Source of the DNA: Verrucomicrobia bacterium LP2A
GTDB lineage: Bacteria > Verrucomicrobiota > Verrucomicrobiia > Methylacidiphilales > Methylacidiphilaceae
Length of the DNA: 64,000 bases
NCBI GenBank assembly: GCA_000526255.1
Contig: JAFS01000002.1
Span: forward strand, 62,001 to 126,000
Direction of reading: 5' to 3'
The translations under genes were made by a program, and so were the position numbers. Below, piece after piece: positions 1 through 64,000 of this stretch. Position 1 is the stretch's first letter, and each line of letters starts with the position of its first letter. Below the pieces are notes generated by a model. That model was not told the DNA's origin. It saw only the letters and a list, made by a program, of their open reading frames with translations, and did no database searches.

Positions 1-1
1 C

Positions 2-994
2 AAGGACTTGGAGCGGGCCTACAGTAACTTTTTTGCCAAGCGGGCCGACTTCCCGCGCTTCAAGAGGAAGGGCCAGTCGGATGGCTTCCGTTACCCCGAC
101 CCGAAGCAGATCAAGCTCGACCAGGCGAATGGCCGCCTCTTCCTGCCCAAGCTCGGCTGGCTGCGCTATCGCCTCAGCCGGGACGTGTTGGGAGAAGTGA
201 GGAGCGTCACCGTCAGCCAGTCCTGCGGCAAGTGGCACGCGAGCATCCTGGCCGAGCGCGAAGTCGAGCAACCCATCCCGAAGGGCGGCGCGGTCGGCAT
301 CGACATGGGCGTGGCGCGGTTCGCCACGCTTTCGGATGGCACGTTCTATGCGCCGCTCAACAGCTTCAAGCGGCATGAAACCGCCCTGCGCAAGGCGCAG
401 CAGGCCATGAGCCGCAAGGTCAAGTTCAGCAACAACTGGAAGAAGGCCAAGGCCCGAAACCAGAAGATTCATTCCCGCATCGGCAATGCCCGCCGCGACT
501 CCCTGCACAAAGTCACGACCACGATCAGCAAAAACCACGCGATGGCGTGCATTGAGGACTTGCAGGTGCGGAACATGTCCAAGTCGGCTTCGGGCACGGC
601 GGATGCACCGGGAAGAAACGTTCGGGCCAAGTCTGGACTGAACAAGTCCATCCTCGACCAAGGCTGGTTCGAGTTCCGGCGGCAGCTGGAGTACAAGATG
701 GAGTGGAGAGGCGGCCGCCTTCTGGTCGTGCCGCCGCGGAACACGAGCCGGGCTTGTCCGTGTTGCGGCCACGTGTCGGCGGACAACCGTTGGACGCAAG
801 CCCGGTTCGAGTGCGTGGAGTGCGGTTTTGAGGAAAACGCCGATTTGGTCGGCGCGATCAATGTTTTAGGGGCGGGGCACGCCCGGATCGCCTGTGAAGT
901 GAGCGGCATCGAGCCGCCAGCAGCAGGAACCCACCGAAGCGGCTCATTCCGGTTCAAGCCCGGATTGAGCGCCGTAGGAATCTCCGAACTTTAG
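2..994 (+). CDS. tnpB: TnpB (IS200/IS605-family OrfB), copy 1, 5' end outside window
   Basis: RNA-guided nuclease/accessory protein of IS200/IS605-type elements, open from the left edge, so the N-terminus is missing. The RuvC-like acidic residues are visible: Asp in VGIDMGVARF (about residue 97 of the visible part), Glu in ACIEDLQVRNM and Asp in NADLVGAINVL. A four-cysteine zinc finger (CPCCGH ... CVECGF) precedes the last Asp. The reading frame is intact here, unlike the near-identical copy at 32055-33327. No tnpA (Y1 transposase) accompanies it. It ends 45 bases before imuB, so it may separate imuB from an upstream partner. Family assignment is firm; whether it still moves or cuts DNA cannot be judged. 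Confidence 0.93.
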   Translation, partial: KDLERAYSNFFAKRADFPRFKRKGQSDGFRYPDPKQIKLDQANGRLFLPKLGWLRYRLSRDVLGEVRSVTVSQSCGKWHASILAEREVEQPIPKGGAVGIDMGVARFATLSDGTFYAPLNSFKRHETALRKAQQAMSRKVKFSNNWKKAKARNQKIHSRIGNARRDSLHKVTTTISKNHAMACIEDLQVRNMSKSASGTADAPGRNVRAKSGLNKSILDQGWFEFRRQLEYKMEWRGGRLLVVPPRNTSRACPCCGHVSADNRWTQARFECVECGFEENADLVGAINVLGAGHARIACEVSGIEPPAAGTHRSGSFRFKPGLSAVGISEL

Positions 995-1010
995 GCCGGA
1001 GAGGATGTCA
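955..1010 (+). repeat. Conserved right end of tnpB element, copy 1 (possible omega-RNA 3' end)
   Basis: The last tnpB codons and about 16 bases past the stop are almost the same as at 33288-33343; both copies run through GGAATCTCCGAACTTTAGGC and end near GGATGTCAA or GGATGCCAA. Beyond this the two loci differ, so this is probably the element boundary. In characterised TnpB systems this end is transcribed as the scaffold of the guide RNA and the flanking DNA becomes the guide. Transcription here is an inference. Confidence 0.45.
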
Positions 1011-1039
1011 AGGCAGCCGCCGAATAGGAAGGCAATGTC

Positions 1040-2527
1040 ATGTTTGCCGCTCTCCTGCTGCCGCGCTTTTTCCTCCAAGCCGCTCTCCGCTCCCATCCCG
1101 AGCTCGAGCGGGAAGCTACGGCTCTCGTGGAGGGAGAAGGCTCCAAGGCCCTGGTCCGGGAAGCGAGCGAGGCCGCCCGGGCGGAAGGGGTCGAGATCGG
1201 GATGGGCGCAGCCCAGGCGCAGGCCCGCTCCCCCCGCCTGCACTTTCTTTCCCGAAGCCGACGGGAGGAAGACGCACTCCGCCGGCTCCTCCGGGAATCG
1301 GCTTGCGCCTGCTCGGGGCAGGTCGAGGAGCGGGCGCCCGGGCTCTGCCTCCTCGATCTCCGCCGTCATCCGAGCTGCCGCAACGGGCGGTGGGAACCGA
1401 GTGGACGCGGGGCCGATCCTTCCGATCCCACGGCCCTTCCCGCGCTCTTCCAAGCCCGCGGCCTCATCCTCCAGGTCGGGATCGGACCCACGCCCGAGAT
1501 CGCCCTTTGGGCGGCGCGGGTCGCCCACCCCTGCCGGATCGTGGAGAAGGGAGAGGAGATCGCGGGCGAGCTCCCGATCGAGGAAGCGGCTCCTCAGCCC
1601 GAGCTTGCCGCGCTGCTCCGCCTCTGGGGAGTGACGACCCCCGCCGAGCTGGCCCTCCTGCCCCGGGAAGGAATCGCCGCGCGGCTGGGACAAGAAGGGC
1701 TTACCCTCTGGGAAGCGATCCAGGGAAAGGCGCACAAGCCCTTGCATCTCCTCCTCCCGGAGGAGCCCTGCGAGGAGGGGCGGGAGTGGGAGCGGCCGAT
1801 CGAGGAGATCGCCCCGCTCCGGGAGGCGCTCCGCTCTTCCTTGGACAAGCTTGGGCAGCGGCTGGAGCGGGAGGGCAAGGCGGCCGCCTCGCTGCGGCTG
1901 ACCCTCTTTCCGGAAGGCGAGGCGGCAGAGGAGCGCTTCTTTTCGGTGCCGACCCCGACCGCGGAGCCGCAAAAGCTCTTCGAGCTCCTCGACCCCTTTT
2001 TGGAAAACTGCCGCACCTCAGCGCCCTTGACGGGCTTCCGGCTTCGGCTCGCCCCAGCACTTCCGCCTTGGCATCAGCCGACCTGGGAAAAGGGGGCCAT
2101 TCCCGATCCGACCCGCCTTTCGGCGACCTTGGGACGCCTCTTGGCGCTCTTGGGAGAAGACCGGGCGGGCGTCCCCCTGCCCTCGCCCGACCACCGGCCG
2201 GAGGGCTTTCTCGTGAAGCCGTTCGACCCCAAGCTTCGCCCGGACCCTCCTGAGCCCATGGCACCTCCCCTCTTGGGAGCCCCCCTGCGCCGCTTTCGTC
2301 CGCCGATCCGGGCGACCGTGCGGTGCGGGAATGGGAGGCCCGAAGAGCTGCAAACCCCGGATGGGACGTGGAGGATCGAAGAAGCGGCAGGACCCTATCC
2401 CCTGTCGGGAAGCTGGTGGGAGGAGGCGTGGACGCGCCAGGAGTGGGATGTCGCTCTCTCCGACGGGAGGCTCCTCCGGCTGGCGGAGCTTCCGGAGGGC
2501 TGGCAGATCGAGGGCGAGTATGGATGA
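1040..2527 (+). CDS. imuB: ImuB, Y-family-polymerase-like mutasome subunit
   Basis: ImuB is a catalytically inactive Y-family polymerase homologue. It bridges the beta clamp and the error-prone polymerase DnaE2 (also called ImuC) during damage-induced mutagenesis. The 495-residue protein opens with MFAALLLPRFFLQAAL, typical of the family, and has a later thumb/little-finger-like region (about 195-330) and a proline-rich C-terminal part. Length matches ImuB. ATG 1040 is chosen because AGGAAGG lies at 1027-1033. The gene stands alone: imuA is not visible and may lie left of the tnpB at the window edge, while dnaE2 lies 4.3 kb downstream beyond a ParA gene and an IS607 element. The usual imuA-imuB-dnaE2 order therefore appears disrupted. 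Confidence 0.85.
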   Translation: MFAALLLPRFFLQAALRSHPELEREATALVEGEGSKALVREASEAARAEGVEIGMGAAQAQARSPRLHFLSRSRREEDALRRLLRESACACSGQVEERAPGLCLLDLRRHPSCRNGRWEPSGRGADPSDPTALPALFQARGLILQVGIGPTPEIALWAARVAHPCRIVEKGEEIAGELPIEEAAPQPELAALLRLWGVTTPAELALLPREGIAARLGQEGLTLWEAIQGKAHKPLHLLLPEEPCEEGREWERPIEEIAPLREALRSSLDKLGQRLEREGKAAASLRLTLFPEGEAAEERFFSVPTPTAEPQKLFELLDPFLENCRTSAPLTGFRLRLAPALPPWHQPTWEKGAIPDPTRLSATLGRLLALLGEDRAGVPLPSPDHRPEGFLVKPFDPKLRPDPPEPMAPPLLGAPLRRFRPPIRATVRCGNGRPEELQTPDGTWRIEEAAGPYPLSGSWWEEAWTRQEWDVALSDGRLLRLAELPEGWQIEGEYG

Positions 2528-2576
2528 GTCCCCGGCCGCAGATGCCGGCCGACAACGATCCGGCGGGGAAGCTCTT

Positions 2577-2633
2577 ATCGAACTCCTTGTGATTGCCGAT
2601 CCAGAACTCTATCCAGGCTCCCGGGAAGATCAG
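2577..2633 (-). pseudogene. Possible C-terminal remnant of a RelE-like toxin
   Basis: Directly after the stop of the small leftward ORF ending at 2634, the same frame reads on as AWIEFWIGNHKEFDK. This resembles the C-terminal end of RelE/HigB-type toxins (WxFWIGxHxEYD). No toxin body is present. If real, the small upstream ORF could be its antitoxin. The match is from memory over about 15 residues, so this is tentative. Confidence 0.2.
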
Positions 2634-2798
2634 CTAAAGGTCCTTCGGCTGTGTCTTGGGAAATTGCTCTGGGTCTTCTTGTAGGCCCTGCTCCAGACGA
2701 TCGAGCAAGCGGCTCAAGCTCGGTCGTGGGGCGGGATTGTGGATGATCTCTGTCCATTCCGGGCTGTCGATCTCCGTAACGATCCCGACCTTCCCCAT
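2634..2798 (-). CDS. Small hypothetical protein (54 aa), possible antitoxin
   Basis: A 54-residue ORF starting MGKVGIVTEIDSPEW, placed by the ribosome binding site GGAG five bases before the ATG at 2798. It is acidic, has a predicted helical middle (SLSRLLDRLEQGLQ) and no membrane segment. I do not recognise the family. The reading frame continues after the stop into a toxin-like tail, which suggests a decayed toxin-antitoxin pair left by deletion. It points leftward, towards imuB, whose 3' end lies about 100 bases away. Expression is unproven. Confidence 0.4.
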   Translation of the reverse strand: MGKVGIVTEIDSPEWTEIIHNPAPRPSLSRLLDRLEQGLQEDPEQFPKTQPKDL

Positions 2799-2927
2799 TG
2801 AGCTCCTGTGTTCCCCCAGTTGTGGATCTGACGCGCGACCGCTTCTTCCCGGCGATTCGAAGGCATGGTCTGGCATGCGTACTGGTTCCAAGAAGGAGGC
2901 TGGTCGGAGAATGGTGTCTGAGCCTGG

Positions 2928-3119
2928 CTATGCACCCACCCGCTGCCCCAACGCCGCTTCCAGCAGCCTTTCGAGCCGGTCGAATCGCGAGCTCGTCTGC
3001 GCCTGCCAATCGTCGATACGCTTGTCCAGCTGCTCGAATCGCTTGTTAATCTGGGGGAAGATGCCGGAGATGACGGCGGCCAAGCCGCCGAGGATCGGGA
3101 TGGCTTGCGGCCAGTCCAT
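2928..3119 (-). CDS. Small membrane-anchored coiled-coil protein (63 aa)
   Basis: A 63-residue protein with an N-terminal hydrophobic segment (about residues 4-21, IPILGGLAAVISGIF) followed by a heptad-rich helix (INKRFEQLDKRIDDWQAQ, then FDRLERLLEAALGQ). This layout is common in small phage- or plasmid-associated membrane proteins of unknown function. The ATG at 3119 comes just before the hydrophobic segment, but I see no strong ribosome binding site. No clear operon partner. The call rests on composition and architecture only. Confidence 0.5.
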   Translation of the reverse strand: MDWPQAIPILGGLAAVISGIFPQINKRFEQLDKRIDDWQAQTSSRFDRLERLLEAALGQRVGA

Positions 3120-3434
3120 AGCCCATTTCTATCCGATGGGCTCGCGGAAAGCAAATCGCGCCAACTTCCCGCGACACCATCCTCCGCCACGCGCCTTTCC
3201 TCCCGGGCGGGCTGGTTGGCGACGAGATCGGGACCGTCCCAGTCAGGGTAATGGCCGACACACCCAACGCTTTCATGGAGGCGGCTCTCATCCTCCGAAA
3301 GCTACCGGTTGAGCTCTCTGGCTTTCTGCAAGACCTGCTTCCTTGCTCCCCGATACTACCTTCGCATGGCGGCCGAAACGGCTGCGCGCAAACTCGGATT
3401 GTCCTCGAGCAAAAGAGTAATCCAACCCAATGGC
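3120..3434. other. Intergenic stretch without a recognisable gene
   Basis: About 315 bases between the small membrane protein and the parA-like gene. Frames on both strands are open in places but show no domain signature, start signal or conserved motif. Its place next to mobile and decayed genes suggests degraded accessory DNA. Confidence 0.4.
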
Positions 3435-4457
3435 CTACAATCCAGGAGCACCACCCGCCGAGGGCACCGCGACTCCGCAGCGCTCCGCGATCCGGCGGGC
3501 CAGCTTGGCAAAATCCTTATAACAGTCCTGGACGGCGGCGGCATGCGAGCCGATCGCCCCGTCGGCGGGCCGGAGGAGGAAGATCGGCTTGCGCGCCTCC
3601 ATCGCCATCGACATCAGGCTTGGGTAGTGCATGAGGCTGGCCAGGCAATCAGGGTCGTTCTCCACCCGCATCCCCTCTTCGGCTTTGGCATCCATCACCT
3701 CTTCCCGGTACTCCGTGGGGATCCGTTCCATCCAGCGGGCATACGATTTCACGGGCCGGTCGAGCCGGACCGCGTGCTGCATCACGACATAGCCTGCGGG
3801 CTGCATCTCCGGTCCAGGGAGCTCAAGCTCGGGATTGGGGTTCTTCTTCAATCGCTCTGCCCATTCCTTGCGCCAGGTCCGGAACGTAGGTCCGAGGTTG
3901 CGCAATCCTTGGAGCGAGAAGAGATCGGGAGCCAGGGGGATCACGACATGGTGCGCGGCGATGATCGCGGCACGGTTGATTGCGCCCAGGTTTGGGCCGA
4001 CGTCGACCAGAACGAACTCGGCCTCCCGCGAGCGGGCCGCAGCCAAGAGAGCCCGATAGAAGGCGGAGGTCGCCCGGAAGGCGGCTTCGTCGGCGGCAGT
4101 GCAACGGAACCAAGCGTCGGAAAGCCTGCCTTCGAAGGCGGAAAGGCCGAGATCGCCCACGAGAAGGCCGACGGAACGGCCGTCGATCTCGACATCCTCC
4201 AGGTGGGGCGGTGCGATGTCCCCGGTCCCCTTGAGGATCGGTTGAATGACGCCCAGGAGCGTGTCGGGATGGCGGCTGTCGGGCCAGAGCTCTTCCAGCC
4301 GGTCTTCCTCCAGGAAGATCGTGGAGAGGTTCGCCTGCGGGTCGAGATCGGCCGCGACGACGTTCAGCCCAAGATCCGCATAGATCCAAGCCAGATGGTA
4401 GACGAGGGAGGTCTTGCCGACTCCGCCCTTGTTGTTGAAAAACGCGATGATCTTCAT
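3435..4457 (-). CDS. ParA/MinD-family ATPase
   Basis: A 340-residue deviant-Walker P-loop ATPase. It begins MKIIAFFNNKGGVGKTS, with the KGGVGKT motif including the signature first lysine, followed by the Walker A' segment VVAADLDPQAN and a later FVLVDVGPNLGAINRAA. Related proteins partition plasmids, chromosomes or other cargo by ATP-dependent dimerisation on DNA; no ParB or centromere-like repeat is visible here, so the role is open. The frame is open upstream, but ATG 4457 is the natural start. It overlaps the stop of the upstream AlbA_2-type ORF by ATGA, indicating translational coupling. The gene lies between imuB and dnaE2, next to an IS607 element. Confidence 0.85.
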   Translation of the reverse strand: MKIIAFFNNKGGVGKTSLVYHLAWIYADLGLNVVAADLDPQANLSTIFLEEDRLEELWPDSRHPDTLLGVIQPILKGTGDIAPPHLEDVEIDGRSVGLLVGDLGLSAFEGRLSDAWFRCTAADEAAFRATSAFYRALLAAARSREAEFVLVDVGPNLGAINRAAIIAAHHVVIPLAPDLFSLQGLRNLGPTFRTWRKEWAERLKKNPNPELELPGPEMQPAGYVVMQHAVRLDRPVKSYARWMERIPTEYREEVMDAKAEEGMRVENDPDCLASLMHYPSLMSMAMEARKPIFLLRPADGAIGSHAAAVQDCYKDFAKLARRIAERCGVAVPSAGGAPGL

Positions 4458-4609
4458 GGCCGCCTCGGCTTCCGATGGTCGGGAAGGTCGTTGGCGAAGG
4501 CGCAGATCGCCTGCCGGATCGCGCTGCGATCGGCGGCTGACCGTTTTCGTTCGACCCGGTCCGACTCGAGATCGAGAAAGAGTGCTTCGAGTTCTTCCGG
4601 GCTCAGCAT
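4454..4609 (-). CDS. N-terminal fragment of an AlbA_2 (Schlafen-like) domain protein, coupled to parA
   Basis: A 51-residue ORF (MLSPEELEALFLDL ...) containing SDRVERKRSAADRSAIRQAI followed by CAFANDLPDH. This pattern matches the first strand-helix unit of AlbA_2/Schlafen-type putative DNA-binding domains, which normally continue for several hundred residues. Here it stops after KPRRP. The ATG at 4609 has GGAAGAG about eight bases upstream. Its stop overlaps the parA-like start as ATGA. Either a deletion fused the head of one gene to the parA gene, or the short domain now serves as a ParA partner. The domain match is by eye. Confidence 0.55.
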   Translation of the reverse strand: MLSPEELEALFLDLESDRVERKRSAADRSAIRQAICAFANDLPDHRKPRRP

Positions 4610-4676
4610 GGGGGATTCTCTTCCGCATCTTTTACGCAACTCGAGCATCCGTTCCGTCAGACTTGCTCATTCATGC

Positions 4677-5873
4677 CTAAACAGGAACAAAGCTGACTTC
4701 CTGCTTCGCCGAGGCTGGTTTCACCCGGCGCTTGCGTGCCGAGCCAGAGCCCTCCTCTCCACAGGCTGACACCGTGGAACTCACGGCCACATTCTTGAGA
4801 TTCATCGCGGCGTTCACGTCCCGGTCATGCTCCGCTCCGCAGGCCGGACAGGTCCACTGACGCACCGAGAGCGGCAAGCTCTCCAGCGGATGGCCGCAGT
4901 GGGAGCAGGTTTTGCTGCTGGAGAAGAACCGATCGGCGACCACCACCTCTCCGCCCCGCATCGCGGCCTTGTACTCCAGCTGCCGCCGGAACTCAAAGAA
5001 GCCCATGTCGCTGATCGACCGGGCCAGACGCCGGTTGCCCATCATGCCGCGCACGTTCAGGCCCTCGACGCCGATGAGCGAAAACCGGCGCGTGAGGCCA
5101 GTCGTGAGCTTGTGCAGGGCGTCCAGGCGGCCATTGGCGATTCGGGCGTGCAGCCTCGCCAGCTTCTCCTTGGCCTTGCGCCGGTTGGCCGACCCCTTCC
5201 TCTTACGGCTCAGGCTCCGCGAGAGCCTGCGCAAGCGGCCCAGCCGCGCCTTGTGCGGCTTGGGGCCAGGCACCTTCTCCCCCGTCGAGAGCGTCGCCAG
5301 CGCCGAGACGCCCAGATCCACGCCAACCACGCCTTGGCTTTCGGCTTTCGGCAGGTGTGAATCGTCTTGGGTATCCACGGCGATGCTGACAAACCAGCGG
5401 TCGGCCACACGGGAGACTGTGGCCGACATGATCTTGCCAGTGAAGCGCAACGACTCGCGCATGCGCACCCAGCCAAGGTTGGGGATGCGAATGCGGCAGC
5501 CGTCGAGACTGAACTGGTCGTTGGTGAGCGTGAAACGGTCGTCGCGGCCCTTTTTGCGAAATTGTGGATACCGGGCGCGACCCGCGAAGAAGTTCTGGAA
5601 CGCTTGGCCAAGCTGGATGATCGCCATCTGCGGCGCGTTCTTCGTGACTTCGAGCATCCACGGGAACTGCTCGCGCTTGACCGCGTTCAACTGACGGCGC
5701 AGCGCCGCCTGGGATGGCTTGGGCAGGCTGTTGTCGGCCTTCCACGCCTCGTACTGGCGCTTCCACTCGGCCAGCGCCCAGTTGTAGGCGAACCGCGCCG
5801 TGCCCGCCGCACGGGCCAGATACGTCGCCTGCACGTTGTTCGGATCGAGGGCGATGCGGTGCGCGATCAGCAT
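4677..5873 (-). CDS. tnpB: IS607-type TnpB (OrfB)
   Basis: A 398-residue TnpB. RuvC residues are intact: Asp in VGVDLGVSAL (about 188), Glu in IGVEGLNVRGM (about 272) and Asp in HDRDVNAAMNL (about 356), with zinc-finger cysteines CSHCGH and CPACGA. It overlaps the end of tnpA by 7 bases, the standard IS607 arrangement. It differs clearly from the tnpB copies at 2-994 and 32055-33327, so it is a separate lineage. TnpB of IS607 elements can act as an RNA-guided nuclease that maintains the element; that activity here is an inference. The stop is followed by the element end near 4660-4676. Confidence 0.95.
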   Translation of the reverse strand: MLIAHRIALDPNNVQATYLARAAGTARFAYNWALAEWKRQYEAWKADNSLPKPSQAALRRQLNAVKREQFPWMLEVTKNAPQMAIIQLGQAFQNFFAGRARYPQFRKKGRDDRFTLTNDQFSLDGCRIRIPNLGWVRMRESLRFTGKIMSATVSRVADRWFVSIAVDTQDDSHLPKAESQGVVGVDLGVSALATLSTGEKVPGPKPHKARLGRLRRLSRSLSRKRKGSANRRKAKEKLARLHARIANGRLDALHKLTTGLTRRFSLIGVEGLNVRGMMGNRRLARSISDMGFFEFRRQLEYKAAMRGGEVVVADRFFSSSKTCSHCGHPLESLPLSVRQWTCPACGAEHDRDVNAAMNLKNVAVSSTVSACGEEGSGSARKRRVKPASAKQEVSFVPV

Positions 5874-6511
5874 TGCGACGCCTCCACGGCGGCTTTCACC
5901 CCGTCGAGCAGCTTCTGATTCTTGCGCGAACGGCTGCCGTACAGCCGGGCGCTGAACACCGTGATGATCTCCAACACATCTTTCGCCAGATCTTCCTCGA
6001 ACGTCGTGTCTTCCCCTTGGTTGAGGATGACGACCTCGACGCCCTTGGCCTCGCAGATGGCGAACACCAGTTCCGCGCCGAAGCGCAGTAGCCGATCCTT
6101 GTGCGTGATGACTAGCCGCCCGATGCGGCCTTCCACCACATCGTCCAGCAGCCGCTTGAGGCCCTTCTTGTGATAGCTCATGCCCGAACCCAGGTCGGCG
6201 ATGACCTCGAACGTCCAGCCCTGCCGGGCGCAGTAAAGTTCGAGCACCTGCTTCTGCCGTTCCAGATCGTCCTTCTGGTCGTGGCTGGAGACGCGGGCGT
6301 AGGCAACCGTGCGGCGTGCTACATCGGGTGCATGGAACTGTTCAGGACGAAGCCGCGCCAAGTCATAGCGCCGCCGTCCACCCGGCGTGCGTTCGTCTGG
6401 GATGAGCTTGCCTTCGCGCTCCCAGCGTCGCAGCGTTTGCGCCGCGACGCCTAGGAACTCGGCGGCTTCATGGATGCTGACCATCTTGCGTGACATACTT
6501 ACCATGTACAT
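5867..6511 (-). CDS. tnpA: IS607-type serine recombinase TnpA
   Basis: A 214-residue transposase with a MerR-like helix-turn-helix at residues 10-50 (SIHEAAEFLGVAAQTLRRWE) and a resolvase catalytic domain starting TVAYARVSSHDQKDDLERQK, where the Ser of VSS is the nucleophile. Arginines typical of the active site follow (ITHKDRLLRFGAEL). The putative start is ATG TAC ATG at 6511; later in-frame methionines at positions 3, 6 and 10 are possible. It overlaps tnpB. IS607 enzymes insert without target duplication, so element edges cannot be read from flanking repeats. All domains look intact. Confidence 0.95.
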   Translation of the reverse strand: MYMVSMSRKMVSIHEAAEFLGVAAQTLRRWEREGKLIPDERTPGGRRRYDLARLRPEQFHAPDVARRTVAYARVSSHDQKDDLERQKQVLELYCARQGWTFEVIADLGSGMSYHKKGLKRLLDDVVEGRIGRLVITHKDRLLRFGAELVFAICEAKGVEVVILNQGEDTTFEEDLAKDVLEIITVFSARLYGSRSRKNQKLLDGVKAAVEASQC

Positions 6512-6872
6512 GAAAGCGCAAGAACTAGCAACTATTCATTCAACTGTTCGAACCCCTCGCAATCCAAGGCGGAGGCGCCGCGTTCCCCCCGGTCGGGGAA
6601 ACCCGCCTCGCAGGGAGGGGGGCGCTGCCATCCCGAATCATCGAAAGCCTGCGGTGCGGCGGGCCACCAGGAAAATCGAGCATTCCGGGAAAGTACCGGT
6701 CAGCTCGATCCCGAAGAAGAGCGAGGGCTGGGTTGGGTCGAAGGTTCGGATTGCGCTCCTTCTTTCCGCCATACGGGTCCCGGCCTGGCCCCCTCTCTTG
6801 ACCCTGCAGAAAGCCAGTTGAGTAATTATACATGTGCATATATCATGAGAGAGAACCTTCCTTTGCCCCGCG
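6512..6872. other. Non-coding gap between IS607 and dnaE2, with AT-rich dnaE2 leader
   Basis: No supportable gene. It starts with the tnpA upstream region and is mostly GC-rich, but 6820-6850 is strikingly AT-rich (TTGAGTAATTATACATGTGC and following). That is the natural place for the dnaE2 promoter or a damage-response operator; I could not identify a known LexA-type box. Confidence 0.4.
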
Positions 6873-9800
6873 ATGCTCCCTTCCCCTTCCTACGTCGAGC
6901 TCCATGCCCGGAGCGCCTTCAGCTTCCTGCGGGGGGCCTCCCACCCCGAGGAGCTGGCCCGGGAGGCGGCCCGATTGGGGTTGCCCGGGCTGGCACTCTG
7001 CGACCGGGACGGGGTCTACGGGATCCCCCGGCTGCAGGCCGCGGCGCGGGAGGTGGGCATCCGGGCGCTGGTCGGAGCGGAGCTCACCCTGGAGGACGAA
7101 TCGGTCTTGCCCGTGCTCGTCGAAACGCGCGAGGGCTACCGGAACCTCTGTCAGCTCCTCACCGAGGCCAAGCTCCGCAGCCCCAAGGGGGAGGCCCGGA
7201 TCGGATGGGAGGAGCTGGGGAACTTTGCTCCCGGCCTTTTGGCGCTCACCGGGGACGAGGAGGGGCCGCTCTTGCGCGCCCTCTCCCGGGGAGAAGACCC
7301 AGGGGAGCCGGCACGGAAGCTCCTCCGGCTCTTCGGGCGGGAGCGGCTCTTCGTTGAGCTCCAGCGGAGCGGGCTCCGGGGGGAGCGCTTCCGCGACCAG
7401 AGGCTCGGTGCGCTCGCCCGGGAACTCGGCCTGCCCGTGGTGGCGACGGGGGGTGTCCTCTCCGCGAAGGCCGAGGAGAGGCCGCTGCTCGACGTGCTCC
7501 ACTGCCTGCGGAACCACACCCCCTTGGACGCCGCAGGGAAGGTTCTCTCCCCAAACGATCGGAGGCACCTCCGCTCGCCCCGGGAGATGGAGGCGCTCTT
7601 CGCCGATCTCCCCGAAGCGGTCGAGACAAGCGCGCGGATCGCCGCCCGGATCGTCTTTTCCTTGGAGGAGCTCGGCTACTCCTTCCCCCGCTATCCCACG
7701 CCCACGGGGGAAAGCGAGGACGACCTTTTGGAAAGGGTGGCCTGGGCCGGGGCGCGGAGGCGCTACGGCCCCCTCTCCCCGGCGGTCCGCCGGCAGCTCC
7801 TCCATGAGCTCGGGATGATCCGCCGGCTCGGCTTCGCCGGCTATTTTCTCATCGTCTGGGACCTGGTCCGCTGGTGTGCGCAGGAGGGGATGCTCGTGCA
7901 GGGCCGAGGGAGTGCCGCCAACAGTGCGGTCTGCTACAGCCTGGGGATCACCGCGGTCGATCCGGTCGGCAGCCGGCTGCTCTTTGAGCGCTTCCTGAGC
8001 GAGGGCAGGAAGGGCTGGCCCGACATCGACCTCGATCTGCCGAGCGGCGAGGCCCGGGAGCGGGTGATCCAGGAGGTCTACCGCCGCTACGGGCGCCGGG
8101 GGGCGGCGATGACGGCGAGTGTGATCTGCTTCCAGGGACGGAGTGCTGCCCGGGAGCTGGGCAAGGTCCTCTCCCTGCCAGGCGAGCTTCTCGATCGCTT
8201 CTCCGCCCTCTTCCCCGGAGGGGACTATCCCCACACCCTTTCCTGGGAAGAGCATGGCCGGCAGTGCGGGCTCTCCCCCAAGCATCCCCGGCAGGCGGCC
8301 TTTCTGCGTCTCTACCCCAAGCTCCTGGGCCTGCCCCGCCACTTGGGCCAGCATCCCGGGGGGATGGTGATCGCCCAAGGGGAGCTCGACCGGATCGTCC
8401 CCCTGGAGAATGCCGCGATGCCGGGCCGCTCGGTCCTCCAATGGGACAAGGACGACTGCGAGGAGCTCGGGATGGTGAAGATCGACCTGCTGGGCCTGGG
8501 CATGATCGCGGTGATCGAGGAGGCGGTGGGGCGCTGCCGGGACCGGGGGCGGCCGGTCGACCTCGCGCGTCTGCCCAAGGACGATCCCGAGACCTTTGCA
8601 CTCCTGCAGCGGGTGGAAACCGTTGGGGTCTTCCAAGTGGAGAGCCGCGCCCAGATGTCGATCCTCCCGCGGCTGCGCCCGCGCTGCTTTTACGACCTCG
8701 TGGTCCAGATCGCCATCGTCCGTCCGGGACCGATCCACGGGGGACTGATCGGCTCCTACCTGGCCCGCCGGAGCGGCCAGGAGCCGGTCGGCTATCCCGA
8801 TCCGCGCCTTGCCCCGATCCTGGAGCGGACCTTGGGGATCGTGCTCTTCCAGGAGCAGGCGCTTCGCATCGCGATGGTGCTCGGGGGCTTCTCGGCGGCC
8901 CAGGCCGAGGAGCTGCGGCGGGCGCTCGGGTTCCGCCGGGATCCCCAGCGGATGGAGCGGGCGATCGAGCACCTCGCCCAGGCGATGCGAGAGCGCGGCG
9001 TTGCTCCTTCGACCATCGAATGGGTGGCTCGCTCCCTCTCCTCCTTTGCGCTCTACGGATTTCCCGAAAGCCATGCGATCAGCTGGGCGGGCCTCGCCTA
9101 TGCGAGCGCTTATCTCAAGGCGCACCACGGACCCGAGTTCTACGCGGCCCTCCTCAACCATCAGCCGATGGGCTTCTACTCGCCGGCCACCCTGATCCAA
9201 GAGGGGAAGCGGCGGGGTGTCCACTTCCGGCCGATCTCGGTGCTCGCTTCGGAGGACTCCTGCACGATCGAGGAGGACGGCTCGGTCCGCCTGGGACTCT
9301 GCTTGGCGCGGGGGCTCTCCGACGGGGCTCGCGGGCGGATCCTCGCCGCACGGAAGGAGGCACCCTTCGGTTCTCTCGAGGAGCTCCGGCGCCGGGTTCC
9401 GCTGAGCCGAAACGAGCTGCGGCTCCTGGCTTCCTTGGGTGCCTTCCAGGGGCTCGCCAGCCACCGGCGGGAGGCACTCTGGCAGGTCGAGCGGCCGCTC
9501 TTCCCGGAGGAGCTCCTCCCCCGACCGCCCGAAGGCCCTTCCCCCCTCTCACCCATGACGCCGCCCGAGCGGCTCGCCGCGGACGGCGCGGGAACGGGGA
9601 TCACCCTGGGTCCCCACCCGATGGCCTATCTGCGCCCGAGAACGGCTGCAACCCGGAAGGCCGCCAACCTTCGCGGGCTCCCCCACGGGGCACGGGTAGA
9701 GGTGGCCGGAGCGGTCATCTGCCGGCAGCGGCCGGGCACGGCCAAGGGCTTCCTCTTCCTCTCCCTGGAGGATGAGACGGGGATCGCCAACGTGATCGTC

Positions 9801-9968
9801 GCTCCGGATCTTTTCGAAGCGCACCGCCTCCTCCTCTGCCTGGAACCCTTCCTGCTGGTGGAGGGAATCCTCGAGAAGGCCCATGGTCCCATCCAGATCC
9901 GAGGGGAGAAGATCGCCCGCTTGCCTTCCCGGGGCCTGCCCGAGCCGAGCTCGCACGACTTCCGGTAA
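6873..9968 (+). CDS. dnaE2: Error-prone DNA polymerase III alpha subunit DnaE2 (ImuC)
   Basis: A 1031-residue C-family polymerase that performs translesion synthesis together with ImuB and ImuA. An N-terminal PHP domain opens with YVELHARSAFSFLRGASHPE (degenerate, as in DnaE2). The polymerase active site is marked by GWPDIDLDLPSG (about residue 386). The central palm contains the QHPGGMVI segment, and a C-terminal OB fold carries VEVAGAVICRQRPGTAKG. Length fits DnaE2 rather than the 1150-residue replicative DnaE1. ATG 6873 gives the family N-terminus but has only a weak ribosome binding site, perhaps because upstream DNA was replaced. The polymerase is intact although its cassette is split. 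Confidence 0.93.
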   Translation: MLPSPSYVELHARSAFSFLRGASHPEELAREAARLGLPGLALCDRDGVYGIPRLQAAAREVGIRALVGAELTLEDESVLPVLVETREGYRNLCQLLTEAKLRSPKGEARIGWEELGNFAPGLLALTGDEEGPLLRALSRGEDPGEPARKLLRLFGRERLFVELQRSGLRGERFRDQRLGALARELGLPVVATGGVLSAKAEERPLLDVLHCLRNHTPLDAAGKVLSPNDRRHLRSPREMEALFADLPEAVETSARIAARIVFSLEELGYSFPRYPTPTGESEDDLLERVAWAGARRRYGPLSPAVRRQLLHELGMIRRLGFAGYFLIVWDLVRWCAQEGMLVQGRGSAANSAVCYSLGITAVDPVGSRLLFERFLSEGRKGWPDIDLDLPSGEARERVIQEVYRRYGRRGAAMTASVICFQGRSAARELGKVLSLPGELLDRFSALFPGGDYPHTLSWEEHGRQCGLSPKHPRQAAFLRLYPKLLGLPRHLGQHPGGMVIAQGELDRIVPLENAAMPGRSVLQWDKDDCEELGMVKIDLLGLGMIAVIEEAVGRCRDRGRPVDLARLPKDDPETFALLQRVETVGVFQVESRAQMSILPRLRPRCFYDLVVQIAIVRPGPIHGGLIGSYLARRSGQEPVGYPDPRLAPILERTLGIVLFQEQALRIAMVLGGFSAAQAEELRRALGFRRDPQRMERAIEHLAQAMRERGVAPSTIEWVARSLSSFALYGFPESHAISWAGLAYASAYLKAHHGPEFYAALLNHQPMGFYSPATLIQEGKRRGVHFRPISVLASEDSCTIEEDGSVRLGLCLARGLSDGARGRILAARKEAPFGSLEELRRRVPLSRNELRLLASLGAFQGLASHRREALWQVERPLFPEELLPRPPEGPSPLSPMTPPERLAADGAGTGITLGPHPMAYLRPRTAATRKAANLRGLPHGARVEVAGAVICRQRPGTAKGFLFLSLEDETGIANVIVAPDLFEAHRLLLCLEPFLLVEGILEKAHGPIQIRGEKIARLPSRGLPEPSSHDFR

Positions 9969-10008
9969 CGGCGGCGAAGAAGGCGCAAGAGGAACGACCG
10001 CCCGCCGC

Positions 10009-10401
10009 CTAGGCGCTTCCCGAGAGCCCGCCCGTCTTCCGAGCCGCATCGAGCAGGGCCTTTGCGGCCCCCGCATGGCTGGCCAGGGAGAGCAGGTCGC
10101 CTTTGGGGAGCTGGACCTTGCCTCCCATGACGGCACCCACCATGTTTTCCCGGCCTTCGATCAGCGCCCGCCAGGTTTCTTCGCTCGCCGAAAAGACGGC
10201 GTCGGCCCGTGCGACCGTCTCCTCCGACGAAAGCGCCGTCGCCGAACGGCAGCCGCCGCCTTCCAGATCCAGGAGGATTCCCTTTTGCCCGGTAACCAGG
10301 CCAAGACGGATCTTCCACTGCTCTCCCTCCTTTTGGAACGCTTCGCTCTCTCCGATGGCCTTGCGCCAGGCATCTGCCGCTCTCTGCTCGAATGGGTCCA
10401 T
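10009..10401 (-). CDS. SCP2 sterol-binding-domain protein
   Basis: A 130-residue protein with the SCP2/sterol-carrier fold pattern: WKIRLGLVTGQKGILLDLEG, then an aDavfs strand (ARADAVFSASEETWRALIEG), then MGGKVQLPKGDLLSLAS. Such domains bind lipophilic ligands and often stand alone in bacteria with no assigned role. Starting at ATG 10401 (MDPFEQRAADAW) removes an unlikely proline/arginine-rich leader that would reach into the ppk promoter. It is convergent with dnaE2 and divergent from ppk, with about 110 bases between the two starts. Confidence 0.75.
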   Translation of the reverse strand: MDPFEQRAADAWRKAIGESEAFQKEGEQWKIRLGLVTGQKGILLDLEGGGCRSATALSSEETVARADAVFSASEETWRALIEGRENMVGAVMGGKVQLPKGDLLSLASHAGAAKALLDAARKTGGLSGSA

Positions 10402-10511
10402 GGCTCTGCGCTTACTGCCCCATTGCCTCGCTGTCAATGTCAGCCGGGGCGTCGGAGCCCGAGATTTCGGTCGGCGGGCGGCCCAGCTCATGCTTTACTC
10501 AAGCGTTGCCA

Positions 10512-12698
10512 ATGGCTAGCGACTTCGACGATCCTGCCTACTACATCAACCGGGAGCTCTCCTGGCTCGAGTTCAACGCCCGGGTCCTGGAAGAGGCGGC
10601 GGATACCACGCAACCGCTCCTGGAACGGCTTCGTTTCCTCTGCATCTTTAGCTCGAATCTCGACGAGTTCTTCGAGATCCGGGTCGCCGGGATCAAGCAG
10701 CAGGTCGAAAACCAGAGCGACCAAGAGGGCCCCGACGGACTGAGCCCGGAAGAGGTCTGCGATGCGATCCAGCAGCGAGCGCACCAGCTCGTCGCCCGCC
10801 AGTACGAGATCTGGCGAAACGAGGTCGAGCCGCTCCTGAGGAAGAACGGCATCGTCCTCTGCCAAAAGAACGATCTTGCCGCGGAGGAGCGGGCGTGGGC
10901 AGAGCGCTACTTCACCAACGAGATCCTGCCCGTGCTCACACCGCTGGCGGTCGACCCGAGCCATCCCTTCCCCCAGGTGACGAACAAGAGCTTCAACCTG
11001 ATCGTCACGCTGCGCCGACCGGTGTCGGCCCATCTGGCGGGTTTCGAGATCGTCCAGGTCCCCCACAACCTGCCGCGCCTCCTCACCCTGCCGGGCAGCG
11101 GTCAGGACCGATATCGCTTCATCCAGATCAAGGAGGTGATCGGCCTCTTCCTCGGCAGCCTCTTTCCGGGAGATGAGATCAGCGACATCAACGGCTTCCG
11201 CGTGACGCGGAACAGCGACCTCTACATCGACGACGAGGAGGCCGAGAACCTGCTGCAGACGGTCGAGGAAGAGCTGCGCAAGCGGAACCGGGGAAACGCA
11301 GTCCGCCTGGAGATCGAAGAGAGCTGTCCTCCCGAGATGGAGGAGTTTCTTCTCCATGCACTCCAGCTGAAGAAGGCGGACAGCTACCGCCACTTCGAGC
11401 CGCTCAGCTTCCTCCATCTCCTGCCGATCTGCGCCCACGAGGCCTTTCCGCAGCTACGGGATCGTCCGTGGACTCCCGTGATTCCGAAGGAGCTGGCCTC
11501 CCATTCGGATCTTTTCGATCTCCTTCGCCGCCGGGATGTCCTGCTCCACCATCCCTTCGAGAGCTTCGGCATCATTGTCGATCTGTTGCGCCGGGCGGCG
11601 GACGATCCCGGAGTGCTCGGGATCCGGATGACACTCTACCGGACGGGAGGGGAGTCCCCGATCGTCCGTGCCCTGATGCGCGCGGCGCAAAACGGCAAGC
11701 AGGTGACGGCCCTTGTCGAGATCAAGGCGCGCTTCGACGAGGCGAACAACATCGTCTGGGCGAGGCAGCTCGAGGAGGCCGGCGTTCACGTCGTCTACGG
11801 CCTCCTGGGCCTCAAGACCCATTGCAAGATGCTCGAGATCATCCGTCGCGACCCGGATCGGATCCGGCTCTACGTCCACCTGGGGACGGGGAACTACCAC
11901 GTCGGCACGGCCCGGCTCTACACCGACCTGAGCCTTCTGACGACCCGGGACGATCTCACCAAGGAGGTGGGCACCCTCTTCAACATCCTCACGGGCCTCT
12001 CCCGCTTCCACGGGATTCACAAGCTCCTGGTCGCCCCGTTCCGCATGGCGGAGGAGTTCCACGAGCGGATCGCCGCGGAAACGGCCTTCGCGCGGCAGGG
12101 GAAGCCGGCGCGCATCATCGCGAAAATGAACGCCTTGGTGGATCCGGAAATCATCAAGGCGCTCTACCGCGCCTCCGCGACCGGCGTTCAGATCGACCTG
12201 ATCATCCGCGGCATCTGCTGCCTTCGGCCTGGAATCCCCGGAGTGAGCGAGCGGATCCGTGTCGTCAGCATCGTGGGTCGCTTCCTCGAGCACTCGCGTA
12301 TCTTCTACTTCGAGAACAACGGGGATCCCAGGATCTACCTGAGCAGTGCGGACTGGATGCCGCGCAATCTCTACCGGAGAATCGAGGTCGCCTTCCCGGT
12401 CGAGGACCCCGAGATCAAGAAGCGTCTGAGGAACGAGATCCTGGAGGTCTACCTCTCGGATTGCGTCAAGGCGCGGGAGCTCCAGCCCGACGGAAGCTAC
12501 CTGCGACTGAAGCCTTCTTCCGATCGAAGCCCTGTCCAGGCGCAGTTTCAACTCCGCCACCTCGCTCGAGCCCAGCTTGGCTTCGACCGCCTCCAGAGGC
12601 CAGAGAGCATCGCGATCGTTCCGCAGCAGCGTCCGACCCTTCCGCCTCCTCCGACGGAGATGTCCTCTCCCCTGCCGGAAGAGCCCGATCTCTTTTAG
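10512..12698 (+). CDS. ppk1: Polyphosphate kinase 1
   Basis: Transfers the gamma phosphate of ATP reversibly to polyphosphate. The 728-residue protein begins MASDFDDPAYYINRELSWLE, the conserved N-terminal helix. The autophosphorylated histidine lies in LKTHCKMLEI (about 438) and the second catalytic histidine in RFLEHSRIFYF. The substrate loop GTGNYHVGTARLYTD follows. Start ATG 10512 is preferred; the longer frame has no family signature. Its stop overlaps that of the convergent fmdB-type gene. Polyphosphate storage suits a stress-tolerant acidophile, but that link is an inference. Confidence 0.95.
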   Translation: MASDFDDPAYYINRELSWLEFNARVLEEAADTTQPLLERLRFLCIFSSNLDEFFEIRVAGIKQQVENQSDQEGPDGLSPEEVCDAIQQRAHQLVARQYEIWRNEVEPLLRKNGIVLCQKNDLAAEERAWAERYFTNEILPVLTPLAVDPSHPFPQVTNKSFNLIVTLRRPVSAHLAGFEIVQVPHNLPRLLTLPGSGQDRYRFIQIKEVIGLFLGSLFPGDEISDINGFRVTRNSDLYIDDEEAENLLQTVEEELRKRNRGNAVRLEIEESCPPEMEEFLLHALQLKKADSYRHFEPLSFLHLLPICAHEAFPQLRDRPWTPVIPKELASHSDLFDLLRRRDVLLHHPFESFGIIVDLLRRAADDPGVLGIRMTLYRTGGESPIVRALMRAAQNGKQVTALVEIKARFDEANNIVWARQLEEAGVHVVYGLLGLKTHCKMLEIIRRDPDRIRLYVHLGTGNYHVGTARLYTDLSLLTTRDDLTKEVGTLFNILTGLSRFHGIHKLLVAPFRMAEEFHERIAAETAFARQGKPARIIAKMNALVDPEIIKALYRASATGVQIDLIIRGICCLRPGIPGVSERIRVVSIVGRFLEHSRIFYFENNGDPRIYLSSADWMPRNLYRRIEVAFPVEDPEIKKRLRNEILEVYLSDCVKARELQPDGSYLRLKPSSDRSPVQAQFQLRHLARAQLGFDRLQRPESIAIVPQQRPTLPPPPTEMSSPLPEEPDLF

Positions 12699-13006
12699 GC
12701 GGCAGGCTTGTTGGCCTCGCCTCCGGCGGGCTTCTTCTCAGCCGTCTTTCCCCCGGCGGAGGACTCTTTTTCGGCCTTTGCCGCCTTCTTGTAGCCCTCG
12801 CTCCGGTAGTCGGTGAGGTAGAAGCCCGATCCCTTGAAGAGGAGACCGGCTCCTCCGGAGATTCTCCGCTTGAGCCGGCCGCCGCAGCGCCCGCTCTCCG
12901 CTCCGCAGAGCTCCTTGGGGCACTCCTCCAAGGGTGGATCGGAGATCCGTTGAAAGACCTCGATGACCGCGCCGCAACGCGCGCACTCGTACTCGTACGT
13001 AGGCAT
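12695..13006 (-). CDS. FmdB-family zinc-ribbon protein
   Basis: A 103-residue regulator-like protein starting MPTYEYECARCG, the classic FmdB/CxxC_CxxC_SSSS start, with a second pair of cysteines around ECPKELCG and RCGG forming one zinc ribbon. The tail (about 70-103) is lysine/alanine-rich and disordered. The middle GLLFKGSGFYLTDYRS is the conserved family motif. FmdB was first linked to formamidase and amide regulation; most members have no proven role. It lies head to tail after the long GreA-like gene on the same strand, so co-transcription is likely. Confidence 0.85.
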   Translation of the reverse strand: MPTYEYECARCGAVIEVFQRISDPPLEECPKELCGAESGRCGGRLKRRISGGAGLLFKGSGFYLTDYRSEGYKKAAKAEKESSAGGKTAEKKPAGGEANKPAA

Positions 13007-13029
13007 AACCAGACCTTCCCGCCTGTTCC

Positions 13030-14856
13030 TTACGCCGGGATCGGACCCGCAACCTCGATCCGCTCCACGAGGACCATGGAGCCTTTTCCTTCCCCTTCCG
13101 ACGGCAGCTCGACTTCCTCGCCGGGACTGCGTCCGAGAAGGACCTGTCCGAGACCGGCCAAGTACGATACCACTCCAGCCGCCGGATCGCTATCCCAAGC
13201 CCCGAGAATCGTCACCCGCCGCTCCTCGCCCGTCGCCAGGTCCTTGAGGATAACCCGGGTCCCGACGTTGACGGAGTCGATGGCCACCTCGGAAAAATCG
13301 GTCGCCCTGGCCCGGGCCACGGCGCCTTCGAGCTCCCCCTTCCTGCGCAGGAGGACTCCCTGCATCTCCTTCGCCGCCTTATACTCGTGGTTCTCGCGAA
13401 GATCCCCATAGGATCGGGCGATCGCGATCTCCCGGGTGTTTTCCGGGATCAGCCTGGTGACGAGGGTTTCGAGCTCCTGCTTCTTCTGCGCCAGGCTCTT
13501 CCACGAGACGATCAGGGAAGCTTCGCTGCTCTTCTGCTGATCGCCCGCCACGAGATCCTGAACGCCGGGATGCCTCTTGATGATCGCTCCCAGGAGGGAG
13601 CGCTTGTCCAACTCCCGGAGGGCGGGGCTCGCGAGCGCCGCTCGAACCACATCCCGCGCGTCGGTCGGCTGCGCGTCGGCGAGAATCGCATGCAAAAGAT
13701 CGAGCTTGCCCGTGAGCAGCTCGTAAAGCTTCGATCCCTTCTTGGCTACTCCGCTGCTTTCGCGTTCCAGCAGATAGAGGATGCAGAAAAAGAGAGCCGG
13801 ACGGAAGAGCGGACGGAAGAGCTCGTCCCGAGTCCGGCAGATCCAAGCCAAGGCATCCGACCCGATCGTCCTCTCCCGCACGGCGCGCTCGAGCCGTTCG
13901 AGAAGCTCCTTGGCCTGCCCCGCCTCGACCAAGACCGTGACGATGGCGTCCGCTGTCCGCGCGGAGGCGCCGGGCAGAAGATCCAGGAGAAGCGATACCG
14001 CCCCGCCTCTCTCCAAGACAAGGCGGCGCAGCGCCACTTTCTGCGCCGAGCCGGCCATGACCGACAAGGCCTTCTGCAGCGTCTGCCTGTCTTCCGGAAG
14101 CCACTGCGAAACGGCAAGCTCTCCCTGCTCGGGCTCTTTCCCGATCGCCACCAGAAGCTCGTCTCGGATGACCGCAAGCTCCAGCAGCTCGCCCAAGCTT
14201 GCACCGCCACGCGACGAAAGAACTCGATCGATCGTCGCCACCGCCCGCTCGCGAGCGTCTGCAGGAATTTTTTCGGCTTTGGCGAGGGCCCGGGCCGCTT
14301 CGACGGCAGCCTTGCCGCAAGCCGACTCCTCCAAGGCCAGAAGCAGCTTTTGCCAGGCGGGAACGACGGCGGTGGCGATCCGGATCGGCTGATTCTTCCG
14401 GGTCGGGACCTCGAATCGGCCCTCCCGCCGCATGAGCCGGCGAGCTCCGTCCCACCACTTCTTCCACTCGTCCTGGGCAACGACCGTTGGCGTCAACACC
14501 TCTTGGAGCGCTTCGGGGGTCGCTCCCTCGCCGAAGCTGCGGACGCAGAGCTCCACGACGGCCAGCGGGTCGGAGGCCGCCTGCTTCCGGAGCGTGGAGA
14601 GCTTCTCGGCCTTCCAGACGAAGATATGATCGTGGGAGACCGGTTCGAGGGATTGGAGCGCGTACTCCCACTGCATCCGGTGCCGCGGCTTTTCCTTGAA
14701 ATCGATGATGACCGAGCCGGCATCGAGAGAGATCTCCCGGATGAGCCCGAATCCCCAACTCCGGTGGAGACAATAGTCCCCTACCGACAGGGGCTGACTT
14801 TCTGCAGCAGGAGCCGAGGCGATCTCCTCAGATGAATGACCCTCTTCGGACGACAT
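13030..14856 (-). CDS. greA: GreA/GreB-family elongation factor with long N-terminal extension
   Basis: Rescues backtracked RNA polymerase by stimulating transcript cleavage. The last 160 residues are a Gre module: coiled-coil tip ARSYGDLRENHEYKAAKEMQ (the acidic D and E of the tip are present) and an FKBP-like C-terminal domain (GTRVILKDLATGEERRVTIL). Ahead of it lie about 450 residues of mainly helical, HEAT-like sequence plus an N-terminal beta domain (VGDYCLHRSWGFGLIREISL). Total 608 residues, four times E. coli GreA; long Gre proteins are known in the Chlamydia-Verrucomicrobia group. The start MSSEEGHSSEE at 14856 gives an acidic leader. The function of the extension is unknown. Confidence 0.88.
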   Translation of the reverse strand: MSSEEGHSSEEIASAPAAESQPLSVGDYCLHRSWGFGLIREISLDAGSVIIDFKEKPRHRMQWEYALQSLEPVSHDHIFVWKAEKLSTLRKQAASDPLAVVELCVRSFGEGATPEALQEVLTPTVVAQDEWKKWWDGARRLMRREGRFEVPTRKNQPIRIATAVVPAWQKLLLALEESACGKAAVEAARALAKAEKIPADARERAVATIDRVLSSRGGASLGELLELAVIRDELLVAIGKEPEQGELAVSQWLPEDRQTLQKALSVMAGSAQKVALRRLVLERGGAVSLLLDLLPGASARTADAIVTVLVEAGQAKELLERLERAVRERTIGSDALAWICRTRDELFRPLFRPALFFCILYLLERESSGVAKKGSKLYELLTGKLDLLHAILADAQPTDARDVVRAALASPALRELDKRSLLGAIIKRHPGVQDLVAGDQQKSSEASLIVSWKSLAQKKQELETLVTRLIPENTREIAIARSYGDLRENHEYKAAKEMQGVLLRRKGELEGAVARARATDFSEVAIDSVNVGTRVILKDLATGEERRVTILGAWDSDPAAGVVSYLAGLGQVLLGRSPGEEVELPSEGEGKGSMVLVERIEVAGPIPA

Positions 14857-14907
14857 GTGTTAATTGAATCTAATATCGAGCCATTCCATTTCCCGCAACG
14901 ATTTTTT

Positions 14908-15648
14908 CTAACCTTCCGCTTCTGCGGCCGAAGAGGGGGCCGCGGCGTCCTCACGCTCCGCCGCATCCGCCGAAGGCTCGCCGGACAACTCGTTTCTCGG
15001 CGGAGGATCTTCGGAGCCCAACAGGCGATAGACGACCTTGAGGTCGCTCCCTGCCCGGTCCTCCCGTCTTTCGACTCGACCACCCAGAAGCTGCTCGAAA
15101 AGCCTTCGCTCGAACTCGCGCGTTCGCGGAAACCGGTCGAGGATCTCCAGGACAGGCGAGTGAAACTCGAGGATCTGTCCGAACGGGGCTCCGTCCGGCT
15201 CATAGCGGCTCATGCAGCCTTCTTCTTCTCGGGCTTGGGCCAGTTGCCGAGCCCGCTCCGCCAGCCCGGCGCCGCAGACCCGAGGCCGCAATGCCTCGAT
15301 ACGGCGGCGGTAGAGCCGGTGGAGGAGCCGCTCGACGGCCAGAGAGCCATAGACCTCCTCGACCGACTCCAGAAGCTCCAGGACAAAGGGAGGGCCTTTT
15401 TGGGGGAAGAACTCGTTGGCCTTCTCCGTCAGAACGTAGACCTTCTCCGGGCGGCCCACCCGCTTCGCCCTCCGCTGGGTCGAGAGATACCCCTCCTTCT
15501 CCAGAGAATTGCAATGCTGCTTGACCCCCATATAGGAGAGGTTCATCCGCTCCGCCAGTTCCCCCACGGAAAGTCCGTTGCTCCGCTTGATTTCGGCGAG
15601 GATTGAGTATTTCTGGTTTCGAAGAGGCGAGGACTTGGCACTATCCAT
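14908..15648 (-). CDS. Winged-helix transcriptional regulator, SufR/ArsR-like
   Basis: A 246-residue regulator. Residues 8-75 form a winged helix (YSILAEIKRSNGLSVGELAE and MGVKQHCNSLEKEGYL), followed by the wing RVGRPEKVYVLTEKANEFFP. The later part has VCGAGLAERARQLAQ and EEEGCMSRYE, a two-cysteine layout recalling SufR, the iron-sulfur-sensing repressor of suf operons, but a third cysteine expected further on is not seen, so cluster binding is doubtful. The C-terminus is acidic and low-complexity. It lies between the gre-like gene and serA with its own upstream gap; targets are unknown. Confidence 0.65.
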   Translation of the reverse strand: MDSAKSSPLRNQKYSILAEIKRSNGLSVGELAERMNLSYMGVKQHCNSLEKEGYLSTQRRAKRVGRPEKVYVLTEKANEFFPQKGPPFVLELLESVEEVYGSLAVERLLHRLYRRRIEALRPRVCGAGLAERARQLAQAREEEGCMSRYEPDGAPFGQILEFHSPVLEILDRFPRTREFERRLFEQLLGGRVERREDRAGSDLKVVYRLLGSEDPPPRNELSGEPSADAAEREDAAAPSSAAEAEG

Positions 15649-15830
15649 AACTGACGAAGGGGAAAGGGCTTCAGCTTTCTTGTAGCAGAGATCGGGTCGA
15701 CTCGTTAATCGCTTTTTGAAGAGAAGGCGGAAAAAAGGCGCCGTTCGCTTCGATTGGGCGGCGGCCCGGGCCGAAGGAGAACAACGTCTTTGACAGCGGA
15801 CCGCCTCCTCGCTACGCTTTGGAGCTTCCT

Positions 15831-17426
15831 ATGTCCGCTACATTCACTATCCTGATCGCCGACTCGATCAGCCCGAAGGGGGTCGAGCTTCTCTCCGCCA
15901 ATTCCTCCATCCGCGTCCTCGAAAGGACGGGCCTCGCCGAGGATCAACTGATCGAGGTGGCTCCATCCTGCGACGCAATCCTGGTCCGAAGCCAAACCAA
16001 GATTACCCGACGAGTTTTCGAGAAGGCGGAGCGCCTCCGGGTCGTGGGCCGAGCCGGGGTCGGCGTGGACAATGTCGACATCGGCGCGGCCACCGAGCGC
16101 GGCATCGTTGTCATGAATACCCCCGGGGGAAACACGATCGCTACCGCAGAGCACGCGGTGGCGCTCATGCTCGCGCTGGCGCGGAGCGTCCCCCAGGCCG
16201 ATGCCTCGATGCGCGCGGGCGCTTGGAACCGGAAAGCCTTCGAAGGAGTAGAGCTCTGTGGCAAGGTGCTGGGGATCGTCGGCATGGGACGGGTCGGCAC
16301 GGAGGTGGCTCGGCGTGCCCTCGGCTTCAACATGCGGGTGATCTGCTTCGATCCCTATCTCTCCCCCGCTCGCGTACAGAACCTTCCGGTGCAGGTCGCG
16401 GAGGATCTCGACACCGTTCTGAAGGAGTCTGATTTCCTTACCCTCCACTCCCCTCTGACACCGGAGACGAAGGGGCTGCTCGATGCGCGCCGGCTCGCCC
16501 TCTGCAAGAAGGGCGTGCGGATCGTCAACTGCGCGCGGGGAGGGCTGATCGTCGCGGCCGATCTCCGCCAGGCGCTCGATTCGGGCCACGTAGCGGGAGC
16601 CGCCCTCGACGTCTACGACCCCGAGCCGCCGCCGGCCGACTTCCCCCTCCGCTCGCTGCCGAACGTGATCCTCACCCCGCATCTGGCCGCCTCGACGGCG
16701 GAGTCCCAGGAGCAGGTCGGGATCGAGATCGCTCAAGCGGTGCTCGATCTCTTGATGAACGGAACGATTCGGAACGCCGTAAACATCCCCAATGTCGATC
16801 CGCGGACGGCCGCCCTCCTCCGTCCCTACCTGTCGCTGGCCGAGCGGCTCGGTCTCTTCATGGGCCAGTGGGCGCCGAACCGGATGAGCCGGGTGACCCT
16901 TTCCTACGCCGGGAAGCTCAACGAGCACGACACGACTCCCGTGACGCGCGCCGCCCTCAAAGGGCTACTTCGGAAGGTAGCCGGGGCCGAAGTCAACGAG
17001 GTGAACGCCGCCTACCTCGCCGACACTTTGGGAATCGTCGTCAGCGAGACGAAGACGACGCAAGCCGGCGAGTTCACCGATTGGATCGGGATGGAGATTC
17101 AGGTCGATTCGGTCACCCTGCAGGCAGGTGCGACGTTCTGGGGAAAGGCGCAGCGCCTGGTGCAGATCAACGGGAACCCGATCGAGGCGCCGCTCGAGGG
17201 AGCGCTGCTGGTCTTGGAAAATCGTGATCGGCCCGGCATCGTCGGAAGGGTGGGTTCGATCCTAGGCGAGCGCTCCGTGAACATCGCCTCGATGTCCCTG
17301 GCTCGCGCCGAGCACGGCTCCCGAGCCGTCAGCGTGCTTCACGTCGACGGCGCCCCCGGGAACGAAGTCCTCGAGGAGATCCTTCGGGTCCCAGACGTCT
17401 ATTCGGTCCGGCTCGTGCAAATGTAG
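15831..17426 (+). CDS. serA: D-3-phosphoglycerate dehydrogenase
   Basis: Catalyses the first step of serine synthesis, 3-phosphoglycerate to 3-phosphohydroxypyruvate with NAD. The 531-residue protein is the long SerA type. Substrate domain: VVGRAGVGVDNVDIGAATER. Nucleotide-binding GxGxxG: VLGIVGMGRVGTEVAR. Catalytic Arg in VNCARGGLI, Glu in DPEPPP and His in LTPHLAAST. An allosteric substrate-binding domain and a C-terminal ACT domain (LLVLENRDRPGIVGRVGSIL) follow. ATG 15831 has GGAG at 15822-15825, so the TTG a few codons earlier is not needed. In a serine-cycle or Calvin-cycle methylotroph, SerA also feeds one-carbon units. Confidence 0.96.
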   Translation: MSATFTILIADSISPKGVELLSANSSIRVLERTGLAEDQLIEVAPSCDAILVRSQTKITRRVFEKAERLRVVGRAGVGVDNVDIGAATERGIVVMNTPGGNTIATAEHAVALMLALARSVPQADASMRAGAWNRKAFEGVELCGKVLGIVGMGRVGTEVARRALGFNMRVICFDPYLSPARVQNLPVQVAEDLDTVLKESDFLTLHSPLTPETKGLLDARRLALCKKGVRIVNCARGGLIVAADLRQALDSGHVAGAALDVYDPEPPPADFPLRSLPNVILTPHLAASTAESQEQVGIEIAQAVLDLLMNGTIRNAVNIPNVDPRTAALLRPYLSLAERLGLFMGQWAPNRMSRVTLSYAGKLNEHDTTPVTRAALKGLLRKVAGAEVNEVNAAYLADTLGIVVSETKTTQAGEFTDWIGMEIQVDSVTLQAGATFWGKAQRLVQINGNPIEAPLEGALLVLENRDRPGIVGRVGSILGERSVNIASMSLARAEHGSRAVSVLHVDGAPGNEVLEEILRVPDVYSVRLVQM

Positions 17427-17499
17427 CCACGCGGGCCTAGAGGGCCGGCTCGTCCGTCCAGCCCTTGACCAACCGCCGGGCTTGCCGTTTATTGAACGA

Positions 17500-17883
17500 A
17501 TGCGCATCGTCCTGGTCGCCTCCCTCTGTTTCTTGCTCGGTGCGGCTCTCTTGCGCGCGCAGCCATCGGACGAGACCGAGTCGGAAGCCGCCCCTCCTCG
17601 CAGGACTTCGGCACCGCACCGGATCGAGAAGAGGCCATCGGCGCCAGCCCCTGAGAAGGCGAAGAAGCCTGCGGAAGCGCAACGGCCCAAGCTCAAAGGG
17701 GTGATCCCGGAAGGTATCCGGAAGGGTCCAAACATGATCAACCCCGTGGCCCCCAAAGAGTATGGGTACGGGGAGCGTTTTATGTCGAAGTCTCCCATGA
17801 CTCCGCACATCCCCTACTCGGCGGGTCAGACCGAAGTGATGACTCCTGGCGGAGGATTGGAGCTTTTTACCTGGGAGTGGTAA
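17500..17883 (+). CDS. Small secreted hypothetical protein
   Basis: A 127-residue protein with a clear signal peptide (MRIVLVASLCFLLGAALLRA, cleavage near AQ-PSD), then a proline/alanine/lysine-rich linker to about residue 70 and a conserved-looking tail rich in proline and glycine (MINPVAPKEYGYGERFMSKS). No known domain. It probably lives in the periplasm. It overlaps the downstream DUF488 gene by one base (TAATG), suggesting coupled translation although the two proteins look unrelated. A slightly longer start at 17482 is possible. Confidence 0.6.
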   Translation: MRIVLVASLCFLLGAALLRAQPSDETESEAAPPRRTSAPHRIEKRPSAPAPEKAKKPAEAQRPKLKGVIPEGIRKGPNMINPVAPKEYGYGERFMSKSPMTPHIPYSAGQTEVMTPGGGLELFTWEW

Positions 17884-18275
17884 TGCCTTCGCGCTTTCGG
17901 ATTCGGATTCGGCGCATCTACGAAGCACCAGGGACGGAAGAGGGGTACCGCGTCCTGGTTGACCGCGTCTGGCCCCGAGGACTTTCCAAGGAGAAAGCAG
18001 CGATCGACTCTTGGGAAAAGGATCTGGCTCCCAGCACCGAGCTTCGGAAATGGTTCGGCCACGAGCCAAGCCGCTGGAATGAGTTTGCGCTCCGCTACCG
18101 CAGCGAGCTTGCGGCAAAAACGGAGAGGCTCCACGAGCTCCTTCGGGCCGCCGGCTCCCGCAATCTCACCCTGCTCTACGGAGCGCGGGACAAGGAGCAC
18201 AACCAGGCGGTCGTACTGCGCGAGGCGCTCGCGGAGCTGGCGAACGGCTCTCGAAGCTTCTCCGCCGCGGATTAA
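17883..18275 (+). CDS. DUF488-family protein
   Basis: A 130-residue protein with the diagnostic DUF488 core: RVLVDRVWPRGLSKEKAAID, WEKDLAPSTELRKWFGH and LTLLYGARDKEHNQAVVL. Members are widespread small cytoplasmic proteins without a settled function (YeaO in E. coli is one). ATG 17883 shares a base with the stop of the preceding secreted-protein gene. It converges on the CbbY-like gene, and the two overlap by four bases at their stops. Confidence 0.88.
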   Translation: MPSRFRIRIRRIYEAPGTEEGYRVLVDRVWPRGLSKEKAAIDSWEKDLAPSTELRKWFGHEPSRWNEFALRYRSELAAKTERLHELLRAAGSRNLTLLYGARDKEHNQAVVLREALAELANGSRSFSAAD

Positions 18276-18967
18276 GACGCCGGGGTCTCCCGCTCGAGTC
18301 GATCGAGGGAGGAATCCACAAGATCCGTTCCCACCCAGATTGCCCCTGCGAAATCCTGACCAGCCGTATAGTCGTTTTGGGTAATCAGGCAGGAGATGCC
18401 CGCCGCGCGCGCCGCGCGCAATCCGACGGCCGAGTCCTCAATTGCCAGGACCCGCTCGGGAGGGAGCCCCCACTCAGCCAGGCAGCGCCGGTAGAGCGGG
18501 GAGTCGGAAGCGGTCTTCCTCCCCGACTCCTTCCCCAGGATCGGAGCAAACCAGCCTTTCTCTTCGGGGAGGTGGAGCGCAAGAAGAGCCCCGATCTGCG
18601 CCTCGTCCGTGGTCGAGACGATCGCCTGCCGCATTCCCTTTTCCCGCGCCTCCCGGATCCTCTCCCGGACTCCCGGTCGAAGAACGGTATGGGGAAGAAA
18701 GCGTTCGAGGTAGATCTTCCGCTTCAACCGCCCAAGCTGGCGACCCAGCTCTTCGAGATCACCCGGAGGAGGGGAGAGGGTTTCCAGGGCCCGCCGCATC
18801 CGCAGCTCGTTTCCAGGGATAGTCAAGAGACCCTGGAACTCCTCCCAGCTCCAGCGGATCGGCAGGCCCAGTGCCGCAAAGGCCGCGTTGCAAGCGGGGA
18901 GATGCCCTTGCCTTTCGGTCAGGGCGATCGTCCCGTCGAGATCCCAGATGAGTCCATCCCAGCGCAC
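18272..18967 (-). CDS. HAD-superfamily phosphatase, CbbY-like
   Basis: A 231-residue HAD hydrolase. Motif I WDLDGTIAL supplies the nucleophile Asp, motif II is IVSTTDE, a lysine region is GKESGRKTASDSPLYRR and motif IV is AIEDSAVGLRAA. The cap domain lies between residues 20 and 90. In Calvin-cycle operons CbbY dephosphorylates the RuBisCO inhibitor xylulose-1,5-bisphosphate. The position at the end of a transketolase operon downstream of cbbX supports that role, but beta-phosphoglucomutase-like or other sugar phosphatases cannot be excluded. Five bases separate its start from the upstream phosphatase gene. Confidence 0.75.
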   Translation of the reverse strand: MRWDGLIWDLDGTIALTERQGHLPACNAAFAALGLPIRWSWEEFQGLLTIPGNELRMRRALETLSPPPGDLEELGRQLGRLKRKIYLERFLPHTVLRPGVRERIREAREKGMRQAIVSTTDEAQIGALLALHLPEEKGWFAPILGKESGRKTASDSPLYRRCLAEWGLPPERVLAIEDSAVGLRAARAAGISCLITQNDYTAGQDFAGAIWVGTDLVDSSLDRLERETPAS

Positions 18968-18972
18968 GACGG

Positions 18973-19596
18973 TTACCGGCAGAGCCTTGCGACGAGATCG
19001 GGTGGCAGCTCGGAAGGAGCCGTCGGCTCCACGATCTCATCCGTAAAGCGGGAGAGCGGCAGGTCGAAGACCGCGCAGTGGAGGAGGGCCCGGATATATT
19101 TGTGGAGAACGATCAGGACGCCGCGCTCCGGACGGACGGCCAGCGAGCAGAGGGCGCCGACGACCCGCTTGCGCGCACCGCCGATATCCTCTCCCCCGAT
19201 GGGAGGCAGCGGCACCCGGGAGGGATCGGCCAGCCACCGTTCGTACTCCGCAGGCTCCCGAGCCGAGAGCTCCTTGCGGGTGTGGCCCTCCCACTCCCCC
19301 ATGTTCACCTCGATCCACTCTGGCCATGCTTCGATCGGAACCCCTAGTGCCGCCCCATAGATCTCGGCCGTCTGCCGGCCGCGGGCGAGCGGGCTCGAAA
19401 AGATCCGGTCGATTGGAAGGTCGCGGAGAAGCGCGCAATTTGCCCTGGCTTCCACCAATCCCGCCTCGCAAAGGGGGATGTCGGTTCGCCCCTGGATCCG
19501 GTGTTCCAGGTTCCACGAGGTCTTGCAATGTCGTGCCACGAAGATGCGCGGGCATCGAACGGCCTCGCCCTTCTCTCCCAGCTCTGTCATCCCCAC
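18973..19596 (-). CDS. Histidine-phosphatase (phosphoglycerate mutase-like) protein
   Basis: A 207-residue member of the histidine phosphatase superfamily: RIFVARHCKTSWNLEHRIQG, then the core Arg in FSSPLARGRQTAEI and Glu in PEWIEVNMGEWEG. The second catalytic His is in VLHKYIRALLH. The usual RHG triplet is RHC here, an unusual substitution beside the phosphorylated His. The start is probably GTG 19596, with GGAG eight bases upstream, although ATG 19590 is close. It lies between transketolase and the CbbY-like gene, so sugar-phosphate metabolism is likely; the substrate is unknown. Confidence 0.75.
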   Translation of the reverse strand: MGMTELGEKGEAVRCPRIFVARHCKTSWNLEHRIQGRTDIPLCEAGLVEARANCALLRDLPIDRIFSSPLARGRQTAEIYGAALGVPIEAWPEWIEVNMGEWEGHTRKELSAREPAEYERWLADPSRVPLPPIGGEDIGGARKRVVGALCSLAVRPERGVLIVLHKYIRALLHCAVFDLPLSRFTDEIVEPTAPSELPPDLVARLCR

Positions 19597-19632
19597 GTTC
19601 GCTTCTCCCTTGCCTCTCCGCCGAGCTTCTGC

Positions 19633-21687
19633 TTAGCCCCGTGTCCGCGCCAAGGTGCGGCGCGCGGCCTCCGCGACCGCCTCCCCCGTGAGGCCAAACT
19701 CCTTGTAGATGGTGGCATACGGCGCCGACGCCCCAAAATGGTCGATGCCTACGGCCTCCCCATCGGCTCCGATCCAGCGCGGCCATGCCAGCGTCACCCC
19801 CGCTTCGACCGAGACGCGGGCGCGAATCCCGGCGGGGAGCACCTGCTCGCGATAGGATTCCGGCTGCCGGGCGAAGAGCTCCCAGGAAGGCAGCGAGACG
19901 ACCCGGGAGCGGATCTTCTCTCCCGAAAGGAGCTCTCGCGCCGCGAGCACAAGGGACACCTCGGAGCCCGTGGCGATCAGGATGACCTCCGGTTCCGGGT
20001 CCCCGACGAGCAGATACCCTCCGCGCCGGGCCTCCGAGGCGGGGGCGAAGCGGCTCCGATCGAGCACCGGCAGGGCTTGACGGGTCAGGATCAGGGCGGT
20101 CGGGCCATCTTTCCGCTCGAGAGCCACGCGCCAGCCTTCGGCCGTTTCCGTGGCATCCGCCGGACGGAAGACCACGAGGTTGGGGATGGCACGAAGGGCG
20201 GTCAACTGCTCGACCGGCTGATGGGTAGGCCCATCCTCGCCGAGGCCGATGCTGTCATGGGTGAAGACGTAGACCACCGGAACCCCCATCATGGCGGCCA
20301 GCCGGATGGGTGGGCGCATGTAGTCCGAGAAGATCAGGAAGGTTCCCCCATAGGGACGAATGCCCCCATGAACCGCCATCCCGTTCATGAGAGAGCCCAT
20401 CCCATGCTCGCGGATGCCGTAATGGAGGTAGGCTCCCGCCAGGTCGTCCGGGCGGATCTCCTTGACCCCCTTGGCCAGCGTATTATTGGACGGGGTCAGG
20501 TCGGCGGAGCCGCCGAGGAGGTAGCCGACCTTCTCAAAGATCCCGTTGAGGACGGCCCCGGAAGCGGCGCGCGTGGCGAGCGGCTTCTCGAGCGGGAAGT
20601 GGGGCATTCCCTGATCCCATCCTGCCGGCAGATCCCGGCGCAGGGCGATCTCGAACCGTTCCGCTTCGAGGGAGAACTCCTTCCGGTAGCCCGCGAAGGC
20701 CTCGAGCCAGCGGCTCCGCTCGTCCGCCCCTTTCTTGGCGGCGGCCCGGAAGAAGCTCCTCACCTCCTCGGGGACGTAAAAGGCCTGATCGACCGGAAGG
20801 CCGAGGCGCTCCTTCGCAAGCTTCACCTCTTCCGCTCCCAGAGGCTCTCCGTGGGCCTTGGCGGTGTTCTCCCGGTTGGGGCTTCCGAAGCCGATCACGG
20901 TGCGGCAGGCGATGATGGTTGGCCTCTCCTCCTGGGAGGTCGCCCAGGTCAGCGCGGATTCGACCTCGGAGCGGTCGAGCCCATTGACCCTTCGGACATT
21001 CCAGCCGTAAGCGGCGAAGCGGCCGAGAACGTCCTCGCTGAACGAGAGAGAAGTCGGCCCGTCGATGCTGATGTGATTGTCGTCGTAAAGCACCACGAGC
21101 TTGCCCAGCCGCAGATGGCCGGCCAGTGCGGCCGCCTCGTGGGAGACGCCTTCCTCGAGGTCGCCATCGCTGGCGATCGCGAAGGTCCGGTGGCGGACCA
21201 CCTCGTGGCCCGGCCGGTTGTACTTCTGGGCCAGCCACCGTTCGGCGAGCGCCATCCCGACGGCGTTGGAGATGCCCTGTCCCAACGGCCCGGTCGTCGT
21301 CTCGACTCCCACCGTGTGGCCGTATTCCGGATGGCCCGGGGTCCGGCTGCCCCACTGCCGGAAGCGCTCGAGCTCGGCCATCGGCAGGTCGTAGCCGCAG
21401 AGATGGAGCAGGCTGTAGAGGAGCATCGATCCATGCCCGGCCGAGAGGACGAACCGGTCGCGGTCAGGCCACTGGGGATCGGCGGGATCGAAGCGCAAGA
21501 AGCGGGTCCAGAGAACGACGGCCGCATCGGCCATTCCCATGGGCATTCCGGGGTGGCCCGAATTCGCTTTCTGGACTCCATCCATCGCCAGGCCGCGAAC
21601 GACGTTGGCCGCCAAGGCGGCTAAGCGGTCTTCCTCGGAAGCATGGGACAAGCTGGGGGCAACTGGGGGGTTTGTTGTGCTACTCAT
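19633..21687 (-). CDS. tkt: Transketolase
   Basis: Thiamine-diphosphate enzyme that moves two-carbon units between sugar phosphates in the Calvin and pentose-phosphate cycles. The 684-residue length is normal. Conserved pieces include [20 protein letters not shown] near the N-terminus, the ThDP-binding GDGDLEEG-like region ([20 protein letters not shown]), [10 protein letters not shown], and the central GIREHGMG and [17 protein letters not shown] motifs. AAGGA precedes ATG 21687. It heads an operon with a histidine phosphatase and a CbbY-like phosphatase, 260 bases downstream of cbbX, so it acts as the cbbT of this Calvin-cycle cluster. Confidence 0.97.
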
Positions 21688-21867
21688 TTTCCTTCTCTTT
21701 CGTCGTGAGTTCTCCTTGACAACGTACTCGATAGCGAACTCGTGAAATCACCTCGACCGGTTCCGTGCGGGAAATCTCTGCAGCCTCTTCCTCCGCTCCC
21801 GGCAAAGGCTCCCGAGGAAGCAACGGACCAACGCGAGGGTAGGCTCGGGCCGACTCCTCGTCGTTGC

Positions 21868-21902
21868 AGTATAGCTAGCGGCCCCGTCGAACAGTGTCAA
21901 GC
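21868..21902 (-). promoter_or_regulatory. Candidate sigma70-type promoter for the transketolase operon
   Basis: On the minus strand a perfect TTGACA lies near 21896-21901. It is followed after about 17 bases by TAGCTA, and after 21 bases by TATACT. It sits between the cbbX stop and the transketolase start. Read by eye only; the -10 choice is uncertain. Confidence 0.35.
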
Positions 21903-21947
21903 GGCGGGAGGGGGCTGATTTTCTCACGTCCGCACTACCGATCCGCA

Positions 21948-22901
21948 TCAAGCCTTTCCGAAGGTATCGCCCTCCCTTCCCTCCGGGCGGAAGACCCGGC
22001 TCTGCCGGATGTCGGATTCGTCGATCCGCATCAACTCCTTGGCGGGAACCCTGCCGCCCGCGGCGACCAGCCGGGCGGCCTGCCGCAGCTTGATGCGGTC
22101 GATCGCATTCCGGACGCTCCGCGCGTTGGCGAAAAGCGGCTGCTTGCGCCGGAGCTCCAGGTACTCTCGAAAGGCCTCCGCTGCGGGCGGATCGAAAAAG
22201 TAGGCTTGGCCGCGAACCATGAGATCCCCGATCGAGACGAGCTCGTCGAAGGTATAGTCGGGGAAATCGATGTGGTGGGCGATCCGGGAACGCAGGCCCG
22301 GATTCGAGCTGAAGAAGGCTGCCATCCGGTCCCGATAGCCCGCGAAGATCACGACCAGGTCGTTCCGATAATCCTCCATCGCCTGCAGGAGGATCGCCAC
22401 CGCCTCGATCCCGTAGTCCCGCTCGCTCTCGGGTCGATAGAGGGAGTAGGCCTCGTCGATGAAGAGCACGCCGCCCATCGCCCGCTTGATCGCCTCCTTG
22501 GTCTTCGGGGCGGTGTGGCCGACATATTGTCCGACCAGATCGTCGCGGGCGGCGACAACCAGATGCCCTTTCCGCACGTAGCCCAGCCGATGAAGAATTT
22601 TCCCCATCCGCAGCGCGACGGTCGTCTTTCCGGTCCCCGGAGAGCCCGTAAAGGACATGTGGAGCGTCGGCGCCTGGGTTTGCAGCCCGATCGAGCTCCG
22701 CAGCCGCTCGATCAGGAGAAAATCCGCAATCTCCCGGACCCGGCGCTTGACCGGCGCAAGGCCGATGAGCTCGGCGTCGAGCTCGGTCAAGATCTCCCCC
22801 ACCCCGGCGCCGCCGAGCGCCTGGTCGAGGTCGACCAGGCCGCTTCCGTCGACGGCGGCCGCTTGGGCAGCCGCCTCGGTTTCTTTCCCCGCTTCTTCCA
22901 T
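21948..22901 (-). CDS. cbbX: CbbX, red-type RuBisCO activase (AAA+)
   Basis: A hexameric AAA+ ATPase that removes inhibitory sugar phosphates from red-type (form IC/ID) RuBisCO by pulling the large-subunit C-terminus. The 317 residues include Walker [16 protein letters not shown], Walker [15 protein letters not shown], the pore-loop region [20 protein letters not shown] and an arginine-finger region [20 protein letters not shown] 22901 is chosen because GGAGGACC precedes it. It follows a cbbS fragment and precedes transketolase. An intact activase beside a locus without cbbL implies a working RuBisCO elsewhere in the genome or a recent deletion here. Confidence 0.93.
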
Positions 22902-22918
22902 GGTCCTCCAGAGCCTAT

Positions 22919-23179
22919 TCAAGAGCCATTGGCCCACGCCCCTGAGTCGCGATGGCCGGGAGGCTTCTGGGCGGCGTAGGGGCGGGTGGTGGAGCGGATC
23001 TGCCGGTCCGCGGCCTCCATCCGGTTGAGGAAGAATCCGGGCTCCTCCTTCGGCCGCTCCACCAGGAACGAGAGCGTCATGCTCTGATCCCCCTGCTGCC
23101 GGTTGTCGCCGTTGATCCGAATGTAGTCCTCAGGACGAGCCTTCCGGCACTCCGCCAGCTCGTGCATCACCATCGCCAT
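22919..23179 (-). pseudogene. cbbS: RuBisCO small subunit, C-terminal portion only
   Basis: The 86-residue frame carries the second half of a form I small subunit: [20 protein letters not shown], then [20 protein letters not shown] and [19 protein letters not shown]. The N-terminal half (the PDLTDEQI and WEMWGLPMFD region of red-type CbbS) is missing, and upstream DNA reads unrelated sequence. AGGAGAAGAG precedes ATG GCG ATG at 23179, so the fragment could still be translated. No cbbL is present upstream; about 130 bases further the cbbR stub begins. It directly precedes cbbX, the usual cbbS position. It may be a deletion product or a short expressed peptide. Confidence 0.8.
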
Positions 23180-23237
23180 AGCTCTTCTCCTATGCGTTTC
23201 CCGGCTCGAGGCCTCCTCCTGCCCCCACCGGCTCTCC

Positions 23238-23311
23238 TCCACTTATACCCCATCGCTACGAATAATTCTCTTTGATTGTTTTTATCTACCCAATAAGTTT
23301 ACTAAATAGAT
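23238..23311 (-). promoter_or_regulatory. Retained cbb operon control region between cbbS and cbbR remnants
   Basis: AT-rich DNA in a GC-rich setting. On the minus strand it reads TTAGTAAACTTATTGGGTAG and continues to a -10-like TATAAG at 23242-23247; GGAGGAG follows. LysR-type regulators such as CbbR bind TN11A sites in such divergent spacers. Its position between the divergent cbbR start and cbb genes supports the assignment. Confidence 0.4.
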
Positions 23312-23380
23312 GTGACGCTGCAGCAGCTGCGGCTCCTCGAGGCGATCGCCCATCACCGGAGCTTCACCAAGACGGCACGG
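23312..23380 (+). pseudogene. cbbR: CbbR (LysR-type regulator), 5' stub
   Basis: From GTG 23312 the frame reads MTLQQLRLLEAIAHHRSFTK, the start of a LysR-family helix-turn-helix and typical of CbbR. It then departs from the family after about 23 residues. The rest of the regulator (about 300 residues) is absent. It is divergent from the cbbS-cbbX remnants, the standard cbbR position. The match covers the first helix only, but together with location it is convincing. Confidence 0.65.
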
Positions 23381-23673
23381 CTTCCGGTAGCACCGAGATT
23401 TTCTTTTTTCCTCGGGGCGCCCGCAGATCCTGCCCCCGACCAAGATCGGCATGAGGGTTTCGCGCACCGGAAAACTCCCTTATCCACTGGACAGTTTTTC
23501 GGAAACCCCTATGATTGCCTGAAAAGTAGCTCGCCAGGGACGAAAAGGCTTGGCCGGGCGACTCGTGTTTATATTACTGGGTGGAGAACCGCTCCGGGTT
23601 TGTGAGGGCGGTCCCAAAACCGTTCGTCGACACCGTGTCGATGTCCGATCGGGCGGGAGATCATCGGAGGAAT
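23381..23673. other. Junction and leader region upstream of rplU
   Basis: No gene seen. The left part is the sequence joined to the cbbR stub. The right part is the leader of the rplU operon, with a -10-like TATATT near 23570 and a GGAGG ribosome binding site at 23666-23670. Confidence 0.4.
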
Positions 23674-24003
23674 ATGACTGCAGTGATTCGCGCCGGCGGG
23701 AAGCAATACCGCGCGGAAGAGGGAGCCGTTCTCGAAATCGAGCTCCCGAAGAAAGGCATTTCAGCCGGAGAGAGGTTGACCACCGAAGAGGTGCTCCTCA
23801 TCGAGAGCGACGGCGAAACCAAGGTCGGCACCCCCCGTGTGCCGGGAGCGAAGGCGGTATTGGAAGTTCTGGAGGAGATCCGAGCCCCGAAGGTTGTCGC
23901 TTTCCGCTATAGGCGCCGCAAGGGTTACCACCGGACGGTGGGCCATCGACAGCATCTGGCGCGCGTCCGCGTGGTGGAGTTCGTCATCGACAAGAAGGGA
24001 TAG
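23674..24003 (+). CDS. rplU: 50S ribosomal protein L21
   Basis: A 109-residue L21: MTAVIRAGGKQYRAEEGAVL at the N-terminus and KVVAFRYRRRKGYHRTVGHR in the 23S-rRNA-binding C-terminal half. ATG 23674 is set by GGAGG at 23666-23670; the longer frame is leader. It opens the conserved rplU-rpmA-obgE operon, with nine bases before rpmA. Confidence 0.96.
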   Translation: MTAVIRAGGKQYRAEEGAVLEIELPKKGISAGERLTTEEVLLIESDGETKVGTPRVPGAKAVLEVLEEIRAPKVVAFRYRRRKGYHRTVGHRQHLARVRVVEFVIDKKG

Positions 24004-24012
24004 TAGACAGCC

Positions 24013-24267
24013 ATGGCACACAAGAAAGGGCAGGGAAGCTCGCGGAATGGGCGCGACAGCAACAGCAAGCGCCTGGGGGTAAAGCGTTACGGCGGGCAGC
24101 GGGTCCGCAGTGGCAATATTTTGATTCGGCAGCGGGGGACGCGATTCCACCCGGGGGAGAATGTCGGACTGGGGCGGGACTTCACCCTATTCGCCCTGGC
24201 CGACGGGATCGTCCGTTGGGACCGCCGGAACCGAAGAGTACACATTGAGCCCGAACCGCGCTCCTGA
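24013..24267 (+). CDS. rpmA: 50S ribosomal protein L27
   Basis: An 84-residue L27 starting [20 protein letters not shown]. The N-terminal tail reaches the peptidyl-transferase centre; it lacks the extra cleavable leader found in Firmicutes. It also contains [20 protein letters not shown]. It lies between rplU and obgE as in most bacteria. Confidence 0.96.
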
Positions 24268-25760
<1,493 letters not shown>

Positions 25761-25966
25761 CGAGCTGTGCCTCCAATGCGCCAGCGGCGGGTTGTCCGCC
25801 GACGCTCCCGCATGGCGTCCATCCGCTACGGTTGTCCGGTTCCCGGAGTCATCCGCCCCGGAACAGTCACCGTTCTCGGGCTTCCCATCGGGCGGCTTCC
25901 CGCTCCCACCGGAAAACCTCGCAAGCAGAATCATCCGGGTATTCGTAAAAGTGGGTGGGAACGGGA

Positions 25967-27364
25967 TCAAAGCTCACCCGCCTCAATCATGCGGATGAGT
26001 GTTGCAATGTCGGCCCCGTAGTTCTTCTCCCGTTTTGCATGCTTGTGTGGGTCGTAGGCTTCCGGCGCACGCATCGGGTGCACCCTTCCCATCACCGGCA
26101 GCCCGTACCCGATGGCATCGTCCGGCAGTCGATAACCCATCTCGACAAGCTCCGGTTCGCGTTTACGCTCGAACCGTGGGCGCTTCTGCTTGTTGCTGTG
26201 AATGCCCTCTGTGAACAGAATCTTCGCCCGCAGGGCCTCGAAGCTGTAGCCTCGGCCCAACCGATTCATCACCCGGATCAGTGAGTTCAGCGATTCCCTG
26301 TAGGCATTCGTCACCGGATGCTCGAAGTAGTTTGGGATGAAGGGCTGCCAGTTGGTGAAGGCACGGACCAGGTCGGCGAAGTAGGGCCGGATTTCGGTCG
26401 AGATAGCCCTGTACCACGCCTCGAAGCGCCGCAAGGCTTCCTCTGGCGTCCCGGCCTCATAGATGCCGTAGAAGCCTTCCTTGAGGCTGTATGCCTCTCC
26501 CAAGGCCGGGTAGTTCTTCGTCCAGCCATCGAGGTTCAGGCGCTCTTCGTCGTTCAGGTCGCGCTCGCGCTTGAGCATGACGCAGCGGTCGTGCATCAGA
26601 CCGCGCTTCTGTTTCAGCGTCAGTTCGGCACGCAGTCCCTTGCGTGCTTTCTCCATCGCGTCGTTCGCCATCCTAACGACGTGGAACTTGTCGATGACGA
26701 TGGTGGCATCTGGCAGTACCGCGCTCACCGCGTCGCGGTAGGGCGTCCACATGTCCATCGCCACGTATTGAACCTTGTCCCGGTTCGGCATCTGGAACAG
26801 GCACTTCGCCACCGTGTCCTTGTTTCGGTTGTGGAGCATGTCCACGATGGTGTTGCTCTGGATGTTCGAGACGACGCAGCGCGGCTTGTTGATGATGTGG
26901 AGTTCGTCGATCCCCATCCACTTCGGCGTCTCGAAGCGGACGGTCTGCTCAAGCTCGTTGATGTAGTCCCGGAAGATGTTGCGGATCGTTCCTTCGACCA
27001 CGCCGGTTTCATCGGCCAGCGAGGTGAAGGTGCGCTTCAAGGCTTGTTGCCCGATCGACTTCACCAGCCGGTCGGTCATCATCATCCTGTTCTCGGCCAG
27101 CATCGGCAGCGCCTGCGAGAACGTCTTGCCGCAGGCTTGGCAGCGCAGCCGCTTGGTGTCGATGTAGATGCCTACACGCTTGCCGTGCATGGGCAAGTCC
27201 TTGAACCCCTGCTCGCGGGTGCCCCAAGAGATCAGGCGGTCGGACTGGCAGTGCGGGCAGGCCGAGGTCACGTCCACCGGCTCAGCGGTGACGTGGTAGT
27301 CATGGTCAGATTCCTCAACCCGCAGCACGCGGTACTGCGGGAGGTTCAGGATGTTGGCGGGCAC
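25967..27364 (-). CDS. tnpA: ISL3-family transposase
   Basis: A 465-residue DDE transposase. An N-terminal zinc ribbon (CPHCQSDRLISWG and CQACGKTFSQALP) precedes a helix-turn-helix. The catalytic domain shows MGIDELHIINKPRCVVSNIQ (first Asp), DMWTPYRDAV and VIDKFHVVRMAND (second Asp), and a C-terminal Glu region (KEGFYGIYEAGTPEEALRRF). All parts look intact and the length is normal for ISL3. It lies 14 bases inside the left terminal repeat. Its closest relatives are probably proteobacterial, judging from the protein style; that is an inference. Confidence 0.95.
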   Translation of the reverse strand: MPANILNLPQYRVLRVEESDHDYHVTAEPVDVTSACPHCQSDRLISWGTREQGFKDLPMHGKRVGIYIDTKRLRCQACGKTFSQALPMLAENRMMMTDRLVKSIGQQALKRTFTSLADETGVVEGTIRNIFRDYINELEQTVRFETPKWMGIDELHIINKPRCVVSNIQSNTIVDMLHNRNKDTVAKCLFQMPNRDKVQYVAMDMWTPYRDAVSAVLPDATIVIDKFHVVRMANDAMEKARKGLRAELTLKQKRGLMHDRCVMLKRERDLNDEERLNLDGWTKNYPALGEAYSLKEGFYGIYEAGTPEEALRRFEAWYRAISTEIRPYFADLVRAFTNWQPFIPNYFEHPVTNAYRESLNSLIRVMNRLGRGYSFEALRAKILFTEGIHSNKQKRPRFERKREPELVEMGYRLPDDAIGYGLPVMGRVHPMRAPEAYDPHKHAKREKNYGADIATLIRMIEAGEL

Positions 27365-27481
27365 TGTTCACAGCCTCGTGATTCTGCTTGGGTCGGTGCC
27401 ACAAGGCCGGATCAGAAGCCAGACCTGCCACCGCCCATCAGGTTCGCCGTGGGAGATAAGCATGACCGAGCAAGAAGTTTT

Positions 27482-27775
27482 TTAACTGCTCAAGCCCCAT
27501 GCCTCAACCGCCTCCTTTGCGGAGACGGTCGCCTCTGCGATCAGGCTGCGAGCCAGATCGGCAAGAGGCACCTCCGACAGGCGCTTCCGGCTCTCATTGA
27601 CCCGTTGCACCAACTTGTCGAACACGAAAACCGGCCCGTCCTTGACCCAGTAGGTCGCGTTGGGCCCGCCTTCAATCTTGCGCAAGTCTTCCTTGAGAGT
27701 GTCGTTCTGACCACCGAAGCAGCAGCCAAACACGTCGAGGAATACCGGCATGGCTTGTTGCGCGGGAGCGGTCAT
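27482..27775 (-). CDS. Hypothetical passenger protein of the ISL3 transposon
   Basis: A 97-residue protein (MTAPAQQAMPVFLDVFGCCF ...) with two cysteines side by side, a central FVFDKLVQRVNESRKRL helix and an alanine-rich C-terminal helix. No family recognised. It follows the nucleotidyltransferase gene by 14 bases on the same strand and ends about 120 bases before the transposase gene, so it is probably the third gene of the passenger operon. Confidence 0.5.
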   Translation of the reverse strand: MTAPAQQAMPVFLDVFGCCFGGQNDTLKEDLRKIEGGPNATYWVKDGPVFVFDKLVQRVNESRKRLSEVPLADLARSLIAEATVSAKEAVEAWGLSS

Positions 27776-27789
27776 TGGCGTACTTCCTT

Positions 27790-28515
27790 TCACGGTTCCA
27801 TCCCATAGTCGTCAGAACGATCCGGTTCCATGTCGCACACCCGGTCAAAGATGACGGTCGAAAGGTGCGAGCAAGCCGATTTGACGGCCTGCCAGTCATG
27901 CCAGCGCGGATCGAGGTTCTTGTACTCGTTCAATTCGGTTTCTTCCAAGTCGTAGGGCAGTGCGTTGGCGAGCTGGACCTGCAATTGCTGTAGCGGTGAT
28001 TCGCCACTATCCTGCTGGTAGAGGCGGTCGAATGATTGCAGCGCATGGGCAACGCTCTCATCGCCCATGTGATCGGCCAAAGCCACGAAGTCGAGGTAGT
28101 CTCGCGTGGCATTGCGCTTGAGGATCAACACCCCCTTGATGCGCAGAATCTCGCCTTCGGTCGGAACCGTGATTCGAGCACCGTGGTAGTCCACCACGGC
28201 CGTTTCCAGCGGTTCGTCGCGGATAAGCTGGCGAACCCCGGTTTCGATGCCGTCGAGACTGCCAAGGATTGGCACGGGGCGCTGTACGCGGGCTGTCTTC
28301 CAGCCTGCGACCGACTCAAGCTCAGCCAGCACCTCGTCAAAGCGATGTCGCAGATCGGTCAGTACATGGTCGGCGTCACGGGAGAAGCGTTGCTCTGCGT
28401 GGATTGCAGAAGCGGTTCCTCCCACCAGCACGGCATCCGGCAGGATGCGCTGGAGTCGTGCGGCAGAGGACAAGACGAGTTCCCAGTCAGGCAGCGGTGC
28501 GGTGTTCTTCGGCAT
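27790..28515 (-). CDS. Nucleotidyltransferase-fold protein, AbiEii/MenT-like
   Basis: A 241-residue protein with nucleotidyltransferase signatures: VLVGGTASAIHAEQRFSRDA, giving the GG...S/T motif and the DAD acidic pair. A later VPTEGEILRIKGVLILKRNA and TRDYLDFVALADHMG recall the AbiEii/DUF1814 group of toxin-like enzymes that modify tRNA or other targets. Start ATG 28515 overlaps the upstream small gene by 29 bases. It is carried by an ISL3 transposon. Toxin function is inferred from fold and gene context, not shown; an equally short partner sits upstream, as in two-gene toxin-antitoxin loci. Confidence 0.65.
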   Translation of the reverse strand: MPKNTAPLPDWELVLSSAARLQRILPDAVLVGGTASAIHAEQRFSRDADHVLTDLRHRFDEVLAELESVAGWKTARVQRPVPILGSLDGIETGVRQLIRDEPLETAVVDYHGARITVPTEGEILRIKGVLILKRNATRDYLDFVALADHMGDESVAHALQSFDRLYQQDSGESPLQQLQVQLANALPYDLEETELNEYKNLDPRWHDWQAVKSACSHLSTVIFDRVCDMEPDRSDDYGMEP

Positions 28516-28714
28516 AGTGCATCCAGAAATGATGGCGTTGCGCGTAAGGGTCGGAAGCGTAAGGGCGGCAAACACGCGCCACCTTCTCCAGCAAGGTGCG
28601 GTCGGACAACGCCGCCCGGCGCAGTTCAGCCCATTCCCGCCACCGCCCGCGTGAGATCACGTCGTCGATGGCAGCGAGGGTGAAGCGCTGATGGTTGAGG
28701 TGGCGATGAAGCAT
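28487..28714 (-). CDS. Small partner protein upstream of the nucleotidyltransferase
   Basis: A 75-residue protein (MLHRHLNHQRFTLAAIDDVI then RGRWREWAELRRAALSDRTL) ending in HHFWMHYAEEHRTAA. It is helical, basic in the middle and soluble. It overlaps the nucleotidyltransferase gene, as antitoxins often do with toxins. A longer start at 28750 would run through the repeat at 28721-28740, which is more likely an operator or transposon end, so ATG 28714 is preferred. No named family recognised. Confidence 0.5.
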   Translation of the reverse strand: MLHRHLNHQRFTLAAIDDVISRGRWREWAELRRAALSDRTLLEKVARVCRPYASDPYAQRHHFWMHYAEEHRTAA

Positions 28715-28720
28715 GGCAAA

Positions 28721-28849
28721 CAACACACTTTTACGATTGTCGATAATCACACCTTACGTAAGCAGGGCGGAGAAAGCAACACGCTTTTGCGATTGTCTGA
28801 TCCGATGCAGTGTTGTTCGGCAGGACGCACTGCAACACACTTTTACGAA
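28721..28849. repeat. Three directly repeated ISL3-end-like motifs
   Basis: CAACACACTTTTACGATTGT at 28721-28740, CAACACGCTTTTGCGATTGT at 28777-28796 and CAACACACTTTTACGAA at 28833-28849. The third is the inner part of the right terminal repeat. The first lies a few bases upstream of the passenger operon. They may be transposase binding sites, an operator, or leftovers of nested ends. Confidence 0.7.
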
Positions 28850-28879
28850 TACCCGCAAAAAGCGTCCGAAGGATGCTAG

Positions 28880-28967
28880 GGAGCTTCCGGCACCCGGGAA
28901 GTGCCGCGTTCCTCAAAGCCGGAAAGTTGCGGCTCGATCTTCCCGCTCTACCCACTTGAAACAGCGA
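28880..28967. repeat. 88-bp perfect repeat, copy 1
   Basis: Identical over 88 bases to 35029-35116, in the same orientation. It contains the hairpin CGGCAC-ccgggaa-GTGCCG. Its right edge abuts the hsdS 3' remnant. Identity stops abruptly at both ends. Confidence 0.85.
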
Positions 28968-29051
28968 CGGGGCTCTCTGCTTGATGGCGAGATAAAGGTC
29001 CTCGCCCGCCATAAGCACGGCCTGATGCAGCAGCTGCTGACGGGCGCATGA
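28968..29051 (+). pseudogene. hsdS: HsdS (type I restriction specificity subunit), C-terminal remnant
   Basis: The last 27 residues before the stop read LLDGEIKVLARHKHGLMQQL, the standard C-terminal helix of HsdS proteins (EIxxLxxHKxGLMQQL). Everything upstream is replaced by the 88-bp repeat. It is followed after 22 bases by the DUF3800 gene and further on by an hsdR head, so a type I restriction operon once stood here. Confidence 0.65.
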
Positions 29052-29073
29052 CAGGGGAAGGTGGCCAAATCCG

Positions 29074-29805
29074 ATGCCTGATTTCTCAGATTTCATCGTC
29101 TATGTTGATGAGAGCGGCGACCACGGCCTTGTCAGCATCGACCCAGAATACCCGGTGTTCGCGTTGACTTTCTGCGTGATGCGCAAGAGCGACTATACTG
29201 GCTCGGTCGTGCCCGCGACGCAGAACTTCAAGTTCGGCATCTGGGGACATGACGCGGTTGTTCTGCATGAGCACGAAATCCGCAAGAGCAAGGGTCCCTT
29301 CGCCATTCTGATAACGAACCGCGCCTTGCGGGAGCGCTTCTATGACGGATTAAACGCCCTGATCGAGGCCGCGCCGATGACCATCTTCGCCTCGATCATC
29401 CACAAGGAAAAGCTGCGGACCAAATACGTCAATCCCTGGAACCCGTATGAGATCGCGCTACTGTTCTGCATGGAGCGACTGCACGGAATGCTCACCGCCG
29501 AAAACCAGCACGGCAAAACTGTGCACGTGCTTTTCGAGAGCCGAGGGAAGAAGGAGGACTCCGATCTCGAGCTTGAATTCCGCCGGATCGCGGGGAATCA
29601 CAGCCACTTGGGCTCCAGGCGGTACGATTTCGGCCGGTTCGCTTTCCAGCACGTCTTCCTGCCGAAGGCCGCGAACGCCTCCGGATTGCAACTCGCGGAT
29701 CTGATGGCCCGGCCGATTGCCCTGTCGCACCTCCGCCCCGGCCAGCCGAACCGCGCCTTCGATATCATCCGCTCCACGCTCGGAGGGCTCAAATGCTTTC
29801 CCTAA
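29074..29805 (+). CDS. DUF3800-family protein
   Basis: A 243-residue protein starting with the DUF3800 signature FIVYVDESGDHGLVSIDPEY (VDESG), then HEHEIRKSKGPFA and a C-terminal LQLADLMARPIALS. DUF3800 proteins have an RNase H-like core with conserved acidic residues and are often found beside restriction or mobile genes; their activity is unsettled. It is intact and lies between hsdS and hsdR remnants, so it belonged to the type I locus. A hairpin follows at 29819-29851. Confidence 0.85.
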   Translation: MPDFSDFIVYVDESGDHGLVSIDPEYPVFALTFCVMRKSDYTGSVVPATQNFKFGIWGHDAVVLHEHEIRKSKGPFAILITNRALRERFYDGLNALIEAAPMTIFASIIHKEKLRTKYVNPWNPYEIALLFCMERLHGMLTAENQHGKTVHVLFESRGKKEDSDLELEFRRIAGNHSHLGSRRYDFGRFAFQHVFLPKAANASGLQLADLMARPIALSHLRPGQPNRAFDIIRSTLGGLKCFP

Positions 29806-29818
29806 GCGCTGGCGAAAA

Positions 29819-29851
29819 CAGAAGGGCCCCGGAAGCTCCAGGACCCTTCTG
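29819..29851 (+). terminator. Hairpin after the DUF3800 gene
   Basis: CAGAAGGG and its complement CCCTTCTG enclose a GC-rich loop. No clear T-run follows, so termination efficiency is uncertain. Confidence 0.4.
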
Positions 29852-29938
29852 TCGACCGGGAAATTCCCAATCCTTTATTCATCCTGTAGCCCAGAAACCC
29901 GATGCCTGCAAGTTTATCCGCGGCCGGAAGCATACCGC

Positions 29939-30136
29939 ATGACCTTCGACGCCGCCGAAAAGCATCAGTTCCAGATCCCCGCGCTGCAGATGCCGGCGAC
30001 GCTGGGGTTCAAGCCCCCATCCCAGGCCCAGGCTGTTCATGTACGCGGGGGCCGTCTGCGCAACGCGCTGCTTGACGGCATCCTCGCTGACCAGCTTCTA
30101 AGGATCAACGGCTTCACCTATCGTGACCGGACCTAT
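29939..30136 (+). pseudogene. hsdR: HsdR (type I restriction endonuclease), N-terminal remnant
   Basis: From ATG 29939 the frame reads MTFDAAEKHQFQIPALQMPA and RVRGGRLRNALLDGILADQL, the typical HsdR N-terminus (HQFQIPALQ, RGGRLRNVVLDxxLADQL). It ends where IS1380-type terminal sequence begins at 30137; the frame continues into the IS to 30226. The nuclease and helicase domains (about 1000 residues) are gone. The cause is an IS1380 insertion followed by further rearrangement. Confidence 0.7.
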
Positions 30137-30513
30137 CCGCCATTTCTCACCAACGCGAGGTTTCGCGCAAGCAAGGAAGGCAGGAGTCGATTGCGACGAT
30201 ATTCGGGAGGGAAAGGGTCTTCGTGAGCGGGGATGGAGCAAGATTTCTGCTCGATTTGGCGGAATGCGAGCTCTGCAAAGGGCAAAAACTCCGCTTCGGG
30301 ACCAAGGCTTCGTCCGATGGGAGACTTTTCCCGAAGGGGGAAGCGGTCTGGTTGTATGGATGCTCAGCAACGCAGCATCGGGAAGGCGTGGGTGGATGGG
30401 TGCTTCCCAGGATAGACGCCGCTCACCGACAAGAGGACGCATCCGACGCTGGCACAGACCAGCGTGCCGATCTTGAAGAGCTTGAACCGTAGGGTGTCGA
30501 GCTGGGCGTTGTC
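30137..30513 (-). mobile_element. IS1380-family element, 3'-end fragment A
   Basis: It begins with the terminal repeat CCGCCATTTCTCAC (30137-30150). Read on the minus strand it contains the last coding part of an IS1380 transposase (TLRFKLFKIGTLVCASVG), then non-coding tail. The same sequence, inverted and diverged by some tens of bases, forms 38120-38495. It is cut at 30513 by the IS3 element. Confidence 0.75.
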
Positions 30514-30588
30514 TGAAATGGACCCGCGCAGCGGGACCGCTTGAACCGGTTTCTTAATTGGAAGCTCGACCGCTCAGGGATCCTTTGA

Positions 30589-31539
30589 TCACGCAGCCCA
30601 AGGCTTCGCCATCTGCTTTTGCTGTGGGCATGCGGCCAACGCGTCAGCGTTGTCCATCCTGTTCCTAGCCGTAGCGGCGGCCATTCCTTCGCGCCAGACC
30701 GCCAAGGGCGTGCGGTAGCCAAGCGCCTCATGCAGGCGGGATTCGTTGTAAAACTCCATCCATTCGGCAATGCCGGCCTCCGCTCCACAGCCATCGGCAT
30801 AGCCCTTGAGATTGACCTCCTCGTGCTTGAGCGAACGCCAGACTCGCTCAATGAAGACATTATCCATCCACCGCCCTCGGCCATCCATGGATCTCTTCAC
30901 GCCAGCCTCCGCCAGCGCGCTCGTGAAGACGGGGCTGGTGAACTGCGAGCCCTGATCGGTGTTGAAAATCTCCGGCTTGCCGTGGCGCGCCAGGGCGTCT
31001 TCAAGCGCCGCAAGGCAGAACGACCCCTCCATCGGATTGGAAATCCGCCAGGCCAGAACCGTGCGGCTGGCCCAGACGATGATTGCGGCCAGATAGAGAA
31101 AGCCCCGGCCAATCGGCAAAGAGGTGATGTCGCAGGCCCAGACGTGGTTCGGCCGCTCAATCTTCAGATCGCGCAGCAGATCGGGGAAAATCTTCTGCCC
31201 CGACGCCGGCTTGCTCGTATTTGGCTTCGGACCCAGCGCGGCGATCCCCATCTTGCGGATCAGCCGCTGCACACGCTTGCGGTTGACCGCCTTGCCCTCG
31301 GCCCTGACCATCTGCGTCATCCGGCGTGAGCCGAGGAACGGCCAGGCTGTGAACAACTCGTCGATGCGCCGCATCAGATCCAGGTCATCGTCCTTGGCCG
31401 GCTTTCTTTGCCGATAGACGCCGGAGCGCGTCACTCCGAGCAGCGCACATTGGCGGCGAACCGACAGCGACCGGGCGTCGCGATCGAGCAATCCTCGACG
31501 ATCCGGCGCTCTCATCGTCCGGATCTCCTGGCTAAACAA
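30589..31539 (-). CDS. IS3-family transposase OrfB
   Basis: A 316-residue integrase-core (DDE) protein. HTH_21 region near the N-terminus ([19 protein letters not shown]). Catalytic residues: Asp in [11 protein letters not shown], Asp in [11 protein letters not shown] and Glu in [16 protein letters not shown]. It is normally made as an OrfAB fusion by programmed frameshifting; the orfA and orfB frames overlap at 31512-31539. Intact. The truncated second copy at 38496-39370 is nearly identical. Confidence 0.94.
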
Positions 31540-31802
31540 TCGCGCTCGACGGTCAACTGGCCGATCTTGGCGTAGAGGTCCTCGACCTTTTTCTGCGCCG
31601 CCTTGTCCGCGTCGAGACCGACATTGGCCTCGAACGCCCGCGCGGCGTTCTCCAACAGCTGCTTTTTCCAGGCGTAAATCTGGTTCGGGTGCACCTCGTA
31701 GCGCTGGGCCAAATCCGCCACAGTCGCCTGCTCACGCACCGCCTCCAAGGCGATCTTCGCCTTCAGCGCCGCGCCAATCTTGCGTCTTGTCTTCTTCGTC
31801 AT
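31512..31802 (-). CDS. IS3-family transposase OrfA
   Basis: A 96-residue DNA-binding subunit with a helix-turn-helix ([20 protein letters not shown]) and a leucine-zipper-like C-terminal helix ([20 protein letters not shown]). It overlaps orfB by 28 bases. The second copy (39424-39633) differs by a nonsense change after residue 69. Confidence 0.92.
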
Positions 31803-31876
31803 GGTTCGCTCCGTTTGTCAAACAGAGCGGCCAATTTCCCATTTAGCCAATGGTCCCAAAAATGGGGTCCATTTCA

Positions 31877-32054
31877 ATGTCTTCCTTAAACGCGAAGTCG
31901 CGTTGACCTGGAGCGCGACAAGCCTCGCCGTTCAGGGCGGGGAAGGATAGCGGGGGAGGCGTTAGCTTTGGCTGAGTGTCCGTTGCTGGATGGACTCGTC
32001 ACTGGACATTCCACGGAAACCAAGGAACGTTTGCATCCATCATGATACGCCCGT
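31877..32054. other. Left part of tnpB element copy 2
   Basis: Non-coding. It includes CTCGCCGTTCAGGGCGGGGA near 31923, a pattern often seen at the 3' ends of tnpB loci, so another tnpB right end may have been inserted or abutted here. No gene is called. Confidence 0.3.
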
Positions 32055-33327
32055 ATGATTGAGCGCATGCGGCGGCTGCAAGCCTTCGGGTTTCAACTGC
32101 GGCCAGACGGCCAGCAAGAGCGGCAAATGCGCCGCTTCGCTGGCTCGTGCCGGGTTTTGTGTTCAACGAGGCGTTGAGCTTGCAGATGGCACGTTACGAT
32201 GCCGGAGAGAAGAAGCTCAGTTACGCCGGGCTGTGCAAGGAACTTACGAAATGGCGTAACGGCGAGCCCATGCCTTCCGGGCGTGTCGCGGCATGGCTGG
32301 CCGATGCGCCCGTTCATCCCTTGCAACAGGCGCTCAAGGACTTGGAGCGGGCCTACGGTAATTTCTTCGCCAAGCGGGCCGACTTCCCGCGCTTCAAGAA
32401 GAAGGGCCAGTCGGATCGCTTCCGTTACCCCGACCCGAAACAGATCAAGCTCGACCAGGCGAATGGCCGCCTCTTCCTGCCCAAGCTCGGCTGGCTGCGC
32501 TATCGCCTCAGCCGGGACGTGTTGGGAGAAGTGAGGAGCGTCACCGTCAGCCAGTCCTGCGGCAAGTGGCACGCGAGCATCCTGGCCGAGCGCGAAGTCG
32601 AGCAACCCATCCCGAAGGGCGGCGCGGTCGGCATCGACATGGGCGTGGCGCGGTTCGCCACGCTTTCGGATGGCACGTTCTATGCGCCGCTCAACAGCTT
32701 CAAGCGGCATGAAACCGCCCTGCGCAAGGCGCAGCAGGCCATGAGCCGCAAGGTCAAGTTCAGCAACAACTGGAAGAAGGCCAAGGCCCGAATCCAGAAG
32801 ATTCATTCCCGCATCGGCAATGCCCGCCGCGACTACCTGCACAAAGTCACGACCACGATCAGCAAAACCACGCGATGGCGTGCATTGAGGACTTGCAGGT
32901 GCGGAACATGTCCAAGTCGGCTTCGGGCACGGCGGATGCACCGGGAAGAAACGTTCGGGCCAAGTCTGGACTGAACAAGTCCATCCTCGACCAAGGCTGG
33001 TTCGAGTTCCGGCGGCAGCTGGAGTACAAGATGGAGTGGAGAGGCGGCCGCCTTCTGTTCGTGCCGCCGCGGAACACGAGCCGGACTTGTCCGTGTTGCG
33101 GCCACGTGTCGGCGGACAACCGTCGGACGCAAGCCCGGTTCGAGTGCGTGGAGTGCGGTTTTGAGGGAAACGCCGATTTGGTCGGCGCGATCAATGTCTT
33201 AAGGGCGGGGCACGCCCGGATCGCCTGTGAAGTGAGCGGCATCGAGTCGCCAGCAGCAGGAACCCACCGAAGCGGCTCATTCCGGTTCAAGCCCGGATTG
33301 AGCGCCGTAGGAATCTCCGAACTTTAG
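32055..33327 (+). pseudogene. tnpB: TnpB (IS200/IS605-family OrfB), copy 2, frameshifted
   Basis: Near-identical to the copy at 2-994 but broken twice. The ATG 32055 frame (MIERMRRLQAFGFQLRPDGQ) ends early because of a small indel near 32141-32150; homology resumes in another frame at FVFNEALSLQMARYDAGEKK. A run of five A in copy 1 is four A here at about 32866, shifting the frame before ACIEDLQVRN. The rest is open to 33327. RuvC acidic residues and zinc cysteines are still encoded in pieces. It supplies the N-terminal sequence missing from copy 1. Confidence 0.9.
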
Positions 33328-33343
33328 GCCGGGGAGGATGCCA
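33288..33343 (+). repeat. Conserved right end of tnpB element, copy 2
   Basis: Matches 955-1010 except for a few substitutions; identity is lost after GGATGCCAA. Marks the element boundary and the possible omega-RNA scaffold end. Confidence 0.45.
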
Positions 33344-33448
33344 ATCACCTTGGCTTGTTGCGCATCGGCACGGTGTGGCGGAACGGCGTCCGCGTCGCTC
33401 GCGTCGAGCGCGCCAGGGAACGATTCCGGGTATCGTTTGACGAGAAAG
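33344..33448 (+). other. Unassigned coding-like fragment
   Basis: An open frame reads RIGTVWRNGVRVARVERARE and continues to FDEKG before the IS1595 end. It looks like the remains of a protein gene, but I do not recognise it. Flanked by two mobile elements. Confidence 0.25.
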
Positions 33449-34479
33449 GGGTATCCCCTTCACTCTTGTTGCTGTTTCACCCGAGCCTGGCCGGTGTCGA
33501 TGATCGCGCTGTACGGGGCGGGGGAAACGGCGACGGCCTGCTCGACGAGCCTGTGAAAGAGCAAGCCCCTGGCCCGTGAGCGGCGGCGATTGAAGCGGAA
33601 GGTGAACTCGTCGAGGTAGTAGTCGATATGCTGGCGCTGGACGCCGCCCTGATGCGTGCCGAGCAGCCACCGCTTGAGAAGCGCGGCGACGGTGTGAACG
33701 CGCGGCATGACCTCGTGCGCCGGATCGGAGCCGGCGCCGATGACGCTGACTTGGTACTGGTAGCCGGCCGCCATCAGCCCAGCATAGCCGCTCCAGCCAT
33801 CGGTATGGATGGTCGCTCCCGGCGCCACGGCCTCCTGAACGAAGGCCAGCAGGCTGTTCGCGGACACGTCCTTGACCCGGCGCAGGCGGATGCGGCCGAT
33901 GCCCTTGCCACGTTCCTCGGCCGCCACCGCGACAATGGCCTTGGTCTCGGTTTCTCGTCCCCCCTTGCCCTTCTCCAAGCCGCCGACATAAATCTCGTCC
34001 ACCTCCACAGTTCCACAAAGACTGTCCCGTCCGGGACGGACCATCGCCCGGCGCAGCTTGTGCAACCACGTCCAGGCCGTCTCATAGCTGCCCAGCCCCA
34101 ACACCCGCTGCAGCCCAAGGGCGCTGACGTCATTTTTCTGGCTGGTGACGAACCACATCGCCATGAACCACGTCCGTAGGGGTTTGCGCGTTCCTTCGAA
34201 GATCGTGCCGGCCGTCAGCGACGTCTGGCCCTGGCATCTCTGGCAACGCAGGAGACCACGCGCCGTCTCCCACGCTTCCCCACTCCACCCACACAGTGGA
34301 CAAATGAACCCAGCTGGCCAGCGCAGGCGCCGGATATAATCCCGGCAAGCCTCGTCTGTCCGGAACCGCTCGTCCATCTCCAGGAACGTGCGCGGGTAAT
34401 CGACGCCCGGGACGGGATGCGCTGCGTTGTCCATGCCGGCGCGATAGCATCAGCGGCTACGAGAGTGAAGGGGATAGCC
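33449..34479 (-). mobile_element. IS1595-family element
   Basis: Terminal repeats GGGTATCCCCTTCACTC (33449-33465) and GAGTGAAGGGGATAGCC (34463-34479) match at 16 of 17 positions and enclose a single transposase; 1031 bp. Flanking 8-mers CGAGAAAG and ATTTCCCC do not match. Confidence 0.85.
33460..34434 (-). CDS. IS1595 (ISXO2-like) transposase
   Basis: A 324-residue transposase with an N-terminal zinc ribbon (CPLCGWSG and CQRCQGQTSLTAG) and an ISXO2-like DDE domain: EVDEIYVGGLEKGKGG (first Asp), HTDGWSGYAGL (second Asp) and the terminal EFTFRFNRRRSRARGLLFHR motif (HxxN/FNRR type). The stop lies within the left terminal repeat. It appears intact. Confidence 0.94.
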   Translation of the reverse strand: MDNAAHPVPGVDYPRTFLEMDERFRTDEACRDYIRRLRWPAGFICPLCGWSGEAWETARGLLRCQRCQGQTSLTAGTIFEGTRKPLRTWFMAMWFVTSQKNDVSALGLQRVLGLGSYETAWTWLHKLRRAMVRPGRDSLCGTVEVDEIYVGGLEKGKGGRETETKAIVAVAAEERGKGIGRIRLRRVKDVSANSLLAFVQEAVAPGATIHTDGWSGYAGLMAAGYQYQVSVIGAGSDPAHEVMPRVHTVAALLKRWLLGTHQGGVQRQHIDYYLDEFTFRFNRRRSRARGLLFHRLVEQAVAVSPAPYSAIIDTGQARVKQQQE

Positions 34480-34537
34480 ATTTCCCCTCGAAAATCCTGC
34501 GCATCTGTGCTACATTGTGGCTCAAGGAGATTACACC

Positions 34538-34798
34538 ATGACCAACACCGTCGTTCGCGCCCGCATTGATGAGCATGTAAAAGAGGAAGCCGCCGCCGTG
34601 TTGGCGTCCATTGGGCTAACCGTGTCCGACGCTTTCCGGCTGATGATGGTGCGGATCGCCAAGGATAAGGCGCTGCCTTTCGAGCCTTTGGTTCCCAATG
34701 CCGAAACCGTCGAAGCCATGAAGGCCGCGCGGCGCGGCGAGTTGGTTACGGCCGGTTCGCCCAACGATCTGCTCAAGAGTTTGAATGCGGGCGATTAA
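34538..34798 (+). CDS. RelB/DinJ-family antitoxin
   Basis: An 86-residue ribbon-helix-helix antitoxin: MTNTVVRARIDEHVKEEAAA, then LTVSDAFRLMMVRIAKDKAL, the RelB/DinJ pattern. The C-terminal PNAETVEAMKAARRGEL would wrap a toxin. AAGGAG lies upstream of ATG 34538. The yafQ-type toxin frame starts inside its last codons (ATG 34785) but is truncated, so this antitoxin is now an orphan unless it acts on another toxin. It follows the IS1595 end by about 60 bases. Confidence 0.85.
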   Translation: MTNTVVRARIDEHVKEEAAAVLASIGLTVSDAFRLMMVRIAKDKALPFEPLVPNAETVEAMKAARRGELVTAGSPNDLLKSLNAGD

Positions 34799-34886
34799 AT
34801 ACACCTCGCGCTTCAAGCGTGACCATCGACGCGAAAACTCAGGAATCCTCGGCAAAAAGCGGCTCCTCGCTGAATTGAGTGGGTAA
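34785..34886 (+). pseudogene. YafQ/RelE-type toxin, truncated
   Basis: From ATG 34785, overlapping relB, the frame reads MRAIKYTSRFKRDHRRENSG, the usual YafQ N-terminus. It then leaves the family and stops after 33 residues of about 90. The catalytic histidines and C-terminal half are missing. Loss of the toxin with the antitoxin kept is the viable outcome of decay. Confidence 0.7.
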
Positions 34887-34935
34887 GGGGAGCGGATTTT
34901 CAGTTAAGGGATGGCAGGAAGCTGGGTTCTTGCCC

Positions 34936-34955
34936 TCCGTCTTCGACGGATTTTT
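34936..34955 (+). terminator. Rho-independent terminator after the relB remnant
   Basis: Stem TCCGTC / GACGGA with a three-base loop, followed directly by TTTTT. Properly placed about 50 bases past the toxin stop. A longer hairpin, GCCGTCAAGG / CCTTGACGGC, follows at 34969-35010. Confidence 0.55.
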
Positions 34956-35028
34956 GGGGAGAGAGGAAGCCGTCAAGGGCACTTCGACTTCGTCGATCCT
35001 CCTTGACGGCGGATTGCCAGAGGCTTTC

Positions 35029-35116
35029 GGAGCTTCCGGCACCCGGGAAGTGCCGCGTTCCTCAAAGCCGGAAAGTTGCGGCTCGATCTTCCCGCTCTAC
35101 CCACTTGAAACAGCGA
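35029..35116. repeat. 88-bp perfect repeat, copy 2
   Basis: Identical to 28880-28967 in the same orientation, 6.1 kb away. Its right edge lies at the broken end of the AAA-ATPase gene. Contains the same short hairpin. Confidence 0.85.
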
Positions 35117-35234
35117 AGAGGCCCGTTGTCTTGCCGCAGTTGTTGGGACCAATGAACATGGTGTGCGGGCCAAACCGGATATAGCCGGTTCTGATGCCGC
35201 GAAAATTCTCGATGCGCAGATCAGCAACCTGCAT
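35097..35234 (-). pseudogene. AAA/OLD-type ATPase, N-terminal remnant cut at Walker A
   Basis: From ATG 35234 (GGGAG upstream) the frame reads MQVADLRIENFRGIRTGYIR and then FGPHTMFIGPNNCGKTT, the N-terminus and Walker A of an SMC-like/OLD-family ATPase. Immediately after KTT the sequence becomes the 88-bp repeat and the frame stops at 35097. It follows the AbiE pair on the same strand, so it may once have been a defence ATPase in that operon. Confidence 0.7.
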
Positions 35235-35271
35235 GGCGTCTATCTCCCGTTACTACCTTTTGGCAGCGTGT

Positions 35272-36210
35272 TCACTCGTTTTTCATTTCATCTGCATCAG
35301 TCGAAGAAGCTGGTTGCGACCATGGTCCGCCAGGAAGCCACACCCGCCCTTCTTCGGCCGCACCTGCTAACGGAATCAGGAAGGTCCCTAGATCGGCGAT
35401 AACGGCGGAAAACGCGCCAGGTGCGGCAGTCATGCGCTCACGCCCCAGGAAGGTTTGCCATTGAGCGCCCCATGCCTCCGCGAATTCATCGCTCAGGCCG
35501 ATCGGGATATCGACCGGCAGCTTCGTCACACGCCGTTCGAACGTGCGTCGCACAGCTTCTACAAGAGTTGACTGATGAAACTCGAATGTCTGCGCGATCA
35601 GCCAAAGGTCATAGAAATCCTTGAGACGACTGTTGGCCATACCGAGCGTGACCAACGCCTCGAACTTCTCCGCCACGACCGTCTCGACTGGATAGGCCCG
35701 AAGATGCGGCGCGGGTGCGTCCAGCAAAGCGGGGTAATCGATTTCGACCGGTGCCGGGGTGATGGCATCGCCGAAGCCGATATCGACCCGGATCGGGATC
35801 CGCGCGCCATCGATAGTAGCGCTCGCGCGTACCCTCACGCCGCCATATTCTCCCTCCTCACGGATCGGCGCTGCCTCCAGCCCGGCGACATCGAATACGA
35901 CACCGTCATCGGTGACCGGCTGCGCACAGATGGCGCGGAAAGTCTCAGCGATCGCCTCGGCTTCATTGTCGCCGTAGCCGAGTAGATCGAGATCGCGGGT
36001 CGGCCGGAACGGATCGGCAACCCAGGTCACAAAGAGCATTGCGCCTTTGAGGACGAAGCGGTCGCGATGCGCTGAAATGCTCAGCCTGTAAAGCAGACGC
36101 TCGAGCGCGTAGCGCGTCAGCAAAATCTGAAAGTCAGACCGCTGGACACGCGCCCGATCGAGGAGCCGCGCCCGTACCGATGCGCCGATATTTCGAGGTT
36201 TACGTGGCAT
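35272..36210 (-). CDS. abiEii: AbiEii nucleotidyltransferase toxin
   Basis: A 312-residue toxin of the type IV AbiE system, a nucleotidyltransferase-like enzyme blocking growth and giving phage abortive infection. Signature VLKGAMLFVTWVADPFRPTR followed by DLDLLGYG carries the catalytic Asp pair; PVETVVAEKFEALVTLGMAN and RLKDFYDLWLIA are the conserved DUF1814 motifs. It overlaps its antitoxin gene by 11 bases. It appears complete. Its C-terminal tail (GGPWSQPASSTDADEMKNE) is not typical but does not affect the core. Confidence 0.9.
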   Translation of the reverse strand: MPRKPRNIGASVRARLLDRARVQRSDFQILLTRYALERLLYRLSISAHRDRFVLKGAMLFVTWVADPFRPTRDLDLLGYGDNEAEAIAETFRAICAQPVTDDGVVFDVAGLEAAPIREEGEYGGVRVRASATIDGARIPIRVDIGFGDAITPAPVEIDYPALLDAPAPHLRAYPVETVVAEKFEALVTLGMANSRLKDFYDLWLIAQTFEFHQSTLVEAVRRTFERRVTKLPVDIPIGLSDEFAEAWGAQWQTFLGRERMTAAPGAFSAVIADLGTFLIPLAGAAEEGRVWLPGGPWSQPASSTDADEMKNE

Positions 36211-36820
36211 CGGCTGCCATTGCTTCGACGTAGGGGCGCATCACCGACCAGACTCGAGCCTTCCGCGCGTAACGCCAGAGTTCGTCGGGCGTGCAGCGGC
36301 GACGGCGAAGGCCCTCGCGCAGCCCTTCCATCGCGACGTCGAGGCCGACCTTGGCCCGATAGCGGAAGCAGTCCACGACCGTCCTGGCCGGATCCGTGAT
36401 GGGGACGTCGGTACTCTCAATGCGGTGGCGGGTAACACCCTCGGTCAGCGCTGCCCCGGTGAAACGCACAAAGCGGATTCGCGGATAATCGATTCTGGGC
36501 CGCCAAGCGGTCCGTTCGATTGCCATCCATACGGCAGACGGCATCTGCAGCGTCAGTTCATGGAACTGGAGCGCCGAGGTCAGGCAGACGACACCCTTGG
36601 GAACCAGGACCGCGGCTTCGGCGAGCATGTGGGCGGCCTCGACTTGCGCATCTAGGAGCTGATAAAGGCCCCGGGCTGGACGCACGACCGCCTTCTCCCG
36701 CATGAGGCGGGCCAGCGTCTCCGGTCCGATCCCTTCCGCAACGAAATCCTTCAGCCGGAGCATTCCCCGGGTTTTCAGGAGATCAAGGGCACGGGTCCGT
36801 TGGGTGCTAATCGAGGTCAT
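36200..36820 (-). CDS. abiEi: AbiEi antitoxin / transcriptional regulator
   Basis: A 206-residue antitoxin with an N-terminal winged helix (ALDLLKTRGMLRLKDFVAEG then ARLMREKAVVRPARGLY) that represses the operon, and a C-terminal domain (VVDCFRYRAKVGLDVAMEGL) needed for neutralisation. It overlaps abiEii. The upstream region has a purine-rich RBS (AAGAAGAGGAAA) and an AT-rich promoter area near 36830-36870. It is one of the few intact defence-type operons in the island. Confidence 0.9.
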   Translation of the reverse strand: MTSISTQRTRALDLLKTRGMLRLKDFVAEGIGPETLARLMREKAVVRPARGLYQLLDAQVEAAHMLAEAAVLVPKGVVCLTSALQFHELTLQMPSAVWMAIERTAWRPRIDYPRIRFVRFTGAALTEGVTRHRIESTDVPITDPARTVVDCFRYRAKVGLDVAMEGLREGLRRRRCTPDELWRYARKARVWSVMRPYVEAMAADAT

Positions 36821-36870
36821 CTTTCGTGAGGTTTCCTCTTCTTACATAGAATTCCGCAGAGGTTTTATCA

Positions 36871-37070
36871 CATCTGTAGCCGACTTGAAATCAGGAACTT
36901 GAGCTGCCCTTTGGGGAATGCCTTCCCCCTGGCCGGCGCCAATGTCGCCAGCGCACCCCCTTCTGCAGGGAGACCCCGCAACTCCCCCCAGAGTGAAAGT
37001 TTTACCGGGTTTGCCGTGACGGGTTGGAGGTCGCGAGAGAGGCTCGCGGCGCCCGTCGCGGAGATCCGCG
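36871..37070. other. Intergenic leader of the ardC pseudogene
   Basis: No gene recognised. Contains the divergent control region of abiE and the ardC remnant, with an inverted GC-rich segment around 37030-37070. Confidence 0.3.
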
Positions 37071-37330
37071 ATGTCAGGTTCAGCCGCTCGCGCCCGGTCC
37101 GGCCAGGACCGGGCGAGCCTCTCTTCCGAAATCACTGACAAGATTATCGCCGAGTTGGAGGCGGGCCGCGCACCGTGGGTCTAACCATGGGGGACAGCGG
37201 CGGCGAAAGCGACGCTCACCATGCCCCAGAACGCCGCGACCCATAGGCGATGCACCGGAATCAATGTGCTCATTCTGTGGGGTGGCGTCATTGAGGACGG
37301 CTTTGCGAGCCAGAGCTGGCTAACCGCCAT
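37071..37330 (+). pseudogene. ardC: ArdC-type antirestriction protein, N-terminal remnant with nonsense codon
   Basis: ATG 37071 reads SSEITDKIIAELEAGRAPWV, then TAA at 37182. The same frame continues as PWGTAAAKATLTMPQNAATH and INVLILWGGVIEDGFASQSW, which is the conserved ArdC/DUF1738 N-terminal domain (glutamine is usual at the stop position, so CAA to TAA is likely). At 37324 the IS1380 terminal repeat cuts the gene. ArdC proteins protect incoming plasmid DNA from restriction. Confidence 0.75.
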
Positions 37331-38495
37331 TTCTCACGAAGGCCGACCAAAACGGGAGGCAAAAAAGCCGGCAAAAGAGCATAGGAAAGGCCGCCTTTCC
37401 CTGGTATAAAGTGCGTGAACGAGACGTAATTATAACGAGGAGTAAAAACGGCCTTTCATGACAGAGTGTAGCCAAGAGACTTTTGGGTTTACAGCCCATT
37501 TTTCGCGTCGGGTGGAAGCGGGATTTACCGCGGGTCGGGTTTCGAGCGATGGGGGCGCGATCCTCTTGCGAGAAGCGGATCGGAAGATCGGTTTGTTAAG
37601 ACGGCTGGAGCGCTGCTTCCGGGATCGACGCCATCCGGGGCGCATTGTGCATCGGGTGCGGGAGATGCAGGTGCCGCGCATCTTCGGGATGGCGCTGGGC
37701 TACTCGCGACGAGGGTTTGTGCCGGACCATGGAAGCGCCGAGAAAGCAAGTCCGACATCGGCACGAGTCCACGGGCAAACCGGCTCGCGTCTTTACCGAG
37801 TTTGCCTATCGCACCTTGAGCAGCTGGTCGAGGGAGCGCCGAGTGGTCTCCAAAGCCGAGTACTTGGAGAAAGGAAAGAATCCGCGCTTTGTCGTCACCT
37901 CTCTTTCCACCGAGGAGTGGCCCGCCCAGGCCCTCTACGAGAAGCTCTCCTTTGCTCGGGGAGAGAGGGAGAATCGGATCAAGGAACAGCTCCAACTCTT
38001 TGCGGACCGGCTCTCGACCGCGCAAATGGCCAGCAATCAGCTTCGCCTCTCCTTCTCGGCTTTGGCCTATGCCCTGGTCGAAGCGCTGCGACGGCTGGCT
38101 CTGCAAGGAACGGAGTGGGCCAACGCCCAGGTCGACACCCTCCGGCTCAAGCTCTTCAAGATCGGCACGCTGGTCCGTGTCAGCGTCCGACGCTTCCTCT
38201 AGTCGGATGAGCAGCGCCTATCCTGGGAAGCACCGCTTCTCCCATCTCTTCCGGATGCTGCGTTGCTGAGCATCCACAAAAACCAGAGCGCTTCCCCCTG
38301 CAGCAGAGCCTCCCATCGGGCGGAGCCTTGTTCCTAAAGCGGATTTTTGCCCTTTACAGAGCTCGCATTAAGCCAAATCGAGCAAAAATCTTGCTCCATC
38401 CCCGCTCACGAAGACCCTTTCCCCGCCGAACATCCTCGCCATCGACTCGGGCCTTCCTTTCTTGCGCGAAAGCTCGCGTTGGTGAGAAATGGCGG
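37324..38495 (+). mobile_element. IS1380-family element B, internally deleted
   Basis: Terminal repeats CCGCCATTTCTCAC (37324-37337) and GTGAGAAATGGCGG (38482-38495). It is short (1172 bp) because about 200 codons of transposase are lost. Flanks CTAA and CTAG are from different contexts (ardC and IS3), so both neighbours have been joined by recombination. Confidence 0.8.
37458..38202 (+). pseudogene. IS1380 transposase with internal deletion and frameshift
   Basis: The N-terminal part (HFSRRVEAGFTAGRVSSDGG to IFGMALGY) ends at about 37700. The C-terminal part (HESTGKPARVFTEFAYRTLS to LKLFKIGTLVRVSVRRFL) continues in a different frame to 38202. The catalytic middle is missing. A full transposase of this family is about 440-480 residues; about 240 remain. 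Confidence 0.85.
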
Positions 38496-39370
38496 CTAGC
38501 CGTAGCGGCGGCCATTCCTTCGCGCCAGACCGCCAAGGGCGTGCGGTAGCCAAGCGCCTCATGCAGGCGGGATTCGTTGTAAAACTCCATCCATTCGGCA
38601 ATGCCGGCCTCCGCTCCACAGCCATCGGCATAGCCCTTGAGGTAGACCTCCTCGTGCTTGAGTGAACGCCAGACTCGCTCAATGAAGACATTATCCATCC
38701 ACCGCCCTCGGCCATCCATGGATCTCTTCACGCCAGCCTCCGCCAGCGCGCTCGTGAAGACGGGGCTGGTGAACTGCGAGCCCTGATCGGTGTTGAAAAT
38801 CTCCGGCTTGCCGTGGCGCGCCAGGGCGTCTTCAAGCGCCGGAAGGCAGAACGACACCTCCATCGGATTGGAAATCCGCCAGGCCAGAACCGTGCGGCTG
38901 GCCCAGACGATGATTGCGGCCAGATAGAGAAAGCCCCGGCCAATCGGCAAAGAGGTGATGTCGCAGGCCCAGACGTGGTTCGGCCGCTCAATCTTCAGAT
39001 CGCGCAGCAGATCGGGGAAAATCTTCTGCCCCGACGCCGGCTTGCTCGTATTTGGCTTCGGACCCAGCGCGGCGATCCACATCTTGCGGATCAGCCGCGG
39101 CACACGCTTGCGGCTGACCGCCTTGCCCTCGGCCCTGACCATCTGCGTCATCCGGCGTGAGCCAAGGAAGGGCCAGGCTGTGAACAACTCGTCGATGCGC
39201 CGCATCAGATCCAGGTCATCGTCCTTGGCCGGCTTTCTTTGCCGATAGACGCCGGAGCGCGTCACTCCGAGCAGCGCACATTGGCGGCGAACCGACAGCG
39301 ACCGGGCGTCGCGATCGAGCAATCCTCGACGATCCGGCGCTCTCATCGTCCGGATCTCCTGGCTAAACAA
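38496..39370 (-). pseudogene. IS3 transposase OrfB, C-terminally truncated
   Basis: Same protein as 30589-31539, with substitutions such as MGIAALG to MWIAALG. It diverges after REGMAAATA, where the frame enters the IS1380 tail and runs on to 38354. The DDE residues remain, but the last 30 residues of the native protein are lost. Confidence 0.85.
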
Positions 39371-39423
39371 TCGCGCTCGACGGTCAACTGGCCGATCTTG
39401 GCGTAGAGGTCCTCGACCTTTTT

Positions 39424-39633
39424 CTACGCCGCCTTGTCCGCGTCGAGACCGACATTAGCCTCGAACGCCCGCGCGGCGTTCTCCAACAGCTGCTTTTTCC
39501 AGGCGTAAATCTGGTTCGGGTGCACCTCGTAGCGCTGGGCCAAATCCGCCACAGTCGCCTGCTCACGCACCGCCTCCAAGGCGATCTTCGCCTTCAGCGC
39601 CGCGTCAATCTTGCCTCTTGTCTTCTTCGTCAT
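39424..39633 (-). pseudogene. IS3 transposase OrfA with premature stop
   Basis: Identical in style to 31512-31802 but truncated after [10 protein letters not shown] by a TAG where copy A has CAG. No OrfAB fusion can therefore form without suppression. Confidence 0.85.
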
Positions 39634-39715
39634 GGTTCGCTCCGTTTGTCAAACAGAGCGGACAATTTCCCATTTAGCCAATGGTCCCAAAAATGGGTCC
39701 ATTTCACCTCAGCGA

Positions 39716-39738
39716 CCGGCACCTTCGGTGCCCGGCGG
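39716..39738. terminator. GC hairpin at the island / yraN border
   Basis: CCGGCACC-ttc-GGTGCCCGG forms a stable stem about 30 bases past the yraN stop on the minus strand. No T-run, so only a possible terminator. Confidence 0.35.
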
Positions 39739-39763
39739 AGGTAGGGCTCTCAAGACGGCCCGG

Positions 39764-40171
39764 TCAAGAGTCCGGCGGGCCGAACGCATCGGGCAGATGG
39801 CGGAGGATCGGCTTTCCGGAACCCTGGGCGAGCACCTCGACGATGTCGAAGCGGTAGGTCACGTCGTCCCGTCCCAGCTCCTCCAGGTAGGCGTAGGCGG
39901 CCCGCACCAGGCGCGCCCGCTTCCTGGCGTCGACGGCCTCGGAGGGCTCGCCATGGCTCGTCGAGCTTCGGGTCTTCACCTCGACGAAGACGAGCACGCA
40001 CCCATCCCGACAGACCAGGTCGATCTCCCCGTCCCCGATCCGCACGTTGCGCAGGAGGATCCGATAGTCCTTGCGATGAAGGAACCGGGCGGCCTCCCGC
40101 TCCCCCCACTTTCCCAAATCGAGCGTCGGTGGCAGGGATCGCGGGAAGGACATCCAAGGGAGCCCGAGCAT
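39764..40171 (-). CDS. yraN: YraN/UPF0102-family nuclease-like protein
   Basis: A 135-residue protein with the endonuclease-like core GKWGEREAARFLHRKDYRIL, GDGEIDLVCRDG and FVEVKTRSS (the E-x-D and E-x-K residues). Family members resemble Holliday-junction resolvases, but the cellular role is not settled. ATG 40171 lies two bases after the rnhB stop; ATG 40153 is an alternative. It is the last gene of the ffh-rpsP-trmD-rplS-rnhB-yraN operon. Confidence 0.9.
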   Translation of the reverse strand: MLGLPWMSFPRSLPPTLDLGKWGEREAARFLHRKDYRILLRNVRIGDGEIDLVCRDGCVLVFVEVKTRSSTSHGEPSEAVDARKRARLVRAAYAYLEELGRDDVTYRFDIVEVLAQGSGKPILRHLPDAFGPPDS

Positions 40172-40173
40172 CT

Positions 40174-40914
40174 TCAGATCTCTTGGCCCCACGGAAGATC
40201 GGGCATTGCTTCCTCGGAGAGCCGACCAAGGAAGCTTCGGCGGTGCAAAGGGGTCGGGCCGTGAATCCGTAGGGCATCCCAATGGGCAGCCGTCCCGTAG
40301 CCCTTGTGGCGGGCGAAGCCAAAGTGGGGATGCTCCCGGTCGATCTCGGTCATCCATTGGTCACGCCTGACCTTGGCGAGGATGGAAGCGGCCGCGATGC
40401 AGGCGCAGCGGCCGTCGCCGCCAACGATCGCGCGGACGGGCATCTCGAGGGGAGGAGCCTCCCGACCGTCGACCAGGACGATTCCCGGACTCTTGGCCAG
40501 GGCGAGAACGGCCCGAGACATCGCGAGCATCGTCGCCCCCAGGATGTTCCAGCGCTCGATCTCCTCGACGGAGGCAAAGCCGACTCCGTAGGCGATACCC
40601 GGCAAGCCAACGATCCAGTCGCAGACTTCCGAACGCTGCCGCGGCGCAAGCCGCTTGGAATCGTCGAGCTTCGGATGGAGCCGAATCCCCGGAGGCAAGA
40701 TCACCGCCGCAGCGACGACGGGTCCAGCAAGGCAGCCGCGGCCCACCTCGTCCACGCCGGCCGCAGGAGAGAGGCCTTGCTCGGCAAACAGGTCCTCGAG
40801 CTGCCGGTCGACGCCTTGGCTCCGGGCTTCCGATTTGGGCGCAGGCTCCGGTTTCTGCACGGAGCGAGTATGGAGGTCCTCCCGTTCCGGCGCAAGTTCC
40901 GGACGAGCAGGCAA
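40174..40914 (-). CDS. rnhB: Ribonuclease HII
   Basis: Removes ribonucleotides and RNA primers from DNA. The 246 residues have an N-terminal charged extension (1-45), then GVDEVGRGCLAGPVVAAAVI (catalytic D and E), DDSKRLAPRQR, GIVLVDGREAP (D) and AAASILAKVRRDQWM (D region RD), matching RnhB. It sits between rplS and yraN as in many bacteria. Confidence 0.95.
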   Translation of the reverse strand: MPARPELAPEREDLHTRSVQKPEPAPKSEARSQGVDRQLEDLFAEQGLSPAAGVDEVGRGCLAGPVVAAAVILPPGIRLHPKLDDSKRLAPRQRSEVCDWIVGLPGIAYGVGFASVEEIERWNILGATMLAMSRAVLALAKSPGIVLVDGREAPPLEMPVRAIVGGDGRCACIAAASILAKVRRDQWMTEIDREHPHFGFARHKGYGTAAHWDALRIHGPTPLHRRSFLGRLSEEAMPDLPWGQEI

Positions 40915-40956
40915 CGAGAGGAGGAAGAGGAAAAATGAAGCGGAAGGATCTGCGGC

Positions 40957-41295
40957 CTATCTCCGCCCGAGGACGGCGTCCTTGCCCTTCCTGCCCCGCA
41001 GGTAGTAGAGCTTGGCCCGCCGCACCTTGGAGCTCCGTTCCACCTCGATCTTTTCGATCCAGGGGGAATGGAGGCGATAGATGCGCTCGATTCCCTCTCC
41101 GTAACTGAGCCGGCGAACGGTAAACGCTGCATTGATTCCGTGTCCCCTGCGGGCGATCACGATGCCCTGAAAGACCTGAATCCGCTCCTTGTCGCCCTCG
41201 CGAATCCGGGAGTGGACCCGCACGCTGTCGCCCACCGCAAACCGGGGAAGCTCTTTCTTGAGCTGCTCCTGCTCAATCTGCTCGATTACGTTCAT
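40957..41295 (-). CDS. rplS: 50S ribosomal protein L19
   Basis: A 112-residue L19: [40 protein letters not shown] and [15 protein letters not shown] at the C-terminus. Its start overlaps the end of trmD by 23 bases, implying coupled translation. Confidence 0.96.
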
Positions 41296-41989
41296 CGCTC
41301 TCTCCTTTTCCTCTCCGCTCCCACAAATCCGTTCTCACGCGCCGCGTCTTCTCTTCAGCCATGCGGCGGTGCCACCGCCCGATCGCTCCGTGATCTCCGG
41401 ACAGAAGAATTTCGGGCACCCCCCACTCTCGGAAAACGGCCGGCCGTGTATAGTGCGGACCCTCTAGAAGAGCATCTTCGAAGGATTCGTGCAACACCGA
41501 TTCTGCATTTCCCAGAACACCGGGAAGCAGACGGGCGACCGCGTCCACGATCGGCAGGACGGCTACGGCCCCGTTGGCGACGACGAAGTCTCCGATCGAA
41601 ATCTCCTCATCAACCCAATGGTCGATCACCCGCTGATCGACCCCCTCGTAGTGGCCGCAAACGAAAATCAGCCGAGGAGCGCGAGAAAACTCCCAGGCCA
41701 TGGCCTGATCGAAGGTCCTTCCTCCCGGCGACAGAAGACGGACGGGCGCGTTCTCCGCCATGGCCTGCACCGCCTCGATCGCTTCGACCAAGGGCTCGCA
41801 TTTGAGCACCATCCCCGGCCCGCCTCCGTAGGGCCGATCGTCGACGCTCCTGTGCCGGTCGCGGGCGTAGTCCCGGAGCTGGTGCGCACGGAAGTCGAGC
41901 CGACCGCTCTCGATCGCCCTTCCGAGGATGCTCTCCCGCGCCGCCGCCTCCAAGAGCGCGGGGAACAGGGTGATGACATCGATCCGCAC
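41273..41989 (-). CDS. trmD: tRNA (guanine-N1)-methyltransferase
   Basis: Methylates G37 of tRNA, preventing frameshifts. The 238-residue protein has the SPOUT trefoil-knot pieces [20 protein letters not shown] and [20 protein letters not shown], and the N-terminal [40 protein letters not shown] is the usual substrate loop. Lies between rpsP and rplS; gap to rpsP 19 bases. Confidence 0.96.
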
Positions 41990-42008
41990 GACTCCCCTGC
42001 GCGAAGAA

Positions 42009-42287
42009 TCACGACGACGCCGGGGAGGCTTCTTCCTTTTCCGCAGGCTCTCTCGGAGCCGTCTTCACGATGCGCGCAACGGTCTCGCTCATCTGCGCTC
42101 CCTGCTTTCTCCAGAATTCGATCCGGTCAAGCTTCACATGAGCCCCACCTTCCTTCAGGACCGGATCATAGGTGCCAATCGATTCCAGGAACTTGCCGTC
42201 CCGAGCGGCTCGCCGGTCGGCGACGACGATGCGAAAGAAGGGCCGATTCTTGCGCCCCTCTCTCCGTAAACGAACTACCACTGCCAT
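42009..42287 (-). CDS. rpsP: 30S ribosomal protein S16
   Basis: A 92-residue S16: MAVVVRLRREGRKNRPFFRI, VADRRAARDGKFLESIGTYD and KLDRIEFWRKQGAQMSETVA. A short acidic/alanine-rich tail extends beyond the core. The gene follows ffh by 24 bases. Confidence 0.96.
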   Translation of the reverse strand: MAVVVRLRREGRKNRPFFRIVVADRRAARDGKFLESIGTYDPVLKEGGAHVKLDRIEFWRKQGAQMSETVARIVKTAPREPAEKEEASPASS

Positions 42288-42311
42288 ATGCCTCTCTTTC
42301 TTCTTTCCTCT

Positions 42312-43640
42312 TCATCCAGACAGGGCTCCGGGAAAGCCCAGCTTCGGCCAGCCCCTTCCCGCTCCCTTGGAAATCTTCCGCATCATCTTCCGCATCGAGT
42401 CGAATTTCCGCAAGAGATCATTGACATCGGTGACCTGCGTTCCGCTCCCGCGCGCGATGCGCAGCCGGCGACGTCCGTTGAGAATCCCTGGGCGGCGCCT
42501 CTCTTCGGGCGTCATGGAGAGGATGATCGCCTCGACCTGCTTGACCTTTTTCTCGTCGACCTTGACCGCTTGCTTGCCGGGAAACCCCGGGAGGAGGGCC
42601 AACACGCTCTCCAGCGGTCCCATCTTCTTCATGAGCCGGAGCTGCGCGAGAAAATCCTGCAGGCTGAATTCATTGCTCTTGAGCCGCTTGGCCATCTCCT
42701 CCATCGACTGGGCATCGATTTCCGACTGCGCCCGATCGACGAGGGCCACGATGTCTCCCATGCCCAGGAGCCTTCCGACGAACCGCTCGGGGACGAAGGG
42801 CTGCAAGGCATCGGGCTTCTCTCCCACGCCCAGGAACTTGATCGGGATGCCCGTCACCTGCTGGATCGAGAGAGCCGCGCCACCCCGGGCGTCGCCATCG
42901 GCTCTCGAGAGGACCAGACCGGTGAGCGGCACCTTGGCCGCAAAGGCTTCCGCCACCTTCACCGCCACCTGTCCGGTCGCCGCATCGACGACCAAGAGCG
43001 ACTCTCCCGGCTCCCAGAGTTCGGCTACGCCCGCAAGCTCCTCGAGCAGATCGGCGTCGACGTCGAGGCGGCCCGCAGCGTCGAAAATCAAAACGTCGAC
43101 TCTTTCCCGCTCGCCTCGAGCCCGCCCTTCCCGGACGACCGTTTCGAGCGGGGTCCCATCCGGCCAGGAATAGACAGGAACCTGGATCTGCTCGCCGAGC
43201 CGCTGGAGCTGCTCGCGCGCAGCGGGACGGGTCAGGTCCCCAGCGACCAGCGCTGCTTTTTGGCGCTGCTTCCGGAACCAGAGGGCCAGCTTTGCCGCAG
43301 TCGTCGTCTTCCCCGAGCCGTTGAGCCCGCAGAGGAGGAGGCGAAGGGGCCGTTCGGGCCGGATCCCTCGCTCGCCCTCTCCGAGCAGGCGCACGAGCTC
43401 GTCATGGAAGATCTTGACGAACTGATCTCCCGGTCGAATGCTGGACAGCGCTTCCTGCCCGAGGGCCCTCTTCTGGATCTCCTCGCAGAGTCGCTTGGCC
43501 ACCGGATAGTGGACGTCGGCGGCGAGCAGGGCGAGCCGGATCTCGCGGAGCGCGTCGGCAACGTTCGACTCGGAGAGCTTGCCGTATCCGCGAAGGTTGC
43601 GGAAGACCGACTCGAGCTTTTTCTGGAGGAGTTCGAGCAT
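42312..43640 (-). CDS. ffh: Signal recognition particle protein Ffh
   Basis: SRP54-type GTPase that binds signal peptides and 4.5S RNA. The 442 residues have an N domain, a G domain with GLNGSGKTTTAAKLALWF (P-loop), DAAGRLDVD (normally DTAGR) and SRADGDARGGAALS (normally TKLDGDARGG), and a methionine-rich M domain (LRLMKKMGPLESVLALLPGF and MRKMMRKISKGAG). The two atypical G-motif residues are mild departures from the E. coli type. It starts 27 bases after pafA on the same strand, linking the proteasome operon to the rpsP operon. Confidence 0.95.
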   Translation of the reverse strand: MLELLQKKLESVFRNLRGYGKLSESNVADALREIRLALLAADVHYPVAKRLCEEIQKRALGQEALSSIRPGDQFVKIFHDELVRLLGEGERGIRPERPLRLLLCGLNGSGKTTTAAKLALWFRKQRQKAALVAGDLTRPAAREQLQRLGEQIQVPVYSWPDGTPLETVVREGRARGERERVDVLIFDAAGRLDVDADLLEELAGVAELWEPGESLLVVDAATGQVAVKVAEAFAAKVPLTGLVLSRADGDARGGAALSIQQVTGIPIKFLGVGEKPDALQPFVPERFVGRLLGMGDIVALVDRAQSEIDAQSMEEMAKRLKSNEFSLQDFLAQLRLMKKMGPLESVLALLPGFPGKQAVKVDEKKVKQVEAIILSMTPEERRRPGILNGRRRLRIARGSGTQVTDVNDLLRKFDSMRKMMRKISKGAGRGWPKLGFPGALSG

Positions 43641-43667
43641 GGGGGATGGGCCGCGCCGGCTCCGACG

Positions 43668-45077
43668 CTATTTGGAGCGGAGCTCCAGGTCCTCGCAAAG
43701 GCCCGGCAGCTCCGCCTTCGGCGGCACCGCACTCACGAAGGGATCTTCCAAGGAGTAGTAGCCGCTGTTGCCCACCTGCACATAATCCCAGTCGATCACA
43801 TACGAGATCTTGCCCGCGGCCAATCGCCGCATGAGCTGGCTCCGTGCGTGGGCCCGGGTGTTCCGGGGAGCGTCCTGCTCCGGATCATGGTCCCCGAGGC
43901 CGGGCAAGCCGAGTGCCGCAAGCGAAGGCTGCGGAATCAGGCCCGCCAGGCTCCGCTTTTCATTGAGATTGTGGTATTCGAGATCGAGGCTTTCCATCCA
44001 CGGGTCGTCCCAAGCTACCCCTTCCTGGGTTCGAAAGAGCTCGAGCAGGTGGCGCTTGGTGATCCAGTCGACTCTGCCCAGGAGAGCGTCGGTTTCCTCG
44101 CGCAAGCCGCGCAAGACCTCTTCCCAGGCAAGGCAGGTCCAGACCGTGTCCCGATCCTCTTCCTGATCGAGCTGGCCGACCGCCATCAGGAAGTGCTCCA
44201 GAAGCTCCACGGCCGTCCATCTCCTTCCGTCGGAGAGCTCGATGAGCCAGGGGCCGTCGGGACAATGGCTGATCTGATGCATCGTGCGCACCGGATCGGC
44301 CAGGGCGACGCGAGGCATCCGGTCCGCCTCCAAGAGATCGAGAACGAGGGAGGTGCTGCCGACCTTGAGGGCCTGGCAGAACGGAAGCATGTTCGAGTCC
44401 CCAAGGAGGAGATGGAAGCGGCGAAAGCGGCAGGGATCCCCCAAGGGCTCGTCCCGAGCGTTGATCAGCGCCCGGTTGAACTGGACCCACTCGTAGATCT
44501 CGGTCTGAATGTAGTCGGCCCGTTGCATCACCTGAAAGGGCAGGGCGCGCGTTCGGGCTCCCCGGTCGACCCCTCTGGGCACCATCACCGTCCCAACCCG
44601 GCCGGCTCCGACCATCAGGCCTCGGACAGCCAAAAAGGCGAGCAGCGCATCGACGTTCCCCTGGGAAAGCGGGGCGTCTCGCTGGAGAAGGTAGTTTTCG
44701 TGGCAGCCGAAGGTCGCACCCGTGTAGTGATCGATGTTGTTCTTGATGAATGAGGCTTCCCCCGCGATGCCCAAGTCGTTCAGGCCCCGTTGCAGCAGCT
44801 TCTCACCCGCCCCGTCGGAAGCGAGCAGATCTCCCAGGAAGCGACATTCGGCGGTGCAATATTCGATATGCCCCATGTCGACATAGAGCCGACCGCCGTT
44901 GAAGAGGAACCCTCCGTTGCCCGCGGGCTCGTCGTAATCCCGGTCATGGACATCGATCAGACCCACGCGCTCCCGGTAGAAGAGATGGTCGCGCACCCGC
45001 TCCGGCACCGGCGGACTTTCCATGGTTCGCTGCGAAAGGCAGCCGTATTCCGTCTCCAGACCCGCAATCCGCCGCAT
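43668..45077 (-). CDS. pafA: Pup-protein ligase PafA
   Basis: Carboxylate-amine ligase of the glutamine synthetase fold that joins the C-terminal Glu of Pup to substrate lysines using ATP. The 469 residues begin MRRIAGLETEYGCL (metal-binding Glu), followed by GGRLYVDMGHIEYCTAECRF (catalytic Asp), FIKNNIDHYTGATFGCHENY and ALINARDEPLGDPCRFRRFH. PafA rather than Dop is chosen because the Dop-specific insertion near residue 60 is absent and because it follows prcA, as in Mycobacterium. It starts three bases after the prcA stop. Confidence 0.88.
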   Translation of the reverse strand: MRRIAGLETEYGCLSQRTMESPPVPERVRDHLFYRERVGLIDVHDRDYDEPAGNGGFLFNGGRLYVDMGHIEYCTAECRFLGDLLASDGAGEKLLQRGLNDLGIAGEASFIKNNIDHYTGATFGCHENYLLQRDAPLSQGNVDALLAFLAVRGLMVGAGRVGTVMVPRGVDRGARTRALPFQVMQRADYIQTEIYEWVQFNRALINARDEPLGDPCRFRRFHLLLGDSNMLPFCQALKVGSTSLVLDLLEADRMPRVALADPVRTMHQISHCPDGPWLIELSDGRRWTAVELLEHFLMAVGQLDQEEDRDTVWTCLAWEEVLRGLREETDALLGRVDWITKRHLLELFRTQEGVAWDDPWMESLDLEYHNLNEKRSLAGLIPQPSLAALGLPGLGDHDPEQDAPRNTRAHARSQLMRRLAAGKISYVIDWDYVQVGNSGYYSLEDPFVSAVPPKAELPGLCEDLELRSK

Positions 45078-45080
45078 CCC

Positions 45081-45857
45081 CTACTCCTTTTCCCCTGCCC
45101 ATCCCAGTTGCTGGGCCTCCGGGACGAAGAATGCGGGGCCGCCTTGGGCCGCGGCCTCCCGGGAGAGCGCACCGACTTCAAATCGGTCACAGAGCTTGGG
45201 AGCGAGCCACTCCTTCGGAGGCGTGAACTGCGCCCACGGAACGCGCTTCTCTCCTTCCGCCTGGGCGGACCAGGCGAGCACGCGCAGCGCGTGCTCCGCA
45301 AGCTCCTTCCAGTCTTTGCCCGAGGGAGGCGGGGATTTCCGGCTCTCCTCTTGCCAGACCGACGAAAGATCCTTGCGCGCACCGAAGAGGACTCCGCGGC
45401 GGAGCTGCTCGGGCTCGAGCCCCGCATAGCCGCCGTCATATTCGAGGAGCCACGCTTGATCCGCGGAGGGCGAGCTGCCCAGCTCCACGAGAACGCCCCG
45501 GAAGAGCAACGGGGCGGAGAAAATCTGCTCGAAGGCGCTTTTCAGGGCGCCAGCCAGGCCATAGCTCACGATCCGCCGCGCGCTCACGTCGGTCCGCGAT
45601 CGGGAGAATCCCTCGACGTGCGCAGCCTCGATCGCGGTCTGCCGAATCTTTTCCAGGTCGGCGGGATGGCCCACCGCGCCGAGGGCCAGGTGGTCATAGA
45701 CCTCGAAGACCTTTGGAGTGGACGCCTTGCCGGCGGCCAACAGGATGCCGGGCTCTCCGCCAACGGCGACAACGGGAGCGGCACCTCGAAGTTGATCCTC
45801 GATGTACTCGCGCCGATTCTGGACCGCTTCCAACCACCGATAAGGTTCCTCGATCAC
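45081..45857 (-). CDS. prcA: Proteasome alpha subunit PrcA
   Basis: Forms the outer rings and gate of the 20S core. The 258-residue protein has the bacterial alpha features EEPYRWLEAVQNRREYIEDQ, LLAAGKASTPKVFEVYDHLA, VSARRIVSYGLAGALKSAFE and VLVELGSSPSADQAWLLEYD. It lacks an N-terminal catalytic threonine, as alpha subunits do. GTG 45857 is chosen because GGGAGAGG precedes it; a longer frame starts at 45899. The order prcB-prcA-pafA matches Actinobacteria, but a 234-base gap separates it from prcB. Confidence 0.85.
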   Translation of the reverse strand: MIEEPYRWLEAVQNRREYIEDQLRGAAPVVAVGGEPGILLAAGKASTPKVFEVYDHLALGAVGHPADLEKIRQTAIEAAHVEGFSRSRTDVSARRIVSYGLAGALKSAFEQIFSAPLLFRGVLVELGSSPSADQAWLLEYDGGYAGLEPEQLRRGVLFGARKDLSSVWQEESRKSPPPSGKDWKELAEHALRVLAWSAQAEGEKRVPWAQFTPPKEWLAPKLCDRFEVGALSREAAAQGGPAFFVPEAQQLGWAGEKE

Positions 45858-46091
45858 GCTTAACCTCTCCCTCGCAGCACCCGTTCCCTCTCCCCGCAAG
45901 GCGTCAGCCCTAGCACCCCCCTTGCCCGAAGGGAAACGGAAGTGGGCAGCCTACCACCTCCTTGACGCGGTTCAATGCAAATGAGCGCTCTCTGCTTCCT
46001 GCCGACACGATCGGCCTTCCCCGGGTTTAGTTGAGCCCGCCTTCTTCCCGGCGAAAGCCCTGCGCCCGGGGGACGCGCACGGCAAGAGCGC
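45858..46091 (-). promoter_or_regulatory. Gap between prcB and prcA, possible internal promoter
   Basis: 234 bases without a convincing gene. On the minus strand TTGAAC is followed after about 16 bases by TAGGCT near 45950-45980, a possible promoter for prcA-pafA. Alpha and beta genes normally almost touch, so the gap itself is unusual. Confidence 0.3.
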
Positions 46092-46901
46092 TCAGGCCAC
46101 CGCAGGGAGGAGACGACTCAGCTGCTCCTCCGGGATCGACCTGACCCCGGTCTTCCGAACTAATTTTACCTGAGGGTAGATCCGCGTCCGCCGGTCGATG
46201 CCTCCCGTGGCGGTGTCGGATTCCGCCGCGACGTCCAAGAGCTGGAGGGCCAGGGTGATCGCCTCCTCCTCCGCGCGCTCGGCCGGAGGCGAATCGCTCC
46301 ACCGGTTGAGGTATTGGAGGACGCTGCGGGCCGCCGGAGATCCGGAGCCGGAGACGGCGAAATCGACCGCTTCGAATTGCGCTCCCAAGGCGTCGTAAAA
46401 GAAGATCTTCGGACTCCCTTTGCCCAGGGGATCGACCAGGGCAACGACGGGAACCACGACCCCGACCCCTTGCAGGGTCATCGCGAGGTTCTCCTTGAGA
46501 AGCTTCCCGACCATTCTCACCTTGGCGTCGAGCGATAAGGACTGAAGCTGGCTTCGCCGGTAGTACTCGAAGGAATGCTGGAGGACGCGAGCGATTTCGT
46601 AGGCGGTCGCCGGAGCGCCGGCGATCGCCATGACCGTCGAACGGTCGATCTCGATCACCTTGTCCGCTCGATCGTGAATGACCGTATGCCCCATCGTCGC
46701 TCGCCGGTCTCCCGCGACGATCACCCCGTCCCGGTAATGGAAGCTGAGCACGGTCGTCGCTTCCGGCACCGGGAGCGTGGCACCCCCCACTACCGCCCCC
46801 TTTCCTTCGGGGAAGAGCAGATTCCTCGACCGGAGCACGGCAAAGAAATCGCCCGTCTGCGCCCCGGCAGAAACGCCAATGGTCTCCACGTTCCTATTCA
46901 C
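46092..46901 (-). CDS. prcB: Proteasome beta subunit PrcB
   Basis: Catalytic subunit of the 20S proteasome. A propeptide of about 48 residues precedes the mature N-terminus TTVLSFHYRDGVIVAGDRRA. Counting from the first Thr gives Thr1, Asp17 and Lys33 (HDRADKVIEID), exactly the catalytic set. The residue before Thr1 is Ala, where Gly is usual. GTG 46901 overlaps the pup stop (GGTGAATAG), which couples the two genes; downstream starts are possible. Mature length about 221 residues. Confidence 0.9.
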   Translation of the reverse strand: MNRNVETIGVSAGAQTGDFFAVLRSRNLLFPEGKGAVVGGATLPVPEATTVLSFHYRDGVIVAGDRRATMGHTVIHDRADKVIEIDRSTVMAIAGAPATAYEIARVLQHSFEYYRRSQLQSLSLDAKVRMVGKLLKENLAMTLQGVGVVVPVVALVDPLGKGSPKIFFYDALGAQFEAVDFAVSGSGSPAARSVLQYLNRWSDSPPAERAEEEAITLALQLLDVAAESDTATGGIDRRTRIYPQVKLVRKTGVRSIPEEQLSRLLPAVA

Positions 46902-47076
46902 CGGTCCGCTGCCGATAGCGCTTCGCTTGATCGGGATCGACCTTGCGCATCCGCTTGAGGATCTCTTCGGTGTTTGGCCGATCGACTCTCGGCGCTCTCG
47001 GGCCCGGCCCCTCTCCTCCCGGACCCGGGCCGGGAGCAACCGGATGTGTCTTCTGCACTTGTTCTGGCATCAGCAT
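46894..47076 (-). CDS. pup: Prokaryotic ubiquitin-like protein Pup
   Basis: A 60-residue disordered tag with proline/glycine-rich N-terminal half and a helical C-terminal part (RPNTEEILKRMRKVDPDQAK) ending RYRQRTGE. The C-terminal Gly-Glu is the form that can be attached directly; the Gly-Gln form of Mycobacterium needs deamidation first. Start ATG 47076 follows AGGAGG by three bases; ATG 47070 (MPEQVQK) is also possible. Placed between dop and prcB, the conserved location. Confidence 0.88.
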   Translation of the reverse strand: MLMPEQVQKTHPVAPGPGPGGEGPGPRAPRVDRPNTEEILKRMRKVDPDQAKRYRQRTGE

Positions 47077-47099
47077 AGCCCTCCTGGGTTTAGTGAAAT

Positions 47100-48650
47100 C
47101 TAGCCACCGATCGGCTCGAGCTTCAACTCCTCAATCATGTCGGAAACGAGCTGCGCCCGGTCGATCACCTCGCAGTAGCGCTCCAGGTCGACTCCCGGAA
47201 AGGCCGAAGAAAGCTCGATCCGGTAGGTCTGCCCCTTCCAGCGGAAGGCAATGTAGTCCCATTGAACGTTGACCAGATCCCGGGCGAACTTTTGAATGCA
47301 CTTGCCCCGGACATAGGCGCGGGAGGCATTGGGCGGCTGCTGGATCGCCCGGTAGATATCCTCTTCCCGGGAAATCCGGCTGATCTCGCCCCCCGATTCG
47401 AGGGCGTAATAGAGACCCCGCTCCCGATCCACCAGGTGATATTCGAGGTCGACGCTCTGGAGCCAGGGGTCGTCCCAGGAAAGCTTCTGCTCCTCGCGGA
47501 AGGTCTCCAGCAGGCATCTCTTGGCGACCCAATCGAGCCGGTCGCGCAAGGCATCGGGACCACTCTGCAGCAACTCCACCGTCTCTTTCCAGCTCTTCCA
47601 GACCGCCCGCTTCTCAGGGTGGTCGAGATCGACATAGCGACCGACCCAATCAGCGTAGTCGTTCTGCAGCTGGGCGGCGGTGGTTGTCCCCGAATGGGCG
47701 AGACCGACCTCCCAGCGATTGGTCTGGTCCCGAGAGATGCTCCGATGGGCGTAGAGCGGATCGGCCAGGAAGAAGCGGCGCGGCACCCGGTCGTACTGGA
47801 GGGCCTCCAGCACCAGCGCCGTGGTGCCAACCTTGAGCCAGGTCGCATATTCCGAAAGGTTGGAGTCGCCCACGATGACGTGGAAGCGGCGGTAGAGCTT
47901 CGGGTTCGCGTGGGGCTCGTCTCGCGTATTGATCAGCGGCCGTCGGTTCATGGTGTCGATGCCCACGAGCTCGGTGAAAAAGTCGGCGCGCTGGGAAATT
48001 TGAAAGCCACCGACCATTCCCTGGTCTTCCTTCTCCCAGCCGAGCTTTCCGGCACCCCCGAAGATCTGGCGGGTCACCAGGAAGGCCATCATCCCCTCGA
48101 CGATCCGATCCCAGGGGATCATCCGCGGGATCAGGTAGTTTTCGTGGCAGCCGTAACTGTGCCCCGCGAAGTCGCTGTTGTTCTTGTAGAGGCAGACCGT
48201 GTGATTCCGCTTCCGGCTCGCCGCCCGGGCACACTCCTCGAGGATCCGTTCCCCCGCCTTGTCCTGCGCCACCAGCTCCAGAAGGGTGGAACATTCCGGG
48301 GTCGAATATTCGGGATGGGTGTGATCATTGTAGAAGCGAGCGCCGTTGCGCAGGACGAAGTCGCTCTTGATCTCCTCGAAGCTATAGGGCCGCTGGCGGT
48401 CCTGGGAGAAAAAGTTCGCCTCGTCCCCGTCCTGCCGCAGATCCTTCGCCCGGAAGCCGCGGGCGTCGCGGTGGGGATCCTCCCGCGTGTAATCCCAAAG
48501 GTTGGGGCTGCCGAGCTGAGCGGCGGCTCGCACCAGGTGGATCGACTCCTCGACGACGTCGATCTCCGCATTTTCCCGAACCGCAATCCCGAATTCAGTC
48601 TCCAACCCAAAATAGATCGGCCACGCTGGAATTGGTCTTTGCTTGTCCAT
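47100..48650 (-). CDS. dop: Depupylase / deamidase Dop
   Basis: Removes Pup from substrates (and in some bacteria deamidates it). The 516-residue protein has PIYFGLETEFGIAVRE, then the Dop-type insertion including DYTREDPHRDARGFRAKDL, the catalytic-Asp segment FYNDHTHPEYSTPECSTLLE, KNNSDFAGHSYGCHENYLIP, and PLINTRDEPHANPKLYRRFH. Because Pup already ends in Glu here, depupylation is its likely task. ATG 48650 has GGAGGGGAG upstream; a TTG overlapping the arc stop is the alternative start. Confidence 0.88.
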   Translation of the reverse strand: MDKQRPIPAWPIYFGLETEFGIAVRENAEIDVVEESIHLVRAAAQLGSPNLWDYTREDPHRDARGFRAKDLRQDGDEANFFSQDRQRPYSFEEIKSDFVLRNGARFYNDHTHPEYSTPECSTLLELVAQDKAGERILEECARAASRKRNHTVCLYKNNSDFAGHSYGCHENYLIPRMIPWDRIVEGMMAFLVTRQIFGGAGKLGWEKEDQGMVGGFQISQRADFFTELVGIDTMNRRPLINTRDEPHANPKLYRRFHVIVGDSNLSEYATWLKVGTTALVLEALQYDRVPRRFFLADPLYAHRSISRDQTNRWEVGLAHSGTTTAAQLQNDYADWVGRYVDLDHPEKRAVWKSWKETVELLQSGPDALRDRLDWVAKRCLLETFREEQKLSWDDPWLQSVDLEYHLVDRERGLYYALESGGEISRISREEDIYRAIQQPPNASRAYVRGKCIQKFARDLVNVQWDYIAFRWKGQTYRIELSSAFPGVDLERYCEVIDRAQLVSDMIEELKLEPIGG

Positions 48651-48688
48651 GGTGCCGCGCTCCCCTCCGGTATCTGGTTCCCGAATGC

Positions 48689-50344
48689 TCAAACGACCTG
48701 ACGCACCGTCCCTTCCTCCCGCCGCACCACCGGAGCGAGCCGAACCACGTTCTGCGGATCGCAGTCGACGAGCTTCAGCCAGTCTTCCGTGATGTCCGAC
48801 GGTGGGAAGATGTCATTCTCAAGATACTCGATATCGAGCGCTGTCAAAAGGTCCTCCAGCCGCAAGCCGTGATCCGACGGATCGGAGATCGCCCGCTTGA
48901 TCGCCAACTCCTTGGCCCGCTCGACGATCGAGGCGATGATCGCCCCGCTGATCAGGTCGCCTCGATAGAGGTATTCCTTTCTCCCGCTCCGGTAGGTGAT
49001 CTCCAGAAACCGGTTCTGTTCGGCACGGGCGAACTGAGCGTCCAGCACCCCTTCGACGAGGATATCGATCGCCTTTTCCCGATCGTCGCCCGCCTGCTTC
49101 AAGAGCTCCGGGGCATAGGGGAGATCGGAGAGAAGGTAGATCCGATAGATTTCGCCCGATCCCGCGCGAGTCGGCCGATTGACCTTGATCTTCCGATCGA
49201 TCCGGCCGGGTCGAAGGATGGCCGGATCGATCAGATCCGCCCGGTTGGAAGCCAGGATGATCACCACCTCGCGCATCGACTCGATCCCGTCCATCTCGGC
49301 GCAGAACATGGGGACGAGCGTGTTAAGGATGCTGTTGAAGCGTCCCGCGCGCCGGGTGCCCAGGATCGACTCGGCCTCGTCGATGAAGATGAAGGGGAGA
49401 AAGCCCTCGTGCGCCAACTCCCGGGCCTGCTCGAAGAGGTCGCGCACTTGCCGCTCCGACTCGCCGACCCACATGTTGAGAATCTCCGGTCCCTTGACGT
49501 GGAGGAAGAACTCCTTGCGCTCCTCTCCGGTCTGTTCCCGAAGCTGACGCGTCAGGTTGTACGCCGTCGCCTTCCCCAGGAGGGTCTTCCCGCATCCCGG
49601 CGGCCCGTGGAGCAAGAATCCCTTCGGAACATGGTGGTGATACTTGGTGAAGAGGTCCGCATGGAGAAAAGGCAGTTCCACGGCGTCCCGAACGGCTCCG
49701 ACCGCCTCTTTCTGGCCCCCGACCTTCTCCCACGGAAGCTCTGGGACCTGGTCGAGCAGACGGTGCTTGGTCCTCGAGGTCGCCACGACCTCGAGCGCCA
49801 CCCGGGAAAAGCCGTCGATCCGGATTTCGAGCCCGGCCTTGATCCGCTCCTTCGCCAGAGGCGTCGAGCGCATCACCACGAAGCTCCCGCCCACCCCTTC
49901 GTGTCCCACGCGCAGCCGGTTGTCCGGCAGCACGTCGAGAACCTTCACCACGGGGCCGGAAAAGTCGAAGCCGAGATCACCGACGACGGCAAACGCCTCG
50001 TTGAGCAGCACCCGTGTTCCCACCAAGAGCGTCTCGTGCGCCAGCCGCGGGTCGATCATGCAGTAGAATTCGGTGCCACCCTGCACCACCAGCGCGATCT
50101 CTTTCTTGGGCAGGCCGAGGAGGGTGCCCACGCGGTTCGCCGGAGCGGAAAGCTTCTCGACCGCCTCGTTGAGCTTTTCCAGAGCCTGGTGGGCCTGCTC
50201 GCTCGTCTCCTCAAGCTCGGCGACCCGGCGCCGAAGGTAGAAGAACGCCTCCCGGGAAACCGCGTCGAAGGAGAGTGACTGGCCGATCAGGTCGACGACC
50301 TGCAGAGCGGAGGCCGACTCTAAGTTTTCGAAAGACATAGGCAT
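48689..50344 (-). CDS. arc: Proteasomal AAA+ ATPase ARC/Mpa
   Basis: Hexameric unfoldase feeding pupylated proteins to the 20S core. The 551 residues have an N-terminal coiled coil that binds Pup (about 30-75, YLRRRVAELEETSEQAHQAL), an OB domain, and an AAA+ domain with GPPGCGKTLLGKATAYNL (Walker A) and FIFIDEAESILGTRR (Walker B), followed by NRADLIDPAILRPGRID. The C-terminus reads GTVRQVV, not the QYL-type ending that docks Mpa to the proteasome. ATG 50344 has GGAG five bases upstream; earlier in-frame starts exist. First gene of the proteasome block. Confidence 0.9.
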   Translation of the reverse strand: MPMSFENLESASALQVVDLIGQSLSFDAVSREAFFYLRRRVAELEETSEQAHQALEKLNEAVEKLSAPANRVGTLLGLPKKEIALVVQGGTEFYCMIDPRLAHETLLVGTRVLLNEAFAVVGDLGFDFSGPVVKVLDVLPDNRLRVGHEGVGGSFVVMRSTPLAKERIKAGLEIRIDGFSRVALEVVATSRTKHRLLDQVPELPWEKVGGQKEAVGAVRDAVELPFLHADLFTKYHHHVPKGFLLHGPPGCGKTLLGKATAYNLTRQLREQTGEERKEFFLHVKGPEILNMWVGESERQVRDLFEQARELAHEGFLPFIFIDEAESILGTRRAGRFNSILNTLVPMFCAEMDGIESMREVVIILASNRADLIDPAILRPGRIDRKIKVNRPTRAGSGEIYRIYLLSDLPYAPELLKQAGDDREKAIDILVEGVLDAQFARAEQNRFLEITYRSGRKEYLYRGDLISGAIIASIVERAKELAIKRAISDPSDHGLRLEDLLTALDIEYLENDIFPPSDITEDWLKLVDCDPQNVVRLAPVVRREEGTVRQVV

Positions 50345-50439
50345 GTCTGCTCCGAGTCCCTTTTCTTTTCTTGCCATGCCTTCAACAATAGGCGCATGCG
50401 CTTTTCCCCGCAAATCGCCTCCTGGGCGAGGCCGTTTCC

Positions 50440-51120
50440 CTAGTGAAGCAGGTTCCGCACCAACTTGACCGGATCCGCCGATTCGAGCACCGGGCGGCCG
50501 ACGACGATGTGGGTTGCTCCAAGGGCAAACGCCTCACGGGGAGAGACGGTACGGCGCTGGTCGTCTCCTTCCCGCTCCGCGAGCCGGATCCCCGGGGTCA
50601 CGATCACTTCCGGCAGGAGGCCGGTCTTCCGCAGGGAAGCGAGCTCGCGGGCGGAGCAGACGATGCCAGGAACGCCGCACTCGCCAGCGAGCGCCGCAAG
50701 GGAGCAGACCCGTTCGGTGATGCCGCCGCTCACGCCGATCTCGGAAAGTTCCTCCTCCTCGAGGCTCGTCAGCACGGTCACCGCGAGGACCCGGGTCCCG
50801 CTGCCCGCGGCGGCCTTGGCGGCGGCCGTCAGCATTCGCCTTCCCCCGAGAGCATGAACGGTCAGGAAGCCGACTTCCATCCGCACGCAAGCCTCGACGG
50901 CCCGACCGACCGTAGCCGGGATGTCGTGAAACTTCAGATCGAGGAAGACCCGCGCTCCCAGCGAGCGAAGCCGCCCGACGACTTCGGGCCCGCCGCGCAA
51001 GAAGAGTTGACTTCCCACCTTGAACCAACTGACATACTCGCGCAGCCGGCGCGCCAGGGAGAGCGCCGCCTCCACCTCGAAGAGATCCAAGGCCACGATG
51101 AGCCCATCCGCTAAGGGCAT
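50440..51120 (-). CDS. pyrF: Orotidine 5'-phosphate decarboxylase
   Basis: Last step of UMP synthesis. The 226-residue protein has LADGLIVALDLFEVEAALSL, FKVGSQLFLRGGPEVV (catalytic Lys region), FLDLKFHDIPATVGRAVEAC (the DxKxHDIP signature), LTVHALGG and the phosphate-binding VTPGIRLAE and THIVVGRPV. The start ATG 51120 is the family-like position and overlaps, in opposite orientation, the likely ispE start. It lies 95 bases upstream of arc. Confidence 0.95.
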   Translation of the reverse strand: MPLADGLIVALDLFEVEAALSLARRLREYVSWFKVGSQLFLRGGPEVVGRLRSLGARVFLDLKFHDIPATVGRAVEACVRMEVGFLTVHALGGRRMLTAAAKAAAGSGTRVLAVTVLTSLEEEELSEIGVSGGITERVCSLAALAGECGVPGIVCSARELASLRKTGLLPEVIVTPGIRLAEREGDDQRRTVSPREAFALGATHIVVGRPVLESADPVKLVRNLLH

Positions 51121-51997
51121 GGAGGACACTTCACGGGGCATTGAACTCTTCGCTCCGGCGAAAATCAACCTCGACCTGCGGATCCTCGGCCGCCGTGCCG
51201 ACGGATTCCACGAGATCTCGACACGGATGGCCCCGGTCTCGCTCGGCGACCGGCTCCGCATCACCAGACATCCCGGACGCGAATTCGCCTTTCACTGCGA
51301 CGACCCGCGAATACCGGCAGGAGAGGAGAACCTGGTCTGCCGGGCCGCCCACCTCTTCGGCGACTCGTTCGGCCTCCCTTGCGGCCTGACGATTTCTCTG
51401 GAAAAGCGACTCCCCTCGGGAGCCGGCTTGGGGGGAGGCAGCAGCGATGCGGCCGCGACCCTCCTGGCTCTCCGCACCCTGCTCGGATATCCCTCGTCCC
51501 GGGATGCCCTCGTGCCGCTGGCAGCCTCCTTGGGAAGCGACGTCCCCTTCTTCCTGGTTTCGAAGCCGGCGCTCTGCCGGGGCCGCGGGGAGATCGTCTC
51601 TCCCGAACCGTGGACCGGCCCCGGCCACGGCCTCCTCCTCTTCCCCGGCTTTTCCGTGCCAACTCCGTGGGCCTACCAAGCCTATGCCGGAAATCCCCGC
51701 CCGGGCGAGGAACGAGGCACCCGTCCCTGGGGACCGGTCCGCAACGACCTGGAGCCCGCCGTCTTCGAGAAGTATCTGTGGATCGCCACCGCCCGGGATT
51801 GGCTCCAAAGGGAAGCGGGAGCCGCGCTCGCCATGATGAGCGGCAGCGGGAGCTCAGTCTTCGGCCTGTGGGAGCACCCTCCCGACCCGGAAATCGTGGC
51901 GAGCGCCCGGCTCTTCTTCGGTGTGGACGCCTGGATCGAACCCTTTGCGCTCCTCGGCAGAGGGGTCGCGTCCGACCTCGGGACTCCTCTTCTTTGA
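51119..51997 (+). CDS. ispE: 4-diphosphocytidyl-2-C-methyl-D-erythritol kinase
   Basis: GHMP kinase of the MEP isoprenoid pathway. The 292 residues include LFAPAKINLDLRILGRRADG at the N-terminus, the ATP loop LPSGAGLGGGSSDAAATLLA, the catalytic Asp region GSDVPFFLV and the C-terminal ALAMMSGSGSSVFGLW. The start is uncertain: ATG 51119 overlaps the start of pyrF on the other strand, and ATG 51098 is possible. Divergent arrangement means each promoter must lie inside the other gene. Confidence 0.93.
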   Translation: MEDTSRGIELFAPAKINLDLRILGRRADGFHEISTRMAPVSLGDRLRITRHPGREFAFHCDDPRIPAGEENLVCRAAHLFGDSFGLPCGLTISLEKRLPSGAGLGGGSSDAAATLLALRTLLGYPSSRDALVPLAASLGSDVPFFLVSKPALCRGRGEIVSPEPWTGPGHGLLLFPGFSVPTPWAYQAYAGNPRPGEERGTRPWGPVRNDLEPAVFEKYLWIATARDWLQREAGAALAMMSGSGSSVFGLWEHPPDPEIVASARLFFGVDAWIEPFALLGRGVASDLGTPLL

Positions 51998-52134
51998 GCT
52001 CTCTCCTTTCCCGATGGAAGACGCGGCAATCCAAAGTTTTTCCAAGGGGAGCCCGGCAAGCTGGACTCGTCGGGAAGAATCGTTAATATACAGATAAAGG
52101 GAGTCATTCCCAAAGCATTGTTCTTACTTTTCCT

Positions 52135-53310
52135 ATGCCCCACTATACCTACCTGATCATCGGCGGCGGGATGGCGGCCGATGCGGCCGTTCGCGGAATC
52201 CGGGAAGTCGATTCGACGGGGGCGATCGGCCTGCTCGCTTCGGAACCCGAGCTTCCCTACAACCGGCCGCCGCTCTCCAAGGGGCTCTGGAAAGGGGAAG
52301 CTTTCGACTCCATCTGGTGCCATACGCCGGAGGCGGGAGTGACCTTTCACCGCGGCTGCACCGCCCACTCCCTGGATCTTTCCTCCAAAACGGTCACGGC
52401 GGAAGGGGGTGCCGCCTTTTCCTTCGATAAGCTTCTGCTCGCGACAGGGGGGGATGCGCGCCATCTTCCGACGGCCAGCCAGAAGATCCTCTATTTCCGT
52501 ACGCTGGCCGATTACCGGAAGCTCCGCTCGTGGAGCGAGTCGGAGGAGCGGATCTGCGTCCTTGGGGGGGGCTTCATCGGCTCGGAGATCGCCGCAGCCT
52601 TGGCGCTCAACGGCAAGCGCGTCACCCTCCTCTTCGCGGAGGCGGGAATCGGCGGCAGGATCTTTCCCGAGGGACTCTCTCTCTTCCTCAATGACTATTA
52701 CCGCCAGAAGGGGGTCGAGGTGCTCGCCCGGCAGACGGTCTCCGCCGCCGAGGAGCAGCAGGGGATACTGACCCTCCAGCTCGGCCAAGGGCGCCTTTCA
52801 GCGGGTGCCCTGGTCGCGGGCATCGGCATCTCCCCCAACGTCGGGCTGGCGAAGGAAGCCCGCCTGGCGGTCGAGAACGGCATCGTCGTCGACGAGTTTC
52901 TCCGCACCGGTCATGCCGATATCTACGCCGCGGGAGACGTGGCGGCTTTCTTCCAACCCGCCCTCGGGCAGCGGCTCCGCTTCGAGCATGAGGACAACGC
53001 CCGCCAGATGGGCCTCGCGGCCGGCCGGAACATGGCCGGAAAAGAGGCAAAATACGATCACATCCCCTTCTTCTACTCGGACCTCTTCGATCTCGGCTAC
53101 GAGGCCGTCGGCCTGCTCGACAACCGGCTCGAGGTCTTCTGCGACTGGAAGGAGGAGTACCGCAGCGGGGTCATTTACTACTTGGATCGTCGGCGCGTAC
53201 GCGGAGTGCTGCTCTGGAACGTCTGGGGCCAGGTCGATGCGGCCCGCGCCCTTCTCGCCGAGCCCGGGCCCTTCGCGCCCGCAGATCTGCGTGGACGGAT
53301 TCCGGTCTGA
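52135..53310 (+). CDS. FAD-dependent pyridine nucleotide-disulfide oxidoreductase (ferredoxin-reductase type)
   Basis: A 391-residue flavoprotein: FAD site YLIIGGGMAADAAVRGIREV, LPYNRPPLSKGLWKG (typical of ferredoxin/rubredoxin reductases and AIF-like proteins), NAD site CVLGGGFIGSEIAAALALNG, and the second FAD motif DIYAAGDVAAFFQP. No redox-active CxxC is seen, consistent with ferredoxin-reductase-like members. The physiological acceptor is unknown. It stands alone upstream of queE; 13 bases separate the two genes. Confidence 0.85.
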   Translation: MPHYTYLIIGGGMAADAAVRGIREVDSTGAIGLLASEPELPYNRPPLSKGLWKGEAFDSIWCHTPEAGVTFHRGCTAHSLDLSSKTVTAEGGAAFSFDKLLLATGGDARHLPTASQKILYFRTLADYRKLRSWSESEERICVLGGGFIGSEIAAALALNGKRVTLLFAEAGIGGRIFPEGLSLFLNDYYRQKGVEVLARQTVSAAEEQQGILTLQLGQGRLSAGALVAGIGISPNVGLAKEARLAVENGIVVDEFLRTGHADIYAAGDVAAFFQPALGQRLRFEHEDNARQMGLAAGRNMAGKEAKYDHIPFFYSDLFDLGYEAVGLLDNRLEVFCDWKEEYRSGVIYYLDRRRVRGVLLWNVWGQVDAARALLAEPGPFAPADLRGRIPV

Positions 53311-53323
53311 GGGTCTCCACCCC

Positions 53324-54004
53324 ATGGATGCGTCCTCTACCGACGCGCTCCGGCAGGAACCGGCGGTCGTGGTCAACGAGATCTTCCATAGCATCCAAGG
53401 AGAGAGCAGCTTCGCAGGCGAGCCGTGCGTCTTCATCCGGCTGACGGGATGCGATCTCCGCTGCCGCTGGTGCGATACGACCTATGCCTTTTTCGAAGGG
53501 AAGCGGTTGCCTCTGAGCCACCTCTTGCAAGAGGTGGAGCGCTTCGGCTGCAGACTCGTCGAGGTGACGGGCGGAGAGCCTCTCCTACAGAAAAATAGCC
53601 GCCTTCTCCTCCGGACGCTCTGCGATGCGGGCTACACCGTGCTCCTCGAAACCAGCGGAGCCCACTCGATCGCCGGGATCGATCCGCGAGTGCACCGCAT
53701 CGTCGATTGCAAGTGCCCCTCGAGCGGGGAGTCCTCCCGGAATCTTGCCGCCAACCTGGAACTGCTGGGACCGCGGGACGAGGTCAAGTTCGTGATCGGC
53801 ACCAAGGAGGATTACCGGTGGGCGCAAGCCCGGCTCCGCTGCGCCGCATGGGCGAGAGCGGTTCGGGCCGTCCACTTTTCGCCGGTGCAGGGCGAGCTCT
53901 CCCTGGAAATCCTGGCCGGATGGCTGCTCCGCGACCGCCTGCCCGTCCGCCTGGGCTTTCAGCTCCACAAGCTCATCTGGGATCCCAACCGCCGAGGAGT
54001 GTAA
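53324..54004 (+). CDS. queE: 7-carboxy-7-deazaguanine synthase
   Basis: Radical-SAM enzyme of queuosine/7-deazapurine synthesis. The 226 residues show EIFHSIQGESSFAGEPCVFI, the cluster motif GCDLRCRWCDT (CxxxCxxC), VEVTGGEPLLQ and VLLETSGAHSIAGIDPRVHR. The start ATG 53324 fits the family. queD lies 3.6 kb downstream on the same strand, so the pathway genes are loosely clustered; queC and queF are not in the window. Confidence 0.93.
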   Translation: MDASSTDALRQEPAVVVNEIFHSIQGESSFAGEPCVFIRLTGCDLRCRWCDTTYAFFEGKRLPLSHLLQEVERFGCRLVEVTGGEPLLQKNSRLLLRTLCDAGYTVLLETSGAHSIAGIDPRVHRIVDCKCPSSGESSRNLAANLELLGPRDEVKFVIGTKEDYRWAQARLRCAAWARAVRAVHFSPVQGELSLEILAGWLLRDRLPVRLGFQLHKLIWDPNRRGV

Positions 54005-54063
54005 CGCCTGGACGCACTCTCGGCACGGCGGCGAAGACCTGAGGCCGGCGTTCGAGCCGCCGG

Positions 54064-54294
54064 CTAGTAGGGAGCTCCGGGAGTGGTTCCCATGCCACCC
54101 AGATAAGCTCCGGCCGCACCCGCTTGCTGCCAGGAGGGAGGTCGGTTCCACGGGAGGTCGGACACCTGCTTCCCCTGCTTCGCAGCCTGCTTTTTCGCCG
54201 CCGACTGGTTGTCGGACGAGGCGCAGCCCCCGAACAAGATTGCCCCCGCGACGAGCACCAAACCGAACTTCGCCTTTATCTTCATCTTCCGCAT
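54064..54294 (-). CDS. Small lipoprotein
   Basis: A 76-residue lipoprotein with a basic N-terminus, hydrophobic core and lipobox (FGLVLVAGAILFGGC, Cys at about 24). The mature part is short and glutamine/glycine-rich (SDLPWNRPPSWQQAGAAGAY). No family recognised. It is followed at some distance by the coiled-coil protein gene, same strand. Confidence 0.65.
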   Translation of the reverse strand: MRKMKIKAKFGLVLVAGAILFGGCASSDNQSAAKKQAAKQGKQVSDLPWNRPPSWQQAGAAGAYLGGMGTTPGAPY

Positions 54295-54396
54295 TGTTCT
54301 CGATCTCCGGAACGAGCGCTCCGTCCCCTTTTTCGATCCGCGCAGCCACCCGGCCTGCTTGAACGCCTTCTTTACGATGATCTCAGAGTCCGCCCG

Positions 54397-55137
54397 TCAA
54401 TTCAACACATCGTCGCCGGGTTGAAGTCCTCCCTGGCTCGACCCGGCCTCCACGTCCGCGACGGCCGTGTTGGCCTCGGTGGAGACGATCTTCACCTTGC
54501 CCACCGGTTGGCCGCTTCGATAGACATTGAGCAGGCCGTTTTCCACCAAGCCGTCCTTCTCGCCGAGGTTCAAGACGACAAAATTCCAGTTGCGGTTGAC
54601 CGACACGACCTTTCCTCGAATCCCCGACCGCATCGACACCGCCCGGGAGGCCGAGGGAGCCACCTCGCGGATCCGTCCGAGCTCCCCGGTCAGCTTGGCG
54701 AGGTTATCCTCGAGCGCCTGCTTCTCCTTGAGCAGGCTTTCGACCTTGGCGGTCGCGGCTTCATTCGCCGCTTTCTCCGATTCCAGCTTGCTCCCCAGCT
54801 CGTCGATTTCCGCCTTCTCCTGTTGCGCTCGCAGCTCGGCCTCCTTGGCGCGCTTCTCCGACTCCTCGACCCGGCTGTCTCCGCTTCCCGCCTGGCTCTC
54901 CGCCTGAGCCAGCTTTTCGCTCGCCTCGGCCATCTTGGCGCGCATCTCTTCCAGCTTCTTCTGGCTTTCCGCCGCCACGACCTTGCTCTCCTCGGCCTGC
55001 TCGGTCACGGACTTGAGCTGGGCGGCTGCTTTGTCATACTCCCGCCGCAAGCCGTTCCGCTGGTTGGCCACCAGATACCCGAGCGCCGCGGTCGCCAAGC
55101 TGCCGATCAACGCAATTCCCAAAAAGAACTTGATCAC
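54397..55137 (-). CDS. Membrane-anchored coiled-coil protein
   Basis: A 246-residue protein with one N-terminal transmembrane segment (FFLGIALIGSLATAALGYLV), a long coiled coil (about 30-155, heptads rich in Ala, Glu, Lys), and a C-terminal beta-rich domain (GIRGKVVSVNRNWNFVVLNL and LNVYRSGQPVGKVKIVS). Such proteins sit in the cell envelope; the C-terminal part resembles small beta domains that follow coiled coils in verrucomicrobial proteins. Function unknown. Confidence 0.7.
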   Translation of the reverse strand: MIKFFLGIALIGSLATAALGYLVANQRNGLRREYDKAAAQLKSVTEQAEESKVVAAESQKKLEEMRAKMAEASEKLAQAESQAGSGDSRVEESEKRAKEAELRAQQEKAEIDELGSKLESEKAANEAATAKVESLLKEKQALEDNLAKLTGELGRIREVAPSASRAVSMRSGIRGKVVSVNRNWNFVVLNLGEKDGLVENGLLNVYRSGQPVGKVKIVSTEANTAVADVEAGSSQGGLQPGDDVLN

Positions 55138-55236
55138 GAACCTTTCCGCCTTTCGTTTCGCTTCGCCTTCCGTCCGCCTTTTTTACTCTTCCATTCCCGA
55201 AACTCCACCCAAAAGCTTCCGCGCACCGCCTCGGAG

Positions 55237-56064
55237 TCATTCCGAGCGTCCACGCCCGATCTCCGGGGAGAAATCCAAGAGACTCTGCTGCAAGCTGGGA
55301 GGGAGAGGAAGCGAGACGGCGACCGGCTCCCCGCTTCCCTCCCGGTAGACCGTAAAGCGGAGCGAGGGGATCTCTCCCGATCTTCGGCCGAGATTGGCTC
55401 TCCGATAGACTTCCAGGAATTCCTCGAGCGTTCCCAGGAAAGGATTTCCCTGGATCGTGATGATCCGATCTCCCGGTTGGAAGCCGCCGCGCTCCCCTGG
55501 CTCTCCCGCCTGGACAGCCAGGACTGCAATCCGCCCATCGACCGCAGCCAGCAACAGGCCGGCGGGCAGACTCACCGGCTCATCGCAAACCTTCTTCTCT
55601 TCTCCCTGCTCATAAATCAGCCGGATGTCCGAGCCGTTGAGGACCTCGAGCGCCTGAAGAAAGGTCGTCTTGGAAGGCCAGACCGTGCGGGTGAACTTTT
55701 TCAAGGCGCGCTCCGCAGGGGTTTCGCTCAAGGGATCGGGCGTCGACTTCCGCGAGTAGGCCGCCTCCTTATGCTCTTGATTGTGCTGCTCTTCCTCGAC
55801 CTTTTCCTCGAGCTCGGGCTTTACGTAGAGGGTCCGAAGCCTGTCCTGCGGGTGAACGATGGTCTGTTCATTGAGAGCGATGGGGTACCGGAAATGAACG
55901 CCGCCCGGGCCGTCTTCCACGGGGAAGACCATGATGATGGGAGGATTGGTGACCAGAGGTCCTTCTGCCGCCTGCCCGGGGCTCGGAATCGCGATCGAGC
56001 CGCCAAGAACGAGTGCGCACGACCAAGCCAGGGACGACCCGAGCCGCCAAAGCTGCCGGTTCAT
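55237..56064 (-). CDS. Secreted PDZ-domain protein
   Basis: A 275-residue exported protein. A signal peptide (LGSSLAWSCALVLGGSIAIP) is cleaved near GQAAEG. The middle is charged (YVKPELEEKVEEEQHNQEHK), and the end is a PDZ domain (AVLAVQAGEPGERGGFQPGD, RIITIQGNPFLGTLEEFLEV). No protease domain is present. Start ATG 56064 is supported by GGAGGAG and overlaps the upstream gene as ATGA. Likely a periplasmic adaptor. Confidence 0.75.
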   Translation of the reverse strand: MNRQLWRLGSSLAWSCALVLGGSIAIPSPGQAAEGPLVTNPPIIMVFPVEDGPGGVHFRYPIALNEQTIVHPQDRLRTLYVKPELEEKVEEEQHNQEHKEAAYSRKSTPDPLSETPAERALKKFTRTVWPSKTTFLQALEVLNGSDIRLIYEQGEEKKVCDEPVSLPAGLLLAAVDGRIAVLAVQAGEPGERGGFQPGDRIITIQGNPFLGTLEEFLEVYRRANLGRRSGEIPSLRFTVYREGSGEPVAVSLPLPPSLQQSLLDFSPEIGRGRSE

Positions 56065-56408
56065 GGACCAACTCCTCCACTGCCGGACCCCCGAGCCGCC
56101 CGGCGGATCACATAGGATTCCATGGATTCGCCCCTTGCATCCTTCGGCTCCCATCCTTCAATTTCGAGCATTTTTTCGCGCGCTTTTTCTCCCCGCACGA
56201 TCACGACCTGCGATCGCCGCGTCCCGAAAAGCTCCGCGAGGAACCGGATCAACTCCTCGTTGGCCCGTCCTTCGACGGCCGGCGCATGGAGCCGCACGCG
56301 CAGCACCCCGTCCGTCCACCCTGCGATCTCGCTCTTCCGGGCATTCGGAACGACCCGCACGGCGAGCCGGTTCCGGGAGGAGGCTCCCTTTCCCTTCACC
56401 GCCTTCAT
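56061..56408 (-). CDS. DUF167 / YggU-family protein
   Basis: A 115-residue protein with the DUF167 core: NRLAVRVVPNARKSEIAGWT, RLHAPAVEGRANEELIRFLA and GTRRSQVVIVRGEKAREKML. The family is widespread with no settled role. It is translationally coupled (ATGA) at both ends: to the aldo/keto reductase gene before it and the PDZ gene after it. Confidence 0.85.
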   Translation of the reverse strand: MKAVKGKGASSRNRLAVRVVPNARKSEIAGWTDGVLRVRLHAPAVEGRANEELIRFLAELFGTRRSQVVIVRGEKAREKMLEIEGWEPKDARGESMESYVIRRAARGSGSGGVGP

Positions 56409-57331
56409 CGCAGCCCACCCCACCGTTCCATCGACCGGCTCTCAGCTTGAGCGAAGGCTCGGCGCAGCCGGGTCACGGCCTCCTCGGGCAGTGGTCCGCG
56501 CCGAGCGGCTTCCAGGTTGCCGAAAAGATGCTCCAGGCGAACGCTCCCCGCCAGGGCGACATGAACCCCCGGCTGGGAGAGGACAAAGCGGAGAGCCATT
56601 TCCGCCCACCCCATTTCCTTGAGCCCGAGCTCGGCTAAGGTCATCCCCATCGCTCGGAAACGCTCGGCGTAGGGCCGCGCATATTCGCGATAGACGGGAT
56701 CGATCTCTTCCCCGCGTCGCCAGGCCCCGTTGGCCAGCGACCGCTTGGCCAGCACCCCAACCCGGGCTTCCCGGGCCGCGGGCAATACTGTCTCGATGTT
56801 CGCCTGATCGCAAAAATTGATGCTGGTCTCGATGACATCCACCTCGGCCTGCCGGCAGGCGAATGCTGCCACTTCGCCGTCCCCCGAGTAGCCGATGAAC
56901 CGGACCTTGCCCGACTCCCGCGCCCGTCGCAGGGCGGCCATCGCCTCGCCGCGCTCGAGAAGGGCTTGGTCGCAGGAGTGGAGCAGCATTACGTCGATAT
57001 GGTCGGTCCGCAGCCGCCGGAGCGAACGCTCGATCGATAGCTCGATCTGCCCTGCCGTCCAGGATGCCGGACCCGCTTCTCCTCCCTCCGCCCAGCCACA
57101 TTTGGAGACGAGCACGCACTGCCGCCGCCGGGGACCGAGCGCCTTGCCGATCCGCTCCTCGGAGCTTTCGTAGCCGGCCGCGGTGTCGATCACGTTGATC
57201 CCGTGGTCCATCGCAAAATGGAGCAGCTCGGTGGCCGCCGACTGCTCCATGCCTGTGAAGCCGATTTCGGCGGCTCCCAGCCCAAGCGGAGAAACCCGGA
57301 GTCCGGTCTTGCCGAGCGGTTGGAGCTGCAT
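56405..57331 (-). CDS. Aldo/keto reductase
   Basis: A 308-residue NAD(P)H-dependent oxidoreductase. VIDTAAGYESSEERIGKALG holds catalytic Asp and Tyr, LVSKCGW the Lys and MLLHSCD the His. The C-terminal part VALAGSVRLEHLFGNLEAA forms the cofactor pocket. The family covers many carbonyl substrates, so the exact reaction is unknown. First gene of a three-gene operon. Confidence 0.9.
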   Translation of the reverse strand: MQLQPLGKTGLRVSPLGLGAAEIGFTGMEQSAATELLHFAMDHGINVIDTAAGYESSEERIGKALGPRRRQCVLVSKCGWAEGGEAGPASWTAGQIELSIERSLRRLRTDHIDVMLLHSCDQALLERGEAMAALRRARESGKVRFIGYSGDGEVAAFACRQAEVDVIETSINFCDQANIETVLPAAREARVGVLAKRSLANGAWRRGEEIDPVYREYARPYAERFRAMGMTLAELGLKEMGWAEMALRFVLSQPGVHVALAGSVRLEHLFGNLEAARRGPLPEEAVTRLRRAFAQAESRSMERWGGLR

Positions 57332-57618
57332 CTGCCTGGAAAGCTTAATGCAATGCGAGCAAACTGACGATCTGGATCTTTGGGGTCATCTCACAAGCGG
57401 CAAAGAGCGCACGCTCCGGGTGCGAGGGAGGAGCGGCGTGTAAGCCCATGCCTATGCCCGCCCGCTTGCCGCTCCCCGATTACGGGATCGAGACCTCGCC
57501 CTGAGCGGGAGGAGTGCTCTTTGAGGCCAAGCAACGATTCCCCGATGATTTTGGTCCGCTGCCCGAGCTTGCACGCACGCGGGGTTCCGCCCATAAGAGT
57601 GGGCTTGGTCCTTGATCC
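57332..57618. other. Divergent intergenic region before queD
   Basis: 287 bases between the aldo/keto reductase start and queD. No gene recognised. It must hold both promoters; no known riboswitch motif could be identified by eye. Confidence 0.35.
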
Positions 57619-58002
57619 ATGCGCGTAACGATTGAAAAGGATTTTCGCTTTGAGGCGGCGCAGCAGCTTCCCGGCTTTCCCGAAGGCCACAAGTGCCGGC
57701 GGCTCCACGGCCACAGCTTCGAGGTCCGCATTGCGGTCGAAGGAGAAGTCGACCCCGCCACCGGCATTCTCTACGATCACGCGAGGATCTCCCGGGCGAT
57801 CGAGCCGCTTTTGGCGCAGCTCGATCACCAGTTCCTTAACGAGATTCCGGGCCTCGAAAATCCGACCATCGAGTCGATGGCCCGCTGGTTCTGGGAAAGG
57901 CTCGAACCGCTCCTCCAGGGTCTTTCCCGGATTACGATTTGCGAGACCCCGCGGGTCCGCTGCCACTATCGCGGCCCAAACCCCTCCCGAACCGGCCCAT
58001 GA
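57619..58002 (+). CDS. queD: 6-carboxytetrahydropterin synthase, zinc-ligand variant
   Basis: Converts dihydroneopterin triphosphate to carboxytetrahydropterin in queuosine synthesis. The 127 residues keep GHKCRRLHGHSFEVRIAV (catalytic Cys and two zinc histidines), LDHQFLNEIPG and PTIESMARWFW (catalytic Glu region). The first zinc ligand is altered: the normal FEAAHxLP reads FEAAQQLPGF. The stop overlaps lysS as ATGA. It may be a variant still binding zinc with Gln or water, or a divergent enzyme. Confidence 0.85.
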   Translation: MRVTIEKDFRFEAAQQLPGFPEGHKCRRLHGHSFEVRIAVEGEVDPATGILYDHARISRAIEPLLAQLDHQFLNEIPGLENPTIESMARWFWERLEPLLQGLSRITICETPRVRCHYRGPNPSRTGP

Positions 58003-59453
58003 GCACAAACGAAGAAGCAAGCGAGCTGCTCCGCCTCCGCCGGGAGAAGCTGTCCGCCTGGCGGAGCCGCGGGGTCGACCCCTTTGGCGGCGCTTTCCCC
58101 GACACCCGGCCGATCGCCGAGATCGTGGCGGACTTCGCCGAGGCGCGGGAAGCCCGGCTGGCGGGCCGGCTCCTCTCGATCCGGGAAATGGGCAAGAGCG
58201 TCTTCGCTCACGTCCAGGATGCGACCGGGAAGATGCAGATCTACGCCAACCTCCAGTCGCTGGGAGAGCGGTTCGCCGACCTCAAGCTCCTTGACCTGGG
58301 CGACATCGTCGGGATCGAGGGGGAGTGCTTCCAGACAAAGACTGGGGAGAAGACGGTGCGGATCCGCCGCTTTACGCTTCTTTCCAAGTCGCTCCGCCCG
58401 CTCCCCTCGCAGTGGCACGGTCTCCAGGATGTGGAGGCGCGCTACCGTCAGCGCTATCTTGATCTGATCGCCAATCCTGAAGTCCGCGAAATCTTCCGCA
58501 AGCGGATCCGGATCGTCCGGGAGATTCGCCGCTTCCTCGAAGAGAGAGGCTTCCTCGAGGTGGAAACCCCGATGATGCAGCCGATTCCGGGAGGTGCGGC
58601 GGCCACGCCCTTCGCCACCTTTCACGAGGCTTTGGGCATCCCGCTCTATCTCCGAATCGCCCCGGAGCTCTATCTCAAGCGGCTGCTCGTCGGAGGCTTC
58701 GAACGGATCTTCGAGCTCAATCGAAACTTCCGGAACGAGGGGATCTCCCGCAAGCACAATCCTGAGTTCACGATGCTCGAGGCCTACTGGGCCTACGCGG
58801 ACTTCCCGCGGATGGCGGAGCTGCTCGAGTCGCTCGTCTGCCATCTGGCCCAAACGGTCTGCGGCGGCCTCCACCTCTCTGCTCCCGGGGGAGCCTTCCC
58901 CTCGATCGACCTCTCCCCCCCCTGGCCGAGGAAAGGATTCGCAGACTGCCTCCGGGAAGCGACCGCGAAGGACTGGTTCGCCCTCTCCGCCGAGGAGCGG
59001 CGCAGGCTTGCCGAGGATCTCGGTGTGGAGCTTCTGCCCGATGCCGAGGAGATCGACGTTACCCGACACACCTTCGAAAAGCTCGTCGAGGCCCGGACCG
59101 CCGGCCCTCTCTTCGTCACTCATCTTCCCACGGAGCTCGTTCCGCTCGCCCGGCAAAACCGGGACGATGCGTCGGTCGTCGACGTCTTCGAGCTCATCAT
59201 CGGGGGGCAGGAGGTCGCTCCCGGCTATAGCGAGCTCAACGATCCGATCGCCCAGCGCGAGCGGCTCGAGCACCAGGCGGGGGAAGAGCGGCAGAAGCTC
59301 GACGAGGAGTTCCTCACGGCACTCGAATACGGGATGCCCCCCGCCGGAGGCATCGGAATGGGAATCGACCGGCTGGTCATGCTCCTGACGGGAAGCGAAT
59401 CGATTCGGGATGTCATCTTTTTTCCCCTGCTCCGCCCGAGGGAGCTCCCTTAA
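57999..59453 (+). CDS. lysS: Lysyl-tRNA synthetase (class II)
   Basis: Charges tRNA-Lys. The 484 residues have an N-terminal OB fold (GRLLSIREMGKSVFAHVQDA) and class II motifs: motif 1 around EVETPMMQPIPGGAAATPF, motif 2 FRNEGISRKHNPEFTMLEAY and motif 3 GGIGMGIDRLVMLLTG. Coupled to queD by an ATGA overlap, consistent with a tRNA-related operon. Start ATG 57999. Confidence 0.96.
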   Translation: MSTNEEASELLRLRREKLSAWRSRGVDPFGGAFPDTRPIAEIVADFAEAREARLAGRLLSIREMGKSVFAHVQDATGKMQIYANLQSLGERFADLKLLDLGDIVGIEGECFQTKTGEKTVRIRRFTLLSKSLRPLPSQWHGLQDVEARYRQRYLDLIANPEVREIFRKRIRIVREIRRFLEERGFLEVETPMMQPIPGGAAATPFATFHEALGIPLYLRIAPELYLKRLLVGGFERIFELNRNFRNEGISRKHNPEFTMLEAYWAYADFPRMAELLESLVCHLAQTVCGGLHLSAPGGAFPSIDLSPPWPRKGFADCLREATAKDWFALSAEERRRLAEDLGVELLPDAEEIDVTRHTFEKLVEARTAGPLFVTHLPTELVPLARQNRDDASVVDVFELIIGGQEVAPGYSELNDPIAQRERLEHQAGEERQKLDEEFLTALEYGMPPAGGIGMGIDRLVMLLTGSESIRDVIFFPLLRPRELP

Positions 59454-59534
59454 CCGGCGCCAGCGACCAGCGGCCCGTACGAAATTGCGGTTTCCAACCG
59501 CAGCTTTCTTTTGTAGAGTTCGGCATAGATCCTT

Positions 59535-59607
59535 GGGGGTTTAGCTCAGTTGGTAGAGCGTCTCGTTCGCAATGAGAAGGTCGGGGGTTCGAATCCCCCA
59601 ACCTCCA
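59535..59607 (+). tRNA. tRNA-Ala (CGC)
   Basis: Folds as a normal cloverleaf: acceptor GGGGGTT / AACCTCC, D stem GCTC / GAGC, anticodon stem TCTCG / TGAGA with loop TTCGCAA (anticodon CGC), and T stem GGGGG / CCCCC with TTCGAAT. CCA is not fully encoded. Confidence 0.95.
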
Positions 59608-59662
59608 CAAGGTTCAGCGCGATTTAGCGTGATTTCGCTGCTTCGTCCGAGTTCCCCGAACC

Positions 59663-60211
59663 ATGCCTTCCCCGCTCGATCGAATCGACATTCTCTTTGG
59701 AGACATCACCCGCGTTCCCGTCGATGCTGTCGTGAATGCGGCCAATACGAGCCTCCTCGGCGGCGGGGGCGTCGACGGGGCACTCCATCGGGCGGCGGGC
59801 CCCGAGCTATTAGAGGAATGCCGCGTGCTTGCCGGCTGCTCGGTAGGAAAGGTGAAGGTCACGAGGGGGTATCGCCTCCCCGCCAAGTGGGTGATCCATG
59901 CGGTGGGGCCATTCTGGCAGGGGGGCGAGCAGGGAGAGGACGTGCTTCTGGCGAGCTGCTACCGCGAAGCCCTGGGTCTTGCCGCCACCCTTCCCGCTCG
60001 CTCCGTCGCCTTCCCAGCGATTAGCACGGGGGCCTATCGCTTTCCGGTCGACCGAGCCGCCCGCATCGCCATGAAGGAGATTGCGAGCTTTCTCGCGAGC
60101 CACGCGCTTCCGGAAACGATCGTTCTGGTCTGCTTCCGAGACGAGACGCTGCTCGCATCCCGGAAAGCCTACGCCGCCCTCAGCGTGGAAAAAGGGCGAC
60201 CCGAGGCTTAA
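59663..60211 (+). CDS. Macro-domain protein (ADP-ribose hydrolase type)
   Basis: A 182-residue macro domain: [60 protein letters not shown] and [20 protein letters not shown], matching the YmdB/O-acetyl-ADP-ribose deacetylase group. It binds ADP-ribose derivatives and may reverse ADP-ribosylation. It lies between two tRNA-Ala genes and is likely transcribed alone. Confidence 0.92.
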
Positions 60212-60321
60212 TCGCTCATTCTCACAAGGGTATCAGCGGGTTCTTCTGCGGCTGTGACCTTCGGGAAAAACGGCCGAATCATCCCGTGACGCCGCCGGGA
60301 AATCCGCTGGAGCAAATCCGC

Positions 60322-64000: not shown

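Follow-up and report, generated by a model that had tools for sequence, protein, structure and literature searches.

Upstream of the RuBisCO activase gene cbbX, in the 64,000-nucleotide stretch of DNA analysed here (the window), lies a fragment of the RuBisCO small-subunit gene cbbS, and opposite it a short, divergent piece of the regulator gene cbbR. What became of the rest of the operon, where is RuBisCO encoded in this genome, and is the fragment kept for a purpose? We conclude that the site is very probably a scar of operon duplication followed by differential loss, that the fragment is a decaying pseudogene, and that cbbX, together with the transketolase gene tkt, is likely read from the old promoter.

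Anatomy of the site

Leftwards from the ribosomal protein gene rplU (23674), the site comprises a control region, an 86-codon frame (23179-22919), cbbX (22901-21948) and tkt (21687-19633). The genes and the parts of the scar are as follows.

19633-21687, minus strand: tkt, transketolase; intact, downstream of cbbX
21948-22901, minus strand: cbbX, RuBisCO activase; intact, with AAA and lid domains; dN/dS 0.11-0.13 relative to relatives
22919-23179, minus strand: 86-codon scar frame and its stop, in which the cbbL start is fused in frame to the cbbS tail; decaying
22946-23167, minus strand: cbbS remnant, codons 65-138; PF00101 positions 55-97
23159-23176, minus strand: junction of the deletion, in an 18-bp imperfect direct repeat GGCGATGGTGATGCACGA; the switch falls in GGTGA (23167-23171)
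23168-23179, minus strand: cbbL remnant, codons 1-4 (ATG GCG ATG GTG), aligned to the intact cbbL 5' ends of the second site of this genome (G000) and of the relatives G004 and G005
23180-23191, minus strand: cbbL ribosome site AGGAGAAGAGCT, now preceding the scar frame; AGGAGAAAAGCT at the second-site cbbL of G000
23674-24003, plus strand: rplU (L21), right-hand neighbour of the site, syntenic across the genus

Alignment with intact copies revealed that the scar frame reads MAMV, corresponding to cbbL codons 1-4, followed by MHELAEC..., corresponding to cbbS codons 65-138. Relative to the intact copy in the same genome, approximately 1,655 bp are absent between cbbL codon 4 and cbbS codon 65. 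An earlier note on this DNA had claimed that only the C-terminal part of cbbS precedes cbbX, and that cbbL and the first half of cbbS are gone. Both claims are borne out. In a Pfam profile search, a 107-codon ORF containing the scar frame matched PF00101 with 30.9 bits (cut-off 27), a partial match limited to profile positions 55-97 of 97, the final 43; cbbS codons 1-64 are absent, only codons 1-4 of cbbL are present, and the interval between the cbbS fragment and the cbbR stub contains no cbbL. In contrast, AGGAGAAGAG and the ATG that follows it, which had been taken for the start of the cbbS fragment itself, both belong to cbbL in the alignment with intact copies. The native cbbS stop has been lost: the old HRY* end is altered and the frame continues beyond it.

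The breakpoints, which the earlier note had proposed to locate by alignment, lie inside the 18-bp repeat. In intact copies the two versions of the repeat are GGCGATGGTGAAGCACGA, at the cbbL start, and GGCGGGGGTGATGCACGA, within cbbS; they agree at 15 of 18 positions, and the GGCGATGGTGATGCACGA of the scar places the switch in GGTGA, between informative mismatches. The repeat is carried at both parental positions, as for a pseudogene arising by short-direct-repeat recombination. This pattern is the signature of deletion between short direct repeats, and from it we infer the mechanism.

RuBisCO genes at a second site

The genome under study is 99.9% complete (2.47 Mb in 3 contigs) and was assigned to Methylacidimicrobium by a CbbX search of named genomes. 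The search for cbbL and cbbS advocated in the earlier note, made by protein family and at the DNA level, found an intact form I cbbL-cbbS pair with a full, divergent cbbR at 862-864 kb of contig C1. This second site is flanked by cbbR and by an aconitase-family gene, the latter named by eye from its translation. The large subunit scores 747 bits, the NCBIfam cut-off being 438. Loss of RuBisCO from the genome is ruled out by this intact form I copy.

The two halves of the scar, on either side of the 18-bp overlap, are each 91-92% identical to the second-site copy. Repeated genes often break assemblies, as the drafts G001-G003 suggest, and the scar might on that account be an assembly artefact or a chimera of the two copies. 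However, it diverges by about 8% from the second copy on both sides of the junction and has substitutions of its own, and is therefore not a mis-join of second-copy reads; we rejected the chimera on this ground and assign an artefact next to no probability.

Substitutions in the fused frame

At columns that are invariant in all seven intact alignment rows, the scar carries seven non-synonymous changes (Y to D twice, Y to S, T to M, M to T, Q to E and D to N) and no synonymous change. The private changes of the intact rows, in contrast, comprise 6 non-synonymous and 17 synonymous ones (Fisher one-sided p = 0.0008, an approximate value, as the alignment rows are related). Pairwise dN/dS is 0.48 between the scar and the intact copy of the same genome, and 0.03-0.11 among intact pairs differing by more than one base. 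That the scar frame is still open counts against its being a pseudogene; however, when 8-20 random substitutions were simulated, the frame stayed open in 52-76% of runs, so that the open frame is no evidence of use. On this substitution pattern, the fused frame is a pseudogene evolving without constraint. The scar was seen in one genome of the species, and a shared scar was looked for, and not found, in other Methylacidimicrobium.

The earlier note had also considered that a small-subunit fragment might be kept for another purpose. One such role would be that of a functional 86-residue peptide that, for instance, regulates RuBisCO or CbbX or takes part in their assembly. An open, in-frame fusion behind a good ribosome site would suit such a peptide. 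This explanation is nevertheless highly improbable, given the ratio of seven non-synonymous to zero synonymous changes at otherwise invariant columns, which include three replacements of Tyr by Asp or Ser, the lost native stop and the absence of cbbS codons 1-64. Moreover, the frame is absent from the other species examined, including the sites of G002 and G006 that likewise lack cbbLS.

A second possible role is that of a translated leader coupling translation to cbbX. With the frame ending at 22919 and the cbbX start at 22901, ribosomes reaching the new stop, 17 nt before that start, would halt beside it. We regard such coupling as unlikely, as cbbX has its own GGAGGA near the ATG and both G002 and G006 manage without a leader of this kind.

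Two cbb sites in the genus

In two other genera of the family (g2 and g3), cbbL, cbbS, cbbX and tkt are contiguous. Since this gene order is common to both genera, the window site is taken to be the ancestral one. It resembles this Methylacidiphilaceae form I operon in its location, flanking gene order and intact cbbX and tkt, but lacks cbbL as well as cbbS codons 1-64, RuBisCO being encoded at the second site.

G004 is the sister of G000, a relationship that is well supported in the tkt tree and in that of the FAD-dependent reductase gene adjoining cbbR, and more weakly supported for obg. It carries cbbLS at both sites, which are syntenic with those of G000 and have a closely related control region. 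Unlike in G000, both copies are intact, and a different spacer occupies the position of the cbbR stub at the old site. The cbbS tails of the two G004 copies are 99.5% identical to each other, pointing to conversion or a very late duplication. Several species use the same pair of sites, which makes an old duplication combined with conversion the simpler reading. The dS between the scar and the intact copy of its own genome is 0.13. For the intact cbbS tails, G000 and G004 differ by a dS of 0.23-0.25; conversion therefore stopped, or the deletion occurred, after these two lineages split but not recently. The earlier suggestion of a fresh deletion with RuBisCO encoded elsewhere is thus supported as to the location but not as to the age, given this dS and the seven amino-acid changes.

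The old site of G002 and of G006 (M. tartarophylax) has neither cbbLS nor a scar, and cbbX lies behind the control element. The distance between rplU and cbbX is 538 bp in G002, and no cbbS was found in the 370 bp searched upstream of cbbX in G006 (contig 97). These sites share with that of G000 the loss of cbbLS and the retention of the control element before cbbX, but differ in that no cbbL or cbbS remnant was found in them. G002 and G006 group apart from G000 and G004 in the trees, and G003 and G004 retain old-site cbbLS; the loss in G002 and G006 was therefore a separate one.

The arrangement in G005 is the mirror image of that in G000. Both have a single cbbLS and a cbbR at the other site, but in G005 cbbLS is found only at the old site. 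At its second site (L156:8660-9180), cbbR adjoins the aconitase-family gene, cbbLS is missing, and only part of the control element is left. This may represent either a mirror-image loss or the pre-duplication state. The drafts G001 and G003 break at the cbb genes, and the broken ends of G003 are consistent with two copies. Gene duplication and loss is an ordinary process, and its intermediate states are unusually complete in these relatives.

A cluster of IS genes occupies positions 25967-34434 of the window (an ISL3-family transposase at 25967-27364 by Pfam, the others named by eye). It starts just past the segment collinear with G004, and is therefore probably a later insertion in this species.

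Retained control region and cbbR stub

Further features between the scar frame and rplU are as follows.

23242-23247, minus strand: TATAAG, putative -10 box of the promoter that served cbbL; GTATAAG recurs in nearly every copy within the genus
23262-23285, minus strand: control element ATAANAACAATCAAATAGNATTAT, putative CbbR operator, conserved in sequence
23306-23376, plus strand: cbbR stub, 24 codons; ATA replaces ATG (23306-23308); 93% identical to nt 1-71 of the genome's own cbbR

As claimed earlier, cbbX is intact and the control region is kept. CbbX carries PF00004 (AAA) and PF17866 (AAA lid 6) domains; its full-length alignment to the TIGR02880 equivalog scores 455.8 bits, just under the cut-off of 459.25, and synteny supports the name. 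The gene is constrained (dN/dS of 0.13 relative to G004 and 0.11 relative to G005). The element ATAANAACAATCAAATAGNATTAT has one mismatch in each of the sites devoid of cbbLS (G000, G002 and G006) and is near-invariant in most others; its position and conservation suggest that it may be a CbbR operator. The retained feature is probably the promoter driving cbbX. The earlier idea that cbbX came to lie directly behind the old cbb promoter fits these data, and is strengthened by the separate loss in G002 and G006, which left the same element. No reports on cbbX in Methylacidiphilum or on the separation of cbbX from cbbL were found in the literature library searched.

The divergent CbbR N-terminus, put at about 23 residues in the earlier note, is real. 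The stub matches 24 of the 312 codons of the genome's own CbbR (tblastn E 8e-11) and lacks the complete helix-turn-helix and effector domains of this LysR-family regulator; as its start codon is ATA instead of ATG, it does not merit a gene annotation. These 71 bp of cbbR, which end at a CAAGGCG microhomology, stand where other species (G004 and, in part, G003) have spacer. At this position, the G004 spacer measures about 115 bp and includes a block (CATGCTA..TGTCAAGGC) that is common to G004 and G003 at 25 of 32 bases, a value above 20 being reached in none of 2000 shuffles. On the minus strand this shared block is TTGACA-N16-TAGCAT-like; it points at cbbL at the old site of G004 (L019, about 10388-10970) and is absent from G000. 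It may represent a second promoter for the operon at this site.

The stub could be what remains of a former local cbbR that decayed at the old site. The divergent cbbR-cbbL order is common in bacteria, and in other species the two sites are homologous up to about the cbbR start codon, both of which fit a local origin. In the sister G004, however, the spacer differs at the stub position and includes the block shared with G003, which the stub replaces in G000, and the gene upstream of cbbL in the outgroups G007 and G008, the members of g2 and g3 examined, is transaldolase-like (named by eye) and not cbbR. We therefore consider a local origin doubtful. As judged from these alignments, ectopic conversion from the second site is the probable source of the stub, with the reservation that the ancestral spacer is not certain.

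Proposed course of events

The promoter-cbbL-cbbS unit of Methylacidimicrobium occupies two sites, the old one between rplU and cbbX-tkt and the second one between cbbR and the aconitase-family gene. In our model, gene conversion probably maintained the similarity of both copies in this species until it and its sister had separated. Recombination or slippage between the two short direct repeats would then have deleted about 1,655 bp from the old copy, leaving RuBisCO to be supplied from the second site. The in-frame remnant is decaying and may still be translated as a leader. As a likely outcome, the old cbb promoter with its putative CbbR element drives cbbX-tkt directly, CbbR now being provided in trans.

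As a tentative and rather doubtful extension, selection may have removed cbbLS from the cbbX-tkt operon at least twice in the genus, leaving the CbbR-type promoter in place. RuBisCO and its activase would thereby have become two co-regulated units, the amounts of which are free to vary apart.

The cbb genes illustrate how a core autotrophy operon can move, being copied, probably homogenised by conversion, and lost at different sites in different species, and how a promoter may be kept for the gene left behind. Annotators should read the remnant neither as a small-subunit gene nor as a sign of Calvin cycle loss, the host being an acid-loving, methane-eating bacterium with an intact RuBisCO copy elsewhere in its genome.

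The same genome also encodes a form II RuBisCO of 465 aa (C1:1108568-1109962; L002:1057-2454), which scores 809 bits against NF010002 (cut-off 489) and has form II enzymes among its closest solved chains. Orthologues are present in G004 (98%) and in G006, M. tartarophylax (89%), and were not found in the other Methylacidimicrobium or Methylacidiphilum genomes searched. In excerpts from a review (PMC8498564), only form I RuBisCO is mentioned for verrucomicrobial methanotrophs. A form II enzyme in a verrucomicrobial methanotroph is possibly of more interest than the scar itself.
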